Positions 1 to 64,000 of a stretch of DNA of 64,000 nucleotides are shown piece after piece; position 1 is the stretch's first letter, and every line of letters begins with the position of its first letter. Below the pieces are notes generated by a model. It searched no databases and was not told the origin of the DNA. It saw only the letters and a program-made list of their open reading frames with translations. Position numbers and translations under genes: made by a program. Origin of the DNA: Gemmatimonadaceae bacterium (lineage in GTDB: Bacteria > Gemmatimonadota > Gemmatimonadetes > Gemmatimonadales > Gemmatimonadaceae); assembly GCA_016742275.1 (NCBI GenBank), contig JACVCD010000006.1:186001-250000 (forward strand). Reading direction: 5' to 3'.

Positions 1-534
1 GTCACCGGCAACGTGGGCGCCCTCATGGAACGCCTCCATCACCTGCGGGCCGGTGCCATGCCCGACGCCATCGTCGCCGCCACCGAAACCTGGCTGCACA
101 TGCCGGAAGTTGCCGGCCCTCTTTATGAAAAGGTGGTCGATGAGCAGCCCAACAATGTTCGGGCGCTCGTCATCCTCGCCAACGCCTACTGGCTGTCCGG
201 TCGCGGCCCCGAGTTGGTTGGAGAACTGGCCAACCGCGCCCTCACCATCGATCCGACTAATCGCGGTGCCTGGCATCTGTGGGCACTGACCGAAGGCAAC
301 CAGCGCGATCGTACTGTGCGTTGGCTGCAGGTGACACAACGCTTCCATGATGACATGCTGGCCAAGGCCGCCCTGGCCGACAACGCCGCATCGCTGGCTG
401 CCGCCGAGCATGACAAGGAAGCACTCGCACTGGCCATCACGACCTACGAAGAGCTCTGGAACAACTCGCCCACCGAACAGCAGCGGGCGGCGCTCGAAAC
501 AGCGCTCACGACACTCCGCAACTACAAGTTCTGA
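1..534 (+). CDS. TPR-like repeat protein, 3' part (5' end outside window)
   Basis: The frame is open from the first base of the window, so this is the C-terminal 177 residues of a longer protein; a GTG at 13 is probably internal. The visible part is helical and alanine/leucine-rich. Phrases such as NNVRALVILANAYW and ALTIDPTNRGAWHLWALTE have the tetratricopeptide pattern (small residue at helix A position 8, DP-N at the turn). TPR segments usually serve as protein-binding scaffolds; the partner cannot be told from here. The protein may be a c-type cytochrome biogenesis (CcmH/CycH-like) or generic TPR protein, but the diagnostic N-terminus is missing. The next gene starts 30 bases after its stop on the same strand, so they may be co-transcribed. 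Confidence 0.7.
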   Translation, partial: VTGNVGALMERLHHLRAGAMPDAIVAATETWLHMPEVAGPLYEKVVDEQPNNVRALVILANAYWLSGRGPELVGELANRALTIDPTNRGAWHLWALTEGNQRDRTVRWLQVTQRFHDDMLAKAALADNAASLAAAEHDKEALALAITTYEELWNNSPTEQQRAALETALTTLRNYKF

Positions 535-564
535 TCCCCATCTGACTCACGAGCGCGCATCATC

Positions 565-990
565 ATGAGTGACAGCACCGCAGGTGGCCCGCCGCACGAT
601 CATACGGCTTCGGGAGGCAATCTCCCGGGGGAGAGCAACGCCCTGGCCGAATTCCGTCAGTATCGCGAGAAGATGAACACCCGCATTCTCGGCGAGAACA
701 ATCTCGTCATGAATCGGTTCTTCAATCTTGATGGTCGGGCGTATGAAAACGGCGCGCTCGATGTGAAGACCAAGGAGTTGCTTGGTCTTGTCGCATCACT
801 CGTGCTGCGCTGCGACGATTGCATCACCTACCACATCGTGCGCTGTGCAGAAGAAGGGGTGACGAAAGACGAAGTGTTCGAGACCATGAGCATTGGACTC
901 ATTGTTGGGGGCAGTATTGTCATTCCCCATCTGCGGCGAGCGGTAGATAGATGGGATGAATGCGAAAAGATGCGAGGGACGGCGCAGTAG
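565..990 (+). CDS. Carboxymuconolactone decarboxylase / AhpD-like protein
   Basis: 141 residues with the AhpD-fold core: a helical segment followed by C83-D-D-C86-I-T-Y-H90, the CxxC...H motif of alkylhydroperoxidase AhpD-type members of the carboxymuconolactone decarboxylase family. Members with both cysteines are usually thiol peroxidases or disulfide reductants; those lacking them are decarboxylases. The intact CxxC therefore favours a redox role, which is an inference. The N-terminal 25 residues are Gly/Ser/His-rich and probably flexible. The ATG at 565 lies 30 bases after the TPR gene. The stop at 988-990 is followed one base later by a long inverted repeat. No substrate can be assigned. 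Confidence 0.85.
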   Translation: MSDSTAGGPPHDHTASGGNLPGESNALAEFRQYREKMNTRILGENNLVMNRFFNLDGRAYENGALDVKTKELLGLVASLVLRCDDCITYHIVRCAEEGVTKDEVFETMSIGLIVGGSIVIPHLRRAVDRWDECEKMRGTAQ

Positions 991-991
991 G

Positions 992-1204
992 AACTGCGGT
1001 TGGGGTTAAGAGTTCGCTCGCGACTTGCTGTGGGCTTTGAGCCGTGGGCTGTGGGCCGGGGTTGTGCGAGCGAATAGGCGCAGCGGCGCGTGGTATTGCT
1101 TACCCCTCGCCGTCGCGCCTCCGACGATGCACAACCCCGGCCCACAGCTCATAGCCCACGGCCCACAGCAAGTCGCGAGAAAAACCCCAACCCAAACCGC
1201 AGTT
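992..1204. repeat. 213-bp intergenic inverted repeat (AACTGCGGTTGGGGT family)
   Basis: The whole space between two convergent genes is a long imperfect palindrome. The outer left arm AACTGCGGTTGGGGTT (992-1007) is answered by the complementary segment at 1183-1204. Inner arms CTGTGGGCCGGGGTTGTGC (1049-1067) and its exact complement (1129-1147) give 19 paired bases, with further pairing blocks (CGACTTGCTGTGGGC, GCCGTGGGC) between. The right edge includes the stop codon of the downstream minus-strand deacetylase. A partial copy of the outer arm lies at 23758. It probably folds into a long hairpin that ends transcription from both sides. Confidence 0.85.
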
Positions 1205-2156
1205 AAGGCTTCGCTACAGTCTTGGGATTCCCGTCTGATACATAGCGAGCCCATTTGCCCGCTTTGTCCATTTCATTGAGTGTCGTCGTCAAATTAGTCC
1301 CCCCTTGCAGCGGCACCCGCGGCAACTTGCCGGCGTCGAACAACGGATCATGCGGACTGCGCGCCGGTCCCCCGGCCACTTCGAATACCGCTTCGTGGGT
1401 GTAACGCACGACGCGTTTCGACTTGGGATCGGTCCATGATCCTGCCTTGGTGAGCGCGCGATTCTTGGGCCACAAACCATACGGCAACGCCATGCCACGC
1501 ACGTTGTAGCCCGGTACGGCGGAGTCGATCGCCATCAATCCGCGCGCAAACTGCTCCTGCACCACAGCGTCGGAGTATTTGCTGAGCTTCGCATGCCAGA
1601 GCGTGTGATTGCACAGCTCGAACCCGAGCTCGTGCAACTGCTTCACTTTCTTCATCCGCCATTCGCTCTTCTGCCCGTCGATGCCCTTGTTGCCGAAGAA
1701 CGCATGACCGGCATCGGCCGCGGGCAGCATGCAAAAGACCCCCCGTGGCTTCCAGTCGGGGTGAGTCTTGATGAAGTCCAGCAGGATGCCCAGAGCGCTC
1801 GTCGGGTCGATGACCAGCTGCCCGTTGCGCTCCAGGTACCTGAACTGACTCGGCGACGCGTCGTCGAAAGTAAAAAGTACCGGCGATTTGCCAACCGGAA
1901 TGTCGATTTGCTTGTCCAAGTAGGATGCCAGCGAAATCGGCACATACCCCCGGCGATGCAACTCTTCCAGCTCAGCTCGGAAGCGCTCACGGGACACCTT
2001 GTACGTCCCGTCCTTGTCTACCACCTGATGCCACTCAACGATCGGGATTCGTCCCAGTTCATTCGGCGTTCGAACAGCCGTGGCACTTTCACGCCCCTGT
2101 CCTCGTAGGAGGATGGGAAACAGGCAAAGCAGGGTGGGGAGCAGCAGTCGAACCAT
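1203..2156 (-). CDS. Exported polysaccharide deacetylase (NodB-type)
   Basis: 317 residues if started at the ATG at 2156. That start leaves a clean N-terminal hydrophobic signal (MVRLLLPTLLCLFPILLRGQ) and avoids overlap with the divergent PBP gene; an open frame reaches back to a TTG at 2213. The NodB homology domain shows T96-F-D-D99, the first metal and base motif, and H184-TLW-H188, the two metal-binding histidines. This is the Asp-His-His triad of carbohydrate esterase family 4, which removes N- or O-acetyl groups from chitooligosaccharide, peptidoglycan or exopolysaccharide. The protein probably acts in the periplasm or at the cell surface. Divergent from a peptidoglycan synthase, so a cell wall substrate is plausible but not shown. 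Confidence 0.85.
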   Translation of the reverse strand: MVRLLLPTLLCLFPILLRGQGRESATAVRTPNELGRIPIVEWHQVVDKDGTYKVSRERFRAELEELHRRGYVPISLASYLDKQIDIPVGKSPVLFTFDDASPSQFRYLERNGQLVIDPTSALGILLDFIKTHPDWKPRGVFCMLPAADAGHAFFGNKGIDGQKSEWRMKKVKQLHELGFELCNHTLWHAKLSKYSDAVVQEQFARGLMAIDSAVPGYNVRGMALPYGLWPKNRALTKAGSWTDPKSKRVVRYTHEAVFEVAGGPARSPHDPLFDAGKLPRVPLQGGTNLTTTLNEMDKAGKWARYVSDGNPKTVAKP

Positions 2157-2198
2157 CAGGGCAGGGTGCATGCAGCGTTTCGGGATGACGGAGTAACG

Positions 2199-4595
2199 GT
2201 GATACCTGAGCAACCTAACGACCCACCAGTGAAGCCGGCCCCGGAAGCGGAACCTCCGGCAGCGCCGAAAGTGGCGCCGGTCACGCCTTCCTTTGTTGCG
2301 CGCACGATTGCGCGCTGGAGTACTGGACGACGAGCCAAGCTGCTTCGTGTGGCACGTCGTGCGGCACCCACGTTGGCTGTGCTTACGGGTCTTGCTGGCC
2401 TCACCGGCGGTTCATGGTGGTACAGCTGTGGATGGCATGGGTGCCCGAGTGTGGCACAACTCAAGGCGTGGAAGCCCAGTGAAGGCGGTGCGCTGCTTGG
2501 TCGCGACAGCGGATTCGTCAGCGCTCTTACGTCGGTCAAGCGACACAATGTCACGCTGGCGCGTGTGCCGGAGCATGTGCAGCAGGCGTTCATCGCCGTC
2601 GAAGATCGACGCTTCCACAATCATGGAGGCATTGATTGGCGTGGTGTGGCGCGCGCCTTCGTGGCCAACATCCGTGCCGGTGGTGTGCGCGAAGGCGCCA
2701 GCACCATCACCATGCAGCTCGCACGTAATGTGTTTCTTGGTACCCGTGCGGCCGAACGCACATGGGGACGCAAGGCACTCGAAGTACGCTATGCGGGATT
2801 GCTCGAGCGTGCACTGAGCAAGGACGAAATCCTCGAGCGCTATCTCAACGCCATCTACCTCGGCAACGGTGTCTATGGTGTCGAAGCTGCGTCGCGCGAT
2901 CTGTTCAGTAAAGGTGTAAAGGATCTCACGCTTGGTGAAGCCGCGTTGCTTGCCGGCTTGCCGAAGGCGCCGTCCACGTACTCACCACGCAACAGTCGCG
3001 CGCGTGCGCTGGCGCGCCGTGATGTGGTATTCGATGTGTTGCGGGAAACTGGTGTGGCCACGCCCGCCGAGATTGCGCGCGCGCGGCGCGCGCCACTCAA
3101 GTTCGCGAGCCGCGAGTTCACGCCAACGCGCACCGTGGATTCGTGGGCCGTTGAAGCGGCGCGCACCACGATCGATTCGCTGCGTCGTCTGGGCGTGCTG
3201 CCTCCCGGTATTCGCGACGCCGAACTTCGTGTGTGGACGACCATCGATCGCCGAGCACAGATTGCGGCCGAACGGGCCGTTGCCGCACAGGCGGCGCGCA
3301 TCGACGAGGAGCGCGCATGGAACGGTGGTGCGATTCGTGGCAACAATCGCACGCAGGGTGCGCTGGTGGCGCTCGACCCCGTGTCGGGTGCCGTGCGTGC
3401 CATCGTGGGTGGTCGCCGTATCGAGCGTAAGGGGTTCAATCGTGCACTCAAGTCCAAGCGCCAGCCAGGGTCGACATTCAAGCCGTTCGTGTATGCCGTC
3501 GCGCTACAGAATGGCTTCACTACGGCCACACTGGTGGATGACGAACCGGTGACCGTGGATGCCGGCCGCGATGTGTGGCGTCCCGCCAACTACGGCGATG
3601 ACTATGCCGGTCGTATCACACTGCGTGATGCGCTGACCCGTTCGGCCAACGCGGCCACTGTGCGAGTGAGTCGCGACGTGGGAGTGCAGCGCATTGCCGG
3701 TCTCGCGCAATCGCAAGGTATCAGCAGCAATCTGCCACTCGTGCCGGCTCTGGCGCTTGGCGCCGCCAGTGTCACGCCGCTCGAACTCACCGCCAGCTAT
3801 GCGCCGTTTGCCAATGGTGGTGAACGCGTTATTCCCACACTCATCACACGCATCGAAAATCCTTTTGGTGATGTGCTGTGGCAGGCGCCACCTGTGCAGC
3901 GCACGCGGGTGTTGCCAGCTGAAGATGCATTTCTTGTCACGAGCATGCTGCAGTCTGTCGTGGATCGCGGTACTGGATACAGCGTGCGAGAGGCCGGCAT
4001 TCGTGGACCCGTTGCCGGAAAGACGGGCACCACCAATGATGGGACCGATGTCTGGTTCGTGGGCTACACACCATCGCTAGTGGCAAGTGTCTGGTTTGGT
4101 GCCGACGTGCCGCAGCCACTCGGCTGGAATGCCAGTGGAGGTCGCATGGCCGCACCGGCCTGGGCGCGATTCCTTCGCGAAAGTGGCTTCAGCCCAGAGC
4201 GTGAAGCACCATGGACTCCGCCTGCCGGTATCGAATCACGTCAGATCGATATCACGACAGGTGCACTGGCCAGCGATTGGTGTGGCCCGTCGCGCCGTGA
4301 GTACTTCAAGCGCGGCACGGCGCCAACGCGTTCATGCGAACAGTCCGACTACGTCGCCATGCGCGATGACGATCCGCCCGACTGGCATGAGTCGGATCGT
4401 GAGGGCCAGCGCGGCGCCAGCAGTGCGCATGAGGCACTCAACGACGCGCTGGAAAATTTGCTTGAATCCACGCAGGCGGGTGACCGCGCCCGCGCCATCG
4501 CGCGCAATGTCATGCGCGAGATCCAGCGTGCCGCCGAACGTGATCGCGAAGCGCAACGAGAGGCGCAACGCGAAGCACGTCGGCGAAATCGCTAG
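2199..4595 (+). CDS. Class A penicillin-binding protein (PBP1A-type)
   Basis: 798 residues from a GTG at 2199, preceded by GGAG at 2190-2193. A GTG at 2166 in the same frame is possible but overlaps the divergent gene and has a poor ribosome site. After a short proline-rich cytoplasmic part and one membrane segment (about residues 52-66), the glycosyltransferase domain shows E135-DRRFHNHGG and GASTITMQLARN, the catalytic Glu and lipid II-binding motifs. The transpeptidase domain has S425-T-F-K428, S482-A-N484 and K608-T-G-T. It polymerises and crosslinks peptidoglycan on the outer face of the inner membrane. The C-terminus ends in an unusual Glu/Arg/Gln-rich helix of about 60 residues. Its stop codon overlaps that of the converging DUF1501 gene in the tetranucleotide CTAG. 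Confidence 0.95.
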   Translation: MIPEQPNDPPVKPAPEAEPPAAPKVAPVTPSFVARTIARWSTGRRAKLLRVARRAAPTLAVLTGLAGLTGGSWWYSCGWHGCPSVAQLKAWKPSEGGALLGRDSGFVSALTSVKRHNVTLARVPEHVQQAFIAVEDRRFHNHGGIDWRGVARAFVANIRAGGVREGASTITMQLARNVFLGTRAAERTWGRKALEVRYAGLLERALSKDEILERYLNAIYLGNGVYGVEAASRDLFSKGVKDLTLGEAALLAGLPKAPSTYSPRNSRARALARRDVVFDVLRETGVATPAEIARARRAPLKFASREFTPTRTVDSWAVEAARTTIDSLRRLGVLPPGIRDAELRVWTTIDRRAQIAAERAVAAQAARIDEERAWNGGAIRGNNRTQGALVALDPVSGAVRAIVGGRRIERKGFNRALKSKRQPGSTFKPFVYAVALQNGFTTATLVDDEPVTVDAGRDVWRPANYGDDYAGRITLRDALTRSANAATVRVSRDVGVQRIAGLAQSQGISSNLPLVPALALGAASVTPLELTASYAPFANGGERVIPTLITRIENPFGDVLWQAPPVQRTRVLPAEDAFLVTSMLQSVVDRGTGYSVREAGIRGPVAGKTGTTNDGTDVWFVGYTPSLVASVWFGADVPQPLGWNASGGRMAAPAWARFLRESGFSPEREAPWTPPAGIESRQIDITTGALASDWCGPSRREYFKRGTAPTRSCEQSDYVAMRDDDPPDWHESDREGQRGASSAHEALNDALENLLESTQAGDRARAIARNVMREIQRAAERDREAQREAQREARRRNR

Positions 4596-5869
4596 CCTTT
4601 CAGCACGCCAAGCCACTCACGCGATGTTCCTGTATACCCCGGGAACATCGTGGTGAGGGTTTGAGCGCCGAGGTGTCGTGACGCCACTTCGGCAAACACT
4701 GCACGGAAGTCGGTCGTAAGCGCGAGATCGCGCCCTTCGTACAACTGCTCCGGTGCGAGACCCGGCCAGCGGCCATGCACCTTCTTGGTGGCGCCGAGCG
4801 AACCGCCAATCACAAACATCGCACCGGCGTGACCGTGGTCCGTACCACCCGTGCCGTTCTGTCGCACCGTGCGACCGAATTCGGAGCAGGTGAGAATCAC
4901 CACGTCATCCATGCGATCACCAAGATCGGCCACCAGCGCACTGATGCTGTCGCCAAAGTCGCTGAGGCGGTTGGCCAACTGACCCTGTGCCGCACCCTGA
5001 TTGACGTGCGTGTCCCATCCGCCAATATCGGCGAACGCCACTTCGAGACCAACACCGGCCTTGATGAGCTGCGCGATCTGCAGCAGACGCTGACCGAATT
5101 GTGAGCGCGGATACTGCGCGCCATTGGCCGCCTTGTACTGCTGTGGATTGGCAGAACGCAGCACCTTGAGTGCTTCGAACATGTCACTGCCACTGCCGTG
5201 CACGAGATCTGCGGAGCCCGTGCGATACAACGCTTCCAGTCGACGTTCTGCATCACCGCCGTTGGTGCGAATCGAGAACTCGTCGATCGAGTTCATGGCC
5301 ACGACGGGTGATGCGCCCTCGAGAATGCGTGGCGTCTGCGCCGTCATGGCGACGGCGCGGAACGGGCCCGTCGTCTGTCCCGGCGTGCACGCTTCACAGG
5401 TGCCTTGTACCGCGAGATAACGATTCAGCCAGCCATCGGTGGTGCCTTTGCGATCGGGCGTGGCCGTTTCCATGTAGTCCTGTGCATCGAAGTGCGAACG
5501 TGTCGCACTTGGACTGCCGACCGCATGAATGGGCGCCAGCAGACCGCGATCCCATAGCGGCTTGAATCCCTGCAGCGAGGGATGCAGTCCGTAAAACCCA
5601 TCGAGATCGATGGCGCCAAGCGTGCCGTTGTTGCGTGCCGGTGAACCAATGGCGAGTTGCGGGCGCGCCTTGTAGTAGTCGGCGTCTCCGAATGGTACCA
5701 GCACATTGAGTGCGTCGGCGGCGCCACGCTGAAACAGCACGATGAGTGTCTTGCCACGCGCGGCGCGCGGCAGGTCCATGGCCAGCGCAGTGCGACGCAG
5801 GAAACTGGGGCTCAGGCCCAGCGTCATCAGCGACAACGCACCGCCCTTGAGAAAGACTCGACGATTCAT
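4592..5869 (-). CDS. DUF1501 family exported protein (Tat substrate)
   Basis: 425 residues. The N-terminus NRRVFLKGG followed by a hydrophobic run and an A-rich cleavage region is a twin-arginine signal, so the folded protein is probably moved to the periplasm. The body matches DUF1501 (sulfatase-like fold): DIGGWDTHVNQG, VVILTCSEFGRTVRQNGTGGTDHGHAGAMFVIGG and LTTDFRAVFAEV segments, with the conserved GGWDTH and DHG motifs that form the presumed metal site. Function in the family is not established. It lies 44 bases downstream of a DUF1800 gene; the two families are habitual neighbours across many phyla and are thought to work together. Convergent with the PBP gene, sharing the CTAG at the stops. 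Confidence 0.9.
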   Translation of the reverse strand: MNRRVFLKGGALSLMTLGLSPSFLRRTALAMDLPRAARGKTLIVLFQRGAADALNVLVPFGDADYYKARPQLAIGSPARNNGTLGAIDLDGFYGLHPSLQGFKPLWDRGLLAPIHAVGSPSATRSHFDAQDYMETATPDRKGTTDGWLNRYLAVQGTCEACTPGQTTGPFRAVAMTAQTPRILEGASPVVAMNSIDEFSIRTNGGDAERRLEALYRTGSADLVHGSGSDMFEALKVLRSANPQQYKAANGAQYPRSQFGQRLLQIAQLIKAGVGLEVAFADIGGWDTHVNQGAAQGQLANRLSDFGDSISALVADLGDRMDDVVILTCSEFGRTVRQNGTGGTDHGHAGAMFVIGGSLGATKKVHGRWPGLAPEQLYEGRDLALTTDFRAVFAEVASRHLGAQTLTTMFPGYTGTSREWLGVLKG

Positions 5870-5913
5870 GATGAGCGTCCGGATGGAGTCGAAACGAAGT
5901 CGAAGGCGGGCGA

Positions 5914-7818
5914 CTAGTGTCGCTGGAACTCGGGAGCGCCGAGTGCGAGACCCACGATCTGTGCGAGGCCTGTTGGTGCCGTGGCGTTGGCGCCGTTTCC
6001 AGCGCGCCGACGCGGCTGCATCGATTGCGTCGGTGGTGTCATGCTGGAGTCGTCATCCACGATGAGTGAATCCGACTTGCTCGCGTTGGCCTGCAGGAAT
6101 GGGTTGGTGCCGGTGAGCAGCACCTGCCTCGTATCAGGAGAGACCGCGCCGCCAAGCAGTTCACGAATGACGCCGTCCACCTGCTGCTCACGTGGCAGCG
6201 GCTGCAGCGTGCGCGCGGCGGGCCACTGCTGTAGGCGCACACCCGGCACGCGATTGCTCGACACGGCGAGACCAAAATTGATGCGATTCAGAATCGCGCC
6301 GGTGTTGATCCACCCGTCGCCCGTTTCCGGGTAGCCGTTCGGCGCCTGATGCCCATAGATGGGCTGACCCAGTCGCGACACCAGTCCAGCGAGTGCGGCA
6401 GTCGGCTCCGGCGCGCCCTGCATGGCGCGCATGGTGCTGACCACGAGCTCGAAGGGCGTCTTTACCTTGGCGCGGTACGAGGCCGTGCTGAAGAACTCCT
6501 GACTGGTCACGATGGTGCGCACGACTTCGCGAATGTTGCCGTTTGTGCGAGTGAACGTGGCGGCCGCGCGCTTGACCAGCGCAGGCGGTGGCGTATCACT
6601 CACCAAACGCCTCGTCAGCTTGGTCGCGATGTACTCAGCGGTCCTCGGATGACGCGCCAAGAGGTCGAGAACGGCTTCACCTTCTTCGACGCCGCGACCG
6701 GCCGCGAACTTCTGACCGAGAATGACCTTGGCGCCCGCATCATGCACCTGCGGTCGGAAGACGAATGGACCGCCCTGTGCGCCGCGCTCAAGTGTCCACC
6801 CAGTAAGTGCGCGTGCCACTTCAACCACGTCCTGCTGGGTGTAGCCGCCGTCAACGCCCAACGTGTGCAATTCCATCAACTCACGAGCGTAGTTCTCATT
6901 GAGTCCACGCCGACGCTGCTGCACCTGGGCGAGACGTTGCATCTGCTCTTCATTCGCACCACGCTGCTGCGCCGCACGACGCACGGCTTGTCCACGACGT
7001 TGCGCGAGGCGAGGCGGAATGGGCTGCAGCACCGGTCGCCCACTGTCGGCCACACTCTGCCAATTGTCGAGGTAGTACAGCATGGCCGGACTCTTGGCCA
7101 CCGCACCGAGCAACTCGCGGAAAGATCCCATCACATGAGGACGAATCGCCTGCCGTTCGTAGTCGTTCAGGAAATAGCGCGTGCGATCCTTGCCCACGAA
7201 CACATTGAAGTGATTGAGCCAGAAATCGACCAACACCTCTTCGAGTTGACGCTCGGTAAGTACGGCGCGCGCCACGCGATGCGAGGCCAGCTCTCCCAGG
7301 TACAATCGTCCCAGCTGATTGGCTTCACGCACTTTCAGGCTATCGGCAGCAGTGGCATCATCGCCCTTTCTCGCCAACTGTGCCTGCAGCACACCGCCCG
7401 GCGGGAAATCCGCGTACAGCTGTTCGGATGATTTGCCAAGTGTGACATAGCGCGCCACAAATGTCTGCGTCGCGGCATCGTCAATGCGTTCGGGCGCCAA
7501 CTGGCGCGCAATCCACGTGTCCACGCCCATCGCACGAACGGCATCGACATCACCGGGACGGGCGCCGAACGCCAGGCGGTTGAGCACATGCTGGACTTGC
7601 TGGTCGGCGGTCTGTTCGCGAGGACCTGACGGTGCAGATGCTACGGGCGATCCGCCGGACGTTGCAGCTGCCGGCGACATCGTAGATGACGAGGAGCCAG
7701 ACGTGTTCGGACTGGTAGTCCGGCATGCCGTGGTCCAGGCAGGGGTCGCGAACAGCGCGGCGATCAACACACCGTTCCCCATATGGGACGGGATCGCGCG
7801 GCGCGTGATACGCATCAT
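5914..7818 (-). CDS. DUF1800 family exported protein
   Basis: 634 residues. An N-terminal hydrophobic stretch (about residues 15-31) ends in TTAC, which could be a signal peptidase I site or a weak lipobox with C32; a Ser/Thr-rich linker follows. The rest matches DUF1800: VLNRLAFGARPGDVDAVRAMG near the start, then LVDFWLNHFNVF, NENYARELMELHTLG, ALTGWTL and TPFELVVSTMRA. The ribosome site is GGAG about eight bases before the ATG. It is the first gene of a two-gene unit with the DUF1501 gene. Biochemical role unknown; the pair is often suggested to act in outer-surface or polysaccharide processes, which remains inference. Confidence 0.9.
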   Translation of the reverse strand: MMRITRRAIPSHMGNGVLIAALFATPAWTTACRTTSPNTSGSSSSTMSPAAATSGGSPVASAPSGPREQTADQQVQHVLNRLAFGARPGDVDAVRAMGVDTWIARQLAPERIDDAATQTFVARYVTLGKSSEQLYADFPPGGVLQAQLARKGDDATAADSLKVREANQLGRLYLGELASHRVARAVLTERQLEEVLVDFWLNHFNVFVGKDRTRYFLNDYERQAIRPHVMGSFRELLGAVAKSPAMLYYLDNWQSVADSGRPVLQPIPPRLAQRRGQAVRRAAQQRGANEEQMQRLAQVQQRRRGLNENYARELMELHTLGVDGGYTQQDVVEVARALTGWTLERGAQGGPFVFRPQVHDAGAKVILGQKFAAGRGVEEGEAVLDLLARHPRTAEYIATKLTRRLVSDTPPPALVKRAAATFTRTNGNIREVVRTIVTSQEFFSTASYRAKVKTPFELVVSTMRAMQGAPEPTAALAGLVSRLGQPIYGHQAPNGYPETGDGWINTGAILNRINFGLAVSSNRVPGVRLQQWPAARTLQPLPREQQVDGVIRELLGGAVSPDTRQVLLTGTNPFLQANASKSDSLIVDDDSSMTPPTQSMQPRRRAGNGANATAPTGLAQIVGLALGAPEFQRH

Positions 7819-8031
7819 GAGAAGACTCCGTTGAGGTCTTTCGCTTGGACGACGGAATTCTGAGCGTGTTAATCGAACGCTAATGCAGACCGGTTGGCAG
7901 GCAGCTTTGCGAGCCCCTGTGCAGGCTGCGCTACGTCCCCGGATTCTTCCGACAACACGAGCAGGTCAATCGTTCCAGTATGCCACCATCCCGTCACAAA
8001 AGTGGTGCACATGTCGTATATCTTACGACTC

Positions 8032-8538
8032 ATGGCCCCGATGGAATTTCCCAGTCGTTTTGAACGGGCACTCGACGCCGCGCTTGCCACCGGCACATTG
8101 ACCACAATTGCGACGGGCGGCGCTCTGCTCGGACTCGGATGGCGTGAAGGCGAAGCCGGACGCGCATTTCGATTGGCCGGACGCGGATTGCTGGAGCGTA
8201 TCGGCGTTGCATCACAGGCCGCTCCTCTCACGTCGGTGGCACTCGGCTATCTCCATCATCTGGTGATCGCCACGGCATGGGGCTTTCTGCTCGGCGCGAT
8301 AGTGATGTCATTGCGCGGTGTGTGGCGCATTCTGGTGACTGCAGCGGTGGTGCTCGGGTATGCGTCATTGTCACTCAGCGTTTTGCCTGCACCGTTGCGT
8401 ATTGGCTACGGTGTGACGGGAACAACCCCTGGTGCGGTTCCCATTGCAGCGGCACTTGCTGTGGCTTTGCTAAGCAGCATTTGGCTCGATGCGAGTCACA
8501 CGAGCACCGCTTCGCAGTCGGACGCGACTGAACTGTGA
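8032..8538 (+). CDS. Small integral membrane protein of unknown function
   Basis: 168 residues from ATG 8032 (alternatives: ATG 8011, ATG 8041). Four hydrophobic segments are visible: LATGTLTTIATGGALLGLG, LVIATAWGFLLGAIVMSL, VWRILVTAAVVLGYASLSLS and AVPIAAALAVALLSS. I do not recognise the family. No ribosome-binding site precedes any start. A possible promoter GTCACA (7993-7998), 18 bases, TATATC (8017-8022) would place the transcript start at or just before ATG 8032, so translation may be leaderless. Flanked by a divergent DUF1800 gene and a downstream structured leader. Confidence 0.65.
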   Translation: MAPMEFPSRFERALDAALATGTLTTIATGGALLGLGWREGEAGRAFRLAGRGLLERIGVASQAAPLTSVALGYLHHLVIATAWGFLLGAIVMSLRGVWRILVTAAVVLGYASLSLSVLPAPLRIGYGVTGTTPGAVPIAAALAVALLSSIWLDASHTSTASQSDATEL

Positions 8539-8594
8539 CACGCAGCGCATCGCGTCGGTGATATGTATCACAGCGAGCACTGACCAATCCCCCT

Positions 8595-8711
8595 GATCGT
8601 TGGGTACGGATCAAGTGGGGAGCGGAGGAGACCGCTCGTTGCCCATCCCGGCATGGGACGTCTTAAGGACACGTGGACGGCGCGCGTGACGAGACGGGCC
8701 CACCGGACCCG
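8595..8711 (+). other. Possible structured 5' leader of the next gene
   Basis: Four consecutive hairpins can be drawn in this AUG-less stretch: GATCGT/AC(G)GATC (8595-8612), GAGCGG-AGGAGA-CCGCTC (8620-8637), CCCAT-cccggc-ATGGG (8642-8657) and CGGG...CCCG with inner pairs (8695-8711). They end 29 bases before the ATG at 8740, whose AGGAGG Shine-Dalgarno lies at 8728-8733. It does not match a riboswitch class I know. Could be an RNA regulator, a ribosomal-protein-type leader, or chance structure in GC-rich DNA. Confidence 0.4.
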
Positions 8712-8739
8712 TAGAACCCCCAACCGCAGGAGGTACCCA

Positions 8740-9297
8740 ATGGACGTCCTTGTTCGACTCGAGGCGCGTCCGAGCGATTCGCCGGTTCTTGCGCACGTGA
8801 ACTCGATTCCCGTGCTTCCCTTCGGCACTCGCTCGCGGCGTGAAGTAGTAACGCTGTATGGCCAGGCAGACGCGCAGTCGCTCGCGCTTGCCCTCGCGGC
8901 CACCGTGGAGAGTGAGCGTTTGGAAGCCGTGCAGTCGGGCGTCGTGCGTCATCTTGGCGTGTGGCCGGACCGCGGTGCGGTCGGTGACTCGGCTTGGCGG
9001 GATAACTCGACAGGACGATTGGTCACGCAGGACCTCGATATTCCCTTGCCCACGCTGGAAGCGCGTGCGTCGGAGCTGCTTGGCAGCTGCGGCACGACGT
9101 TGCGGCGGGTGGCGGCCGGGCTGGCAATGCCCGACTGGCCTGAGGGAACCGAGCGCGCGCTCAGCTTCTCCCTGCTCTCAGCCGTTGGCGCGAGCGGAGG
9201 GGCCGGAGCATCACTGGAGGACGACGCTGGCGTGGAACGCTGGCTCGATTCCATCCGACAGGCGGATGCCTACGGATTCGAAACGGAGGGAGACTGA
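8740..9297 (+). CDS. Hypothetical protein behind a strong ribosome site
   Basis: 185 residues. The start at ATG 8740 is chosen because AGGAGG (8728-8733) lies six bases upstream, the strongest ribosome site seen in this part of the window; the frame is open further 5' to 8653. The sequence begins MDVLVRLEARPSDSPVLAH and ends in an acidic tail. No signal peptide, membrane segment, repeats or metal motif is visible and I do not recognise a family. The good ribosome site and structured leader suggest substantial or regulated expression. An imperfect hairpin at 9332-9363 follows the stop. Confidence 0.65.
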   Translation: MDVLVRLEARPSDSPVLAHVNSIPVLPFGTRSRREVVTLYGQADAQSLALALAATVESERLEAVQSGVVRHLGVWPDRGAVGDSAWRDNSTGRLVTQDLDIPLPTLEARASELLGSCGTTLRRVAAGLAMPDWPEGTERALSFSLLSAVGASGGAGASLEDDAGVERWLDSIRQADAYGFETEGD

Positions 9298-9331
9298 ACG
9301 AACTCTGTTCTTGTCTGAACGCAGGTGATGG

Positions 9332-9363
9332 GCGGGTGGTGATCCAATTGGATTGCCACCCGC
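9332..9363 (+). terminator. Stem-loop after the hypothetical gene
   Basis: GCGGGTGG (9332-9339) pairs with CCACCCGC (9356-9363), enclosing ATCCAATTGGAT, itself a palindrome. No U-run follows, so it may be a weak or factor-assisted terminator. Confidence 0.5.
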
Positions 9364-9380
9364 TCTGTACTTCATGGATC

Positions 9381-9470
9381 ACTCGAAACTGAAAACTGTG
9401 CACTGAACACTGGGAACCGGGCATGGGTGGTTCATGTCGCCCGCAAGAACTTCAAACAACAGTTTCGAGT
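9381..9470. repeat. Inverted repeat of the ACTGAAAACTG family
   Basis: ACTCGAAACTG (9381-9391) is answered by CAGTTTCGAGT (9460-9470). Between and around are fragments AAAACTGTGCACTGAACACTGG and TTTCGGGTTC that recur in the intergenic elements near 33.1-33.3 kb and 55.6 kb. The 9298-9738 gap holds this element and the preceding stem-loop; I see no gene in the remaining about 270 bases. Confidence 0.55.
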
Positions 9471-9738
9471 TTCGGGTTCATAGTTCTCAGCATGAGTGGG
9501 TGCAGGATTCCGGGCGAATCCCCTACCACCCCGTCCGGCCCAGCCCGCTTGCCCCTCCCTCCGGCCGGTCGCAATCTCGGGGTGGCTGCCCCGCCGGTCT
9601 AATCGGCCCGGTGGCCCACGACCCCCACTTCCGGGGGCCGCGACGTCCGAACCAATGCGGATCGTCGCGTGGGAGTTCTCCCCACCGTCGCCGCGCAACC
9701 CGCTCGCCGGCTTCGAGCCGTCGACGCGTGGAGGGACG

Positions 9739-11835
9739 ATGCGGGATTACGATAGCGCCGGCATTAGAAACATCGCCGTGGTCGGACACGGCGGCAGCGG
9801 CAAGACCAGTCTTGTCGACGCACTCTGCTTCGCCGCCGGCTCCGGCAAACGCCACGGCACCATCCGCGACGGCACCGCCCTCACGGACTACCTCCCCGAA
9901 GAGATCGAACGCGGCTACTCCATCAGTCTCGGTTGTGCCTACGCCGAATGGATGGACAGCAAGATCAACTTCGTGGACACCCCAGGCTCCCTCGACTTCC
10001 AGGGCGACGCACTCGCCGGGCTGGCCGCCACGGACGGCGCCCTCTGCGTGGTCAGCGCCGCTGCCGGCGTCGAGGTGGGCACCGAGCGCATGTTCCGCGC
10101 CGCCATGGAGCGGCAGGATCCAGTGCTTTTCGTCGTGTCCATGATGGACAAGGAGCATGCGGATTTCGACCGCATCTACCTGCAGATCAAATCGCGATTG
10201 ACCAGCAAGGTCATCCCGGTCGAAATCCCGTGCGGGGAAGGCCACGAATTCGGTGGGGTCATCAATCTCTTCACGCAGCGCGCGTACATGTACACGAGCG
10301 GCGTGAAAGGCGAATACGTCGAAACCGACATTCCGGAGAATTGTCAGGCGCGCTTCGCCGCCTATCGCCAGGAACTCATCGAAGCCATCAGCGCCACTGA
10401 CGACGCGTTGCTCGAGCGCTACCTCGAGGGGCAGGATATCGATCGCGACGACGCCATTCACGGCATGAAAGACGCCATGGCGCGGCTCGATCTGTTCCCG
10501 CTCTTCTGCGTTTCCGCCGACAACATGATTGGTGTGCGTGCACTGCTCACAGAGCTTGTGCAGCTCATGCCCAATGCGTGGGAGATGGAGGAAATCCACG
10601 CACTCACGGGTTCCGAAGGACATCAGACCATTCAGCTGCACGCGCGCGATGACGGACCATTTGCCGCGCTTGTGTTCAAGACACTCTCTGAACCGCATGT
10701 CGGCGACGTGAGCTACTTCCGCGTGCTGTCAGGGTCGGTGCACAACGGACAGGAGGTGTTCAACGCCACACGTGACGGCGTGGAGAAGCTCGGGCATCTG
10801 AGCGTCCCGTGCGGGAAGGAACGTGTCGAGGTGCACACACTGCATGCCGGCGATATCGGCTGTGTGGCCAAGCTGCGCAACACGCACACCAACGACACAC
10901 TCTCCACGCGCGAACATCCCATCCGCCTGCCGATCATCAACTTCCCCGAGTCGGTGGTACACTTCGCGGTATCGGCGGTCGCGCGTGGTGAAGAAGAGAA
11001 GCTGCAACAGGGATTGCACCGCCTACACGATGAAGATCCGACCTTCAGTGTCTCCTACAACACGGAAACACACGAAACGCTTGTAGGCGGACTCGGTGAG
11101 CGTCATCTCGACGTGGCCATGGCGGTGCTCAAACGGAAGTTCGGGGTGCAAGCCGAACTCAATGCACCGCGTATCGCGTATCGCGAGACCATCACCGCCA
11201 AGGCCGATGGGCAGGGACGTCACAAGAAGCAGACCGGTGGCCGCGGACAGTTTGGTGATTGCTGGATCCGCATGTCGCCGATGCCACGAGGTGAAGGCTA
11301 TCTCTTCGACGATCGCATTGTCGGTGGCGTGATTCCGTCCAAGTACATCCCCGCCGTCGACCGCGGCATTCAGGAAGCGGCGATGCGTGGTGTGATGGCC
11401 GGATTCCCGCTCGTTGATTTCCGCGCCGAGTTGTTCGATGGCTCCACACATTCGGTGGACTCGAACGAAATGTCGTTCAAGATGGCCGGCATCCTCGCAT
11501 TCAAGACGGTGGCGAGTAAGTGTCGTCCAGTCATTCTCGAGCCACTCGATCTCATCGAGGTCACTGTCCCAGATGCCTACCTCGGCGATGTGCTCGGTGA
11601 TCTTTCCGGCCGTCGCGGACAGATTCTCGGCACTGACAACGATGGACAACGCACTACCGTTCGCGCGGTCGTTCCACAGTCGGAGCTACACCTCTATGCC
11701 ACGCAATTGTTCTCGCTCTCACATGGCTACGGCATGATGGCGCGACGCTTCAACGGTTACGAGCAGGTGCCGCATGAAGCCGCGCAAAAGATCGTGGCAG
11801 AACACGCACGCGACATGGAGGAAGCACACGCGTAA
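9739..11835 (+). CDS. Elongation factor G paralogue (EF-G-2 type GTPase)
   Basis: 698 residues, the usual EF-G length, from ATG 9739 with GGAGGG upstream; an open frame extends 5' to 9496 but is not needed. Domain I carries the P-loop G16-HGGSGKT, the G3 motif VDTPGSLDF and G4 as S134-M-M-D137. EF-G normally has NKMD here, so the Asn and Lys that help read guanine are replaced. Domains II-V follow, with GGLGERHLDVAMAVLKRKF in domain III, GGRGQFGDCWIRM in domain IV and GRRGQILGTDNDG in domain V. It should bind the ribosome and hydrolyse nucleotide, but is likely the accessory paralogue and not the main translocase. It stands alone, away from str operon genes. Confidence 0.88.
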   Translation: MRDYDSAGIRNIAVVGHGGSGKTSLVDALCFAAGSGKRHGTIRDGTALTDYLPEEIERGYSISLGCAYAEWMDSKINFVDTPGSLDFQGDALAGLAATDGALCVVSAAAGVEVGTERMFRAAMERQDPVLFVVSMMDKEHADFDRIYLQIKSRLTSKVIPVEIPCGEGHEFGGVINLFTQRAYMYTSGVKGEYVETDIPENCQARFAAYRQELIEAISATDDALLERYLEGQDIDRDDAIHGMKDAMARLDLFPLFCVSADNMIGVRALLTELVQLMPNAWEMEEIHALTGSEGHQTIQLHARDDGPFAALVFKTLSEPHVGDVSYFRVLSGSVHNGQEVFNATRDGVEKLGHLSVPCGKERVEVHTLHAGDIGCVAKLRNTHTNDTLSTREHPIRLPIINFPESVVHFAVSAVARGEEEKLQQGLHRLHDEDPTFSVSYNTETHETLVGGLGERHLDVAMAVLKRKFGVQAELNAPRIAYRETITAKADGQGRHKKQTGGRGQFGDCWIRMSPMPRGEGYLFDDRIVGGVIPSKYIPAVDRGIQEAAMRGVMAGFPLVDFRAELFDGSTHSVDSNEMSFKMAGILAFKTVASKCRPVILEPLDLIEVTVPDAYLGDVLGDLSGRRGQILGTDNDGQRTTVRAVVPQSELHLYATQLFSLSHGYGMMARRFNGYEQVPHEAAQKIVAEHARDMEEAHA

Positions 11836-11907
11836 TCGCATGCAGAGTTGCACGAAAAGCGTCACATGAAGTTGTGTTCACATGACGTGGTTTTCATAGT
11901 GTGACAG

Positions 11908-11974
11908 GAGCGTTGTTCGCCGTGACCCGCGAACAGCGCTCCGCGTCCTTTGGGACCAACACTTTCCCCAAAGG
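11908..11974 (+). promoter_or_regulatory. Two-hairpin leader masking the pilin operon ribosome site
   Basis: Hairpin 1: GAGCGTTGTTCGC (11908-11920) pairs over 13 positions, one G-U, with GCGAACAGCGCTC (11929-11941). Hairpin 2: CCTTTGGG (11947-11954) pairs perfectly with CCCAAAGG (11967-11974). The last bases, AAAGG, are the only purine-rich ribosome site before the GTG start at 11983. Translation of the first pilin gene may therefore depend on opening this stem. Upstream lies TCACATGA repeated twice (about 11862-11886), possibly a regulator site. Confidence 0.5.
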
Positions 11975-11982
11975 ATGCCAAC

Positions 11983-12456
11983 GTGAACGCAAATCGACGC
12001 GGATTTGCCTTGCCCGAACTGGTGGTGACGATCATGCTCGTCGCGCTGGTGGCACTGCTGGCAATCCCTCCAATACAAATGCTGAAAGAGCGCACGGCGC
12101 TGCAAGCGGCGCGTCGGCAGCTCATGGCTGGCTTCGATGCCGCGCGTGCAGCGGCGATGCAGAAAGGCAAAGTGTCTACCGTCTCGCTGCGATCAAGTCG
12201 TCTCAATGTGACTGCATTGAGCGGACTCACCGGCAACACGGTTCGTATTCTTGGGCCGCTCGATTTCAGCATCAGCTTCGGTGCGACTGTCACGCCCATA
12301 GGCGGAAGCCCGGACAGTATTGTGTATGATGCTCGCGGTCTCTCCACGCCTATCGGAACAGGCACGCGGCGGTATCGCCTGGCTGTTGGGGGACGTGCCG
12401 ACACGATTTGCGTGAGCGCCGCTGGTCTGGTGCTCAACAGGCAGTGCGTGTTATGA
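11983..12456 (+). CDS. FimT/GspH-like minor pilin (operon 1)
   Basis: 157 residues from GTG 11983. This start gives a seven-residue basic leader, N-R-R-G, then the type III signal F-A-L-P-E with Glu at position 5 of the mature protein and a hydrophobic helix (VVTIMLVALVALLAIP). PilD-type peptidase would cut after Gly. The early AARRQLMAGFDAARAAAMQKG segment and beta-rich C-terminus fit FimT/GspH-type minor pilins or pseudopilins, which prime assembly of type IV pili or type II secretion pseudopili. First gene of an operon of four with ATGA junctions. Confidence 0.88.
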   Translation: MNANRRGFALPELVVTIMLVALVALLAIPPIQMLKERTALQAARRQLMAGFDAARAAAMQKGKVSTVSLRSSRLNVTALSGLTGNTVRILGPLDFSISFGATVTPIGGSPDSIVYDARGLSTPIGTGTRRYRLAVGGRADTICVSAAGLVLNRQCVL

Positions 12457-12800
12457 CGGCGCGCAGTGGTTTCTCTCTGGTGGAAGTGCTCATCGCCAGT
12501 GTGTTGTTTGCCATGGCCATCATGGGATTGCTGGGCGCAACGGATGGCATTTCGCGCAGTATGTCCGCGAGTCGCTGGCAGATGATTGCCGCTGGAACTG
12601 CGCAGCGTCGCATTGATTCTCTGCACAGTCTGCCCTGCAGCAATCTGCCCGCTGGCACCACGGGATCTCGTGTTTCGCGCGGCATTGTCGAGCGTTGGGC
12701 CATCAGTGGGAATGAAGCGTCGCGTCGTGTGGAACTCTCACTCACCGTTCCGCGTGCTGTCACTACGTCGCGCTATGTCACACTGGTGCCGTGCCGATGA
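12453..12800 (+). CDS. PilV-like minor pilin (operon 1)
   Basis: 115 residues from ATG 12453, which overlaps the previous stop in ATGA, so translational coupling is likely. MTARSG then F-S-L-V-E-V-L and a hydrophobic helix form the prepilin signal, cut after Gly6. Short C-terminal beta region with two cysteines near residues 65 and 114 (CSNL and the VPCR terminus). Most like PilV/GspI-type minor pilins by size and operon position; the exact family is an inference from order. Confidence 0.85.
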   Translation: MTARSGFSLVEVLIASVLFAMAIMGLLGATDGISRSMSASRWQMIAAGTAQRRIDSLHSLPCSNLPAGTTGSRVSRGIVERWAISGNEASRRVELSLTVPRAVTTSRYVTLVPCR

Positions 12801-13741
12801 CCCGCCATGCTGCGCGTCGCCAACGCCGAACTCGAAATCAGGAACGATCGGGCTTTACCCTGGTCGAACTGATCATCGCCCTCTGTATGACGGCGATGTT
12901 CGGTGTAGTGGTTGCGCGTGTAATGATGGCCCAGCAACGCTATTTTCAGCGCATTCATGAACTGGGTTCGGTGCGTCGTGAGTTGCGCACCGCCTTGGGC
13001 ATGCTGCCAGCTGACCTGTGGAGCCTCAGTACGGTTGGTGGCGACATCGCCGATTTTTCGGCGCAATCGCTCACCGTACGCAGTACACTGGGCGCTTCCT
13101 TCGTCTGCGCACGAAGCGGGTCAAACAGCATCGATCTCCCCCCTCTTGGGTCGGCGCGCACGACGACGACGAGCTGGAACAGCGCACCGGTGATTGGTGA
13201 CACTGTTCGGATTCTGCGATCGGATTCATCCGGTGTGAGTGGTGACTATTGGAGCGCGCACCAGATCACGGCGATTTCGACCAGTACCGCCTACTGCGCC
13301 AGCTCACCGTACCTCGATGCCTCGCTGGACGGAGCGAAGGTGCGCTATCGATTCACGGTCGTACCGGCATTGCCGGACTCGGTCACGACAGGATCGGCAG
13401 TGCGCTTCACGCGTCCCGCGCGCTGGACACTGGCCAAGGTGACGTCGGGCAGGTGGTACCTGCATCGTGCGGAATTCCTGAACGGTTCCTGGGGGACGGA
13501 AACGCCGGTGTCCGGTCCATACATGGCGCCGAGCAGTGGCGGATTGGTCATGACCTACTTCGACAGTCTTGGCGTGTCGCTCACGCAACTGAGTGAGCGC
13601 AATCGCATTGCGCGTCTCGAGATCATCCTGCGCGGACAGGGCATGACTTTGCCGGCTGCGCAGGGCGCGCCGGCTGGAGCGATCGACAAGCGTATCATTG
13701 ACTCACTGGCATTCACGGTGGCTGTACGGAATCGCCAATGA
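12797..13741 (+). CDS. PilW-like minor pilin (operon 1)
   Basis: 314 residues from ATG 12797 (ATGA junction with the gene before). A long basic leader ends in RSG before F-T-L-V-E-L-I and the helix IALCMTAMFGVVVARVMM. The remainder is Thr/Ser-rich beta structure, with the size and late operon position typical of PilW/GspJ-like minor pilins. Its stop overlaps the next ATG in ATGA. Likely a membrane-anchored subunit of the pilus tip complex. Confidence 0.83.
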   Translation: MTRHAARRQRRTRNQERSGFTLVELIIALCMTAMFGVVVARVMMAQQRYFQRIHELGSVRRELRTALGMLPADLWSLSTVGGDIADFSAQSLTVRSTLGASFVCARSGSNSIDLPPLGSARTTTTSWNSAPVIGDTVRILRSDSSGVSGDYWSAHQITAISTSTAYCASSPYLDASLDGAKVRYRFTVVPALPDSVTTGSAVRFTRPARWTLAKVTSGRWYLHRAEFLNGSWGTETPVSGPYMAPSSGGLVMTYFDSLGVSLTQLSERNRIARLEIILRGQGMTLPAAQGAPAGAIDKRIIDSLAFTVAVRNRQ

Positions 13742-14859
13742 CTGCGCATCGCAATTCCCGCTCGCGTCGGGGCAGCGCCCTGCTTTTTGTGCTCGTGGCC
13801 ATGGTCGTGCTGGCGGTGTTGTCGTCAGCAGGACTGATGTCCACGTATCAGGAAGCTCGAGCAGCGCGTGGAGCGCAGGTCCGGCAACGGGCCATGGCGG
13901 TGGCGGAGTTTGGCCTCAATCAACAGCTCGACACCTGGACACAAGCACGGCGCACGATGGCCGTTGGTGGTATCGACTCGTCGAACGTCGTGGTCGCGAA
14001 TGGCGATACTGCACGGGTGCGCGTACAGCGTCTCGATGGTCAGACGTTTCAAATCGTTTCCATTGGCCGTGCGAACATTGGCAATGGTGTGCTCGAAGCG
14101 CAGCGCCAGGCCAGTCTGCTGGTACGTCTGTCTCAGCCGCGCATCGTGCCGGGAAGCGCCATTGTTTCGCATGGCAACATCGAAGTGAAGGGTTCAATCG
14201 ATATCACGGGCCGCAACACGACGCCGCCAGGTTGGACCGGGTGCGATGCCTTCGGTGTGCGAGACACGTTTGCGATCAGCTACAACCCGGCCAAGACGGC
14301 AACGGTGCAGAAGCCGGCCACTCAGGCCGTCGGCGGAACGTACGCAGACCCGAACGCGGCCAGTGTTTCGACATTCACGGTCTTTGGCACCGAAACCTTC
14401 GAGTCGCTGGCGGCCAAGGCCAATGTCACAACGGCAGGGGGTTCACCTTCACCAACCGGTACGGCAACCGCCTGTTCGCCGTCGTCCACGAATTGGGGAG
14501 AACCTGATCGTGGTGGTGCCGCCATCGTTGGTTGTCAGGGCTATTTCCCGGTTATCTACTCCGCCGGCGATCTGCATCTGAACGGCGGGCGTGGGCAAGG
14601 CATTCTCCTGGTCAATGGCAGTCTGCGCATCAATGGCAACTTCAAGTTCGTCGGGCTGATTGTGGTGATGGACGATTTTCGCCCGAATGGCAACGCCGAC
14701 ATCTACGGCAGTGTCCTCGTGCGCAATCGCACGACCGACAATTCTCTTGGGAACGGAAATACGCTGATCGCCTATTCCCGATGTGCCGTGGGGCAGGCGC
14801 TCGGTGCCCTGGCGGTACCCCGGCGCGTCCATCAACGGGCCTGGGTTCAGCTGCACTGA
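13738..14859 (+). CDS. PilX-like pilus assembly protein (operon 1)
   Basis: 373 residues, ATGA-coupled. The N-terminus RRG-S-A-L-L-F-V-L-V-A-M is a prepilin-like hydrophobic helix without Glu at position 5, as in PilX N-terminal-domain and GspK-like proteins. The middle is Ser/Thr/Gly-rich. The final third (DLHLNGGRGQGILLVNGSLRIN...GNADIYGSVLVRN) reads as a right-handed beta-helix or polymer-forming repeat. The lack of Glu5 is common in the subunit that caps the minor-pilin complex. Last gene of operon 1. Confidence 0.78.
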   Translation: MTAHRNSRSRRGSALLFVLVAMVVLAVLSSAGLMSTYQEARAARGAQVRQRAMAVAEFGLNQQLDTWTQARRTMAVGGIDSSNVVVANGDTARVRVQRLDGQTFQIVSIGRANIGNGVLEAQRQASLLVRLSQPRIVPGSAIVSHGNIEVKGSIDITGRNTTPPGWTGCDAFGVRDTFAISYNPAKTATVQKPATQAVGGTYADPNAASVSTFTVFGTETFESLAAKANVTTAGGSPSPTGTATACSPSSTNWGEPDRGGAAIVGCQGYFPVIYSAGDLHLNGGRGQGILLVNGSLRINGNFKFVGLIVVMDDFRPNGNADIYGSVLVRNRTTDNSLGNGNTLIAYSRCAVGQALGALAVPRRVHQRAWVQLH

Positions 14860-14871
14860 CCCGCATAGACC

Positions 14872-14915
14872 GCCCAGTTTCTGGGCACTTTTCCCGCACT
14901 TTCTCCTCGAAAGTG
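14872..14915 (+). terminator. Tandem stem-loops after pilin operon 1
   Basis: GCCCAG-TTT-CTGGGC (14872-14886) is followed by ACTTTTCCC, a weak U-rich tail. A second perfect stem CACTTTC-TCCTC-GAAAGTG (14897-14915) comes 10 bases later. They could end operon 1 or attenuate read-through into operon 2, whose first ATG is at 15031. Confidence 0.5.
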
Positions 14916-15030
14916 TCCCGTCTCCGGCACCGCTGTCACACCGTGCCCACCTGCGCCGGGAGAAGGGCTGGCCGTCGTTGCCGGTGATCTGAAGTGTTCG
15001 TCATGAATCGGTGATCACTTAACCGTACCC

Positions 15031-15627
15031 ATGACGACTCGCGCCTCACACTCCGCTTGCAGTACCCCGACGCCTCCACGGCGCGGCTACACCCTCATCG
15101 AAATGCTGGTGGTGTTTGCCGTCATTGGGGTCATCGCGGCGTTTGCCCTGCCTCGGTTTCGGATGGAGCGCTTCCAGGTGGATTCGGCCGCCCGTTCGCT
15201 CAACATGGCCCTGATGTCCGCGCGCACCGACGCCGCCGCCCGGGGCCACAACGTGCTGATCGTGTTCGACACCGCCAAGGGGCTGGTGCGCACGGTATGG
15301 GACGCCAACAACAACGAACGGGTCGATGTCGGAGAGCACACGCGCCCGACGCTGATGCCGGAAGGTGTGCGCTTCGGCCGCGGTACATCGGTTCCTGCGT
15401 TTGGTACCGATGCCGGACAGTTTCCCACGCTGCAGCAGGTCAACAGCCAGCCGATGCTGGTGATGCAGCGCAACGGCGCGCTTGATCGCGCAGCCGTGTT
15501 CTACCTTGGCGCGCGACGCAAGCGCAGCAGTGACTCGTTCGGTGATACCCGTATGGTGCGTGTCGATCGCGCCACCGGTCGCGGACGGGTGTTCATCTAT
15601 CTCTCCAGCGGATGGAAAGCGCAATGA
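15031..15627 (+). CDS. FimT/GspH-like minor pilin (operon 2)
   Basis: 198 residues. A leader ending PPRRG precedes Y-T-L-I-E-M-L and the helix VVFAVIGVIAAFALP; Tyr replaces Phe at mature position 1, which is tolerated. AARSLNMALMSARTDAAARGHNVLIVFD and a C-terminal beta region (FYLGARRKRSSDSFGDTRMVRVDRATGRGRVF) match GspH/FimT pseudopilins, where a hydrophobic helix is followed by a twisted beta-sheet domain. First gene of the second minor-pilin operon; its stop overlaps the next ATG. Confidence 0.88.
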   Translation: MTTRASHSACSTPTPPRRGYTLIEMLVVFAVIGVIAAFALPRFRMERFQVDSAARSLNMALMSARTDAAARGHNVLIVFDTAKGLVRTVWDANNNERVDVGEHTRPTLMPEGVRFGRGTSVPAFGTDAGQFPTLQQVNSQPMLVMQRNGALDRAAVFYLGARRKRSSDSFGDTRMVRVDRATGRGRVFIYLSSGWKAQ

Positions 15628-16049
15628 GCCCATCGCATCGAACGACGCGGCGTGTATCGACACGTCCCTCACACGGACAGCCCCGCGGTTTCACACTGAT
15701 TGAAACCGTGCTGGCGATGACGATCCTGTCATCCATCGTCCTCATGATCGGACTCGGCACATCGAAGCTGCAGCGCGCGGTCGGCGATGCCGGCATTCGC
15801 AGCCGAGCCAATGCCCGCGCCGATCGGATAATCGGACTTGCGCGCACCTGGCCGACGTGGACCACAATCGATCGACTGGGCAACGGGACCTACAATGGTC
15901 TTGCCGATGGATTGCGCACCACGACCACGGTGACCTCCGATACCACCGGACGCCGTCGCATCAAGCGGGTTTCGGTGCTCGTTGAGTCGGTGCCTGCTAC
16001 TCAGATGCCCACCCCGGTTCGTCGAAACATTTCCATCGCCGCCCCATGA
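15624..16049 (+). CDS. PilV-like minor pilin (operon 2)
   Basis: 141 residues from ATG 15624 in an ATGA overlap with the previous stop; an in-frame ATG at 15612 is less likely. Leader ends QPRG, then F-T-L-I-E-T-V and the helix LAMTILSSIVLMIGLG, a complete prepilin signal. The C-terminal part is short, with VTSDTTGRRRIKRVSVLVES typical of PilV/GspI-like minor pilins, where the peptide often ends in an edge strand. Same position as the PilV-like gene of operon 1, but sequence outside the helix is little alike. Confidence 0.83.
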   Translation: MSPSHRTTRRVSTRPSHGQPRGFTLIETVLAMTILSSIVLMIGLGTSKLQRAVGDAGIRSRANARADRIIGLARTWPTWTTIDRLGNGTYNGLADGLRTTTTVTSDTTGRRRIKRVSVLVESVPATQMPTPVRRNISIAAP

Positions 16050-17239
16050 CCACCCAACTGACTGTGCGTCGCCGCTCCGGCGTGACGCTCGTGGAACTGC
16101 TCATCGGCATGGCCATCTTCGGCGTTGTGATGTCGGCCGGCATGGGCTTCATGATGTCGCAGTCGCGCGGACTGCGTGTGCTGTCTGATCGCAGCAATAC
16201 GGTGCAAAACGGACGTTTCAGCCGTGACCTCATGCGCCAGGAATTGCGTGCGGCCGGTACCAACGTGACCGACGTGCAGCCCATTCTGGTGCTCGCGAAT
16301 GACAGTGCGATGTCGTTCAACGCCGACCTCACCACACGCAACCGCGACTCGGTGGCACTCACGGGTGCGGTGTACGTCGATACCTATGCGTCCGAAGCTA
16401 CGGTCAGCGCCATTACGATCGACCGACAGTTCGTGGTGCCCGGATCGCGACCCTCGCTGTCGTATCCGCTGCAGAGCTACTCGCAGGTGAACACCATGTT
16501 CATCAACAGCGATGCGGAATTGGTTACGTATCGGTTCACGCCGGATACAGCTGGTCCTACCGGTACCTACGCGCTCTTCCGTCACGTGAATGATGCGCCG
16601 GCAGAGTTGGTGGCAACGGGTCTGCGTCGTGTCACCAATCGTCCGTTCTTCCGCTACTGGTACGATCCGTCGCGCTACGGCGCCAATGAGCCCGATCTCG
16701 ATACGGTACCGCGCAATTGGTTGCCGCTTACCAAGTCGGCTGCTCGTCGTGGACTCGATGCCGATACCGGTATCGCCGTGTCGGCGCGCATTGATCAGCT
16801 CCGCGCTGTGGAAGTGACGTATGAAGCGCGTGCGGTTGGAGGTTCGAAGGCGGAAGTCGTGAACTACATCGTGCCCATGCCGAACGTGGAGAATGCACGG
16901 CAGTCGCGTGCCTGCGGACGTCCGCCGCTCCAGCCCACCACGCCGACGGTTACGTGGCGTTCGGACTCGCAGTTTGTGCAGATCACCATTCCGGCGGCGA
17001 CAGACGACGGCGCCGGTGAGAAGGACGCCATTCGCTACGTGATCTGGCGCCAGCAGAGTGGTGTGACGACATGGGGTGAGCCCATCAGCACCGTCGCTGC
17101 GACGCAACGCAGCAGCTACATCGTGCGCGACGCCGGCTGGCCGGTGCGCGGCACTACCTATCGGTACGGCGTGGCCGTGCAGGATTGCACGCCGAACGTG
17201 TCTTCCATGACCGCATCAGCGGCCGTGTTGGTCCCATGA
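16046..17239 (+). CDS. PilW-like minor pilin (operon 2)
   Basis: 397 residues, ATGA-coupled. RRRSG before V-T-L-V-E-L-L and GMAIFGVVMSAGMGFMM form the prepilin signal, with Val at mature position 1. The next part, LSDRSNTVQNGRFSRDLMRQELRAAGTNV, closely follows the PilW family pattern after the helix. The C-terminal about 100 residues (PPLQPTTPTVTWRSDSQFVQITIPAATDDGAGEKDAIRYVIWR) resemble a fibronectin type III-like beta domain, an addition not seen in operon 1's PilW-like protein. Confidence 0.85.
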   Translation: MTTQLTVRRRSGVTLVELLIGMAIFGVVMSAGMGFMMSQSRGLRVLSDRSNTVQNGRFSRDLMRQELRAAGTNVTDVQPILVLANDSAMSFNADLTTRNRDSVALTGAVYVDTYASEATVSAITIDRQFVVPGSRPSLSYPLQSYSQVNTMFINSDAELVTYRFTPDTAGPTGTYALFRHVNDAPAELVATGLRRVTNRPFFRYWYDPSRYGANEPDLDTVPRNWLPLTKSAARRGLDADTGIAVSARIDQLRAVEVTYEARAVGGSKAEVVNYIVPMPNVENARQSRACGRPPLQPTTPTVTWRSDSQFVQITIPAATDDGAGEKDAIRYVIWRQQSGVTTWGEPISTVAATQRSSYIVRDAGWPVRGTTYRYGVAVQDCTPNVSSMTASAAVLVP

Positions 17240-17250
17240 GGGAGCCCTCC

Positions 17251-19182
17251 ATGTCTCAACGTCTGCTCAACGCCCGACGCATCGCTCGTCACCGCGCTCC
17301 GGGAATCGCTCGTCGCCTCGTTCGTCCGCGTCGTGGTATGGCGCTGCTCACCGTCATCGTGCTGGGCATCGTGGCCATGACCATCGCCCTGGCGTCATCG
17401 ATGCTCGTCATGGGCAGTACGGTCACGACCAAAGCCAGCGAGCGTACGGCGGTTGTCGACGACGCTGCACTTACCGGTCTTGAGGAAGCGCGCAACCGAC
17501 TGAACGCACGTCTCGATACCGTGCCTGCGGCTGGCATGATCACACTCGAAGACAATGTCGTCATCGCCGGCACTCATGGGGTCAAGCGCTCCACGTGGGC
17601 GAGTCGTGTCGGTAACTCCGACTCGCTGTCAAACGCTGGTGAGTTCGGTGTGCAGGCAGAAATCGTCTCCAGGGCCGTCGACCAGAGTGGCACGGTGGCC
17701 ATTCGCCGTGCGGTGGTCTTCCAGGAGTCATTCGCCAAGTACGCATACTTCACGGACATCGGCCGTACGGTATCGAACAGCATTTTGTGGTTCGCCAACG
17801 GCTGGACTGCCAGTGGACCGATGCACTCGAATGACTCGCTGTACATCCGCGACGGTACGCCGCCGCAGGCCATCTTCAAGGACGTGGTGACCACGGCCAA
17901 GGGTGTGTACAACGCCGATGACGCACAGTGGGACAAGGGTCGCGCCAAGATCATCAGCCCGATCGCCATGCCCGGTACGGCTGACCTCAACATCGTGCGT
18001 GATATTGCGCAGCGTGCCGGCTATGTGTTCACGCCGACTGTTGTGACCGGTGACAGTGCGCTCACCACGATGCGCATCGAGTTTGTGGCTGTCGACATTG
18101 ATGGCGATGGCAATACGACCGGCCCTGATGAAGGCTTCTTCCGCGTGTATCGCACGCGATCGAACAATACGCTTGGCCACGGGTATGCGGCGGCGCGACC
18201 GGCACCGCCGCCGTCCGGTGCGTACGCGACGAACAACGACAGTGTGTTGTACTCGCCGAATTGCGGTACCACCGTGATGTCGGGCGGTCAGCGCATCATT
18301 GCACGAAAGTTCTCGGCTATCGCAGAACGGTCGTCCGGCGCCAATACGTATGTGAACCGCATGCAGGACAAGCGCGTCGCGTTCGACAGTGCCAGCGCGC
18401 GCTGCTTCCTCGGCGGTGATCCCCGCTTGAATGCCGGGGGCACGTTCGCTGTCACCGACGCAGCGGGTGATTGGATGCCGCGTACCTCGGGCACGGTACC
18501 CGCCGCTGTGGCTTCGCGTCCGGACGGCGCGTACCTGTGGCCGCTGAGCCCGCGCTACAATCCCAACTTCCGTGGTACGATTTTCGTGGAAGGCCGCGTG
18601 GGCTTGAGTGGTACAGTGCGTGGTCGACTCACCGTAGCGGCACGCAACAACATCGTCATTCTCGACGACCTCAAGCAGGCCACGACCCCGGGTAACACGA
18701 CATGCACGGCCGATGACGACATCGTGGGCGTGTTTGCCGGTGAGCACGTGCTTTGGGCGGACAATCTCATTCAGACGCCGCAACAGCGTCGTACGAATGA
18801 CAACAGCGGTTGGCTGCTGCCGCGAAAGGACTTCAGCGCATCACCGGCCAGTCCGGATCTCCAGGTGCACGCGGTCATCATGGGTCTTCGTACCATTGGT
18901 ACGGAGCGCCCGTCGCCACCAAGTGGTCTCACCGAGGCCTACTATGTGGACCGCGGCTTCGTACGACAGGTCGGTGGACGTATCATGTCCCGCGCCGGCC
19001 AGGGTGGTACGATCGCGAGCGGCGGCACCATTCACGGCTTCACCAGCGACATTTCGTTCAATCGCTGCGCGCTGACCTTCCCGCCGCCGTACTTCCCGAC
19101 CACGCAGCACTGGCGCGTCAGTCAGTATCTTGAGATTGATCCTCGCGGATTTGATATCGCGAACTGGTTCGCTGTGCGCTGA
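17251..19182 (+). CDS. Large PilX-like pilus assembly protein (operon 2)
   Basis: 643 residues from ATG 17251, which has GAGGGAG upstream; ATG 17236 overlapping the previous stop is an alternative. A basic leader precedes RRG-M-A-L-L-T-V-I-V-L-G and a hydrophobic helix without Glu5, as in PilX-type proteins. The long C-terminal region is Thr/Gly/Ser-rich with beta-helix-like strings (GTIFVEGRVGLSGTVRGRLTVAARNNIVILDD), so this is a large surface-exposed beta domain, much bigger than standard PilX (about 200 residues). Possibly a tip adhesin-like subunit. A strong terminator follows. Confidence 0.75.
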   Translation: MSQRLLNARRIARHRAPGIARRLVRPRRGMALLTVIVLGIVAMTIALASSMLVMGSTVTTKASERTAVVDDAALTGLEEARNRLNARLDTVPAAGMITLEDNVVIAGTHGVKRSTWASRVGNSDSLSNAGEFGVQAEIVSRAVDQSGTVAIRRAVVFQESFAKYAYFTDIGRTVSNSILWFANGWTASGPMHSNDSLYIRDGTPPQAIFKDVVTTAKGVYNADDAQWDKGRAKIISPIAMPGTADLNIVRDIAQRAGYVFTPTVVTGDSALTTMRIEFVAVDIDGDGNTTGPDEGFFRVYRTRSNNTLGHGYAAARPAPPPSGAYATNNDSVLYSPNCGTTVMSGGQRIIARKFSAIAERSSGANTYVNRMQDKRVAFDSASARCFLGGDPRLNAGGTFAVTDAAGDWMPRTSGTVPAAVASRPDGAYLWPLSPRYNPNFRGTIFVEGRVGLSGTVRGRLTVAARNNIVILDDLKQATTPGNTTCTADDDIVGVFAGEHVLWADNLIQTPQQRRTNDNSGWLLPRKDFSASPASPDLQVHAVIMGLRTIGTERPSPPSGLTEAYYVDRGFVRQVGGRIMSRAGQGGTIASGGTIHGFTSDISFNRCALTFPPPYFPTTQHWRVSQYLEIDPRGFDIANWFAVR

Positions 19183-19198
19183 GTAATCGGTACGGCAG

Positions 19199-19241
19199 AA
19201 AAAACGGGAGGTGGCAGAGAATCTGCCGCCTCCCGTTTTTC
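19199..19241 (+). terminator. Strong intrinsic terminator of pilin operon 2
   Basis: AAAAACGGGAGGTGGCAG pairs with CTGCCGCCTCCCGTTTTT with one internal mismatch (A opposite G) around loop AGAAT, ending in a T-run. A-tract on the other side makes it usable from both directions, which suits the convergent thyX gene. Confidence 0.9.
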
Positions 19242-19246
19242 TTAAC

Positions 19247-19302
19247 CCTTTACGCCGTTTCCTTAACGCTGTTCCCCTTACGCCGTTCCCCTTACGCTTC
19301 TC
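19247..19302. repeat. Tandem CCTTACGC array (GCGTAA repeat family, half element)
   Basis: Four consecutive units of 14-15 bases begin CCTTTACGCCG, CCTTAACGCTG, CCTTACGCCG and CCTTACGCTT. They sit between the terminator and the stop of the minus-strand thyX gene at 19308. The same TTACGC/GCGTAA motif forms larger two-sided arrays at 47757-48012 and 61216-61545. Only the TTACGC orientation is present here. Confidence 0.8.
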
Positions 19303-19307
19303 GTTGG

Positions 19308-20075
19308 TCAGACTTTGTGGTAGAGGAGGCGCGCCGCCTCACGTCTATCGGTGGCTTGATAGATCTCGAAGTCACTGAAGAACGCCGGCGCCTCGCTTTG
19401 TAGTACCCGCAGCGCCAGCACCGCCAGTCGACGAATCTCGAGCTCGGCCCCTTCGCTCGAACGCAGTTCCAGCATCGTGCGCCACGCACGCGCATTGCCG
19501 GTCACGACGATCTTGGTCTCGGTGCTGTTGGGCAGCACGCCGCGGGCCGCTTCGCGGGCCATCTTCCGGCGGTGGACCTTGTCGTCGACCCAGCCGTAGC
19601 GCGTCATGAGCTGCTCGACGAGTGAGACGTAGCTTTCGAGCGCCGAGGTTACTTGTGTACGCCATGCCGCCTCGAGCGGCTCGTCGCCGATGATGGCGGG
19701 CGGCATCACGAACTGCGCGTCGCTTTCGTCCACGTAGCGCTGCGACAGCTGCGAATAGGCAAACCCGGCGCGGTGACGCACGAGCTCGTGCGTGAGCGAG
19801 CGGCTGACTCCTTCAAGGAGGAGCGAAAAGTTGGCGTGCTCCAGTACGCTGCCGTGGCCTTGCTTCTTGATGTTCTCGATGTATTCTCGCGTGCTACGAC
19901 CCGCAGGATTCCGCTGGCTCATATAGCAGAGACGTCCCGCGAATTCGGCTAACCGCTCACCGTCGGTGGATTCGCCCATCCACTGCACCGGCAGGTGCGG
20001 GGGTTCGGCGAACTGGGGGCGCGCAAGCACGGTGACTGTGGGCTCGCGCAGAACTGCGGCGTCGGAAAGCGGCAT
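19308..20075 (-). CDS. thyX: Flavin-dependent thymidylate synthase ThyX
   Basis: 255 residues, normal for ThyX. It makes dTMP from dUMP using methylene-tetrahydrofolate, FAD and NADPH. Visible motifs: HGSVLEH (74-80, FAD/substrate contact), R100-H-R102 followed by AGFAYSQL and S111-Q-R113, the ThyX signature. The usual signature is RHR-X7-S; here eight residues separate RHR and Ser. The downstream AREAARGVLPNSTETKIVVTGNARAW contains the conserved second half (RxxLP, N and R near the folate and dUMP sites). No thyA is in the window. Divergent from a MarR regulator. Confidence 0.95.
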   Translation of the reverse strand: MPLSDAAVLREPTVTVLARPQFAEPPHLPVQWMGESTDGERLAEFAGRLCYMSQRNPAGRSTREYIENIKKQGHGSVLEHANFSLLLEGVSRSLTHELVRHRAGFAYSQLSQRYVDESDAQFVMPPAIIGDEPLEAAWRTQVTSALESYVSLVEQLMTRYGWVDDKVHRRKMAREAARGVLPNSTETKIVVTGNARAWRTMLELRSSEGAELEIRRLAVLALRVLQSEAPAFFSDFEIYQATDRREAARLLYHKV

Positions 20076-20209
20076 CGGAACTCTGAATAACGGGTTGAGG
20101 AATTTCGCCGCAGAAAGTAACTCGTTGTCGCCGTCTGACGCGACTTGTTCACGTGATCTCTACCCAAGCCTGATTCCACGTAGTTCCTGCTCGCCAGTCT
20201 GATCCCACC

Positions 20210-20722
20210 ATGCCCGAATCCCGCCCTGAACGTACCTCGCGCGATTTGCGCGAAGAGATCCAGCAAACCCGCCCGTTTCGCTCCACATCGCAGGAAGCGG
20301 TCATTGCGCTTATGCGCACGGCGTCGGTGTTGTCGCGTCGCATCGCGCGTCTGGTGGAGCCCCATGGCCTGAGCCTTGCCCAATACAATGTGCTCCGCAT
20401 TCTGCGTGGAGCTGGTGCTGAAGGGCTTCCTACGTTGGCTATCCGGGACCGGATGATCGATGAAGGGTCCACGGTGACCCGTCTGCTGGATAAGCTCGAA
20501 CAGGCCGGTCTGGTAATCCGTGATCGTTCCCGGCCCGATCGACGACAGGTGCTGTGCAACATCACGCCGGCCGGTGATGAGCTACTGGCGATGCTGGACC
20601 CGCAGATGGACGTCATGGATCAGGCGCTCATGGCGCCGCTCGATCCGGAGCAGCAACGGGTGCTGATTGACCTCCTTGGAGAGCTGCGAGTGGAGGTGGG
20701 AGGCGCGGCGGCGGGGGCGTAG
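20210..20722 (+). CDS. MarR-family transcriptional regulator
   Basis: 170 residues with a winged-helix domain: LSLAQYNVLRILRGAGAEGLPTLAIRDRMI (helices 2-3), EGSTVTRLLDKLEQAGLVIRDRSRPDRRQVLCNITPAG (recognition helix and wing with the conserved D-RS-DRR motif). MarR proteins bind palindromic operators as dimers and respond to small phenolic or redox signals. It is divergent from thyX with a 134-base gap, so it may regulate itself or thyX; the target is not evident. C-terminal Gly/Ala tail is probably disordered. Followed by a nested palindrome. Confidence 0.9.
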   Translation: MPESRPERTSRDLREEIQQTRPFRSTSQEAVIALMRTASVLSRRIARLVEPHGLSLAQYNVLRILRGAGAEGLPTLAIRDRMIDEGSTVTRLLDKLEQAGLVIRDRSRPDRRQVLCNITPAGDELLAMLDPQMDVMDQALMAPLDPEQQRVLIDLLGELRVEVGGAAAGA

Positions 20723-20754
20723 GCGTCTCGCTGGATTTGGCGGCGACTGGGCCG

Positions 20755-20914
20755 TTTAACTGCGCACGCAGAGCCGCAGAGGTATTGGAATCACAGAGGG
20801 GGCGAATGGTCGATAGTTTATTTAAATAAATCCTGTGTTCTTTAATAGGAGAGTATTGCGCATTGCCCCCTCTGCGCCTCTCTACTCCTCTGCGGCTTTG
20901 CGTGAGCAGTTAAA
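20755..20914. repeat. 160-bp nested palindrome (CGCAGAG family)
   Basis: Outer arms at 20755-20782 and 20887-20914 (core CTGCGCACGCAGAGCCGCAG) match in reverse complement over 28 bases with two mismatches. Inner arms CAGAGGGGGC (20794-20803) and GCCCCCTCTG (20865-20874) are exact. The centre is AT-rich (TTTATTTAAATAAAT), unlike the rest of the window. Lies between the convergent MarR and oxidase genes. A second copy is at 35265-35366. Confidence 0.85.
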
Positions 20915-20927
20915 AACCAATTCCGAC

Positions 20928-22589
20928 TCAACCCGCATCCAGTAAATCAAGCCGAAACCGCGCCCACCCCCGCGTCCTTTCGATCTCCCGGAGTAACGCC
21001 TCCGCCTGCGCCGGAAGCGTCAAAGCCTCCGGATCGTGCCGTAACATCCCAAAAGGCTCAGCGTCTTCTCCCGCGATTTTGCATCCGGGATTGAGCACCC
21101 CACTCGGGTCTCCAGCTGCTTTGACTTGGGCGAACGCCGCCCGTGCCTCGAGCCCCCAGACCGAATCCAGCAACGGTGCCCGAAGGCGACCATCGCCATG
21201 TTCACCGGCCAGGGTGCCGCCGAGTCGAGCGGTCAAGTCGCATACATCATGCAACAATAAGGAAACTGTATGGCGCCAGTTGTGCGCCATTGTGTCCACG
21301 AGCGGGTTCACATGAGCATGCGCATCACCGGCATGGCCAAAGATGACCCCCAGTGTCTCATGACGCCGGAGGGCATTCCGGACGCCGCGCACATACTCCG
21401 GGAACCGATCGGGGGGCACACAGCCATCCTCAATGAACTGCATCGACCGGAGCCGCGGCGCGAGCTGGGAAAGAATTGGGCTCGCAGCATGGCGCAGTGT
21501 CCAGAGCTCTTTCTCAGCAGCCGGAGAATCGGCAGACTGCACATCATTGGCGCCATATGAACGACATGTTCTGACCATATTCGCAACATAAGACGCACAA
21601 TCCTCCGTACTCTCTCCCTCTACCTCAATCAACAAAACCGCCTCGGCGTTCTTCGAAATTCCCGTGTCGCCGCCGCGCTCGGCAACATCGAGGAACGTCC
21701 GATCCAGCAATTCGCAGGCGCTCACCCCGGCTGCGCCAGCCGCCACTGCACAGGCTGAAGCGGATTCGAGCGAAGCAAAGGTCACCAGCAGCGTGGCTGT
21801 CGCCCCCGCCACCGGAATCAGGTCCAGTTCGACCGCGGTGAAAAGCGCTAGCGTGCCCTCGCTACCAACCAGCAGGTCTACCAGGTCGCCGGTTTCGAGC
21901 GCTGGAGCCACGCCATATCCGGACGATTCCTTTCGGACCCCGGCATGATGCAATGATGCCCGCGGTACGCCGCCTTCGATCTCTCTGAGCGCTCGCTCAA
22001 GCCGCGCCACTGCCGGAATTTCGGTCGGCCACCGTTCACCGCGACGCACCCAGGCAACAGACCCGTCGTCGAAAACGGCCTGAATGCCGCGTACCCAGGG
22101 GCGCATGGTGCCAAACCGCAGCGATCTCGCGCCCGCGGCATTGGTCGCCGTCATGCCCCCCACCGTACAGAACGCCGAACTCGAAGGGTCGACGGGGAAG
22201 CGCAGTCCGACCGCTCGAGCTGCCGCATCCACCGCACCGCGGGTGACACCAACTCCAGCCACCACACGGCGCGCTGATACGTCTACCGGACTTAGAGCGA
22301 GCAGGCGCGACAGATCCACCACGACATGGGCGCCCACGGCGCCGGCGGCCATGCCACTCCCCGATCCGCGCGGGATAAGTGCTGTCCCTGCGCTTTTGGC
22401 CCAACGCATGAGCAGCGCCGCATCCTCGGTGTCGACCGGTGCGGCCACAGCCGACGGCATGCAACGGGCAATACCGGCGCCCTCTGCGTAGAGCGCCCGG
22501 GCCAACAGGTCGGTTCGGAACGCGCCACGAAAACCATCAGGGGCCGCCTCGTGCAGGCCAGGTCCCCACGTCTCCACGTTCTGTGCCAT
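20928..22589 (-). CDS. FAD-linked oxidase (GlcD/D-lactate dehydrogenase type)
   Basis: 553 residues from ATG 22589; an open frame runs back to 22727 but would overlap the divergent synthase gene. The N-terminal PCMH FAD-binding domain shows ALIPRGSGSGMAAGAVG and SSAFCTVGGMTATNAAGARSLRFG, the pyrophosphate-binding loops. The C-terminal FAD-oxidase domain has VIFGHAGDAHAHVNPL and GGTLAGEHGDGRLR, the metal/substrate motifs of glycolate oxidase subunit GlcD and D-2-hydroxyacid dehydrogenases. It probably oxidises a 2-hydroxy acid such as D-lactate or glycolate, feeding electrons to the respiratory chain. No GlcE/GlcF or iron-sulfur partner is adjacent, favouring a single-subunit enzyme. Confidence 0.88.
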   Translation of the reverse strand: MAQNVETWGPGLHEAAPDGFRGAFRTDLLARALYAEGAGIARCMPSAVAAPVDTEDAALLMRWAKSAGTALIPRGSGSGMAAGAVGAHVVVDLSRLLALSPVDVSARRVVAGVGVTRGAVDAAARAVGLRFPVDPSSSAFCTVGGMTATNAAGARSLRFGTMRPWVRGIQAVFDDGSVAWVRRGERWPTEIPAVARLERALREIEGGVPRASLHHAGVRKESSGYGVAPALETGDLVDLLVGSEGTLALFTAVELDLIPVAGATATLLVTFASLESASACAVAAGAAGVSACELLDRTFLDVAERGGDTGISKNAEAVLLIEVEGESTEDCASYVANMVRTCRSYGANDVQSADSPAAEKELWTLRHAASPILSQLAPRLRSMQFIEDGCVPPDRFPEYVRGVRNALRRHETLGVIFGHAGDAHAHVNPLVDTMAHNWRHTVSLLLHDVCDLTARLGGTLAGEHGDGRLRAPLLDSVWGLEARAAFAQVKAAGDPSGVLNPGCKIAGEDAEPFGMLRHDPEALTLPAQAEALLREIERTRGWARFRLDLLDAG

Positions 22590-22696
22590 GTCTCGCAACC
22601 AATCGCGCGCGATTCGTAGCGGCAAGTGGTCACGAATGCCGACACCGTGAGGGTCGGCCGTATGCTGGCATTCGCGGTCATCGTATCTTGTGCGAC

Positions 22697-23758
22697 ATGA
22701 CTTTGCCCAACGACGTCGTCGATGCACTCGCGAGACAGGATGCCGCGCGTTTTTGCACCGCCATCCTGCCCGCCGTGTCGCGCACCTTCGCGTTGGGAAT
22801 CAAGGTGTTGCCGGGTGATCTCGGGCAGGCGGTGCTGGACGCCTATCTCCTATGCCGCATCGCCGACACCGTCGAAGATGCTCCCGGCATCGATCCCGAT
22901 ATCAAAGCCGCGTTGTTCGATGACTTTCTGGCGGCGTTCGATGATCGCGAGGCACTGGATCGCTTCAATGCTGGCGTGCAGCAGCTACCCGGCGAGCTCG
23001 CGCATCTCACGCTCACGCAGAACACGCCGTTGGTGCTCGCACATTTTGCTGCATTGCCGGAAGGCACACGTGGGGTTGTGCGGAAGTGGGTCACCGAAAT
23101 GGCGGTGGGAATGCGCAAGTTCGTGTTGCTGTACCCCAACGGCATTCGCATCCAGACTATCGCCGAATATCAGGAGTACTGCTACTACGTGGCGGGAACG
23201 GTGGGGTATATGCTCACCGATCTCTGGCACGAGCATTCGCCGAGCATTGGCCCAAAGCGCTACGCCATTCTGCGTGAGCGGTGCCGCGCGTTTGCCGAAG
23301 CACTGCAGACCGTGAACATCCTCAAGGATGTGGCGGTCGACGCGGAACAGGAAAATTCGGTGTATGTCCCTGAGGAGCTGCTGCAGGCGCATGGCAGTAC
23401 CCAGAGTCGCATTCTCGCGCCAGAGTTGATTGCAAGCAATCGCGAGGCGTTGTCGCAGCTGATCAAGCTGGCGTGGCACGATCTCGAAGAGGCGTTGATC
23501 TATCTCCTCGATATTCCCCGCCGTGCTGTTTCGATTCGTCTGTTCTGCATTCTGCCGCTGCTGCTGGCCTACGCCACGCTGCGCGATCTGGTGCAAAGCA
23601 CGGCCATGCTCAAGCCCGGCGGCGCAGTCAAGATTTCACGTCGTGAAGTGAAATCGTTGTTGATGGCGGGGAGCATGTTGGTAATGAGCAACTCAGGGGT
23701 ACGCTGGTTGGTCGCGAGAGTGAGGAGACGCAGTTTTGAGCTGGGGATTGCTGGCTAA
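22697..23758 (+). CDS. Squalene/phytoene synthase family protein, squalene-synthase-like
   Basis: 353 residues from ATG 22697. The two aspartate-rich prenyl-diphosphate sites are present: D57-T-V-E-D61 and N-I-L-K-D211-VAVD215. FCTAILPAVSRTFALGIKVLP at the N-terminus and YCYYVAGTVGYMLTDLW in the middle are characteristic of the family and closer to squalene synthase than to phytoene synthase. It should condense two farnesyl diphosphates, probably for hopanoid or squalene lipids. No hopene cyclase or HpnC/D/E genes are nearby. Unlike eukaryotic enzymes there is no C-terminal anchor. Divergent from the FAD-linked oxidase. Confidence 0.85.
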   Translation: MTLPNDVVDALARQDAARFCTAILPAVSRTFALGIKVLPGDLGQAVLDAYLLCRIADTVEDAPGIDPDIKAALFDDFLAAFDDREALDRFNAGVQQLPGELAHLTLTQNTPLVLAHFAALPEGTRGVVRKWVTEMAVGMRKFVLLYPNGIRIQTIAEYQEYCYYVAGTVGYMLTDLWHEHSPSIGPKRYAILRERCRAFAEALQTVNILKDVAVDAEQENSVYVPEELLQAHGSTQSRILAPELIASNREALSQLIKLAWHDLEEALIYLLDIPRRAVSIRLFCILPLLLAYATLRDLVQSTAMLKPGGAVKISRREVKSLLMAGSMLVMSNSGVRWLVARVRRRSFELGIAG

Positions 23759-23780
23759 ACTGCGGTTGGGGTCGCGAGAA
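23758..23780. repeat. Partial copy of the AACTGCGGTTGGGGT element
   Basis: AACTGCGGTTGGGGT (23758-23772) repeats the outer left arm found at 992, joined directly to CGCGAGAAA, which in the full element (1174-1182) belongs to the right half. The copy overlaps the stop codon of the synthase gene and lies 17 bases from the stop of the converging gene. Confidence 0.75.
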
Positions 23781-23796
23781 ACCTCTCACCTCTCCC

Positions 23797-24615
23797 CTAA
23801 ATCCCTTTTAGCATCTTCTCCAGCAGCGTCGGCGATGCCTGGAGTCTTCCTTGTTCTTCATCATCCAGCAGCAACTCGAGCCGTGTCTGCGCTCGACCAA
23901 CCATGGTGCGGAATTGCTGTCGTAGTCCTCGCCAGCTGAACCAGCTTACTGCGCCGGCGGTGGCGACGAGAAACGCAATCAGTCCCATCCCCACGGCGGG
24001 AATGATTGTCGAAATCAGAAACACCGGCAGCATGCCAAGCAGTGCGATGAACGTCATCGCCACAATTGTTGCAACCCCACCCATGCGCGCGGATTTGCGC
24101 GCTCCCGCAACGACCGCATCAAACCGCAGGACGGTACGTTCATCATCCACGGCGGTTGCTGTGATCACGAGTTGATCGAGTCGCACCAGATCAAATCGCT
24201 TTCCTCCGCCACCAATGGAGCGCAGCAAATTGCCCATCGGATCGCGGCGTGGCTCCCACACCATGCGATCACCAGCTCGACGGACTGGGGTGAGAGACTC
24301 ATTGCGCGGCAGGTATTGCTCGAGTCGCTGCAGCACCGCTGCCGGTGTTCCCCGCACCGTGCGCTGCGCACTCACCACCGCCGGACCGTACGCGGCCAGC
24401 GATGCGCTGTCGCCGGACTCACCATACACCGGCATCTGCGCACGTTCTTCGGCGAGCGCCTGCTTGACGTGCTGCACATCGAGCCCGACTTCCTTCGCAA
24501 TCTCCAACAATCGGGATTCGCTGATCGCGTCACCCGGTTCGGTGCTGGATTGTGTTTGCAGTTCGGAGGCACGTGCGAGCACACGCTCGAGGGCCTGACG
24601 GGGAACGTCACTCAT
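23797..24615 (-). CDS. Hypothetical protein with two membrane helices
   Basis: 272 residues. N-terminal about 60 residues are helical (LERVLARASELQTQ... LLEIAKEVGLDVQHVKQALAEE), resembling a SHOCT-like or DNA-binding-like helical domain by eye. Two adjacent hydrophobic helices, VATIVAMTFIALLGMLPVFLIS and PAVGMGLIAFLVATAGAVSWFSW, near residues 185-235 anchor it, with a charged C-terminal helix on the cytoplasmic side. I do not recognise a named family. Its ATG overlaps the stop of the upstream exported protein (ATGA), so the two are coupled. Last gene of a long minus-strand run. Confidence 0.75.
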   Translation of the reverse strand: MSDVPRQALERVLARASELQTQSSTEPGDAISESRLLEIAKEVGLDVQHVKQALAEERAQMPVYGESGDSASLAAYGPAVVSAQRTVRGTPAAVLQRLEQYLPRNESLTPVRRAGDRMVWEPRRDPMGNLLRSIGGGGKRFDLVRLDQLVITATAVDDERTVLRFDAVVAGARKSARMGGVATIVAMTFIALLGMLPVFLISTIIPAVGMGLIAFLVATAGAVSWFSWRGLRQQFRTMVGRAQTRLELLLDDEEQGRLQASPTLLEKMLKGI

Positions 24616-25742
24616 ATTCCGGCGAGTACGATGTCCACTTGCCGCGCGATCGCATCCGCAATTGCGGTCGGCAGTGCAAAGGTGTCCTGAAAACGCAAGG
24701 CTGGTGCGTCGGTTGTTGCAACCCGCACGCCGGCCTGCGCGAGATAATATCGCTGATATCCATCCAACAGTTCGGGCGCGATCTTGGCCAGCACCAGAGC
24801 GCCCGCCCGAACCTGCGCGGTGGCAACGAACCGATCGGCTTCACCGGTGCGATGCTGCGCCGGAGTGACATTGTCTGCCACAACCGGTCCGGCCAATGTG
24901 CCAGTGATTTCGTGCACCAGCACATACAGTGTCTGAACGGCGTCTTCCGGTCGTTCAGGCCAGGTCACTGCCACTACGGTGCGTCCGGCAATACCGGGGC
25001 TGGTGCGTCCTTCGCCGCCAATTGGCAGCGACAGCAGTACATCGCCCTGACGCTGTCCCGTGTTGTTGAGAAAACGCTCGAACTTGAGGCGATACACCTG
25101 CTGCCAGAGACTGTCGACGGCAGTGATTGTCGCGGCGCGCCCACGGAGCTGCGCATTGTGTTCCGCGTTGAAGAACCGCACGTGTTCGTCCTGCACACTG
25201 GTCGTGAACAGGCGTAACCATTCGCGGTCGGCCGCCGACGTGAACAGCGAGGCGAGTTGCGCCATTACCAGCCCCAGTTCACGGTCACCAGCGCGTCGCG
25301 GGTCTCCATCGACCTGCAGGAATCGCTCGATGGTCGCGCGCATGACGTCCCAGTTGGCAAACCCGAAGGGCAGGAATTGCGCACTGAGATAGTCCTTGCG
25401 TTGCAAGCCCCGGCGGAGCGCGTCGCGATTGCCGTCCAGCGCGGTGAGCACATTGCGACGATTCTTTTCGACCGTCAGTGAATCACGATAGCCGCGGCGG
25501 TACAGCGGAACCTTGGTGGTGTCGTCGCTGAGCATGGCGAACGCGTGCAGCCAGAGATCCACATGCTCGAGCGTGCGAACCGGCCAGCGCAAAGGCGGCT
25601 GCCCTGACGACGGTGGTGCCGCCTGGCTTGCAGCGGGCGCTGCAACGGTCAGGCTGATAGTCAGACTGAGGGTGGCGCAGGCTGTCAGGGCAATGCGCGA
25701 AACGCTAAATCCACGAACACCGATCATCCCCACAATACACAT
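24612..25742 (-). CDS. Exported hypothetical protein
   Basis: 376 residues from ATG 25742 (ATG 25727 or TTG 25763 are alternatives). A signal peptide is evident: basic start, long hydrophobic run rich in Leu/Thr/Ala, then AAPAASQAAPP. The mature part has WPVRTLEHVDLWLHAFAMLSDDTTKVPLYRRGYRD near its start and VQTLYVLVHEITGTLAGPVVADN in the C-terminal half. The VLVHEITGT phrase has an HE pair but lacks a complete HExxH zinc site. I do not recognise the family. It is translationally coupled to the two-helix membrane protein downstream, suggesting joint action at the envelope. Confidence 0.75.
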   Translation of the reverse strand: MCIVGMIGVRGFSVSRIALTACATLSLTISLTVAAPAASQAAPPSSGQPPLRWPVRTLEHVDLWLHAFAMLSDDTTKVPLYRRGYRDSLTVEKNRRNVLTALDGNRDALRRGLQRKDYLSAQFLPFGFANWDVMRATIERFLQVDGDPRRAGDRELGLVMAQLASLFTSAADREWLRLFTTSVQDEHVRFFNAEHNAQLRGRAATITAVDSLWQQVYRLKFERFLNNTGQRQGDVLLSLPIGGEGRTSPGIAGRTVVAVTWPERPEDAVQTLYVLVHEITGTLAGPVVADNVTPAQHRTGEADRFVATAQVRAGALVLAKIAPELLDGYQRYYLAQAGVRVATTDAPALRFQDTFALPTAIADAIARQVDIVLAGI

Positions 25743-25818
25743 GGAGACGGGCAGGGGATTCAAGGTGCGGGGCAGCGCCGGCGGGTCAGTCCCGTCTCAG
25801 CCCCGAAGGTCCGGCTAT

Positions 25819-26496
25819 TCAGTCGCCGGAACGGCCGCAGGTCACACAGTACTTCCACTGGACATCCAGCTCCGTACTGCACGCCGGGCACTGCTTCTTG
25901 GTGAGATCCATACCGCAATGCGGGCAGAACGTCACTCGGCGGGCTTCCGGCAGACGACTGTCGCAGTAGCGGCACGAACACACGGCGCGGGCACCTTCGC
26001 TACGGGTCCCCTTTGGTGTCGCGACCCGCTCGATCACGGCTGCGCGCGCGCCAGAACGTGAGTCGATCGATGTGGCAGCACGCGGTGACGGAAACACGTC
26101 GGTCATGGCCGGCGTCGCTCGTACCGCCGCACCGGATGTGGGCGTGATGGCACCGCTGCCCGGAACCAGCATCAGTGTGGTCGTGGACCACGACCGGATC
26201 ATCGCGATGGTCGGCGATGGAAACCCCAGTGCATGACGGCAGGCTGTCTGGAGCGCGGGATCGGTGTCGAGATAGCCCCGATCACCGGCAATCAATCGCA
26301 GGAGTGCCGATTCAAACGCGTCCGGTCCACCATCCGCCATTTCGCGGCGCACATCCCGATACGGGAGCAGACGCTCCTCGAGATCAGTGAGCGTGAACCC
26401 CTGGTGCAACAGCTGAGGGTACTGCGTGCGAACCACGCGGGACAAACGAAAGGCCAGACGATCGAGATCGTCCAGCGACCGGGAGACGACCGTCAC
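25819..26496 (-). CDS. Zinc-ribbon protein
   Basis: 225 residues from a GTG at 26496 that overlaps the stop of the small gene upstream (GTGA). Residues 1-95 are helical (LDDLDRLAFRLSRVVRTQYPQLL), 95-170 low-complexity linker, and the C-terminus carries four Cys pairs: CRYC, CPHC, CPAC and CVTC, a double zinc ribbon (DZR-type). These modules usually mediate protein or nucleic acid contacts, not catalysis. No signal or membrane segment. The function is unknown; it lies between a small membrane protein and an exported protein. Confidence 0.8.
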   Translation of the reverse strand: MTVVSRSLDDLDRLAFRLSRVVRTQYPQLLHQGFTLTDLEERLLPYRDVRREMADGGPDAFESALLRLIAGDRGYLDTDPALQTACRHALGFPSPTIAMIRSWSTTTLMLVPGSGAITPTSGAAVRATPAMTDVFPSPRAATSIDSRSGARAAVIERVATPKGTRSEGARAVCSCRYCDSRLPEARRVTFCPHCGMDLTKKQCPACSTELDVQWKYCVTCGRSGD

Positions 26497-26672
26497 TTGC
26501 CCTCGGCGGAATACTTGCCGTCGACATCATTCCCCATACGCTCACGCGTTTCACCGCCGATACGCTCGATTACGCGTTCGGCGATGTGCTTTTCATTGAC
26601 CTGCGCGTCCTTCCAGCCGTACCCGTAGCCAATGGCTACGCCGATCGCGAGGATGAAGAGATACTTGAACAT
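26493..26672 (-). CDS. Small single-pass membrane protein (59 residues)
   Basis: A 59-codon frame in the gap between the RNase H-like and zinc-ribbon genes: MFKYLFILAIGVAIGYGYGW, then KDAQVNEKHIAERVIERIGG and a short charged tail. The N-terminal 20 residues are a Gly-containing membrane helix; the rest is an amphipathic, charged cytoplasmic segment. Its stop overlaps the GTG start of the zinc-ribbon gene, good evidence that it is translated. Family not recognised, but such short inner-membrane proteins often modulate a partner encoded next to them. Confidence 0.7.
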   Translation of the reverse strand: MFKYLFILAIGVAIGYGYGWKDAQVNEKHIAERVIERIGGETRERMGNDVDGKYSAEGK

Positions 26673-26714
26673 GAGCGTCCGGGGATGACCTCCGACGCAC
26701 TGACGCCGGATGGC

Positions 26715-27347
26715 TTACGTCTCAAGACGCACGCGCGGCGAAGGGGGTAACGCCGGACTTGGAACGAATCGTTCCACTGCGGGAAAGGCCGACAGCGGCT
26801 GGCTGCGCACCTTGGCCGGCTGCGACTCGAACCAGGCCTCGAACTGGGATGGTACCATGCCGTCCGACGCATCCTGGGCCCCTGCGGCCCGGATGGCGAG
26901 GTGATTGGCGTATTCGTTCTGTGGATGCCCGGCGTGCCCTTTCACCCATGCCCACTGCGTTTCGTGGGTGGCGATGGCTTCAACCGCCTGCTGCCACAGC
27001 TCCACATTCTCGACCGCGCCTTCCTTGCGACGCCATCCGCGCGCCATCCAGCCGCGCACCCACGAGGTCATGCCATCGACGATGTATCGCGAATCGGTCG
27101 TGAACTGGATCGACAGGCGATTGCCTTTGCGTGACATCGCCTTGTAGGTGTCGATCACGCTCCGTAGTGCCATGCGATTGTTGGTGGTGTCTGGTTCCGA
27201 AGCCCACAGGTCGAAGCGAGTGAGCGAGCCATCGCTCTTTCGGAATTCCACCAGCGCACCAAGGCCACCGGGTGATGCCCCCGCCTTGCCGTTGCCGAGG
27301 CAGGATTCGTCCGCATACACCGCCACCAACGGAAAACGCGCACTCAT
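26715..27347 (-). CDS. RNase H-fold protein lacking two catalytic carboxylates
   Basis: 210 residues. Residues 5-155 align by eye with RNase HI: YAD13ESCLGN, TTNNRMA60L, FTTD85SRYIVDGM and KGHAGHPQNEYAN148. E. coli RNase HI uses D10, E48, D70 and D134. Here D13 and D85 match, but the E48 position is Ala60 and the D134 position is Asn148. The basic-protrusion-like WVRGWMARGWRRKEG is kept, so hybrid binding may persist. About 55 residues rich in Pro/Phe are added at the C-terminus. Either an inactive RNA:DNA binding protein, or one whose Glu14 next to D13 has taken over a role. ATGA-coupled to the 71-residue gene upstream. Confidence 0.8.
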   Translation of the reverse strand: MSARFPLVAVYADESCLGNGKAGASPGGLGALVEFRKSDGSLTRFDLWASEPDTTNNRMALRSVIDTYKAMSRKGNRLSIQFTTDSRYIVDGMTSWVRGWMARGWRRKEGAVENVELWQQAVEAIATHETQWAWVKGHAGHPQNEYANHLAIRAAGAQDASDGMVPSQFEAWFESQPAKVRSQPLSAFPAVERFVPSPALPPSPRVRLET

Positions 27348-27559
27348 CGCACGCCTTCCAGTGCATCGATTTCGTCGAGTATCAGCTCGAGCCGGTGTCC
27401 CGTGCTCGGATGTCGGGCGATGACGATTTCACGCCCACCGTCGAGGCGCAGGCGCTCGGGGATGACCACGTACTCTGTACCGCGGCGCATGATGGTAATG
27501 CGCGAGCCATCCACGATGGCGCGCTCGAGCAAGTCGTACTGGGACGTCGTAAGCTGCAC
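27344..27559 (-). CDS. Small hypothetical protein (71 residues)
   Basis: Starts with GTG one base after the M20 peptidase stop and overlaps the RNase H-like start in ATGA. The sequence is beta-rich and charged: SRITIMRRGTEYVVIPERLRLDGGREIVIARHP followed by LELILDEIDALEG. It looks like a small soluble domain; I do not recognise a family. Tight coupling on both sides indicates that it is a real part of the operon. Confidence 0.7.
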   Translation of the reverse strand: MQLTTSQYDLLERAIVDGSRITIMRRGTEYVVIPERLRLDGGREIVIARHPSTGHRLELILDEIDALEGVR

Positions 27560-27560
27560 G

Positions 27561-28742
27561 TCAGGCCTTGGTGGAATGCGTGTCGGTGAAAATGGTGTCA
27601 GTCGAGATCAACTGACTTAGCGCGCGCTCTGCCGCCCGCAGCTGCTCGATCTCCACCCATTCGGTGGCCGAGTGCGCGCGCGCGATATCGCCGGGACCGA
27701 AGCAGATCGCGGGGATCCCGGCTTCCGCAAACAATGCCGCATCGGTCCAGCAGGAGAGACCGCTAATACGGCCTTCGAGCTGTTGCGACTGACAAGCACG
27801 CACCATCGCCGACACCAGCGGGGCATCACTAGCCATTGCGAGAGGCGGCTGTGCACACTCGATACTCGCGGTGGCGGTGAAGTGCACGTCCTGGCCCTGC
27901 AGTTCCTCGATGAGTGCGCGCACTTCGTGAATGACCTGCAGATCGGTTTCGCCAGGCAGTGTGCGTCGTTCGATGCGCACGGTGCACGAATCGGCGTACG
28001 TGGACCACCCGGTGCCGCCCGAAATCATCGGTGCATGCAGCGATGAGCGACCGAGCAGAGGGTGTGTGCGTGTCGCGAGTACGTCGCGCTCAAATCGATC
28101 GAGTGCGACCAGCAGATGCGCCGCCTGGCGATTGGCGTCGATGCCCACATCGTAGCGACTGCCATGTGCCGCACGTCCCGTGAGTGCGACCTCGATCCAC
28201 ACGAACCCCTTGTGTGCCGGTACGACGGCCAGTCGTGTTGGCTCGGTGATGATCGCGCCATTGGCACGCAATCCGTTTGCCAACAGATGACGCGTACCAA
28301 TCGACGCAAACTCTTCATCGCACACCGCCGTGATGATGACCTCGCGGTGCAGCCTGTTCTCGAGAGCTGCGCTGGCAGCGGCCACACACATGGCGGCGAT
28401 ACCACCCTTCATGTCGGTAGTGCCACGACCATACACACTGCCTTCGTGTTCGTGCGGAATGAACGGGCTGTGTGTCATGCCGTCCACGCCCACCACATCA
28501 AGGTGCCCATTGAGGATCAAAGGATCCTTCCCCGGCGGACCGATGCGGGCAATGACATTGTGCCGTCCCGGAGCGACCGCTTCGAGCACGGTCGCGCAGC
28601 CCCATTCGTCGAGCACACCCGCCAGAAATGCGGCGCATTCCGACTCTCCAGGTGCGTCAGGCACCAGAGACGGATTGCGTGTGTCCATGGCCACGAGGGC
28701 CTTGGTCAACGCGAGGACGTCGAGGGGAAAACTGGTCGGCAC
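27561..28742 (-). CDS. M20 family metallopeptidase (ArgE/DapE/ACY1-like)
   Basis: 393 residues from a GTG at 28742. Motifs of zinc-dependent M20 hydrolases: LILNGHLDVV (first metal His and catalytic Asp), GRGTTDMKGGIAAM (bridging Asp), AVCDEEFASIGTRHLL (catalytic Glu and second-metal Glu) and a C-terminal CFGPGD...H region for the last His. They deacylate N-acyl amino acids (acetylornithine, succinyl-diaminopimelate, N-acyl amino acids). Acetylornithine deacetylase or a related aminoacylase is most likely; no arginine or lysine pathway genes are adjacent to decide. The dimerisation domain is present between about residues 175 and 285. Confidence 0.88.
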   Translation of the reverse strand: MPTSFPLDVLALTKALVAMDTRNPSLVPDAPGESECAAFLAGVLDEWGCATVLEAVAPGRHNVIARIGPPGKDPLILNGHLDVVGVDGMTHSPFIPHEHEGSVYGRGTTDMKGGIAAMCVAAASAALENRLHREVIITAVCDEEFASIGTRHLLANGLRANGAIITEPTRLAVVPAHKGFVWIEVALTGRAAHGSRYDVGIDANRQAAHLLVALDRFERDVLATRTHPLLGRSSLHAPMISGGTGWSTYADSCTVRIERRTLPGETDLQVIHEVRALIEELQGQDVHFTATASIECAQPPLAMASDAPLVSAMVRACQSQQLEGRISGLSCWTDAALFAEAGIPAICFGPGDIARAHSATEWVEIEQLRAAERALSQLISTDTIFTDTHSTKA

Positions 28743-28795
28743 TCTCGCAGTCTAGCGTGTCTGCTCAAGGCTGACCACCTGAATCGCTGTCGGTA

Positions 28796-29776
28796 TCAGC
28801 GGGCGGGTGTCATTTGCACGCGCACGCCCTGTGTCGCCACGCGCCAGGGCAGGATTTCGCCAAGGGAAGAGGCGGCTGCTCGCACCGCCGGCGCGTCATT
28901 CACCGATGACAGTATCATGACACAGCCACCGCCACTTGCACCCAGTGCCTTGAATCCGGTCGCCCCTTCGTGGCGCGCCGCGCGTTCAATGGCCTGAATG
29001 CGGTCGGTTGTAATGCGGGGATGCAGTGACTGCTGATGGATCCAATGCTCACTCACCAGCTCGGCGAGCCCGCTCACATCACCCGAGGACAGCGCGTCCG
29101 CCATGAGTCGCGCCAGTTCGGCCATGCGATCAAGTGCGGCTACGACCTTTGCATCGCGTGCGGCGTAAGCGTCGAGCACAGCGGTGATCGTTTCGGCGGA
29201 GATCCGCGATTCCCCGGTGTAGACCAGTGTCAGGCGGTGTTCCAGGCACGCAATCGTGGCGCGAGTCAGGGGCAGTGGAGCCGCATGCCGTGCCTGTGCG
29301 AGCGTGAGTCCCAGAGCGCCACCGAATGCGGCAGCGTAGTGGTCCTGAAATCCGCCTGCCATTCCCAGCTCGTCGACTTCTGTCGCGCGACTGAGTTCGG
29401 AGAGTCGTTCCGGAGCGCACGAATGCTTGGCGTGCGTGGCGAAGGCGGCAGCCAGTGCGACACCAACCGCCGATGATCCGCCCAACCCTGCCCCGACGGG
29501 GAAGTCGCTGTGGAGCGAAACATCGAGTGCACGTAGCGCTTGCTGCGCGTCGCTTGTGCTGCAGGCGCGTAGTGCGCGGCGGCGTGCCGCTTCGATCAGC
29601 GGGTCTGTCGCCGCAACGGTTGCTGGCTCGACTTCGCTGGACGGGGTGAGTGTGACGGTGGCCCGTCGTTCGATGGCGATATTGCAAACAAACCCGCCTC
29701 GCTCTTCGGGGAAGGGAGGGACATCTGTCCACCCTCCGCCGAAGTCGAGGCGGGTTGGCGCCGACGCAACGATCAC
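28796..29776 (-). CDS. GHMP-family sugar kinase (HddA/fucokinase-like)
   Basis: 326 residues from GTG 29776. N-terminal SAPTRLDFGGGWTDVPPF is the substrate motif of heptose-7-phosphate and L-fucose kinases; VGAGLGGSSAVGVALAAA is the GHMP phosphate-binding loop; GASGGGCVMIL is motif 3. The D-glycero-manno-heptose 7-phosphate kinase HddA is the closest match by motif, which would point to GDP-heptose for S-layer or polysaccharide. No other heptose or LPS genes flank it, so the substrate is uncertain. Only six bases separate it from the phasin/histone-like gene upstream. Confidence 0.82.
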   Translation of the reverse strand: MIVASAPTRLDFGGGWTDVPPFPEERGGFVCNIAIERRATVTLTPSSEVEPATVAATDPLIEAARRRALRACSTSDAQQALRALDVSLHSDFPVGAGLGGSSAVGVALAAAFATHAKHSCAPERLSELSRATEVDELGMAGGFQDHYAAAFGGALGLTLAQARHAAPLPLTRATIACLEHRLTLVYTGESRISAETITAVLDAYAARDAKVVAALDRMAELARLMADALSSGDVSGLAELVSEHWIHQQSLHPRITTDRIQAIERAARHEGATGFKALGASGGGCVMILSSVNDAPAVRAAASSLGEILPWRVATQGVRVQMTPAR

Positions 29777-29782
29777 GTCGAC

Positions 29783-30661
29783 TTACTTCTTCTTGACTGC
29801 CGCCTTCTTGGCCGGAGCCTTGGCTGCTGGCTTGGGAGCCGGCTTTGCGGGCTTGGCCGGAGCCTTCGCAGGCGCCTTGGCGACCGGCTTGGCCGGGGCC
29901 TTTGGAGCTGGCTTGGCGGGTGCCTTTGCTGGTGGCGCCGCCTTCGCCGGAGCCTTTGCTGGCGCCGTCTTCGCGGCTGGGGCCGCGGCCGGCTTTGCGG
30001 CAGCCTTTGGCGCTTCCTTGGCCGCTGGCTTCGCCGCCACCTTGGCTTCCGGCTTCACCTCGGCCTTCGGCGCCGACTTGGCAGCGGGCTTCGCTTCGAC
30101 CTTGGGTTCCGCGGGCTTGGCCACCGGTGCCTTGGGGGCTGGCTTTGGCGGCGGCGGAGCAAAATTCACCTTGTCCGACGGCTTCTGCGGCTCGATCCGC
30201 ATAGCGGCGCGAGCTTCCAGTGCGGCCTCGGCCGCAGCAGCAGGAGCCGTAACGGCCTTCGGGAGCTGACCCAACGGAATGGGCTTGGGCGGTGCCGCCT
30301 TGGGCTGGGGAGCCGGCAGCGAACCATGCTTGGCGATGTACGCGGCTTCAGCCTGCTGGATCAGCGAATCGGCTTCGTCCTGATTCATCTGCCCGCGGCG
30401 GACCATGTAGTTGATCAGGTCGCGCGCGCTTTCGATTACGAAGTCGCCAAGTCCGGCAGCGGCGCCCACCACATCACGCATGGCGCCGGCCATCCGGCTT
30501 CCGGCCTCGAGGCTGATCTCGTGGGCACGCTGCGCCATTTCGGCTGCCGTGTCCCGCGCATCAGCTGCGCGGTGTCCGGGCCCGCGCCGTGGCGCTGGAC
30601 TGGACGACGGAGCGTCGCCTTCGGTGAGCGTATCTTCGTCAGCCTGCGGCAAATCGGCCAT
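29783..30661 (-). CDS. Phasin/histone H1-like protein with AKP-rich tail
   Basis: 292 residues. Residues 1-35 are acidic/polar; 40-115 form an amphipathic helical domain (GLGDFVIESARDLINYMVRRGQMNQDEADSLIQQAE) of the sort seen in PHA-granule phasins. Residues 160-292 are nearly all Lys, Ala and Pro, in repeats such as KAPAKPAPKAPAK, ending AAVKKK. This AKP tail resembles bacterial histone H1-like proteins (HctB, AlgP) and the DNA-binding tail of PhaF, which tethers PHA granules to the nucleoid. No PHA synthase gene is in the window, so a general nucleoid-associated role is equally possible. The tail DNA is itself repetitive and may vary in length. Confidence 0.7.
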   Translation of the reverse strand: MADLPQADEDTLTEGDAPSSSPAPRRGPGHRAADARDTAAEMAQRAHEISLEAGSRMAGAMRDVVGAAAGLGDFVIESARDLINYMVRRGQMNQDEADSLIQQAEAAYIAKHGSLPAPQPKAAPPKPIPLGQLPKAVTAPAAAAEAALEARAAMRIEPQKPSDKVNFAPPPPKPAPKAPVAKPAEPKVEAKPAAKSAPKAEVKPEAKVAAKPAAKEAPKAAAKPAAAPAAKTAPAKAPAKAAPPAKAPAKPAPKAPAKPVAKAPAKAPAKPAKPAPKPAAKAPAKKAAVKKK

Positions 30662-30903
30662 AGGTGGAGCGCACTCCTTCCGCCATACATGGAGGTCGAG
30701 GTGGTCGCTCGACGGGCTATCGGGGGTAACTGCTCAAGCCACCGAGTGGTCCGCGTCCACCGGAACGCGGGTAACTATATGATTTCCAGTCATCTACGCA
30801 AGGTATGCGGACGTGATTTCGGAGGTCAGCACACATATAATGCGATTGGGTCGGCCACCTCATATCGAAAAGAAGCTGCCGTTTCTGGTCGGTATAGAGA
30901 GGT

Positions 30904-30923
30904 CTTATAGAAGCACTTATAAG
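30904..30923 (+). promoter_or_regulatory. Possible operator: CTTATA-N8-TATAAG
   Basis: An inverted repeat CTTATA (30904-30909) / TATAAG (30918-30923) lies 17 bases before the ATG of the CoA-transferase gene, just upstream of its AAAGAGG ribosome site. The surrounding 30770-30935 segment is notably more AT-rich than the rest of the window, as expected of a promoter region serving two divergent genes. Apart from this the 278-base gap holds no gene. Confidence 0.4.
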
Positions 30924-30939
30924 GCACTAAAGAGGCATC

Positions 30940-32079
30940 ATGGGGTCAGGATTGCTAGATGGAGTCCGTGTGCTCGATCTCTCGCGAGTTCTTGCAGGAC
31001 CGTTGTGCAGCATGATGCTGGGTGATCTTGGGGCGTCGGTCATTAAGGTCGAGCGGCCAGCGGTGGGCGATGACACCCGCGGATGGGGGCCACCATTCGC
31101 CGAAGATGGTCAGTCGGCGTACTTCCTGAGCTGCAATCGAAACAAGGTCTCGCTGGCCGCGAACTTCTCTGACGAGGTAGATCGGGAACTCCTGTTCTCT
31201 CTCATTCGTTCGGCTGATGTGGTCCTCGAGAACTACTTACCAGGCGTATTGGCTAAATACGGATTTGATGCTGAGCTGTTACTGGCGCAAAATCCGCGGC
31301 TAATTTGGTGCACCATTTCCGGCTTCGGCCCGGATAGCCAGCGACCGGGATACGATTTTGTGGTGCAGGCAGAATCCGGATGGATGGCCATGACCGGTGA
31401 ACCGGCAGGAGAGCCGATGAAGGCGGGAGTGGCCATTGTGGACGTTCTGTCTGGAAAGGACGCCGCAATCGGCATCCTGGCCGCCCTGAGCGCACGTGAC
31501 CGGGCGTCGTCGCCATTGCCCGCGGAACGTCGGAGAATTCACGTCACGCTGGCCAGCAGTGCTGTGGCTTCGTTGGTGAACGTGGCCCAGAACACTCTGG
31601 TGAGTGGTCGACCGGCCAAGCGGTGGGGCAATGCCCACGCCAATCTGGTCCCCTACCAGCTATTTCAGGCGTCGGACCGCCCATTTGTTCTGGCGGTTGG
31701 ATCGGATGCGCAGTGGGTCGCGGCGGCGCGCGCACTACATATGGATGGGCTTGCTAATGATCCCGAGTTGCGAACGAATGCCGGTCGACTCGCGGCGCGC
31801 GAACGCGTGGTGTCTGCGTTGGATGCGCAGTTGGCGACAGCTCCCGCTTCGCACTGGATGAGTTTGCTCGATGCCGCCGGCGTTCCATGCGGACTCGTCC
31901 GTGAAGTGCATGAAGCAATTTCCGACGTTTCAGCATCGGCACGCACTGGCGTTTCGCCTCTCTGGAATGGTACGGTACGTATTCCACCGCCGGCCCTCGG
32001 CGAGCACACCGTTACAGTCCGGGAAAAAAAGTGGAGTTTGTTTGATGACCTGCCGATACTGAGCGATGGCGACGTGTAA
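30940..32079 (+). CDS. CaiB/BaiF family (class III) CoA-transferase
   Basis: 379 residues; AAAGAGG lies four bases before the ATG. The N-terminal motif VRVLDLSRVLAGPLCSMMLGDLGASVIKVERPAVGDDTRGWGPPF and the middle VQAESGWMAMTGEPAGEPMKAGVAIVDVLSG are typical for class III CoA-transferases. The catalytic Asp lies in the latter (VAIVD...SG). They move CoA between short or branched acids without a ping-pong intermediate of class I type; members act on carnitine, formate/oxalate, benzylsuccinate, 2-methylacyl and other acids. No acyl-CoA dehydrogenase or synthetase is adjacent, so substrate remains open. Overall codon use seems similar to the neighbours. Confidence 0.88.
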   Translation: MGSGLLDGVRVLDLSRVLAGPLCSMMLGDLGASVIKVERPAVGDDTRGWGPPFAEDGQSAYFLSCNRNKVSLAANFSDEVDRELLFSLIRSADVVLENYLPGVLAKYGFDAELLLAQNPRLIWCTISGFGPDSQRPGYDFVVQAESGWMAMTGEPAGEPMKAGVAIVDVLSGKDAAIGILAALSARDRASSPLPAERRRIHVTLASSAVASLVNVAQNTLVSGRPAKRWGNAHANLVPYQLFQASDRPFVLAVGSDAQWVAAARALHMDGLANDPELRTNAGRLAARERVVSALDAQLATAPASHWMSLLDAAGVPCGLVREVHEAISDVSASARTGVSPLWNGTVRIPPPALGEHTVTVREKKWSLFDDLPILSDGDV

Positions 32080-32214
32080 CGACCGTGTGACCTCTCCGAG
32101 GATCCTTCGTCTTTCCCACGAGACGAGCAGCAACGTCTTGATCGGGTATAGATGGTCCGATGACGTTCAAGGGTGTTCATCCCGCATGTGTGGCGTTATC
32201 CTAGCGCTGTGCAT

Positions 32215-32775
32215 ATGACGGAATCACAAATCCCGCCGAACGACGTCGATTCCGATCAGGACGTCATCTCCCGCGTGTTGGCGGGTGACCGCGATGCCTT
32301 CGCGGTGCTGATCGGCCGTTACAGTGATCCGCTGTATCGGCATGCGCTTGGAATGACGGGCAGTCCCGACGTCGCCGAGGACATTCTCCAGGTGTCGTTC
32401 ATCAAGGCCTATCACCATCTCGGTGAAGTCCGTGGACGATTCGATGCCTGGCTCTTCCGGATCGTAGCAAACGGGTGCAAGGACTGGCTGAAGAACATTC
32501 GGCGCACGCACCTGAGCTATGACGAAGACGATCAAGCCTCCGGCTACGCGACCCCCGATGAGGATCTGGACCGGACTGAACTCCGGCAGGACCTCGATGC
32601 AGCTCTCGCGCAGTTGGCCCCATCGCTTCGGGAAGCCTTCATCATGAAGCATGTTGAAGGACGCTCCTACGAAGAGATGGCGGATCTCTTGGGTACTACA
32701 GTTGGCGCACTGAAGATGCGCGTGCATCGGGCACGCGAAGCGCTTCAGGCCCTGCTCGAGGAGAAATACGCGTGA
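32215..32775 (+). CDS. ECF-type RNA polymerase sigma factor
   Basis: 186 residues from ATG 32215 (earlier in-frame ATG at 32173 is less likely). Region 2 is seen in FAVLIGRYSDPLYRHALGMTGSPDVAEDILQVSFIKAYHHLGEVRGRFDAWLFRIVANGCKDWLK, region 4 in LAQLAPSLREAFIMKHVEGRSYEEMADLLGTTVGALKMRVHRAREALQALL. There is no region 1 or 3, as in group 4 (ECF) factors. It directs RNA polymerase to a specific promoter set, often envelope or oxidative stress. The stop is overlapped (TGATG) by an anti-sigma-like gene. Confidence 0.93.
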   Translation: MTESQIPPNDVDSDQDVISRVLAGDRDAFAVLIGRYSDPLYRHALGMTGSPDVAEDILQVSFIKAYHHLGEVRGRFDAWLFRIVANGCKDWLKNIRRTHLSYDEDDQASGYATPDEDLDRTELRQDLDAALAQLAPSLREAFIMKHVEGRSYEEMADLLGTTVGALKMRVHRAREALQALLEEKYA

Positions 32776-33113
32776 TGCTCAACAACGAAGAAAACCGCAA
32801 TGCGACGCCCCGCGTCGAGCGTCCGCTGACGGACCGAGAAGTGCCGCTTCCGGGAATTGCTGCTGCCGATGCCACTGCCAGTGTGGTGCATCAGTGGCTC
32901 GACGGTGAAGCCACAGAAGCCGATGCCCGTCGTGCAAACGATGCGGCGGTCGAGTTCTGGCAGCAGGTCGAGCGCGATGCACAGACCATGAAGGCCGTGA
33001 AGGCGCCGGCGCATCTGGCTGCCAACATCATGGCTGCCATTCCGGTTCGTGAGCCGGGCACCATCGCCGCGCGTCAGGCGCGCGTGGAAGTGGAGCTTCG
33101 GCCGGAAGTCTGA
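32775..33113 (+). CDS. Cytosolic anti-sigma-like protein
   Basis: 112 residues, starting in a TGATG overlap with the sigma gene, so almost certainly its partner. VHQWLDGEATEADARRANDAAVEFWQQVERDAQTMKAVKAPAHLAANIMAAI resembles the helical anti-sigma domain (L-DGEL-...-V--H) of ECF regulators, but it has no cysteine and hence no HxxxCxxC zinc site, and no membrane helix. It would have to sense signals in the cytoplasm or through a further partner. Family assignment rests on pattern and position. Confidence 0.7.
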   Translation: MLNNEENRNATPRVERPLTDREVPLPGIAAADATASVVHQWLDGEATEADARRANDAAVEFWQQVERDAQTMKAVKAPAHLAANIMAAIPVREPGTIAARQARVEVELRPEV

Positions 33114-33130
33114 ACGGCGGCTCTGAACAA

Positions 33131-33292
33131 CAGTTTTCAGTTGTCAGTGCACAGTACCGAGTTGAAGTAGAGCGGCCCGAATCGAGATATCTCGATTCGG
33201 GCCGCTTCTGCTTTTCACTTGCACTTTCAACTGAACACTGGCAACTGACAACTGCAGTTCTCAGTTGTCAGTGCACAGTCCCGAGTGGAAGT
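33131..33292. repeat. Paired 38-bp direct repeats (CAGTTGTCAGTGCACAGT family)
   Basis: Two 38-base copies, 33131-33168 and 33255-33292, differ at three positions and share TCAGTTGTCAGTGCACAGT. Between them is the palindromic terminator at 33171-33206 and reverse-orientation pieces (CAACTGACAACTG, 33242-33254) that can pair with the second copy. The second copy ends three bases before the stop of lpd. Similar pieces are at 9381-9470 and 55.6 kb. Confidence 0.8.
33171..33206. terminator. Perfect 36-bp palindromic bidirectional terminator
   Basis: AGCGGCCCGAATCGAGAT and its exact complement ATCTCGATTCGGGCCGCT abut without a loop, followed by TCTGCTTTTC on the plus side. Located between the convergent anti-sigma-like and lpd genes, where it can serve both. 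Confidence 0.85.
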
Positions 33293-33294
33293 CC

Positions 33295-34707
33295 TTACAT
33301 GTGCAACGCGCGGCCAAGCGCACTAAGTGCCGCTTCCTTCACGGTCTCGCTCAGCGTCGGGTGCGAGTGCACCGTGATCGCGATGTCCTCGGCGCTGCCG
33401 CGATACTCCATTGCCAGCACGACCTGCGCGAGATTGTCGGCCACGTGCGGTCCGATCATGTGGCAGCCCAGAATTTCGTCGGTGTCCTTGTCCACCACGA
33501 ACTTCACGAAGCCCTGCGTCTCGCCCATCGTGCGCGCGCGACCATTGGCGCTGAACGGGAACTTGCCGACGCGATACGCGCGGCCGCTGGCCTTCACTTC
33601 CTGCTCGGTGAGGCCCACCGTGGCGATCTCGGGCCACGTGTACACCACGCCCGGCATCGTGCGATAGTGCATGTGCACCGGCTTGCCAGCAATCACTTCC
33701 GCGGCAATCACGCCTTCGTCTTCCGCCTTGTGTGCGAGCAGCTTGCCGCCCACCACGTCGCCAATGGCGAACACGTTGGGCAGGTTGGTGCGCATCTGAT
33801 CGTTCACGGCAATCTCGCCGCGCTGACCAAGCGTGAGACCAAGCGCCGCCGCGTCCACACCCGTGAGTGACGGCTTGCGGCCCACGGACACGAGCACGTA
33901 GTCGCCATCGATGCTCGACGCGGCGCCGTCCTTCTCCACGTGAATGGTGACACCGTCTTCGCGCACATTGGCGCCAACGACCTTGGTGCCCACATGAATC
34001 TCGAGACCCTGCTTCCGGAGAATGCGATCGGCTTCCTTGATCACATCATCGTCATTGCCGGGCAGGATGGTGGGTGCGAACTCCACCACCGTCACACGCG
34101 CGCCAAGGCGGCGCCACACGGAACCGAGTTCGAGACCGATCACACCACCGCCGATCACGATGAGGTGCTTCGGCACTTCGGGGATCTGCAGTGCGCCCAC
34201 GTTGGAGAGCACACGCTTTTCGTCGAACGGCAGGAAGGGCAGCTGCACCGGCACGGAACCCGTGGCAATGATGACATGCTTGCCCTGCCACGCCGTCACG
34301 GTTCCATCGGCTGCCGTGACTTCGATGACATTGCCGGCCTTGAGCGCACCAAAGCCCTTGGCCCACGTGATCTTGTTCTTGCGGAACAGGAACTCGATGC
34401 CCTTGGTGTTCTGCGAAACGACTTCCGTTTTGCGCGCCATCATCGTCGGCAGATCGACGCTCGCACCATCGACTTTCACACCGTGTTCAGCGGCGTGGAG
34501 ACGCAACCATTCGTAGTGCTCCGAGCTCTGGAGCAGCGCCTTGGATGGAATGCACCCGACGGTAACGCAGGTGCCGCCGAGGGTCTTGTCGGCTTCGACA
34601 CAGGTGACGGAGAAGCCAAGCTGAGCCGCGCGAATGGCGGCCACATAGCCGCCGGGGCCACCGCCGAGGACGAGGACGTCGGCGGTCTGAAGGGTCGGGG
34701 AAGTCAT
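33295..34707 (-). CDS. lpdA: Dihydrolipoyl dehydrogenase (E3)
   Basis: 470 residues, normal for the family. FAD-binding GGGPGGYVAAIRAAQLG, redox disulfide C47-VTVG-C52 in GGTCVTVGCIPSK, NAD-binding VIGGGVIGLELGSVWRRLG and C-terminal HSHPTLSE with the His-Glu base pair are all visible. It reoxidises dihydrolipoamide of the 2-oxoacid dehydrogenase complexes using NAD+. It lies two genes downstream of an E2 gene on the same strand, with an unknown gene and a long gap between, so the two are probably separate transcripts. E1 genes are not in the window. Confidence 0.96.
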   Translation of the reverse strand: MTSPTLQTADVLVLGGGPGGYVAAIRAAQLGFSVTCVEADKTLGGTCVTVGCIPSKALLQSSEHYEWLRLHAAEHGVKVDGASVDLPTMMARKTEVVSQNTKGIEFLFRKNKITWAKGFGALKAGNVIEVTAADGTVTAWQGKHVIIATGSVPVQLPFLPFDEKRVLSNVGALQIPEVPKHLIVIGGGVIGLELGSVWRRLGARVTVVEFAPTILPGNDDDVIKEADRILRKQGLEIHVGTKVVGANVREDGVTIHVEKDGAASSIDGDYVLVSVGRKPSLTGVDAAALGLTLGQRGEIAVNDQMRTNLPNVFAIGDVVGGKLLAHKAEDEGVIAAEVIAGKPVHMHYRTMPGVVYTWPEIATVGLTEQEVKASGRAYRVGKFPFSANGRARTMGETQGFVKFVVDKDTDEILGCHMIGPHVADNLAQVVLAMEYRGSAEDIAITVHSHPTLSETVKEAALSALGRALHM

Positions 34708-34751
34708 GCGCGAAAGTTATCGCAGACGCGCACGCGGGCGGAGGGGCTTGG

Positions 34752-35138
34752 CTAGACCCGTCCGGCGACCAGTTCGCCTTCTTCTTCCACGTTGCCGTCG
34801 TCACCGCGGCGCACCCAGTGCCCCACCATGCCGTCGCCACGCAGGCGGGCTTCGATCAGCAGATGCGCGCGCTCCGCGAGTGCGACCATCGAGCGAGCGG
34901 CGCCGTCGAGCAACTGCACCGGCTCGGGTTCACCGTTGTCGACCACGAGCGTAATGCCCGAGCCGACGTAGGTGGTCACGGTCTCCGATCGAGTCGGCTG
35001 GTGGAGAACAAAGTGCCGCGCCTGGCTTCCGTGCGCGGAATACAACGCGCCTTCCCAGCAACCCGAGATGGTGACCGGTGAGGAAGTCGTGATGGACTGT
35101 GTCGTGGGTTGTGGTGCGGACTGCGCGGCGGACTGCAT
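34752..35138 (-). CDS. Hypothetical protein upstream of lpd
   Basis: 128 residues. Ser/Gln/Thr-rich start, then a beta-rich body: ISGCWEGALYSAHGSQARHFVLHQ, TYVGSGITLVVDNGEPEPVQLLDGAARSMVALAERAHLLIEARLRGDGMVGHWVRRG. The pattern (WxG...GxW, small beta-barrel) suggests a calycin-like or small barrel domain that binds a ligand, but I do not recognise the family. No clear signal peptide. Same strand as lpd with 44 bases between, so co-transcription is likely. Confidence 0.65.
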   Translation of the reverse strand: MQSAAQSAPQPTTQSITTSSPVTISGCWEGALYSAHGSQARHFVLHQPTRSETVTTYVGSGITLVVDNGEPEPVQLLDGAARSMVALAERAHLLIEARLRGDGMVGHWVRRGDDGNVEEEGELVAGRV

Positions 35139-35264
35139 GCGGCCTCCGGGCCGTGGGCGAGGTCTTTTCTCTAGCGTCCCTCGCGGTTCTGGAGGTGAGA
35201 CACCATCAGAGGTTCAAACGTTTGTGTGCGATGGCCTGGATTTCGTAACGGGCGGGTCTCGTTG

Positions 35265-35366
35265 AACTGCGCACGCAGAGGCGCGGAGGGCCAACAGAGT
35301 CGCAGAGGGGGGTCGGTGCAGTTCTCTGCGACTCTGCAGTTTCTCTGCGGCTCTGCGTGCGCAGTT
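35265..35366. repeat. 102-bp nested palindrome (CGCAGAG family, copy 2)
   Basis: Outer arms AACTGCGCACGCAGAG (35265-35280) and its exact complement (35351-35366), 16 bases. Inner arms AGAGTCGCAGAG (35296-35307) and its exact complement (35324-35335), 12 bases. Outer arm is the same as the one at 20758; the inner arm is of the same type but different sequence. Confidence 0.85.
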
Positions 35367-35693
35367 AACGATCTTGCCGTCTCAAGAGACTAGAGTCGAA
35401 GCACCTCAGCTCAGCCCGCCGCTTGGCAATACCGCGCCAATTGATACATTTGCCGAGAGCAGTGAGAGGGACAGGAGCCGTGACGCGGCTCACCCGTATG
35501 CGTCCTTCCCACGAGTGTCATTCAGCACGCAACACGACAACCAGTGCACAACGCAGCGCGAGTTCTCTCCGCGCCGCTTCGACATCGTTGGCCACGGCCC
35601 CAACCCTCGCGTTGAAAACGTGTGCCGGCGAAGCCCGACGTCCCGCGCGAAAGCGTTTGGGGCGTCGTGGTGCTTTGTACCACTGAAAACTCA

Positions 35694-35746
35694 AAACCCT
35701 CACTCACAACTCAGAACCGATCGGTTCCGAGTGTGAGTGAGGGTTT
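35694..35746 (-). terminator. Terminator palindrome of the E2 gene
   Basis: AAACCCTCACTCACA (35694-35708) and TGTGAGTGAGGGTTT (35732-35746) are exact complements, with GAACCGATCGGTTC (35714-35727) nested inside. Read on the minus strand it follows the E2 stop by 27 bases and is followed by GGGTTTTGAGTTTTC, a U-rich tail. Confidence 0.8.
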
Positions 35747-35773
35747 CGAATTTTGCGCTACAGTCTGATCGAA

Positions 35774-37009
35774 TCAGTACACCAGCATCGCAGCTGGATC
35801 TTCCATCAGCTCCTTCACGCGCACGAGGAAGAGCACGGCCTGCTGGCCGTCGATGATGCGATGATCGTACGACAGCGCGACGTACATCATGGGGCGAATC
35901 TCGACCTTGCCATCAATGGCCACCGGGCGGTCCTGGATCTTGTGCAGACCCAGAATGCCAACCTGCGGATAGTTGATGATCGGCGTCGACACGAGTGAAC
36001 CGAACACACCACCGTTGGTGATGGTGAACGTGCCGCCCGTGAGATCATCCATCGACAGCTTGCCATCGCGCGCACGCTTGGCCACAGCGCCGATGTCCTT
36101 GCCGATTTCCACGACGCTCTTGGCGTCGGCATCCTTGAGATTCGGCACCACGAGACCGGCATCGCTGGCCACCGCGATACCCATGTTCACGTAGTGCTTG
36201 TAGACGATGGTGTCGCCGTCGATCTGTGCATTCACCACCGGGTACGACTTGAGCGCGAGCGTCGCCGCCTTCACGAAGAACGGCATGAACGACAGCTTGA
36301 CGCCCTGTTCCTTCTCGACGCGTTCCTTGAGGCGCTCACGGAGGGCCGTGATGGCCGTCATGTCGATCTCGTTGAACGTCGTGAGGTGCGCGGTGGCGTG
36401 CTGCGACTGCAGCAGGTTTTCGGCGATGCGCTTGCGGCGCGTCGTCATTTTCTCGCGCGTTTCGCGCTGACCGGAAGGCGTGGCTGCAGGAGCCGCCGGA
36501 GCTGCGGCGGCTGGCGCCGCAGGGGCCGCCTTGGCACCACTCGCCGCGCCAACCACATCAGCCTTGCTGACGACACCGCCGCGGCCCGTACCCGCCACAT
36601 CGGCCGGGTTGATGCCCGTCTCGGTGGCCAGGCGTGCTGCTGCCGGCGACACCTTCACATCACCGCCGGCCGCCGGAGTCGCAGCTGATGCTGCCGCTTT
36701 CGGCGCTTCCGCCGTCACAGCTGCCGGTGTTGCCGCTGCCGCTGTTTGCTGTGTTGGCGCAGCTGCCGCCGCTCCTCCTGCCGCCAGCTCGCCGAGCACG
36801 TCCCCAACTGCCACCACATCGCCTTCGTTCTTTGCGCGGGTCGTCAGGACACCGGCTTCGAGTGCGGGCACTTCCACCGTGATCTTGTCAGTCTCAAGCT
36901 CAACGAGCGCATCGCCCACGGCGACAGCGTCGCCTTCCTTCTTGAGCCAGCGCGAGACGGTCGCCTCGACGATCGATTCGCCAAGGGGAGGAACCTTGAT
37001 GGACGACAT
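35774..37009 (-). CDS. sucB: 2-oxoacid dehydrogenase E2 (dihydrolipoyl succinyltransferase-like)
   Basis: 411 residues from ATG 37009 (the frame is open further to 37174, inside the promoter of the divergent gene). Lipoyl domain at residues 1-77 with the lipoylated Lys in [15 protein letters not shown]; Ala/Pro/Thr-rich linker; E3/E1-binding domain [26 protein letters not shown]; second Ala-rich linker; catalytic CAT domain ending in [11 protein letters not shown] with the HxxxDG active site. ETDKIT(V)EVPA and [29 protein letters not shown] favour the 2-oxoglutarate complex (SucB) over pyruvate E2. The matching E1 (sucA) is not beside it. Confidence 0.92.
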
Positions 37010-37143
37010 GCAGCAATACCGTGGTGTGAGTCGACAGAACGGAACGAACCCGCAATATAGGGAGGGGACCGGATGGAATGTGCCCGCCCTTAGATTCCTG
37101 TGGTCCCGAGTTCCCGGCACATCGTCCCGAAAACTCCCCTCCC

Positions 37144-38346
37144 ATGCTCCTGCCCATGTCCTCGCGTTGTGCATCGCAAACGATTTCGCGAACCGTTCTT
37201 CTCAGAAGTGCGCTGGGCATCCTGCTCGCGAGTCAGATGCTGGTGAGTCAGGTCGCGGCCGCGCAGAGCACCCCGGTTCCGGAAGTCGAAGCGGCCAAGC
37301 CCAACGCGACTTTGAGTGGCTTTGATCAGGTCCGCAATGTGCGGGAACTTGGTGACGGGCGATTACTGCTGGTGGACGGGGCGCGACTGGTTGTGGCTGA
37401 CCTGGCGACGAAGAAAAGCGAAGAGCGGAGTCTGCTGCTGGATGGTCCGGAAGTTCGGGCGCTCGTGGGATTGTGGCGCTGGGTGGATGACTCACTCGTC
37501 ACACTCGACCCGGTCGCCGGACGAATGCTGGTGCTCGACAAGACCGGTGCCATGGCGCGTGTCGTGCCGATTCGTGGATCTGTACGCAGCAACGTACGGG
37601 CCGTGGTGAGTCCGGAGCTCGCATTTGGCACGCTGATACAGCAGCGCCCACCGATGGCACCCAATAGCGCCACGCCACCTCCCCGCATGCCGGTGCCAGT
37701 GGTGCGTTTGCGTCTGGCCTCAGCGTCGTTTGATACCGCCGTGCAGATCATGCCTGCGCCGGCGCCACGAGCGCCTCTCATGAATCCCGGTGGCGCGTAC
37801 ACCGTGTACGCGTCGCCGGTCGGTATTCTGCCGGTGGACGCCTGGGCACCGCTTTCGGACGGCACCATCATGGTGCTGCGCGCAGCGTCCTATCGGGTCG
37901 ATCTGGTTGGCACCGACGGCACCCGCGCGTCAGTCGGTCCGGTTCCGTACAACGCCGTCCCCGTCACCGATGACGATCGCAAGCGCATCATGGACGACAT
38001 GCGGCGATCCACGGAACTGGCGCTGCGCAACAATCCGCGTCGCACCAGCATCAGCACCATCAACATCGAAGAGCCCAAGACCTGGCCCGCAACGCATCCG
38101 CCCTTCCGTAGCGATGCGACGCCCGTGGTCGACCCCATCGATCGGGTCTGGCTATCCGTACGATGCGAGAAGAGCGCACGCGATACCTGTTTCGATGTCA
38201 TCGATCGCGATGGTCAGCGATTGTCACGCGTGCGCTTCCCGGGTCGAACGGCCATCGTCGGGTTTGGCGCCGTATCGATCTACACCGTCGACCTCCAGAA
38301 GCCCGATAAGCCCGTCATCCAGCGGCACGCCCTGCCATCGCTCTGA
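37144..38346 (+). CDS. Exported hypothetical protein, possibly propeller-like
   Basis: 400 residues from ATG 37144 (ATG 37156 also possible). A signal peptide is clear: basic start, hydrophobic [18 protein letters not shown], cut near AAAQS. The early part, [29 protein letters not shown]... and [29 protein letters not shown], has the periodic short beta blades of 6-bladed TolB/NHL-like propellers, with later blades less clear. A C-terminal [25 protein letters not shown] contains two Cys that may form a disulfide. Similar exported proteins are common in Gemmatimonadota and related phyla; function unknown. Confidence 0.75.
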
Positions 38347-38396
38347 GCGCGCGTCCGTTCGCTGGATCGCTTTCTTCTCCACGCCGTTCCCTGTCC

Positions 38397-39461
38397 ATGT
38401 CCCTGTTTCGCATGCGTGCCCTGACCTTCGCGGCCCATGGAGGCCTCGATCAACTTCAGGTGCGCGACGACGTTGCCATGCCCACGATCGATGCGCCTGA
38501 TGCAGTGCGTGTACGGATCGTGGCCGCTGCCCTCAATCGTCTGGACCTTTGGGTGCTGGCCGGTATTCCGGGCTCCAAGGTGCGTCCCGGTTGGCCCCTG
38601 GGTTCCGATGGCGCCGGAATCGTGGAGTCCGTTGGCAGCAAGGTCACCAGCGTCAAACCCGGCGATCGGGTGATCATCAATCCTGGCGTGGTCGACCGCA
38701 GCTGCACCTGCGAGTACTGCCGCGATGGCGATCAGCCACTTTGCCTTACCTACGGGATTCTGGGTGAGCATCGTCCGGGTACGATTGCCGAGTATGTGGT
38801 GGTCCCCGAGGCCAATCTGAAGACCTTCCCCGACTGGTTGCCGTGGGAGACTGCCGCAGCATTCCCGCTGGCCACACTGACGGCCTGGCGCATGATTGTC
38901 ACGCGTGCGCAGGTGCGAGCCGGGGAGCAGGTCCTGATCTGGGGAATCGGCGGTGGTGTCGCGCTGGCTGCGCTCCAGATCTGCAAGCATATCGGAGCCA
39001 CTGCCTGGGTCACGTCATCCAGCCCAGAGAAGCTTGAGCGGGCGCAATTCCATGGGGCCGACCATCTGCTCGATCACCGGGAGCCCGATCTGGGCAAGAC
39101 CATCCGGGCTCGCACCAACAAGCGTGGTGTTGATGTGGTGATCGACTCCGTGGGTGAGGCCACCTGGCCCCAATCTCTGGTGGCGCTCGGTCGCCGTGGA
39201 CGTTTGGTGACCTGCGGCGGCACCAGCGGCCCGTTCGTGCAGGTGGACGTGCGCCGGATGTTCTGGAATCAGTGGACGCTCATGGGCTCCACCATGGGCA
39301 ACGACGCCGAATTCGCTGCCATGACGGATTTCTTCCAGCACGGCTCGCTGCAGCCGCCGGTGGATTCCGTGTGGTCGCTGGATGAAGCCCCGGCCGCCTA
39401 CGCCCGACTCGAGTCGGGCAAGCAGTTCGGTAAAGTGGTCGTACGTCTCAAGGACGAGTAG
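38397..39461 (+). CDS. MDR-family zinc-type alcohol dehydrogenase / quinone oxidoreductase
   Basis: 354 residues (ATG 38412 is an alternative start). GroES-like N-domain with LGSDGAGIVESVGSKVTSVKPGDRV; structural zinc-lobe cysteines in CTCEYCRDGDQPLC; nucleotide-binding VLIWGIGGGVALAALQICKHIGA in place of the usual GxGxxG. The catalytic-zinc Cys of alcohol dehydrogenases is not evident at the expected early site (ALNRLDLWVLAG reads like quinone reductase), so it may be an NADPH-dependent reductase of quinones or enones with a retained structural zinc. Followed by a small zinc-ribbon gene 13 bases later. Confidence 0.86.
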   Translation: MSLFRMRALTFAAHGGLDQLQVRDDVAMPTIDAPDAVRVRIVAAALNRLDLWVLAGIPGSKVRPGWPLGSDGAGIVESVGSKVTSVKPGDRVIINPGVVDRSCTCEYCRDGDQPLCLTYGILGEHRPGTIAEYVVVPEANLKTFPDWLPWETAAAFPLATLTAWRMIVTRAQVRAGEQVLIWGIGGGVALAALQICKHIGATAWVTSSSPEKLERAQFHGADHLLDHREPDLGKTIRARTNKRGVDVVIDSVGEATWPQSLVALGRRGRLVTCGGTSGPFVQVDVRRMFWNQWTLMGSTMGNDAEFAAMTDFFQHGSLQPPVDSVWSLDEAPAAYARLESGKQFGKVVVRLKDE

Positions 39462-39474
39462 AGAGGCATCGCGA

Positions 39475-39699
39475 ATGGCCGAGCCGGTTCGCTTCACCAC
39501 AGACGAGGAGAAGGCACTGCGTGCGGCGGTGCAGGCCGGGACATTGCCCGACTGCCCGCGCTGCGGTGTACCCATGACCCAGCGTCCCATCGGCGGCGGA
39601 TCGTTCGGGCTCGGCTATCACCGCCAGCGGGAGTGGTTGCTGTGTCCCTCCTGCCGTCGGAGCGCGATCTTCGATGTGCGCCGCGGGACGCGCCTCTAG
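39475..39699 (+). CDS. Small zinc-ribbon protein
   Basis: 74 residues from ATG 39475 with AGAGG about nine bases before; frame open further upstream within the previous gene. Two knuckles, C-P-R-C and C-P-S-C, 29 residues apart, form a single zinc ribbon around GGGSFGLGYHRQREWLL. No other domain. Likely a nucleic acid- or protein-binding accessory; location 13 bases after the oxidoreductase suggests co-transcription. Confidence 0.75.
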   Translation: MAEPVRFTTDEEKALRAAVQAGTLPDCPRCGVPMTQRPIGGGSFGLGYHRQREWLLCPSCRRSAIFDVRRGTRL

Positions 39700-39822
39700 C
39701 AGGACGTGCCTCTCGTTGTGCCTCCCGGCGCGCCTTTCGCCACCCGACAAAACCCCCTCGGCGCAGGTGACGTAGGGCACTAAGTTATCCCTACGTCTCT
39801 GTCCTCCATTCGTCAGGATCCC

Positions 39823-40755
39823 TTGTTTCAGCCGTCTGCACTTCCAGGCGATACGTCGCTGTTGTTTGCCGATTCGTTGCGCGTCGCCATGGCGACTGCG
39901 CAGGACGGGTCGGGTGATTCTTCTGTGGCATCCACATTCTCTGAACGACTCGCGCAGAGTTTTTCGTTGCTGGGCGAATTCGTGCCGGCATTGTTTGGTG
40001 CGCTCGTCATTCTCTTCGCGGGTTATCTCGTTGCGAAGGTGGTAGAGAAGGGCACGACGCGATTGCTGCGTCGCTTGCGCTTCAATCAACTACTGGAGCG
40101 TGGTGGTGTGGTGCAGGCCGTGGAGCGTTCCGGCTCGCATCTCAATCCGGCCAAGGTGCTCGCGAATCTGTTGTTCTGGGTCGTGATGTTCGCCGTGCTC
40201 ATGATCGCAGCGAGTGCGATCGGTCTGGATTCACTGGCCAATGTTTTCACGGAACTCGTGAGCTACATCCCGAGTGTGATTGCGGCGATCGTGATCATCA
40301 TTCTTGGTATCGTGCTCGGTGGATTCGTGGGTGGGCTTATCATGGCATCCGCGGGTGGGTTGTATGGTGGGCCGTGGCTGGCGCGCATTGGACGTGGCGG
40401 TGTGATCGTGCTTGCCGTATTCATGGCGCTGCAGGAACTTGGCATTGCCACGGATATCGTGACGACGGCGTTTGCGATTCTCTTTGGCGCGGTCGCGCTC
40501 GCACTGGCTTTGTCGTTTGGTTTGGGCAATCGCGAGTTGGCCGGACAGGTTACTCGCGAGTGGTATGAGCGCTATCAGGCTGAGCGTCGTGCCATCGATG
40601 CCGAAGCTGCGGCGGAAGAAGCAGAGGAACTCGCGGAAGAGACATCGGAAGAGGCAGCAGAAGCTGCTGCCGAAGCGGCCGTGCAGGCAGCGGCGCAGGC
40701 ACGGGCAGCTGCTCGTGCTGCGTCGGGGCTCGATCCGGTGCAGAGCAAGGCGTAA
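39823..40755 (+). CDS. CmpX-like mechanosensitive-channel-related membrane protein
   Basis: 310 residues with repeated TM_helix motifs: LLGEFVPALFGALVILFAGYLVAKVVEKGTTRLLRRLRFNQLLE, then VLANLLFWVVMFAVLMIAASAIGLDSLANVF and YIPSVIAAIVIIILGIVLGGFVGGLIM, and TAFAILFGAVALALALSFGLGNRELAGQVTREWYERY. This repeated helix-plus-amphipathic pattern is that of CmpX/YnaI-neighbour proteins of the small-conductance channel superfamily, which lack the MscS beta domain. The C-terminal 60 residues are Glu/Ala-rich coiled coil. Probably inner membrane, contributing to osmotic or envelope homeostasis; the role is inference. Confidence 0.85.
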   Translation: MFQPSALPGDTSLLFADSLRVAMATAQDGSGDSSVASTFSERLAQSFSLLGEFVPALFGALVILFAGYLVAKVVEKGTTRLLRRLRFNQLLERGGVVQAVERSGSHLNPAKVLANLLFWVVMFAVLMIAASAIGLDSLANVFTELVSYIPSVIAAIVIIILGIVLGGFVGGLIMASAGGLYGGPWLARIGRGGVIVLAVFMALQELGIATDIVTTAFAILFGAVALALALSFGLGNRELAGQVTREWYERYQAERRAIDAEAAAEEAEELAEETSEEAAEAAAEAAVQAAAQARAAARAASGLDPVQSKA

Positions 40756-40805
40756 CCATTTCCCGCCACTTTTGTTCTGGTGGCGGGTTCACAGCAGACA
40801 GGTCC

Positions 40806-41798
40806 ATGATGGTGATTCCGTTCCGGCGTTCGCGCCCAGAATTGCGGGCGCATGGCGCGCCGGCGGTGTTCACGTCCTCGCGCGCAGTGGTGAGTGCGCT
40901 CGTCTGCACGATGGCATTGGGTTCGTTGTCAGCGTCGGCGCAGTCACAGTCGGCAACCCGTCCCGCTGCAGCACGACCGGCTGTGGTCAGCGACACGGAA
41001 CGTGTGGAGCGCGCCTTGCTCGCGGCCGAAGAGGCGGAGCGATACGCACGGCTCAATCGCTGGCGTGCGACCTACCTTGCCAAGTCCGCATGGGCGGACC
41101 TTGGCACTCGCTGCAATCCCGGCAATCTCCGCATGTTCCCGCGTGACACCACGCCCCAGCAGCGGGACTCCATTCAGGCGCTTGTTGAGCAAATGGAGTT
41201 TGCCGTGCTCTCGGGCGGCGTGGGGACCAAGCTGAACACGCCTGATACGCAGCGGCTGTTGCGTGTGATTGTAGGGTGGGAAGCGGGCATCGATCGTCCG
41301 AACTGGGATGTGCTGGACGAACCCGCGCGTGGTGCCGGGACCGGCGCGGCGGGCCGGGGGCTACTTCGTCCCGCCATTGCCACCGGCCTGACCGGCGAAG
41401 TGCCTGACCCGCAGGGGCCCGGCTGTCTGCCGTCACCCATGCAGACGGACACGGTGCTCTTCGTGATTCCCGGCTTCACTACCATGGAGTTTCCCAAGTC
41501 ACCCAAGACACGGGTGAAGGCGTATTTCGGGCCGCAGGGGCAACTGCATGCACGAGATGAATTTCACCGCACCGTGGGGCAAGCCACGCCTGAGGCGGAC
41601 CTGAACTACATGCTGATAGGGCCGATGGTGGTCTATAACGACTACGCCGTGGTCGGCGTGCGTCGACCGGTTGAACAGGGTGGCGTGGTCATCGACCGCG
41701 AAAGTCGTGGAGGAGCCGTGTATCTCATGCGGCGTGCCGGAACCGGGGCCAGCGCCGAATGGCGTCTCCTGGCAATCGTGCGTTCCTGGGGCGGCTGA
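40806..41798 (+). CDS. Exported hypothetical protein
   Basis: 330 residues; two ATGs in tandem at 40806 and 40809. A signal peptide (VVSALVCTMALGSLSASAQS) follows an unusually long basic leader. The body has SDTERVERALLAAEEAERYARLNRWRATYLAKSAWADLG (a helical early part), two cysteines (GTRCNPGN, GPGCLPSP) and a beta-rich C-terminus (DEFHRTVGQATPEADLNYMLIGPMVVYNDYAVVGVRRP). I do not recognise the family. A good terminator follows the stop. Confidence 0.75.
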   Translation: MMVIPFRRSRPELRAHGAPAVFTSSRAVVSALVCTMALGSLSASAQSQSATRPAAARPAVVSDTERVERALLAAEEAERYARLNRWRATYLAKSAWADLGTRCNPGNLRMFPRDTTPQQRDSIQALVEQMEFAVLSGGVGTKLNTPDTQRLLRVIVGWEAGIDRPNWDVLDEPARGAGTGAAGRGLLRPAIATGLTGEVPDPQGPGCLPSPMQTDTVLFVIPGFTTMEFPKSPKTRVKAYFGPQGQLHARDEFHRTVGQATPEADLNYMLIGPMVVYNDYAVVGVRRPVEQGGVVIDRESRGGAVYLMRRAGTGASAEWRLLAIVRSWGG

Positions 41799-41834
41799 TC
41801 CGCCCCTTCGCAAGTCCCCTTTGACGTCTGAATT

Positions 41835-41879
41835 CGCCGGTTTCGCCCCGTGAATCGGGGCAAGCCGGCGATTAATTTT
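41835..41879 (+). terminator. Intrinsic terminator before gyrA
   Basis: CGCCGG-TTTC-GCCCCG-TGAAT-CGGGGC-AAG-CCGGCG forms a two-part stem with an internal bulge, followed by ATTAATTTT. It ends the 39.8-41.8 kb unit and isolates gyrA. Confidence 0.85.
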
Positions 41880-41947
41880 CACTGGTTCCACCTGCGGTGA
41901 CCGGGCCTCAGGCCTCACCGTCGGTTGCTACTCTTTCCCGCCGTCCC

Positions 41948-44482
41948 ATGACCGCACCGAACGCCCGCGAACGCATCCTGCCGCGCCTCATCGACGAGGA
42001 GGTCAAGGAGTCGTTCATCAACTATTCCATGAGTGTCATCGTGGCGCGCGCATTGCCTGACGTGCGCGATGGACTCAAGCCCGTGCATCGCCGCGTGTTG
42101 TATGCGATGAACGAGCTCGGATTGTTGCCGGGACGTCCGTACAAGAAGTCTGCGACGGTTGTGGGCGATGTGCTGGGCAAGTATCACCCGCATGGTGACA
42201 GCAGTGTGTACGATGCGCTCGTGCGTATGGTGCAGGATTTCTCGCTGCGTTATCCGCTGGTCGATGGGCAGGGTAACTTCGGCTCGATGGACGGCGACAG
42301 CGCGGCGGCGTATCGCTACACCGAAGCGCGTCTCACGCGCATGGCTGTCGAGATGCTGAATGACATCGATCAGAACACGGTCGATTTCGCGCCCAACTTC
42401 GACGATCGTCTCGAAGAGCCGCGCGTGCTGCCCAGCGGATTCCCGAACCTGCTGGTGAACGGTTCGTCGGGCATCGCGGTCGGTATGGCCACCAACATTC
42501 CACCGCACAATCTCAAGGAAGTCGTGAGCGCCGTCATCGCGCTCATCGATGATCCGGAGCTCGATGCACAGGCGTTGCGGAAGTTGGTGAAGGGTCCCGA
42601 CTTCCCGACGGGTGGCTACATCTACGGCCGTGCCGGTATCTCTGACTATCAGGACACGGGTCGTGGCCGCATCGTCATGCGCGCGCGTGCCGTGATCGAG
42701 GAGAAGGAGTCGAGCGGCAAGTCGCAGATCGTCGTGACGGAAGTGCCGTACCAGGTCAACAAGGCGAAGCTCGTGGCGGATATCGCCGACCTCGTACGCG
42801 AACAGAAGCTCACGGGCATCAGCGCACTGCGCGACGAATCCGATCGTGATGGTATCCGTGTGGTGGTGGAGCTCAAGCGCGACGCCATTCCGCGCGTTGT
42901 GCTGAACCAGCTGTACAAGCACACCGCCATGCAGAGCACCTTCGGTGTGATCATGCTGGCGCTGGTGCCTGATCCGAATACGCGGCAGCTCGTGCCCAAG
43001 GTGCTCACGCTCAAGCAGTGCCTGCAGCACTATATCGAGCACCGTCATGAAGTCATCGTGCGCCGTACGCAGTTCCAGCTCGACAAGGCACTGGAGCGGG
43101 AGCATATCCTCGAAGGTTTGAAGATCGCCGTCGACAATATCGACGAGGTCATCAAGCTCATTCGTGCGGCCACCGACACGCCGACGGCCAGTGCGCAATT
43201 GCAGTCGCGCTTCGGGCTTTCGGAGCGTCAGGCCGAGGCGATTCTCAACATGCGTCTCGCCAAGCTCACCGGTCTTGAGCGCGACAAGCTCGAGGAAGAA
43301 CTCAAGGAAGTGCGCGCCGAGATCATCGAGCTGCGTGGCATCCTCGAGTCCAAGCCGCGTCGCATGAACATCCTCAAGGGCGAGTTGCTCAAGCTGGCGG
43401 AAACGTACGGTGATGAACGTCGCACGGAGATCGTGAGCGATGAAGGGGAGTTCTCGATCGAGGATCTGATCGCCGAAGAGGAGATGGTCGTGACCATCTC
43501 GCACGGCGGTTACATCAAGCGCACGCGTCTGTCGCTGTACAACAAGCAGGCGCGAGGCGGTCGAGGGAAGGCGAGCGCGGACCTGAAGGAAAACGACTTC
43601 ATGGAACGCTTCTACGTGGCGAGTACGCACACGTACATGCTCATCTTCACGAACGATGGTCGCTGCTTCTGGCTCAAGGTGCACGAATTGCCCGAGGCCG
43701 GACGCAATACACGCGGCAAGCCGATCGTGAATCTCATCAACGTGACGCCCGATACGCGTATTCGCGCCATTGTGGTCACCAAGGAATTCTCGGACACCGA
43801 ATTCCTGCTCTTCTGCACCAAGAACGGCACGGTGAAGAAAACCGCGTTGTCGCAGTACTCGAATCCGCGCTCGAATGGCATCAAGGCCATCAAGATCGAC
43901 ACGGAAGACGAGTTGATGGACGTGCAGGTGACGAGTGGCAACAACGATGTGGTGCTCGCCACGCGTCACGGACTCTCGCTGCGCTTCCATGAAAGCGATG
44001 TGCGCGAGATGGGCCGCGATACCACGGGTGTGAAGGGTATCGAGCTCCGGCCGTCGGATCAGGTCGTGGGCATGGTGGTCATCAAGCGCGAAGCCACGCT
44101 GCTGGTTGTCACAGAGCGTGGACTCGGCAAGTGCAGCGAGGTCAGCGAGTACCGCGTGCAGAAGCGCGGCGGCAAGGGCATCCTCACGCTCAACCGCACG
44201 GCCAAGACGGGTGATGTGGTGGCGCTGATGGAGGTCGTGCCGGAAGACGAGCTCATGCTCATGACGCGTCAGGGCATCGCCATTCGCAGCAAGGTCAGCG
44301 AAATCCGTGTCACCGGGCGTGCGGCGCAGGGCGTCAAGCTCGTTGCGCTCGACGAGAACGACATCGTGCAGGCCGTGGCCCGAGTCATTCCGGATGACAA
44401 GGAAGACAGCGAAGGCGGAGACGCTGGTGCGGAAGCCGGTGGTGATGCCGGCAGCGACGCCGGCGACGGCGCCGCCGAATAA
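41948..44482 (+). CDS. gyrA: DNA gyrase subunit A
   Basis: 844 residues from ATG 41948. Winged-helix and tower domains: [37 protein letters not shown]85SVYDAL (quinolone-region; E. coli S83 position is Ser85, so no resistance substitution is seen there), and AYRY124TEARL with the catalytic Tyr. The C-terminal pinwheel starts near residue 500 and has the GyrA box QARGGRGK. An acidic Glu/Asp/Gly-Ala tail ends the protein. With GyrB it introduces negative supercoils; gyrB is not adjacent. Could in principle be ParC, but the intact GyrA box and length argue for GyrA. Confidence 0.96.
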
Positions 44483-44571
44483 AAGGCCCTTCACATTGCT
44501 TCCCATCCCGGTCGATATTCTGACTCGGATGGGGGCAATCGGTTCGCGGTTGGTTCCACCGATGCACATCC

Positions 44572-44594
44572 GGTGTCGACATTCGGTCGACACC
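44572..44594 (+). other. Stem-loop before the diguanylate cyclase gene
   Basis: GGTGTCGAC (44572-44580) and GTCGACACC (44586-44594) pair perfectly over nine bases with loop ATTCG. It ends 11 bases before GAGGAGAAGG, the ribosome site for the ATG at 44616. No U-run, so more likely a leader hairpin or processing site than a terminator. Confidence 0.55.
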
Positions 44595-44615
44595 ACGGGC
44601 CTTTGAGGAGAAGGG

Positions 44616-46091
44616 ATGGCGACGTCGCGCATCCTGGTGGCTGACGACGACGAAGCGGTGCTCGAATCCGTGACCTGGTTGCTCCAGGAGAACGGCTACG
44701 ATGTCATTCCCGCGAACGGCGGCAACGCCTGCCTCGAGCAGTTGGAGAAGAAGTCCCCGGATCTCCTCCTGCTGGATATCCTCATGCCCGACGCCGACGG
44801 CTGCCAGCTGCTCGAGCGCATCAAGGGTGAAGAGCGCTGGCGCGATCTGCCGGTGCTTATGCTGTCCGCTCAGCCCCCCGAGGAGGCCTCGGTCCGTTCT
44901 CTCGGGCTCGGCGCGGCCGATTTCATTCGGAAGCCATATCGGCCCAAGGAGCTGCTCGCCCGGGTCCAGGCGCAGCTCCGCATGGGCGCGTTGCTTCGCT
45001 CCACGCGCATGGCCCTGGTGCGCACCGAAGAGGCGCTGGTGCGTGCGCAGCAGGACGCGGACAGTCGTCGCAAACTGGTGGATATCCTGCACGAGGTTAC
45101 TGGCGACCTGTCAGTATCCGAACTGTTCCAGATTCTCGTGCGTCGTGCCGCCCGTGCGCTCGGTGTATCGCACTGCAGCGTGGTGCTGGCGCGTCCGGGC
45201 GACACGCAGGCGGTCGTGGTCGCGGCCTACGAAAACCCGGGCATTCAGCATCTGACCGTACAGCTTGAGCGCTATCCCGAGCTCAAGGCGGCGCTCGACA
45301 GTGGTCAGCCCGTACTGGTCGAAGATCTCGATACGCACCCGTTGTACGATGGTGTGCGCCATGTCTGGGGTATCGAAGGCATCGAGGTCCCGATCAAGTC
45401 GGTCATTGCCTTGCCGTTCTCCATCGATCGCGGACAGTACGGTGTGTTTCTCGTGCGTCGCCGCCGTGATCAGGAGCGCTTCTCGCCGGCCGATCTCGAG
45501 TTTGCACAGGCTGTGGTCACTGCGGCGGTGGCAGTTATTCAGCGCGCGCAGATGGTGGAAAGCACCATGGCCGACAACGCGCGTCTCGAGCAGCTCGCAC
45601 AGACCGACCCACTTACGCAGCTGCTCAATCGGCGCGCGTTGACCGAGCGCATCAATGCCGAGATGGAGCGTGCGCTGCGCTATGACAGCACGATGGCCTT
45701 GTTGATGATCGACCTCGATCACTTCAAGAAGGTGAACGACACCTACGGCCACCTCGTCGGGGACGATGTGCTTCGTGATGTCGCCCAGTTGCTTCATGAA
45801 ACCATTCGCACCAGCGATATCGTGGCGCGCTATGGTGGTGAAGAATTCCTCGTGCTGTTGCCGGAAACCGATGATGAAGGCGCCGAATCCTTTGCCGAGC
45901 GCATTCGCGCTGCGGTTGAGGGACACCATTTCGCCAGCGAATCGCTGACTGAGCCGCTGAATCTCACGGCATCAGTTGGTGTGGCGGTGTTCCCGGCAGC
46001 GCGCATCGAGAGTGTGGAAGATCTATTCTCACGCGCCGATGCGGCGCTCTATCGCGCCAAGGCTGACGGGCGCAACCGGGTGCGCATGTAG
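44616..46091 (+). CDS. Response regulator diguanylate cyclase (REC-GAF-GGDEF)
   Basis: 491 residues after a strong GAGGAGAAGG site. REC domain 1-125 with the phosphorylatable D54 in LLLLD54ILMPDA; a helical linker; a GAF domain from about 150 to 300; a C-terminal GGDEF domain from about 325 with R-Y-G407-G-E-E-F411. The inhibitory I-site R398-T-S-D401 sits five residues before GGEEF. It should make cyclic-di-GMP from two GTP, be inhibited by product, and be activated by phosphorylation or a GAF ligand. No histidine kinase is adjacent. GGEEF is an accepted active variant. The window's two pilin operons make pilus or biofilm control a natural but unproven target. Confidence 0.92.
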   Translation: MATSRILVADDDEAVLESVTWLLQENGYDVIPANGGNACLEQLEKKSPDLLLLDILMPDADGCQLLERIKGEERWRDLPVLMLSAQPPEEASVRSLGLGAADFIRKPYRPKELLARVQAQLRMGALLRSTRMALVRTEEALVRAQQDADSRRKLVDILHEVTGDLSVSELFQILVRRAARALGVSHCSVVLARPGDTQAVVVAAYENPGIQHLTVQLERYPELKAALDSGQPVLVEDLDTHPLYDGVRHVWGIEGIEVPIKSVIALPFSIDRGQYGVFLVRRRRDQERFSPADLEFAQAVVTAAVAVIQRAQMVESTMADNARLEQLAQTDPLTQLLNRRALTERINAEMERALRYDSTMALLMIDLDHFKKVNDTYGHLVGDDVLRDVAQLLHETIRTSDIVARYGGEEFLVLLPETDDEGAESFAERIRAAVEGHHFASESLTEPLNLTASVGVAVFPAARIESVEDLFSRADAALYRAKADGRNRVRM

Positions 46092-46101
46092 TACCCGGTT
46101 G
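46073..46101 (+). terminator. Stem-loop at the end of the diguanylate cyclase gene
   Basis: CAACCGGGT (46073-46081) pairs over nine bases with ACCCGGTTG (46093-46101), spanning the stop codon. It sits between two convergent genes only 16 bases apart. No U-run follows, so confidence is low. Confidence 0.45.
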
Positions 46102-46107
46102 ATGTAC

Positions 46108-46599
46108 TCACATTCTGGAGTGCATCAACTCGACCTTCGTGCAGCGGTCCTGCACGACGAGCATGCCGGCCCTGGCAAAAGTCTCGGCCGCTTCCGCGTG
46201 CGCGATGCCGAGTTGCATCCACACGACCCTGGGACGCGCCGCGAGAATTTCATCGACGTGGGTGGGAACATCCGGTGTCCGTCGGAAGAGCAGTACCATG
46301 TCGATCGGTTCATCGATCGTATCGAGTGAGCGATGCACCGGCACACCGAGAATCTCGGTGATATCGGGGAAATACACGGGAACGGGAATGATTTCGTATC
46401 CCTGCTGCTGCAAATACTGCGGCACGTGATACGCTGGTCCACCGGCGATTTCCGGCTTGATGCCGATGACGGCAATGCGATGCACGTCTTTCAGCACTGC
46501 GGCAATCTCGTCGGGGCTCTCCAGCAACCGCGAACGCCACGCTTCGTCGCTTTCTGTTAGCTTCTCATCCACTCCCAGTATCTCCACTCGTGCCTCCAT
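46108..46599 (-). CDS. CoA-binding domain protein (YccU-like)
   Basis: 163 residues from ATG 46599; a longer frame upstream is antisense to the next gene and not used. After VDEKLTESDEAWRSRLLESPDEIAAVLKDVHRIAVIG comes a Rossmann fold with IPVYFPDITEILGVPVHRSLDTIDEPIDMVLLFRR, VDEILAARPRVVWMQLGIAHAEAAETFARAGMLVVQDRC TKVEL, the CoA_binding_2 pattern of YccU. Such proteins bind CoA or acyl-CoA; the reaction, if any, is not known. Divergent from a dehydrogenase with 15 bases between their starts, so they must share a promoter region. Confidence 0.85.
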   Translation of the reverse strand: MEARVEILGVDEKLTESDEAWRSRLLESPDEIAAVLKDVHRIAVIGIKPEIAGGPAYHVPQYLQQQGYEIIPVPVYFPDITEILGVPVHRSLDTIDEPIDMVLLFRRTPDVPTHVDEILAARPRVVWMQLGIAHAEAAETFARAGMLVVQDRCTKVELMHSRM

Positions 46600-46614
46600 C
46601 TTCGGAGTCAGCCG

Positions 46615-47757
46615 ATGCGTTTGCTCGTCCTCGGCGCGGGACTGCAAGGTACCGCGTGCGCGTTCGATCTGCTCAATGTGAGTTCCGTCACACATGTCAT
46701 GCTTGCCGATATGCGCGTTGGGCCATTGCCGACGTTTCTCGCGCAGCATGCCGGTCCTCGTCTTGAACAACTGGCACTCGATGTAAGAAATGATGACGCG
46801 GTGCGCGCGGTGTTTGCGCGCTGCGATGCTGTCATGAGTGCCATCCCCTACTACTTCAACGCCAACCTCGCGCGACTTGCTGTCGAAGCCGGCGTGCACT
46901 TCACCGATCTCGGTGGCAACACCGAAATCGTGCAGGAACAGAAGCAGCTCGATGCGGCTGCTCGTGCAAAAGGTGTGAGTGTGGTGCCCGACACCGGACT
47001 TGCGCCCGGTATGGTGAATGTGATCGCGCAACACGGCATCGATCAGTTCGACAGTGTCGAGCAGGTCAAATTGTTCGTTGGTGGACTGCCGCAGGAACCC
47101 GAACCGCCGCTCGGATACCAGATTGCGTATTCGATCGAAGGCATGGTGGACTATTACACCACGACATCGCTGGTCGTGCGTGATGGGCGCCCCGCAGAGG
47201 TGCGCGCATTGTCAGAGCGTGAGACCGTGCGCTTTGGCGGTGACATTGGTGACCTCGAGGCATTTCACACCGCTGGTGGTCTCAGCACCATGGTGTATCG
47301 CTATGCCGGCAAGATTCCGACGATGGAGTACAAGACACTTCGCTATCCCGGTCACGCGCACATCATGGAAGCCATTCGCGAATTGGGGCTGCTCGACACC
47401 ACGCCGGTGGATGTGAAGGGTCAGCAGATCGTGCCGCGCGATGTGTTTGTGAAAGTCGCCGGCGATCATCTGCGCAAAGGCAAGCCGGATCTGGTGGCGT
47501 TGCGGGTGGAAGTGACCGGCAGCAAGAACGGCACGCGTAACACACGTGCGTGGCAGGTGCTCGATTACTACGATCGGGCGCATGGCATTTCCGCCATGAT
47601 GCGCACGACGGGTTACACACTTTCCATTACCGGACAGCTGCAGGCGAGTGGAGCGATTGCGCCGGGAGTGCATACGCCGGATGAATGCATTCCTGCCGAT
47701 CGATACTTTGCGATGTTAGCTGAACGAGGGGTAGTTGTTCAGGAAGTGCAGGTTTGA
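46615..47757 (+). CDS. Saccharopine dehydrogenase family protein (lysine 6-dehydrogenase-like)
   Basis: 380 residues. Rossmann N-terminus LVLGAGLQGTACAFDLL (GxGxxG-type), FTDLGGNTEIVQEQKQLDAAARAKGVSVVPDTGLAPGMVNVIA and a C-terminal catalytic-like region with YPGHAHIMEAIRELGLL. The pattern is that of saccharopine dehydrogenase-like enzymes; closest by eye to L-lysine 6-dehydrogenase and carboxynorspermidine-type members, which oxidise an omega-amino group with NAD(P)+. No lysine operon nearby. After its stop lies the largest two-sided GCGTAA array but one. Confidence 0.85.
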   Translation: MRLLVLGAGLQGTACAFDLLNVSSVTHVMLADMRVGPLPTFLAQHAGPRLEQLALDVRNDDAVRAVFARCDAVMSAIPYYFNANLARLAVEAGVHFTDLGGNTEIVQEQKQLDAAARAKGVSVVPDTGLAPGMVNVIAQHGIDQFDSVEQVKLFVGGLPQEPEPPLGYQIAYSIEGMVDYYTTTSLVVRDGRPAEVRALSERETVRFGGDIGDLEAFHTAGGLSTMVYRYAGKIPTMEYKTLRYPGHAHIMEAIRELGLLDTTPVDVKGQQIVPRDVFVKVAGDHLRKGKPDLVALRVEVTGSKNGTRNTRAWQVLDYYDRAHGISAMMRTTGYTLSITGQLQASGAIAPGVHTPDECIPADRYFAMLAERGVVVQEVQV

Positions 47758-48012
47758 ACTGCGTAAGGGAACGGCGGGCGTAAAGCGACTCCATCGTGAA
47801 GGAGAAGCAAGCGACCGAAGAGCGTAAAGCAACGCCATCGTAAGCTGAGCCGGCGTAAAGGAAAAGCACGCGCCACAGCGCTAACGCCGTCTCGCGTGCT
47901 TCTTCTTTACTGCTGTACCGCTCACGTCGCAGTTCCTTTACGCCTTTCGGTCGCTTACTTCATCTTTACGCCCGCAGTTTCCTTACGCTTGCTGTTTCTT
48001 TACGCCGTTCGA
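47757..48012. repeat. Two-sided GCGTAA/TTACGC array between convergent genes
   Basis: The left part holds GCGTAAGG (47761), GGCGTAAAGC (about 47778), AGCGTAAAGC (47821) and GGCGTAAAGG (about 47852). The right part holds the reverse: CTTTACGCC (about 47936), CTTTACGCC (47965), CCTTACGCTT (about 47981) and CTTTACGCCG (47997-48006). A CGCGTGCTT/AAGCACGCG pairing marks the middle. The last unit contains the TAA stop codon of the chemoreceptor gene on the minus strand. Confidence 0.85.
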
Positions 48013-49718
48013 AACTCTCCTATCATCCCTCTCACCCGCATACTCGCCGTTTGCAGGACCTCGGCGGTAGCACTCACTTCTTCCGCCGACGCTGACGTCT
48101 CTTCGGTGCTCGCGGCCACTTCTTCGGCTGACGCCGCGTGACTCTCCGCGGTATCACGCGCCGTAGTGAGCGACTTCTGCACTGTCTGCAGCGACTGGCG
48201 ATTGGTCTCCACGGCATGCGTGACGCGCGCTGTTGCGGTTTCGACTTGCGACACGGCGTGTTCGATGCGCGCGAGCGCTGAACCGACCGCTTCGGCAACG
48301 GTCTCCACGTCACGCAGGCGAGTGGCACCACTCTCTACGGCGGTGGATGCGCTCGCAATACGGGAACGAATGCGCTTCACATTGTCCGTCACCTGATTGG
48401 CGGCGCTTGAACTCTGTTCGGCCAGGGCGCGTACTTCCTGTGCGACCACGGCAAAGCCCCGACCAGCCTGACCCGCGCGCGCAGCTTCGATGGCGGCGTT
48501 GAGGGCCAGCAGGTTGGTCTGCGAGGCGATCTCGGAAATCACACTCACGAAGTCGTCGATCACACTGGTGGCATCGCGCAGCGACATCATTTCCTGACGC
48601 GACGCGGTCACAACCTCGCGCGCGCCAAGCAGGGTATCCACCGCCACCTGCACCTGATCGCGTGCACTGTTGGTGGTGCCACGGATCTCACGACCCACCC
48701 GATCCGTTTCTTCCGCCGCTTCCCCAATCGTTGCCCCGGCCTCGGCCAGCGTCTTCACCGATTCGCTGGCGTGATTGAGCGCCGACAACTGCATCACGGC
48801 GCCGTGCGAAATGTCCATCACGGCCGTGGTGACATGCTGCGTGGATGCCGCGGCCGCGGTGGCCGAAGCGGACAATTCACTCGATGCCAGCGTGACTTGA
48901 TCTGCCTCTTCTCGCACGCGAGAGAGCAGGGAACGCAAGCGTTCACGGGCGAGTCGCATGGCATCAATGAGCTCGGCATACTCCCGAGCCACATTGGCAC
49001 CAGCCAGCACGTTGACCGGCTCGCGCAGATCGCCTGCACCAATAGCGTTCATCTGATTGCGCAAATCACTCAGCGGATTTGTCACCGCACGTGCCGTCGA
49101 CAAACCAAAGAATGCCGCCACACCAAAGGCGATTGCGACAACCACGGCCAGACTGGCTTCCGCACGCGTCAGCCCTTCCCGCATACGGTCCATGGAGGTT
49201 GATGCACCATTGCGTGCCGACTGCCGCAACTGCTGCAGGGCCTTTTCGATGGCCTCGATATCCTGCTGTGTCTGCGCCAATACGCGGTCGGCTTCGTCGA
49301 GCTGACCAGTGGTCTGCCAAGCGCGTGTGACCGCAATGCGTACCTCAAGTGCGCTCTGCAGTCGCCCGATCTGTTCGAGGTGACGACGCTCTTCGGCATT
49401 CAGCATGCCTTGTTCGAGAGCATCTTCGCGCAATTGCTCGGCTTCGATCACGAGACCACGGTATGCCGCTTCATCGTCTCCGCGCCCGGTGCTCAGATAG
49501 CGAAGGCCCGCCACGAGCTCACGAAGCACCGTGTTGGTTGCGCGCTCTACAAACTCTGAGCGACTCGCCAATTCACTGACGGTGCGTTCAGCATCACGAT
49601 TGCTGCGCGACAGGCCATACCATCCCAACAAACCAGCCAGCAGCAGCAGCGTGATCGACATGCCGAACCCGGCAACTAGGCGCGCACGAATGGTGGAGAG
49701 CAGACGCGGAAATTTCAC
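48000..49718 (-). CDS. Methyl-accepting chemotaxis protein
   Basis: 572 residues. TM1 near residues 12-34; a helical periplasmic sensor of about 150 residues (four-helix-like, VERATNTVLRELVAGLRYLSTGRG); TM2 (AEASLAVVVAIAFGVAAFFGL); HAMP with NPLSDLRNQMNAIGAGDLREPVN; then the coiled-coil signalling domain with the highly conserved tip EIASQTNLLALNAAIEAARAGQAGRGFAVVAQEVRALAEQ. It signals to CheA/CheW, possibly for pilus or flagellar taxis. Its ATG overlaps the stop of a binding lipoprotein upstream, suggesting that lipoprotein is its ligand-sensing partner. It lacks a CheR-docking pentapeptide at the end; the tail EFRTA is set by a repeat-derived stop. Confidence 0.94.
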   Translation of the reverse strand: MKFPRLLSTIRARLVAGFGMSITLLLLAGLLGWYGLSRSNRDAERTVSELASRSEFVERATNTVLRELVAGLRYLSTGRGDDEAAYRGLVIEAEQLREDALEQGMLNAEERRHLEQIGRLQSALEVRIAVTRAWQTTGQLDEADRVLAQTQQDIEAIEKALQQLRQSARNGASTSMDRMREGLTRAEASLAVVVAIAFGVAAFFGLSTARAVTNPLSDLRNQMNAIGAGDLREPVNVLAGANVAREYAELIDAMRLARERLRSLLSRVREEADQVTLASSELSASATAAAASTQHVTTAVMDISHGAVMQLSALNHASESVKTLAEAGATIGEAAEETDRVGREIRGTTNSARDQVQVAVDTLLGAREVVTASRQEMMSLRDATSVIDDFVSVISEIASQTNLLALNAAIEAARAGQAGRGFAVVAQEVRALAEQSSSAANQVTDNVKRIRSRIASASTAVESGATRLRDVETVAEAVGSALARIEHAVSQVETATARVTHAVETNRQSLQTVQKSLTTARDTAESHAASAEEVAASTEETSASAEEVSATAEVLQTASMRVRGMIGEFRTA

Positions 49719-50932
49719 GGCTGATTCTCCTCGTTGCCTGTGCCTGCAGTCGCGACACCCGGAATGCGCGTGATGACCACCGAGCGTCCCTTGATATCGT
49801 GATTCTTCTCGAACGCGATGCGGCCAGCCACGCCATCCACCGATGGCGCGCCGTTGCCGATTTTCTCCATCGCAATTCGCAACGACGTGCGTGAACGCGC
49901 GCCGCTCGCTACTGTGCGGCCAATGACAATTGCCGCGTCGTACGAGAGGGCGGCGAACATGTCCGGTTCCTGCTGAAACTGCTTGCGATAGCGTGGCAGG
50001 AAGGAATTGGCTTCCACACTTGTCGCGCGTTCGGCACGGAAGAAGGCTACGAATCGCGCGCCGGCAGCGTCGGGATCGGTGCTCATGGTTTCGGTACCGT
50101 CGCCACCGACAAAAGGCACGGTCACATTGCGTTCACGCAGCGCGCGAATGAGCGCGAGCGCATCGTCACCATCACCGGGGAACAAAACCACATCCGGCTT
50201 CTGACTCGCAATGAGTGATGCATACGCTTCCCACTCCACGATGCCGGTGAGATACGGATCGCGGATGATGACTTTGCCCTGACCTTCAGTGAAGGTGCGG
50301 GCGAATGTCGCGGCCCAATCACGTCCGTAGGAGTCATTGCGGTACACGATGGCCGCTTTGCGTGCGTTGAGTGAATCGAGCACCCAGCGCGCGGCGTATC
50401 GCGCGGCTTCGGCATCACTCGGCGCGACGCGGAAGAACCAGGGATTGATACCGGTCAGGCGCGGCGATGAAGCTGTTGGCGACACAGCGACCACACCATT
50501 GGCGCCATCGTGTTCGGCGTCCGCGTAAATCGGGATCACTTCCACGGTATTGCCGCTCTCCGGATGACCGACCACCGCAATCACGGAAGGGTCATCGCGA
50601 AGCTGCTGTGCGACGCGAACCGCTGAGGTGGCGGTGGAGTCGGGCAGGCGCACGGTGAACTGCGCGCCACCGGCACCGCCGGCTTCATTGAGACGAGCGA
50701 CCGCCAACTCCACACCCCGGACGACCTGTTCGTAGCCAGGACTTCCAGGTATGGCCCCCACGCCAATGGCGAGCCCTCCGGCTCGTTCCGAAGTGCGGGA
50801 ACAGGCGGATAGGGTGGTCAGGATGCCAGCGAAGACCAAGGTGGCCCGCAGCACGGAGCGGCTGGACCACCGAATCGCACGGCCGAAGCGCGGCGAGGGC
50901 TGGAATCGGGGGGAGGCGGGATGGTTGCTCAC
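49715..50932 (-). CDS. Periplasmic ligand-binding lipoprotein (Peripla_BP_6 type)
   Basis: 405 residues. N-terminal basic region, hydrophobic TLVFAGILTTLSAC with lipobox L-S-A-C, then IGVGAIPGSPGYEQVVRGVELAVARLNEAGG, typical of branched-chain amino acid (LivJ-type) and amide-binding proteins. The two-lobed fold continues with VVGHPESGNTVEVIPIYADAEHDG and IAYRNDSYGRDWAATFA-like segments. No ABC permease or ATPase genes are adjacent; instead the stop overlaps the start of a chemoreceptor (ATGA). It may sense an amino acid or urea-like ligand for taxis rather than for uptake, which is inference. Confidence 0.88.
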   Translation of the reverse strand: MSNHPASPRFQPSPRFGRAIRWSSRSVLRATLVFAGILTTLSACSRTSERAGGLAIGVGAIPGSPGYEQVVRGVELAVARLNEAGGAGGAQFTVRLPDSTATSAVRVAQQLRDDPSVIAVVGHPESGNTVEVIPIYADAEHDGANGVVAVSPTASSPRLTGINPWFFRVAPSDAEAARYAARWVLDSLNARKAAIVYRNDSYGRDWAATFARTFTEGQGKVIIRDPYLTGIVEWEAYASLIASQKPDVVLFPGDGDDALALIRALRERNVTVPFVGGDGTETMSTDPDAAGARFVAFFRAERATSVEANSFLPRYRKQFQQEPDMFAALSYDAAIVIGRTVASGARSRTSLRIAMEKIGNGAPSVDGVAGRIAFEKNHDIKGRSVVITRIPGVATAGTGNEENQP

Positions 50933-51252
50933 GGCCCAGAGACGACCGGAGGGCTGTCACGGAAACGGCAAAAACGGCTCCGGATGGCACGGGCCATTTC
51001 CGACGCTTTCATCCGTCATTTTCGAGATCGTTTCCGAATGAAAAACCAGTGAAAAGTTGCATGAGCAGTTACTCACTCAGAAAATGTCAGAGAATCGCCG
51101 AGAACGTGTGCGGTTTTGCTTGCGGCAGCCGGAAACCCCGGTTTAGCTTCGCTCACAGCAGTCCCACCCCTGCTGCCAACTTCGGACGGGTCACCGGCGT
51201 TCCCGGTGCCGCCCGGGTTGTCCGCACCCTCTACACTCCCTCAGGAACCGGC
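50933..51252. other. Divergent 320-base promoter region (lipoprotein / ctaC)
   Basis: No coding region I can support; an in-frame 5' extension of ctaC is open to 51049 but has no ribosome site and would precede the lipoprotein signal. AAAAGTTGCATGAGCAGTTACTCAC (around 51050-51076) is the most promoter-like stretch, but I cannot point to clear -35/-10 boxes. Confidence 0.4.
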
Positions 51253-52557
51253 ATGGTTGGCACGTTCCGCCGGCGGCGATTGGCTTCCGTCGCGCTGCTG
51301 GGCGCCCTGGCCCTCGGGCTAGCCGCATGTGGCGGCGAGTACCCGAACTCGACGTTCAATCACACCACCGACTTCAACGCGGATATCGATGCGTTGTGGG
51401 ACAAGCTGCTCGTTTGGGGCACGATTGTCTTTATCGGTGTTGAGGTCGCGCTCGTGTACACCATCTTCCGCTTCCGTCGCCGTGCTGGCGCCGGCAAGCC
51501 GAAGCAGGTGCACGGCAATACGGCACTGGAAATCACCTGGACGGCGATTCCGGCCGTCATTCTGATTTTCATCGCCATCCCTACGGTCCGTACGATCTTC
51601 AAGACGCAGGCGAAGGCGGCACCGGACGCGCTGCAGGTCGAGGTGATCGGCCACCAGTGGTGGTGGGAATTCAAGTATCCCCAGCTCGGGATCACGACGG
51701 CGAACGAGTTGTACCTGCCCACTGGGCGCACGGTCAACTTCCAGCTGAAGACCATCGACGTGCTGCACTCCTTCTGGATTCCCCAGTTGGGTGGCAAGCG
51801 CGACCTGGTCTCGAACCGCACCAACTTCCTCTGGTTCACGCCGAACGCGGATCTGCCGTCGTCGGCCTACAACGGCTTCTGCGCTGAGTTCTGCGGCGCG
51901 TCTCACGCGAACATGCGCTTCCGCGCGTTCACGGTGACACCGCAGGAATTCGAGCAGTGGGCTGCGCACCAGAAGCAGAACGCCATCTTCCCGAGTGTCG
52001 CGGCTGCCGCGACGTCGGCTTCGGCGTCCGCCGGTGCGACCCCGACGGTGCTGGCCGCCAACACGGGCGCTCAGCCTGCTGCCGACACGGCCGCTGCTGC
52101 TCCCGCCGCTGCGCAGGTGCCGGTATGGGTGTTCCCGAAGGAAAAGGTCGAAGGGGAATTCAAGCACATCATCCCCACCGTCAAGCTGCCGACCACGATC
52201 TCATACGACGAATCCCTGCTCGCACAGGGTGATGCCGAACGTGGCCGTCAGACGTACAGCAAGTCCAGCTGCATCGGCTGCCACTCGATCGCCGGTACGC
52301 CATACAACATGGCCAACATCGGCCCGAACCTGACGCACGTTGGTTCGCGTTACACGATCGGCGGCGGACTGTATCCCAACGATGCCAAGCATCTGGCCTA
52401 CTGGATCAAGAGCTCGGGCCACATGAAGCCCGGCAGCCTCATGCCCACCCTGGGCAAGGGTCTTACCGATCCAAGACTCAAGATGGTTGTCAACGTCGGT
52501 GGCCTCACCGACAACGACATCGCGGATATCGTCGCCTACCTCCAGGCTCTGAAGTAG
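51253..52557 (+). CDS. ctaC: Cytochrome c oxidase subunit II with fused cytochrome c (caa3 type)
   Basis: 434 residues from ATG 51253, which places a lipobox L-A-A-C26 after a hydrophobic signal. Two membrane helices follow; the CuA domain has HQWWWEF, then C-A-E-F-C-G-A-S-H-A-N-M near residues 210-221, with both Cys, His and Met of the binuclear copper site. An Ala/Thr-rich linker leads to a C-terminal cytochrome c with C-I-G-C-H near 339 and an axial Met (GSLMPTLG). It accepts electrons from cytochrome c and passes them to subunit I. First of five ordered cta genes; 31 bases to ctaD. Confidence 0.96.
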   Translation: MVGTFRRRRLASVALLGALALGLAACGGEYPNSTFNHTTDFNADIDALWDKLLVWGTIVFIGVEVALVYTIFRFRRRAGAGKPKQVHGNTALEITWTAIPAVILIFIAIPTVRTIFKTQAKAAPDALQVEVIGHQWWWEFKYPQLGITTANELYLPTGRTVNFQLKTIDVLHSFWIPQLGGKRDLVSNRTNFLWFTPNADLPSSAYNGFCAEFCGASHANMRFRAFTVTPQEFEQWAAHQKQNAIFPSVAAAATSASASAGATPTVLAANTGAQPAADTAAAAPAAAQVPVWVFPKEKVEGEFKHIIPTVKLPTTISYDESLLAQGDAERGRQTYSKSSCIGCHSIAGTPYNMANIGPNLTHVGSRYTIGGGLYPNDAKHLAYWIKSSGHMKPGSLMPTLGKGLTDPRLKMVVNVGGLTDNDIADIVAYLQALK

Positions 52558-52588
52558 TCCTGTCACCGACCGACTGACCAACGACACG

Positions 52589-54472
52589 ATGGCAACCATC
52601 GCTGCCGCGCCCCCGTACACCAAGACCAAGGCCGAACCCGCGAATACCGGGATCTGGTCGTGGCTCACCACGGTGGACCACAAGCGCATCGGGGCGCTCT
52701 ATCTCATCTCCGGACTGTTCTTCTTCGTCGTCGGTGGCCTCGAGGCCGCCGTCATCCGTGCTCAGCTGGCTGTGCCGAACGCGAATGTCGTGTCGGCCGA
52801 GATGTACAACCAGCTGTTCACGATGCATGGCACGACGATGATCTTCCTCGCCGTCATGCCTCTCTCGGCGGCGTTCTTCAACTTCCTGATCCCGCTGCAG
52901 GTTGGCGCACGTGACGTGGCGTTCCCGCGTCTCAATGCCTTCTCGTACTGGATCTATCTGCTCGGCGGCATCTTCATCACGGTGCCGATCTTCTTCTCGG
53001 TGGCGCCGGATGGTGGTTGGTTCGGTTACGCCCCGCTGAGCACGAAGGCGTACTCGCCGCAGATCAACATGGATTTCTGGGTGCTTGGCCTCCAGATCCT
53101 GGGTATCTCGTCGCTGGCCGCCGGTTTCAACTTCATCACGACGATCATCAACATGCGTGCCCCCGGTATGTCGCTCATGCGCATGCCGATCTTCACGTGG
53201 ATGTCGTTCGTTGTGCAGTTCCTCGTGGTGCTGGCGTTCCCGGTCATCACGATCGCGCTCGTGTTCCTCCAGTTCGACCGCTTCTTCGGCACGAACTTCT
53301 ACACGATCGCCAAGGGCGCTGACCCGCTGCTCTGGCAGCACCTCTTCTGGGTGTTCGGTCACCCCGAAGTGTACATCCTGATTCTCCCGGCCTTCGGTCT
53401 CGTGTCCGAAGTGCTGCCGACGTTCTCGCGCAAGCCGCTCTTCGGTTACCCGGTCATGGTGTACTCGGGTATCCTCATCGGCTTCCTCGGCTTCGGCGTG
53501 TGGGCTCACCACATGTTCTCGGTGGGCATGGGCCCGATCGCGGACTCGGTGTTCTCACTGGCCACGATGCTGATCGCGATTCCGACGGGCGTGAAGATCT
53601 TCAACTGGATGGCGACGATGTGGGGCGGTCAGATCCGCTTCACGGTGGCCATGAAGTTTGCGATCGCGCTCGTGGGCATGTTCACCATCGGCGGTATCTC
53701 GGGCGTGATGCACAGCTCGCCGCCGGCCGACCTGCAGCAGACGGACACGTACTTCATCGTCGCGCACTTCCACTACGTGCTCTTCGGTGGCTCGGTGTTC
53801 GGTCTGTTCGCCGGCATGTACTACTACTTCCCGAAGATCACGGGCCGCTTCCTCTCCGAGAAGCTTGGCAACTGGCACTTCTGGGTGTCGTTCCTGGGAA
53901 TGAACCTCACGTTCTTCCCGATGCACTTCAGTGGTCTCCTCGGCATGCCGCGTCGCTACTACCAGTACGATTCGGGCCAGGGCTTCGAAGTGTTCAACAT
54001 GATGTCGTCGGTCGGCACGCTCATCCTGATCATTGGCACGCTGTTCGGTCTGATCAACGTGTTCAAGAGCTGGAAGGGTGGTAAGCTGGCTTCGAGCAAC
54101 CCGTGGGGTGCGGCCACGATCGAGTGGGCCATCCCGTCGCCGCCGCCTGAGTACAACTTCCTCGAGCTGCCGCAGATCAAGTCGCGGTACCCGCTCTGGA
54201 ACATGAAGGAAGGCGAAGAGCTCGTACACGAGACGACGTACGAAGAAGAGAAGGACAACCACGTCCCGACGACGAAGGAATCCGGCATCACGATGCCGAA
54301 CCCGTCGATCTGGCCGCTCATTACCGCCATGGGCATCATGGTGATGTTTATCGGCCTCATGTTCATGGAGAAGAGCGTCACCGTTGCCGTCGCCGTCATG
54401 GTGGGTGGCACCGTGTGGTGGGTCGGCTCCCTGTACAAGTGGCTGCTCACGCCGCTCGAGGATCACCACTAA
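52589..54472 (+). CDS. ctaD: Cytochrome c oxidase subunit I
   Basis: 627 residues, 12 or more membrane helices. Haem-copper ligands: His near 80 (MHGTTMIF) for the low-spin haem, H258-P-E260-V-Y262 (CuB His and the cross-linked Tyr), H307-H308 (CuB) and H393-F-H395 (haem a3 and haem a). The GHPE260 glutamate is the D-channel marker of A1-type oxidases. The C-terminal about 100 residues add an extra helix and an acidic loop. It reduces O2 and pumps protons in the inner membrane. Confidence 0.97.
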   Translation: MATIAAAPPYTKTKAEPANTGIWSWLTTVDHKRIGALYLISGLFFFVVGGLEAAVIRAQLAVPNANVVSAEMYNQLFTMHGTTMIFLAVMPLSAAFFNFLIPLQVGARDVAFPRLNAFSYWIYLLGGIFITVPIFFSVAPDGGWFGYAPLSTKAYSPQINMDFWVLGLQILGISSLAAGFNFITTIINMRAPGMSLMRMPIFTWMSFVVQFLVVLAFPVITIALVFLQFDRFFGTNFYTIAKGADPLLWQHLFWVFGHPEVYILILPAFGLVSEVLPTFSRKPLFGYPVMVYSGILIGFLGFGVWAHHMFSVGMGPIADSVFSLATMLIAIPTGVKIFNWMATMWGGQIRFTVAMKFAIALVGMFTIGGISGVMHSSPPADLQQTDTYFIVAHFHYVLFGGSVFGLFAGMYYYFPKITGRFLSEKLGNWHFWVSFLGMNLTFFPMHFSGLLGMPRRYYQYDSGQGFEVFNMMSSVGTLILIIGTLFGLINVFKSWKGGKLASSNPWGAATIEWAIPSPPPEYNFLELPQIKSRYPLWNMKEGEELVHETTYEEEKDNHVPTTKESGITMPNPSIWPLITAMGIMVMFIGLMFMEKSVTVAVAVMVGGTVWWVGSLYKWLLTPLEDHH

Positions 54473-54473
54473 G

Positions 54474-55166
54474 ATGACCGCTACCACCGCACCCACCGCC
54501 GGACACGGCGACGGCCACGCGCACGGCGGCGGCCACTACACTTCGCTCGGACTCGACAACCGCAAGATCGCCATCTGGACCTTCATCGGGTCCGAATGCA
54601 TGCTCTTCGCGTCGCTGATCTCGACGTACCTCGTGTACAAGGGACGCAGCCCGGCCGGTCCGTATCCGCACGAGGCGTGGACGAATCCGTCCACCGGTGA
54701 AGTCTTCAAGCCGATCCTCAACATCCCGGTCACCTCGGCGTCGACGTTCGTGCTGCTCATGTCGTCGCTGGCCATGGTGCTCGCGCTGGCAGCGGTGCAG
54801 AACCGCAACCTGCCGAAGCACACGTCCTGGGATCGCATTCTCGGCAATTCGAAGCTCTGGCTTTGGACGACCGCGCTGCTGGGCATCACGTTCCTCGGTT
54901 TCCAGGCGTACGAGTTCACTTCGTTCATTCACGAAGGCCTCAGCATTCGCACCAACCTGTTCGGGTCGAGCTTCTTCACCCTGACGGGCTTCCACGGTGC
55001 GCACGTGACGGCCGGTGTGCTCTGGTTGTTCACGCTGCTCGCCATCGACTACAAGCGCGGACTGCAGCCGTCGGATTCGCTTCTCGTTGACATCTGTGCG
55101 CTGTACTGGCACTTCGTCGACGTGGTGTGGATCGCGATCTTCACGCTCATCTACCTGATCAAGTGA
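54474..55166 (+). CDS. ctaE: Cytochrome c oxidase subunit III
   Basis: 230 residues from ATG 54474, one base after the ctaD stop. A His/Gly-rich N-terminus precedes IWTFIGSECMLFASLISTYLVYKG and four more helices, including GSSFFTLTGFHGAHVTAGVLWL and DICALYWHFVDVVWIAIFTLIYLIK, the conserved subunit III motifs. It stabilises the oxidase and proton uptake. The His-rich start might bind metal, unproven. Confidence 0.95.
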   Translation: MTATTAPTAGHGDGHAHGGGHYTSLGLDNRKIAIWTFIGSECMLFASLISTYLVYKGRSPAGPYPHEAWTNPSTGEVFKPILNIPVTSASTFVLLMSSLAMVLALAAVQNRNLPKHTSWDRILGNSKLWLWTTALLGITFLGFQAYEFTSFIHEGLSIRTNLFGSSFFTLTGFHGAHVTAGVLWLFTLLAIDYKRGLQPSDSLLVDICALYWHFVDVVWIAIFTLIYLIK

Positions 55167-55170
55167 GGCG

Positions 55171-55506
55171 ATGATGGCTGACCACGCACACGCCGAGCAC
55201 CACGAAGAGCATCCGACCTGGTCCACGTACTGGAAGGTCGCGCTCATCCTCACGATCATCACGGCCGTCGAAGTGTCGGCCTACTACATCCCGGCATGGG
55301 AAAACAGCTGGATCTATGTACCCAGCATGTTGATCATGTCCGCGGTGAAGTTCGTGATCGTCGTACTGTACTACATGCACCTCAAGTACGATCACAAGCT
55401 GTTCAAGGCGCTGTTCACGGGCCCGCTCATCGTGGCGAGTCTCACCTTGATCGGTCTGATGTTCCTGTTCAGCAAGCTCGTGCTGCGACTGGGTATCATC
55501 AACTGA
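55171..55506 (+). CDS. ctaF: Cytochrome c oxidase subunit IV
   Basis: 111 residues; two adjacent ATGs (55171 and 55174). His-rich start (DHAHAEHHEEHPTW) then three membrane helices, VALILTIITAVEVSAYYIPAWENSWIYVPSMLIMSAVKFVIVVLYYMHLKYD, matching the small subunit IV of bacterial caa3/bo3 oxidases. Four bases follow the ctaE stop. A UUCG hairpin and an inverted repeat separate it from ctaG. Confidence 0.9.
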   Translation: MMADHAHAEHHEEHPTWSTYWKVALILTIITAVEVSAYYIPAWENSWIYVPSMLIMSAVKFVIVVLYYMHLKYDHKLFKALFTGPLIVASLTLIGLMFLFSKLVLRLGIIN

Positions 55507-55514
55507 GTTGAATT

Positions 55515-55530
55515 TCCGGCTTCGGCCGGA
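55515..55530 (+). terminator. UUCG-capped hairpin after ctaF
   Basis: TCCGGC-TTCG-GCCGGA, six perfect pairs with a stable UUCG tetraloop, nine bases after the ctaF stop. No U-run follows; it may slow or protect the 3' end of the ctaCDEF message and not fully end it. Confidence 0.6.
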
Positions 55531-55538
55531 TGAAGTAC

Positions 55539-55631
55539 AAACGATCAGTGGTGAGTTGTGAGTGAAAGTTTCGGGTTCTGAGCATTGCTCTCGACCCGGA
55601 GCCCGAGCCCACAACCTGCCACTGATCGTTT
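55539..55631. repeat. 93-bp inverted-repeat element between ctaF and ctaG
   Basis: Terminal arms AAACGATCAGTGG (55539-55551) and CCACTGATCGTTT (55619-55631) are exact complements of 13 bases. Inside, GAGTTGTGAGTGAAAGTTTC and GGGTTCTGAG share pieces with the elements at 9.4 and 33.1 kb. It has the shape of a small palindromic mobile element (MITE- or REP-like) and contains no frame. Confidence 0.7.
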
Positions 55632-55642
55632 AGTTTTCAGTC

Positions 55643-56533
55643 ATGATTGCCTTGCTCCATCCCGTCGCGCAGTTGTCGTTGCGTGAGTTCTCGGTGCATC
55701 CAAGTACGACCATCGGCATCGGGTTGTTTGCCGCCGCCTACCTGTGGCGCGTGCGGCAGGGGCCGTCGGCGGCGGATCTGTCTCCGGCGGGATTGGAGAC
55801 ACCCAGCATTGCTGTCGATGTCCTGCCTGGCCCGACCGGTGCCCAGCAGCTGTCGTTTTTTACTTCGCTGGCGCTGTTGTTCTTCACGCTGAACGGTCCG
55901 CTGCACGATCTGAGCGATTTCTACCTGTTCAGCGGGCACATGGTGCAGCACCTCATTCTCACGCTGATCGTGCCGCCACTCATGGTGTTCGGCACACCCG
56001 GCTGGATGCTGCGACCGTTGCTGCGGGTGCCGGCATTGTTTCGTGTGGCTCGTAAATTCACGACCATCACGTGGTGCTTTACGCTGTTCAATCTGGTGCT
56101 CGCCTTTTGGCACTTGCCGCCCATGTACAACATGGCGCTGGCCAGTCATCCGGTGCACATCCTGCAGCACCTGATGTTCATCTCGGCATCGGTGCTGATG
56201 TGGTGGCCGCTCATGTCTCCGCTGCCTGAACTGCCGCGCGCAGCGTACCCGGCGCAGATGCTGTACTGCTTCCTCATGGTGATTCCGATGTCGATCATCT
56301 CGATCTACATCGCCATGGCCGACACGCTGCTGTACCCGGCGTATGCTGCCGCACCGCGCATAATGGGCATCACGCCCATGCAGGATCAGCAGTACGGTGG
56401 ACTCATCATGTGGATCCCGGGTGGTGTGTTCTTCTACGCGGTGATGACGGTGGTGTTCTTCAAGTGGTCTGCTCGTGGAGAGGACACAGAAGCGAGTGCG
56501 CAGGTGGGATGGATACCTGGGGCGCAAACGTGA
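55643..56533 (+). CDS. ctaG: Cytochrome c oxidase assembly factor CtaG (caa3_CtaG family)
   Basis: 296 residues, about seven membrane helices (IGIGLFAAAYLWRV, FFTSLALLFFTLNGPLHDLSDFYLFSGHMVQHLILTLIVPPLMVFG and on). The LHDLSD, SGHMVQHL and MYNMALASHPVHILQHLMFISASVLMWWPL motifs are those of the Bacillus caa3_CtaG family, which is needed to build active caa3 oxidase and is unrelated to the Cox11-type CtaG. Location after ctaCDEF agrees. The stop overlaps the next start in GTGA. Confidence 0.92.
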   Translation: MIALLHPVAQLSLREFSVHPSTTIGIGLFAAAYLWRVRQGPSAADLSPAGLETPSIAVDVLPGPTGAQQLSFFTSLALLFFTLNGPLHDLSDFYLFSGHMVQHLILTLIVPPLMVFGTPGWMLRPLLRVPALFRVARKFTTITWCFTLFNLVLAFWHLPPMYNMALASHPVHILQHLMFISASVLMWWPLMSPLPELPRAAYPAQMLYCFLMVIPMSIISIYIAMADTLLYPAYAAAPRIMGITPMQDQQYGGLIMWIPGGVFFYAVMTVVFFKWSARGEDTEASAQVGWIPGAQT

Positions 56534-57075
56534 AGAAGCCACAGCGAAAAGCGGGAGCAAAAAGAGCGGAAGCGAAACGACCGGAAGCGTTGGGCGGAAG
56601 CGAACGCGCGAAGGGCGGGCCAGCCAAAGGCAGCCCAGCCAAGGGCGGACCGGCCAAGAAGAAGCCAGTGAAGAGCAGGCTGCCAAAGAGCAGATCCGCG
56701 GTCAGCGCACCGGCGACCAGCAAGGCCGAGGTCTTTCCGAGTGTGGGCGATGGGGTGAATGTCGTCCGTGTCTCGCGGATTCTCGATGCGCCGGCGGCGG
56801 CTATTCTGCGTGCCATCATCGATACCGATCGTCGCGGGTGGGCGCCAACGCCACTCTACCGGGTGGTCAGTGTTCTGGCGCCACGCTTTGTACGTCTGGC
56901 GCTGCCCGACGGCTCAGAGGTCTCCATTGCCATCACTCGTCAGGGCAATACGCGTTGTGGAGTGCAGGTGGAGCATGGAAAGATTCCCGCGAACCGCACG
57001 CAAGCTGAAGTGCACAGAGAGTGGATGGGATGTCTTGCTGGACTTGCCGAGCAGCTCGACGCTGAGTGGGACTGA
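56530..57075 (+). CDS. SRPBCC/AHSA1-like domain protein with Lys/Ala-rich N-terminal tail
   Basis: 181 residues from GTG 56530 that overlaps the ctaG stop; ATG 56509 is an alternative. Residues 1-70 are almost wholly Lys, Ala, Gly, Pro and Ser in units such as GGPAKGSPAKGGPAKKKP, a likely disordered, basic tail. Residues 75-181 match the activator-of-Hsp90-ATPase-like START fold by eye: NVVRVSRILDAPAAAILRAIIDTDRRGWAPTPLYRVVSVLAPRFVRLALPDGSEVSIAITRQGNTRCGVQVEHGKI. Role unknown; translational coupling to ctaG hints at oxidase biogenesis. The tail resembles that of the phasin/H1-like protein at 29.8 kb. Confidence 0.75.
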   Translation: MKKPQRKAGAKRAEAKRPEALGGSERAKGGPAKGSPAKGGPAKKKPVKSRLPKSRSAVSAPATSKAEVFPSVGDGVNVVRVSRILDAPAAAILRAIIDTDRRGWAPTPLYRVVSVLAPRFVRLALPDGSEVSIAITRQGNTRCGVQVEHGKIPANRTQAEVHREWMGCLAGLAEQLDAEWD

Positions 57076-57103
57076 ACGACCGCACGTGAACAAGGGTGTG
57101 AAC

Positions 57104-57141
57104 GACAAAGGGGTCGCGATTGGAATCGCGACCCCTTTGTC
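57104..57141. terminator. Perfect bidirectional terminator
   Basis: GACAAAGGGGTCGCGAT and ATCGCGACCCCTTTGTC, 17 exact pairs, loop TGGA, 28 bases after the previous stop and 26 before the converging gene's stop. Palindrome serves both strands. Confidence 0.85.
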
Positions 57142-57167
57142 GTGTCAGCTACGATGATGCTGTCAGG

Positions 57168-57677
57168 CTATGCCTCGATACGTCCACCAATCGACGCGTC
57201 GACGCGACGCGCGAGCGATGGATGCTGACGCCACATGTAGTAACCCATGGCCGCCGCCGCGATCAGGTTGGCGAGCAGTACCTGCAGCCACGTCAGTCGA
57301 CCAAAGCCCTCGGCCAACACCGACGTGAAGCCCGTCCAACCGACTTCGAAGGCCACAAACAATCCCACCATGCCGATGATCGCCGATGGGGCACGCTCCG
57401 CCTTGTTTACAACCCAGGAGAAGGCGAGTCCCAATACGATGAATGCGGTGAAGTGAAAGATTGTGTAGCCAAGGAATGCGCCGGCTCGACTGGGAAGCTC
57501 ACCGTTCAGGAACAATGAGCCAACAGAATTCCCGAGCATGATAGGTGTGGCGAGTGGGTCGCCACGTACCAGATCGAGAACTGCAAACCACACCGCAATG
57601 GCGATGGCACCGATGAGTCCTACCGAGATGCCCTCTCGATATGTCGCGTTCTGCGCTGGCGCGTTTTGCGTGGACAT
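57168..57677 (-). CDS. Small four-helix membrane protein
   Basis: 169 residues with about four hydrophobic segments: GLIGAIAIAVWFAVLDLV, LGYTIFHFTAFIVLGLAFSWVV, IIGMVGLFVAFEVGWTGF and LLANLIAAAAMGYYMW. Helix-rich, few charged residues between; N-terminus in the cytoplasm. I do not recognise a named family. It converges on the AHSA1-like gene and is divergent from a lipoprotein gene 86 bases away. No reason to link it to either in function. Confidence 0.75.
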   Translation of the reverse strand: MSTQNAPAQNATYREGISVGLIGAIAIAVWFAVLDLVRGDPLATPIMLGNSVGSLFLNGELPSRAGAFLGYTIFHFTAFIVLGLAFSWVVNKAERAPSAIIGMVGLFVAFEVGWTGFTSVLAEGFGRLTWLQVLLANLIAAAAMGYYMWRQHPSLARRVDASIGGRIEA

Positions 57678-57763
57678 ACGTGCGTACCTCCTCTTGCAAA
57701 GTGATGGGGAAGAGTGATGCGCCCCCTCGACAAACTCTCACCGAAAGGACACACTGTCCAATC

Positions 57764-58369
57764 ATGAGTGCCTCACCTCGCCCCCCATATCGACGTACAC
57801 TTCGTGCCGCCATTCCGTTCGCGGTTCTGGCCACCTCCCTGGCAGCTGCGTGCGGTGGAGACGGATCGTCACGGAAGGACGTCGCTGCGGACCAGCCCAC
57901 TGGTCCCACTTGCACGAGCGCCGACACCACCCCTGTTGGATTGGCCGTTCGGGAGTACATCACGACGCTGACCCCCTTCCCGCAGCGTTATCTGAATGCT
58001 GCCGGTACCGATTCCGCCTTGCCGGAAGACGGGTTCAAGATGCTGCAGGAGAAGGGGCCGTCCTACTTCTACAGCAGCGACCCCAAGGCGCAGCAACAGA
58101 TCAAGGACAAGTTGGCCTCGGTCGGCCCCTACGCCTCGCTGCTGGTGGTCTACAAGGGCAAGACGGAGGCCGATAGCGGAAACACGGTGACCGTGTCGCT
58201 TGGAGGCCACTACGTGGGTGGGCAGCACGATGGCAAAGTGGCCGAGGTGCGCGCCATCATCGTCCAGTGCGATACCGCGGGATGGCGGGTTACCAATCCC
58301 AAGACTCCAGCAACCAAGCCGGCGGCCCCTGGCGACAGTGCCCCCAAAGCCCCGGGTGGACCGGCGTGA
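57764..58369 (+). CDS. Hypothetical lipoprotein
   Basis: 201 residues from ATG 57764 (frame open upstream to 57641 overlaps the divergent gene). Arg-rich start, hydrophobic AAIPFAVLATSLAAAC with lipobox L-A-A-A-C at Cys30, then a Gly/Ser/Lys-rich linker. The middle, VGLAVREYITTLTPFPQRYLNAAGTDSALPEDGF, and TVTVSLGGHYVGGQHDGKVAEVRAIIVQCDTAGWRVTNPK, are not from a family I know. The C-terminus is Pro/Ala-rich. Its stop is overlapped (GTGA) by the NagX-like gene. Confidence 0.75.
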   Translation: MSASPRPPYRRTLRAAIPFAVLATSLAAACGGDGSSRKDVAADQPTGPTCTSADTTPVGLAVREYITTLTPFPQRYLNAAGTDSALPEDGFKMLQEKGPSYFYSSDPKAQQQIKDKLASVGPYASLLVVYKGKTEADSGNTVTVSLGGHYVGGQHDGKVAEVRAIIVQCDTAGWRVTNPKTPATKPAAPGDSAPKAPGGPA

Positions 58370-59550
58370 AGACTGAGCGACTCGTTTCGCTCGACGTTTT
58401 TCGCGGCATGACCGTGGCCGGCATGCTGCTGGTCAACAATCCAGGGACCTGGTCGGCGATCTATCCGCCACTGGCGCACGCGCCGTGGCATGGATGGACG
58501 CCGACCGATCTGATCTTTCCGTTCTTTCTGTTCATTGTCGGTATCACTACCGAACTGTCGCTGCGTGCGCGGCGCGCCCGTGGTGACGATGAACGCGCCA
58601 TCCTGCGTCAGATCCTTCGGCGCGGTGCACTGATCTTCCTGTTTGGCGCGCTCCTGGCAGGCTTCCCGTACTTCACGTGGCCGCCGGCACTCGAAGGCGC
58701 GACGTTCTTTGAACGTGTCGTGCATCGTGTGGAGCATTGGCGTGTGATGGGTGTGCTGCAACGCATTGGCGTGGCGTACCTGTGCGGTGCCCTGCTTACA
58801 TGGCGCACCACGCTACGCCAACAGATCGCCATTCTCGCGGCATTACTGCTGGGCTATTGGGCGTTGATGACACTGGTCCCGGTACCAGACACCGGCGTTG
58901 CCGGGCGGTTCGTCCTCGACAAGCCCGATCAACTGCTGAGTGCATGGGTCGATCGCACCATTCTCGGCCTGGATCACCTGTGGTCCGGTGGCAAGACCTG
59001 GGACCCTGAAGGATTGCTCAGCACACTGCCGGCTATCGGTACCATGATCTGCGGCACATTCGCTGGTCGATGGATTGCCGAGCAGCAACGGCCGCTTCCT
59101 GAACGTCTGGCAGCACTTTTTGCTGTTGGAGCGTTGGCCATGATGGTGGGACTCATGTGGCACTGGGTCTTCCCCATCAACAAGAACATCTGGACGAGTT
59201 CCTACGTGGTATTCACGGCGGGCATTGGTGCTGTATCGCTCGCCACGTGCATGTGGATCATCGATGTGATGGAGTGGCGACGTTGGACGTTCCCGTTCGT
59301 CATTTATGGGGTGAACCCGATGCTGGCGTTTCTCGGGTCCGGTTTGATGGCTCGCATTACTTCGTCCCTGTGGACTTGGAGCAATGCGGACGGCACGCGG
59401 ACCTCGGCGCAGGCCTACGTGTTCAAGACCCTGTATGCCTCATGGCTTCCGCCGCGGGAAGCGTCCTTCGCTTACGCCGTCAGCTTCGTGGTGCTTTGGT
59501 TCCTGATTCTCTGGGGCGCCTGGAAGCGCGGTTGGGTTCTCAAGGTTTGA
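58366..59550 (+). CDS. NagX-like N-acetyltransferase (HGSNAT_cat family membrane protein)
   Basis: 394 residues from GTG 58366 overlapping the previous stop. RLVSLDVFRGMTVAGMLLVNNPGTW is the family hallmark; then H-A-P-W-H-G-W-T-P-T-D-L-I-F-P-F-F-L-F in the active-site region holding a candidate catalytic His. About ten membrane helices follow. The family includes human heparan-alpha-glucosaminide N-acetyltransferase and bacterial NagX, which acetylate amino sugars across the membrane from acetyl-CoA. Its next neighbour is a peptidoglycan-remodelling carboxypeptidase, which hints at a cell wall sugar substrate. Confidence 0.88.
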   Translation: MKTERLVSLDVFRGMTVAGMLLVNNPGTWSAIYPPLAHAPWHGWTPTDLIFPFFLFIVGITTELSLRARRARGDDERAILRQILRRGALIFLFGALLAGFPYFTWPPALEGATFFERVVHRVEHWRVMGVLQRIGVAYLCGALLTWRTTLRQQIAILAALLLGYWALMTLVPVPDTGVAGRFVLDKPDQLLSAWVDRTILGLDHLWSGGKTWDPEGLLSTLPAIGTMICGTFAGRWIAEQQRPLPERLAALFAVGALAMMVGLMWHWVFPINKNIWTSSYVVFTAGIGAVSLATCMWIIDVMEWRRWTFPFVIYGVNPMLAFLGSGLMARITSSLWTWSNADGTRTSAQAYVFKTLYASWLPPREASFAYAVSFVVLWFLILWGAWKRGWVLKV

Positions 59551-59554
59551 TGTC

Positions 59555-61207
59555 ATGAACCAGACAGGAAGCATGACGCCGCGTACGACGTGCGCGGCGT
59601 GGATTGTTGCGATGGTGTCCTGCGTCACCATGACTGCGGCACCGGGGCATGTGGCTGCAGAGCCCTCGCCAATTCGCCCGTTCGGCGTTACTGCGGCGTC
59701 GCTGGAGTTTCAGGCGAATCGCTCGTCGGCACGCACGCGCAGCAGACCAAAGGCCAGTAGCAAACGCGCCACGCCAACGCGTCGTGCCAAGACGCCGGTG
59801 GTGCCGGTGTTGCGGCACACCACGCCGCGCGGCGCCGAAGCACTCTCCGGTGATCTCGGGGCGCTGCTGTCGAGTCGTACGCGAAACGGCGAGTGGGGCG
59901 CGATGGTGGTCAGCATTACACGCGGTGATACGCTGTTTGCACGCGGTGCCGACAGCAAGCTCGTACCAGCCAGTACGATGAAGTTGTTCACGGCGGCCAT
60001 CGCGCTCGAAAAGTTGGGCCCCGAGCATACGTACAGCACCGATGTGCTGCGTGATGGCACGGTGGATGCCGCTGGTGTCCTCAATGGCAATCTCGTGCTG
60101 CGTGGAGATGGCGATCCGTCGCTGTCCACGCGCTTCGTGCGTGGTGGGCCAGGGGCTGCGATGACATTGCTCGCGCAGTTCACAGCCGGTGCGGGCATCA
60201 AGCGGGTGACGGGCAATCTGGTGGCGGACGCGAGTGCATTTGAATCGCGGCGCATTCCCGAGGGATGGTTGTCGCGCTATGCCGGCGCCGGATACGCAGC
60301 GCCATTCTCGGCGCTGTCGCTCAACGAGAACATCGTGATCGTTGGTGTGACACCTGGTGCATCGGGCGGTGGTGCGCAGGTCTTTCTCGAGCCGGCATCG
60401 ACCGCGCTCACTATCACCAACACGGTCAAGACGGTGGCGGGCGGTGGATCGCGCATCACAGCGCGTCGTGTCGGTGATGACCGCGTTGTTGTTTCCGGCA
60501 CCATTGGTGCGCGTGCCGGTACCGCGCGCTATCAGCTGGTCGTTGGTGATCCGGTCACGTTCACGGCTGGTGCGTTTCGCGCGGCGTTGCTTGGCCAAGG
60601 TGTAATGGTTGACGGCGACATCATTGTGGGTCGCACGCCTGCTGCGGCTACCGTGGTCACTTCACTGCCGTCGCCACCACTGGCGCGCCTGGTGTCGGTG
60701 ATGAATCGCGAGAGCATCAACCTGCTGGCGGAACAGATTTTCCGAAGCGCACCGCGTGGACCGTCGCGTATTGGTGTGGGCAGTGCGGAAACCGCCGGTG
60801 CGACGCTGCATGACTTCCTGGTGAATCAGGTCGGCGTGCCGGCGGATGCGGTGAGTGCCACCGATGGCAGCGGTCTTTCCGTGCTCGATCGTGTGACGCC
60901 GCGCTCGCTAGTCGAGCTACTCGGCCACGCGCATCGTGCGCCGTGGGGCAGCGCGTTCCATGCGTCACTGCCGGTGGCTGGTGAATCGGAATTGCTGCGC
61001 AATCGCATGCGCGCCACCCCGGCGCAGGGCAATCTGCACGCCAAGACGGGCACGACGAACGATGTGATCGGCCTGTCGGGCTATGTCACTGCGGAAAACG
61101 GCGAAATTTTGGCCTTTGCGTTTCTCTATAACGGCAAGGACCGTTGGCATGCGAGAGAGACCATCGATGCGATGGGGCCGACGATGGCGGCGTTCTCGCG
61201 AGACTGA
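59555..61207 (+). CDS. dacB: D-alanyl-D-alanine carboxypeptidase/endopeptidase (DacB type, S13)
   Basis: 550 residues. A signal peptide (AAWIVAMVSCVTMTAAPGHVAAEP) then a basic linker and the penicillin-binding fold with P-A-S-T-M-K-L (SxxK), a conserved domain insertion typical of PBP4/DacB, R-E-S-I-N (SxN) and H-A-K-T-G-T (KTG). It trims or opens peptidoglycan peptide crosslinks in the periplasm. The N-terminal about 95 residues include an Arg/Lys/Ser-rich stretch (RTRSRPKASSKRATPTRRAK) not usual for DacB. The stop is five bases downstream of the NagX-like gene's unit. A big inverted repeat array follows. Confidence 0.92.
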   Translation: MNQTGSMTPRTTCAAWIVAMVSCVTMTAAPGHVAAEPSPIRPFGVTAASLEFQANRSSARTRSRPKASSKRATPTRRAKTPVVPVLRHTTPRGAEALSGDLGALLSSRTRNGEWGAMVVSITRGDTLFARGADSKLVPASTMKLFTAAIALEKLGPEHTYSTDVLRDGTVDAAGVLNGNLVLRGDGDPSLSTRFVRGGPGAAMTLLAQFTAGAGIKRVTGNLVADASAFESRRIPEGWLSRYAGAGYAAPFSALSLNENIVIVGVTPGASGGGAQVFLEPASTALTITNTVKTVAGGGSRITARRVGDDRVVVSGTIGARAGTARYQLVVGDPVTFTAGAFRAALLGQGVMVDGDIIVGRTPAAATVVTSLPSPPLARLVSVMNRESINLLAEQIFRSAPRGPSRIGVGSAETAGATLHDFLVNQVGVPADAVSATDGSGLSVLDRVTPRSLVELLGHAHRAPWGSAFHASLPVAGESELLRNRMRATPAQGNLHAKTGTTNDVIGLSGYVTAENGEILAFAFLYNGKDRWHARETIDAMGPTMAAFSRD

Positions 61208-61215
61208 GGACGACG

Positions 61216-61545
61216 AGAAGCGTAAAGGAACGGCGGGCGTAAGGTTGGACGGCGGGAAGGAACCGCAAACGAACGAAAAGCGTAAACGAACAGTGGGCGT
61301 AAGCTGGAACAGCGTAAAGCAACCGCGAGCGACCGTTACCGCGTAAAGAAAAGGCGTAAGGCTTTGGAGGCGTAAAGTTTCTTTACGCAGTCCGAGCCTC
61401 ACGCCTTTTTCGCTTTACGCCGTATCGGTCGGTTGCTGTTCCTTCCCGCTCCTCAACCTTACGTCCGCCGTTCTTTTACGCTTCACCGGTCGGTTGCGGT
61501 TCCTTCCCGCCACTCAACCTTACGCGTGCCGTTCCTTTACGCTGT
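61216..61545. repeat. 330-bp two-sided GCGTAA/TTACGC array
   Basis: This is the largest copy. Left half: about eight GCGTAA units (AGCGTAAAGGAAC, GGCGTAAGG, AGCGTAAACGAAC, GGCGTAAGCTGG, AGCGTAAAGCAAC, CGCGTAAAG, GGCGTAAGGC, GGCGTAAAG). The axis is GCGTAAAGTTTCTTTACGC near 61370-61388. Right half: about six TTACG units facing the other way. GCGGGAAGGAACCGCAA (61252-61268) and TTGCGGTTCCTTCCCGC (61494-61510) pair exactly over 17 bases, so the halves are true arms. It fills the gap between convergent genes; no gene is seen in it. Confidence 0.9.
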
Positions 61546-61557
61546 TCCAATCAACTC

Positions 61558-64000
61558 TCACTTCTTGCGCGCAGCTCTCGCCGCTCCACTCGGCAACGCT
61601 CCACGTACCAACCGCGCCCCCGGCGCCGGCTCGAGCGAACCGCGTACACCGCCCTCAAGCCGCGCGGATGCCATGAAGGCGGCGCCACTTGTTGCGGTGG
61701 CTACGGTGCTGTTGTAACCCACCGCAAAACCTCCGCCGTTGCCCGCCGGTGCGCCGCTCACGCTCCACAGCATATCCGTGGTGCCGCTCGACATACTGCT
61801 CCACGACGAGCCATTCCAGCGGAGAATGGTGCCCTGATCGCCGGTGGCGTACACATCATTCACCGCAGGGCCCCACACGGAGGTCAACACAGCGCCGGTG
61901 CCGGTGCTCTGCGTCGACCAGCTGCCCGTATAGCCATACGCGATACCACTCGTACCTTGAGTGTTCGCGCCCACGGCCATGGCACCGTTCCCCGTGGCAA
62001 ATACGCCGGCCAGTGTGCCGGTGGTTGGTGCAGACACTGCGCTCCAGCTCGTACCGTTGAAGCGTACGGCGATACCGTTCTCACCCGACGCGAAGACATC
62101 CGATGCGCTGGCGCCATGCACGGACCACAGCGGCTGGGTACTGGTGTACACCACGCTCCACGACGAGCCGTTGTAACGCACCACCTGACCGGCCGACGTC
62201 GTTGCATACACATTGCTGCCCGACGTGCCCCAGAGGCTGTACACATGACCACTGCCTGCGAAGCTCATGCTGCTCCATGACGAGCCATTCCAGCGCAGCA
62301 TGGTGCCATTGTCGCCGCCGGCAAAGGCTTCACTCGCACTCGGTGCCCACACCGTATTGAGAGACGCGGTGGTCGGCGTCGTCTGACGTGACCAACTGCC
62401 GCCATTCCAGCGATACACGGCACCGAACTCACCAACGGCCCACGCATTGTTGGTTGCCGTGGTCCAGACGTCGATCAGGTCTGGCGCGAGATTCAGTGTT
62501 TCCCAGGCACTGCCCGTGTACCGCATCACGCTGCCGCGCTGACCGGTCGTCCAGGCATTGCCGCTGGCGTCCACTCCTGCGGCAAACAATCGCGGCGCAT
62601 ACGGCGTGCTCACGCTGCTCACGGTCGAGCCGTTGAGCTGCATTAGACCGGCGTCGCTGGCGAGATACATGCGACCACCGTTGGCGGAATTGCCAGCCAC
62701 GTCGTAGAAGTCAGACGTCGTGCCGCTGTTCACTGTGCTCCAGGACGAACCGTTCCAGCGCACCACGGCACCCGACGTTCCAACCGCTACCACATTGCTG
62801 GTGGACGAACCCGACACGCCATACAGCGTTTCGTTGGTCGGCGTCGACTGACTCGACCAGCTGGAGCCATTCCACGCCACCACTCCGCCACCTTCTCCGA
62901 CCGCCCAGGCCTGACCGCCAACACTCCAGACATCATTCAGCGACTGATTGATGCCGGTGCTAGTGCTGCTCCACGAAGAACCATTCCAACGGAGCGCGGT
63001 ACCGTTGGCGCCAACCGCGAAACCGGATGTCGTGCTTTCAAGCCACACGGCATTCAGTGTGCGATTGGTGCCGCTCGACATGGTGCTCCAGCCGGAACCG
63101 TTGAATCGCGCAATCACGCCGCCAGTGCCAACCGCCATCACATTGCCGGTGGTGGTGGCGGAGATGCCAAGGAATTGTGTGCTGAATGCACTGCCGCTGG
63201 TAGAGAGAGTCCACGTGCCGCCGCTGTAGCGGTACACATTGCCCAGCGAGTTCACGGCAAACGCGTTGGACGCGTCGATCACCTTGATGGCGATCACGTC
63301 TTCATGCAGTGCACCGCCAAGTCGTGCACTCGACCAGCTGGCTGCCAGACGAGTCGCTGGCGCGCTCACCGCGATGGCCGCAGTCGCAGTCTTGGACGTG
63401 TCGGCGACCGAGCGCACCGTAATCGTGGCATTGCCCTGACCAATGGCGCTGACCATGCCGGAGAAATTCACACTGGCCACACCGGGATTGCTGCTTACGA
63501 AGGTCACGGCCGTGGACAGACTGCCCTGCGCGTTCACCGTCGGCTGCAACTGCACCGACTGTCCGGTGTTGAGCGATGCGGTGCTAGGCGAAACGCTCAC
63601 CGACATCACCTGCGGATTGACGGTGATGGCTGCTGAGGCGCGGCGCGTGGTGTCGGCAACCGACACCGCCGTGATGGAGGCCGATCCGAAACCGGTGGCC
63701 GTCACGACACCACCACTCGAAACAGTGGCGACGCTGGCGTTGCTGGTACGCCAGGTGACTGCCGTGCTCTGACCACCCGAAGCCTGCACCGAGGCCACCA
63801 ATGTGCGCTGATCATTGAGCGCCATGGTCGCACTGCTCGGCGAAACACTGACACCAACCGGCGACAACACGGTGACGGAAGCCGAAGCCCGACGTGTGGT
63901 GTCACCAACCGAAACAGCGGTGATGGTCACACTGCCAGCCGACATGGCGGTCACGAGACCGTTGCTCGACACACTCGCAATCGCCGGCTGGCTCGAGCGC
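61558..64000 (-). CDS. Ig-like (Big_2) and repeat-propeller surface protein, 3' part
   Basis: 814 codons to the window edge; the frame is open beyond 64000, so the N-terminus is missing. The first about 190 residues are bacterial Ig-like (BID_2) repeats with a period near 88, each with VSVSPS and VTITAVSVGDTTRRASA. Residues from about 210 to 790 hold about 13 copies of an approximately 42-45-residue unit with a signature such as RWNGSSWSS, as in YCF48-like or galactose-oxidase-like propellers. The tail ends RAARKK. No LPXTG or autotransporter domain is seen. Probably an exported surface adhesin or carbohydrate-binding protein. The repeated units are alike at DNA level too, so copy number may vary. 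Confidence 0.85.
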   Translation of the reverse strand, partial: RSSQPAIASVSSNGLVTAMSAGSVTITAVSVGDTTRRASASVTVLSPVGVSVSPSSATMALNDQRTLVASVQASGGQSTAVTWRTSNASVATVSSGGVVTATGFGSASITAVSVADTTRRASAAITVNPQVMSVSVSPSTASLNTGQSVQLQPTVNAQGSLSTAVTFVSSNPGVASVNFSGMVSAIGQGNATITVRSVADTSKTATAAIAVSAPATRLAASWSSARLGGALHEDVIAIKVIDASNAFAVNSLGNVYRYSGGTWTLSTSGSAFSTQFLGISATTTGNVMAVGTGGVIARFNGSGWSTMSSGTNRTLNAVWLESTTSGFAVGANGTALRWNGSSWSSTSTGINQSLNDVWSVGGQAWAVGEGGGVVAWNGSSWSSQSTPTNETLYGVSGSSTSNVVAVGTSGAVVRWNGSSWSTVNSGTTSDFYDVAGNSANGGRMYLASDAGLMQLNGSTVSSVSTPYAPRLFAAGVDASGNAWTTGQRGSVMRYTGSAWETLNLAPDLIDVWTTATNNAWAVGEFGAVYRWNGGSWSRQTTPTTASLNTVWAPSASEAFAGGDNGTMLRWNGSSWSSMSFAGSGHVYSLWGTSGSNVYATTSAGQVVRYNGSSWSVVYTSTQPLWSVHGASASDVFASGENGIAVRFNGTSWSAVSAPTTGTLAGVFATGNGAMAVGANTQGTSGIAYGYTGSWSTQSTGTGAVLTSVWGPAVNDVYATGDQGTILRWNGSSWSSMSSGTTDMLWSVSGAPAGNGGGFAVGYNSTVATATSGAAFMASARLEGGVRGSLEPAPGARLVRGALPSGAARAARKK

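Follow-up and report, generated by a model that had tools for sequence, protein, structure and literature searches.

Oriented, converging short repeats in intergenic regions are already known as a kind. Arrays of the heptamers GGGAATC in Xanthomonas and GGGGA(C/T)T in Nostoc are intergenic, occupy conserved genomic positions and are not tied to mobile elements (PMC4692102). The 5' ends of GGGAATC arrays lie 0-50 bp from an ORF, on the coding strand after stop codons and on the non-coding strand before start codons, and 70 converging pairs form inverted repeats in Xcc (PMC4692102). In Beggiatoaceae and some Cyanobacteria and Bacteroidetes, direct repeats of TAACTGA form dispersed intergenic arrays that follow orientation rules and are patchily distributed (PMC4679880). 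For Gemmatimonadota chromosomes, 90- and 150-bp repeats were reported in Gemmatirosa and fewer in Gemmatimonas, as numbers and lengths only (PMC11237797).

We analysed a 64,000-nt stretch of Gemmatimonadaceae DNA (the window), which is located in contig C15 of the host genome G000, a 99.6%-complete draft of 4.57 Mb in 33 contigs. Arrays of a GCGTAA unit in this genome share several properties with the systems above, so the first-pass annotation, which knew of no described family with this design, was too strong on this point, given the converging repeats of Xanthomonas (PMC4692102). As with GGGAATC, the purine-rich 5' end of GCGTAA arrays lies within ~50 nt of a gene boundary, whatever the gene direction (medians 11 and 19 nt), and two-sided arrays converge (><, 13/13). 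Unlike the perfect G-quadruplex heptamers, however, the GCGTAA unit is longer, degenerate, modular and without G-runs, and the family has an ordered half-element, a common core and a species-wide rewording. Like TAACTGA, GCGTAA is a short unit whose arrays are scattered through intergenic regions, obey rules of orientation and occur patchily across species, whereas TAACTGA repeats are mostly direct, end at start codons with one inverted case only, and were proposed to regulate translation (PMC4679880). GCGTAA elements are intergenic palindromic mosaic repeats in the manner of REP/BIME (PMC2817692), but they differ from REP/BIME with RAYT in their fixed rather than alternating >< layout, their much longer stems and the lack of Y1_Tnp. 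Identity with REP/RAYT was rejected, as no Y1_Tnp/RAYT transposase was found in the draft genome in a search whose positive controls worked. Bidirectional intrinsic terminators (PMC1852404, PMC3027695) offer a further likeness, a symmetrical GC-rich hairpin between convergent stops that is purine-rich before and pyrimidine-rich after, but the GCGTAA stem is 120-390 nt long, belongs to a dispersed repeat family and has a weak U-tract or none. What is new here is that the unit is modular and not a heptamer, that the stems are so large, that units are reworded across the genome and that one family replaces another at orthologous gaps.

The convergent gap between the ORF of a PBP4/DacB-type S13 peptidase (stop at 61207) and a Big_2 protein gene on the minus strand (ORF end at 61558) was completely filled by a 350-nt two-sided element (Table 1). 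About eight GCGTAA units, a short axis and about six TTACG units had been proposed for this gap, and exactly eight (starting at 61220, 61237, 61280, 61297, 61312, 61341, 61354 and 61370), an axis of 3 nt and six, five of them TTACGC, were counted. Exact GCGTAA/TTACGC hexamers occurred 13 times, where the rest of the window would predict 0.07 (Poisson P ~2e-25). The arrays, enriched in convergent gaps as described below, are not the chance occurrence that the first-pass annotation had named as an objection. The exact arm it had placed at 61252/61494 was found, but its length is 18 nt (61251-61268/61494-61511) rather than 17, the longest in the element. The left and right arms are 85-88% complementary (I2, I3), and as RNA the gap folded into one stem from end to end (-216.6 kcal/mol, z -19.2 compared with dinucleotide shuffles). 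A simple terminator scan found no canonical U-tract terminator in the element, and the core hairpin was not called.

Table 1 Coordinates of repeat elements and hairpins in the window
Feature	Position	Strand	Context and properties
Two-sided element, whole	61208..61557	.	Complete convergent gap; single unbranched stem
Left arm, 8 GCGTAA units	61220..61377	+	Purine-rich on + strand; from DacB stop codon into gap; inverted pairs I1-I5
Right arm, 6 TTACG units	61381..61543	-	GCGTAA unit family; from stop codon of minus-strand gene into gap
Two head-to-tail 60-nt units, left arm	61213..61332	+	78% alike (D2)
Two head-to-tail 61-nt units, right arm	61414..61535	-	82% alike (D1)
Core hairpin at TTT axis, AAAAGGCGT...ACGCCTTTTT	61338..61425	.	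Fold -47 kcal/mol, z -7
Second two-sided element, >>>><<<<	47758..47999	.	Between saccharopine dehydrogenase gene and MCP gene
Core hairpin GCACGCG...CGCGTGC, flanks AAAGGAAAA / TTCTTCTTT	47866..47899	.	Terminator-like on minus strand
One-sided array, <<<	19248..19296	-	3' UTR of thyX-like (Thy1) gene
Separate bidirectional terminator-like hairpin, AAAAA-stem-TTTTT	19200..19240	.	Inner end of 19248 array; z -9, both strands

Two relatives of this element had been named in the window. At 47757 there is indeed a second copy, with a fold of -132.5 kcal/mol (z -10.9) and a weak minus-strand match at 47865 in the terminator scan. The one at 19247 turned out to be a one-sided array beside a separate hairpin, and this hairpin was missed by the terminator pattern scan. 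All three sites lie between convergent stop codons, as had been stated, according to genes predicted with a hexamer ORF caller made for this analysis rather than taken from published annotation.

These three places belong to a genome-wide family and are not its only sites, as the annotation had considered they might be. Pattern searches, together with 824 kb of genome stretches that cover every array site listed by these searches, catalogued 37 GCGTAA array clusters in G000, of which ~34 are credible intergenic sites and 3-4 are doubtful (two units only, or far from a gene boundary). The family comprises ~160 degenerate units, spread over fewer than 40 sites. The unit, GCGTAARGNNGRAC, spans 14-29 nt with irregular spacing (14, 15, 17, 29 nt) and needs no GGG run. 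Read by eye, the order within a half-element is (GAACT)GCGTAAAGGAACGGCGG, GCGTAAGGTTGGACG, GCGTAAAGGAACAGCAAGCGACCGATACG and then a core near GCACGCGAGAC...GTCTCGCGTGC. The proposed check for clustering at convergent gene ends, run on the 824 kb, was positive, with arrays of any type in 13/64 convergent gaps compared with 21/340 other gaps (odds ratio 3.9, P 8e-4). For two-sided arrays the values were 7/64 and 1/340 (odds ratio 42, P 1e-5).

The arrays have a constant polarity, in which the purine-rich strand begins at the gene boundary and runs inward. As regards a bias with replication direction, both orientations occur within one contig. The outer end was nearer the gene boundary in 44 of the 52 one-sided arrays, both at stop codons (29/32; median outer distance 11 nt, inner 80 nt) and at start codons (15/20; 19 nt and 56 nt), and in several genes the TAA of the first unit is itself the stop codon (outer distance -6). 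All 13 two-sided gaps pooled from G000 and the related genomes G001 and G022 had the layout >>>core<<<, never <<<>>>. The same >< arrangement was observed in 18/18 two-sided gaps of two unrelated families from sister species, GGGANTAGGGA (G007) and GGTCGGGG (G005, G001), plus one gap of <>< form, with eight divergent gaps included. Why short-unit intergenic repeats of unrelated phyla share a polarity pointing away from the gene is a question that can be tested.

Orthologous gaps in related genomes were located via the flanking proteins. Among 13 G001 sites judged by their flanks and unselected for arrays, the family was present at the corresponding boundary in 10, in some cases judged by an array match directly beside the flank match; the two large window sites held another palindrome, and one site, 19248, a plain hairpin only. 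Sidedness and orientation were identical in every occupied orthologous gap read in G000, G001 and G022. All three species had two-sided arrays at sites 10, 22 and 25; at sites 6, 7, 13, 14, 20, 21, 23, 26, 27, 31 and 34 the arrays were one-sided and of the same orientation wherever sequence was available. This constancy ruled out that one-sided arrays are recently decayed halves of two-sided ones. An orthologous two-sided GCGTAA element of G022 (JACVCT010000071.1; L143 1770-2141) has grown to 386 nt and folded as one hairpin at -306 kcal/mol.

At both large window sites, the relatives carry different giant palindromes or hairpins built from unrelated repeats. The gap orthologous to that at 61208 contains GAGGATCAGAGGATCCGGGG... 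in G001, ATTAGGGACTAGGGA... in G007, GTAGGGAGCAGGGAG in G018 and CAGCGATGCTT repeats in G023. At the gap orthologous to 47757, a GTGGGCTGTGGG palindrome was found in G001 and G022 and a short simple hairpin in G009, and the genes are almost gapless in G023. In orthologous convergent gaps, related species thus use GCGTAA, GAGGATC, GGGATTAG or other repeats, and the hairpin shape seems to persist while its sequence is swapped between them. Converging repeat arms around a core would then be a gap-filling architecture that outlives its own sequence.

Comparison of the units revealed a concerted genome-wide change from GCGGGAAG to GCGTAAAG. In the arrays of G000, 46 modules at 21 sites read GCGTAAAG[AGC][AG]AC and 11 read GCGGGAAG...; the module read GCGGGAAG 20 times in G001 and 19 times in G022, and GCGTAAAG in neither. 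The ratio of GCGTAAAG to GCGTAAGG units was 99:47 in G000, 1:66 in G001 and 1:46 in G022. Point mutation acting site by site is unlikely to be the sole cause; for so many unlinked sites to change alike, either sequence would have to pass from one site to another or a trans-acting recogniser would have to be involved. What makes the wording of dozens of dispersed arrays shift in unison within a genome can be tested.

The family has a narrow range. The module GCGGGAAGGAACNGC was present in at least nine copies only in G000, G001 and G022 among 395 genomes of the phylum, with three or fewer in all others. When a single genome of each GTDB species was scanned, a set from which the nearest records to the host genome may be missing, repeated matches were found only in the Gemmatimonadaceae bin JACVCT01. 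No Rfam family matched above the gathering score in 124 kb that included several elements, and a literature text search returned no paper with both Gemmatimonas and GCGTAA. Plasmid, phage and viral collections contained no GCGTAA-family match, and an origin from such elements was rejected on this basis. As for the unrelated families, high density of GGGANTAGGGA was confined to G007 and G018; GGTCGGGG is dense in G005, G001, G022, G017, G008 and G015 and absent from G000. In the sister species G005 (L268, G005:C15:1-16000), convergent gaps of 430-490 nt are full of GGTCGGGG, with folds of ~-343 kcal/mol.

The pairing between arms was stronger within elements than between them. Six of the eight two-sided G000 elements fold as a single hairpin, and exchanging arms among the eight gave a mean of -0.70 compared with -0.88 kcal/mol per nt arm for an element's own arms (P 0.002). 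Alignment also showed arm co-fit (P 0.003), an effect coming mostly from two of the eight elements, 61208 and G000:C7:107091. The median fold z of convergent gaps was -8.5 with arrays and -5.8 without; codirectional one-sided arrays had a median z of -0.45 and did not fold beyond chance. Array-free convergent gaps fold nearly as strongly, so a hairpin can form without arrays; codirectional arrays do not, so selection for hairpins does not act on the units at every site. Both observations indicate that the hairpin is general to convergent gaps and that arrays are one way to build it. Among 20 other strong convergent hairpins of G000, the 5' half was the purine-richer in 17.

On this evidence we give roughly even chances to the reading that a clade-specific palindromic repeat family serves as a bidirectional transcription-end hairpin in convergent gaps. 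An array would start beside a gene boundary with its purine-rich strand 5' and extend into the gap, and where two arrays face each other across the GC-rich core, both transcripts would end in one symmetrical giant hairpin. With its 5' arm rich in purines and its 3' arm rich in C/U, it would fit a symmetrical terminator, acting as a transcription end in both directions and as a barrier to antisense read-through. A bidirectional terminator or 3'-end hairpin, as suggested initially, is still the best functional guess, although the lack of a canonical U-tract at 61208 by scan argues against it, and the >< polarity of other families in divergent gaps argues against a role in transcripts only. Since the 60-mers are duplicated and the stem is in register, we infer that the arms grow by duplication of units and are kept in register by foldback-templated (quasi-palindrome) repair, by selection for pairing or by both; growth by unit slippage, as proposed earlier, is consistent with the 60/61-nt direct duplications in each arm. 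Rho might in addition load on read-through RNA from either direction, which we offer as an idea only. A full rho gene lies on C29 of G000, and another Rho-like gene, whose 446 bits fall short of the curated cut-off, lies just outside the window at G000:C15:183425-184489. Rut-like composition was no more frequent in array gaps than in other convergent gaps (6/10 and 13/26), and enrichment of Rho-rut sites was rejected.

The gaps might instead simply tolerate a selfish or neutral repeat that has no host function, either a non-autonomous palindromic element of MITE/BIME type or a slippage-prone satellite. We think this unlikely but worth serious weight, as the family is limited to three related genomes, its units duplicate in tandem, relatives have different families in the same gaps, and host genes do without the array at some sites, such as 8 and 17, where the G001/G022 gaps are 47-59 nt long and array-free. 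A repeat of this kind is harder to reconcile with the conservation of most positions between diverged species (10 of the 13 unselected G001 sites), of sidedness and of orientation, with a genome that has no Y1/RAYT transposase, and with the absence of plasmid, phage or viral copies. Nor was a target-site duplication evident where empty and occupied orthologous gaps were compared, the flanks being too diverged to score one. That the arrays lie in mRNA as REP-like 3'-protecting stabilisers or protein sites, rather than terminators, is very unlikely: although many of them, such as that at 19248, follow a stop codon and precede a terminator hairpin, and the TAA of the first unit is the stop codon in several genes, 20 of the 52 one-sided arrays are antisense at a start codon, which is not a 3' UTR.

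The rewording bears on two further explanations. An abundant DNA-binding protein, involved in nucleoid or chromosome organisation or recognising an uptake-type word, might co-evolve in specificity with its binding array and so create species dialects at fixed sites. The change from GCGGGAAG to GCGTAAAG at 21 G000 sites with none in G001/G022, the shifted GCGTAAAG:GCGTAAGG ratios (99:47 against 1:66 and 1:46) and the oriented sites at conserved positions would all follow. We nevertheless regard such an array as improbable, because unit spacing is irregular, other repeats replace GCGTAA at the same site and no candidate protein was identified. Uptake sequences (DUS/USS) are short, nearly identical words that usually occur hundreds to thousands of times and often form terminator pairs; the GCGTAA family, with ~160 degenerate units on fewer than 40 sites, falls far below this. 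There is also a slim chance that a general DNA-level process, for example one that adds templated sequence to broken ends and then fuses them head to head, writes short purine-rich repeats at gene boundaries pointing inward and rewrites all copies to one dialect, so that the architecture would be inherited while the sequence is replaced. If true, it would account for unrelated families sharing one polarity at the same gaps, divergent ones included.

Further palindromes of other repeats were also observed in convergent gaps of the window. A giant one, GCTGTGGGCT...AGCCCACAGC, is located at 991-1202 (RNA fold z -19.9), one of CGCAGAG/CTCTGCG repeats at 20723-20927 (z -10.5) and one of CAACTGA-type repeats at 33114-33294 (z -10.7), and AGTTTTCAGT occurred in eight gaps of the sampled genome. 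The CACGGATGACACGGA family formed three convergent-gap palindromes in the same genome (L136 737-889, L136 12290-12408 and L067 13077-13248). In G060, from another family of the order, a palindrome of AGCGTAAGCGGTGAGCGGG separates a stop codon from a tRNA (L072 1400-1545), possibly a distant dialect or a convergent look-alike.
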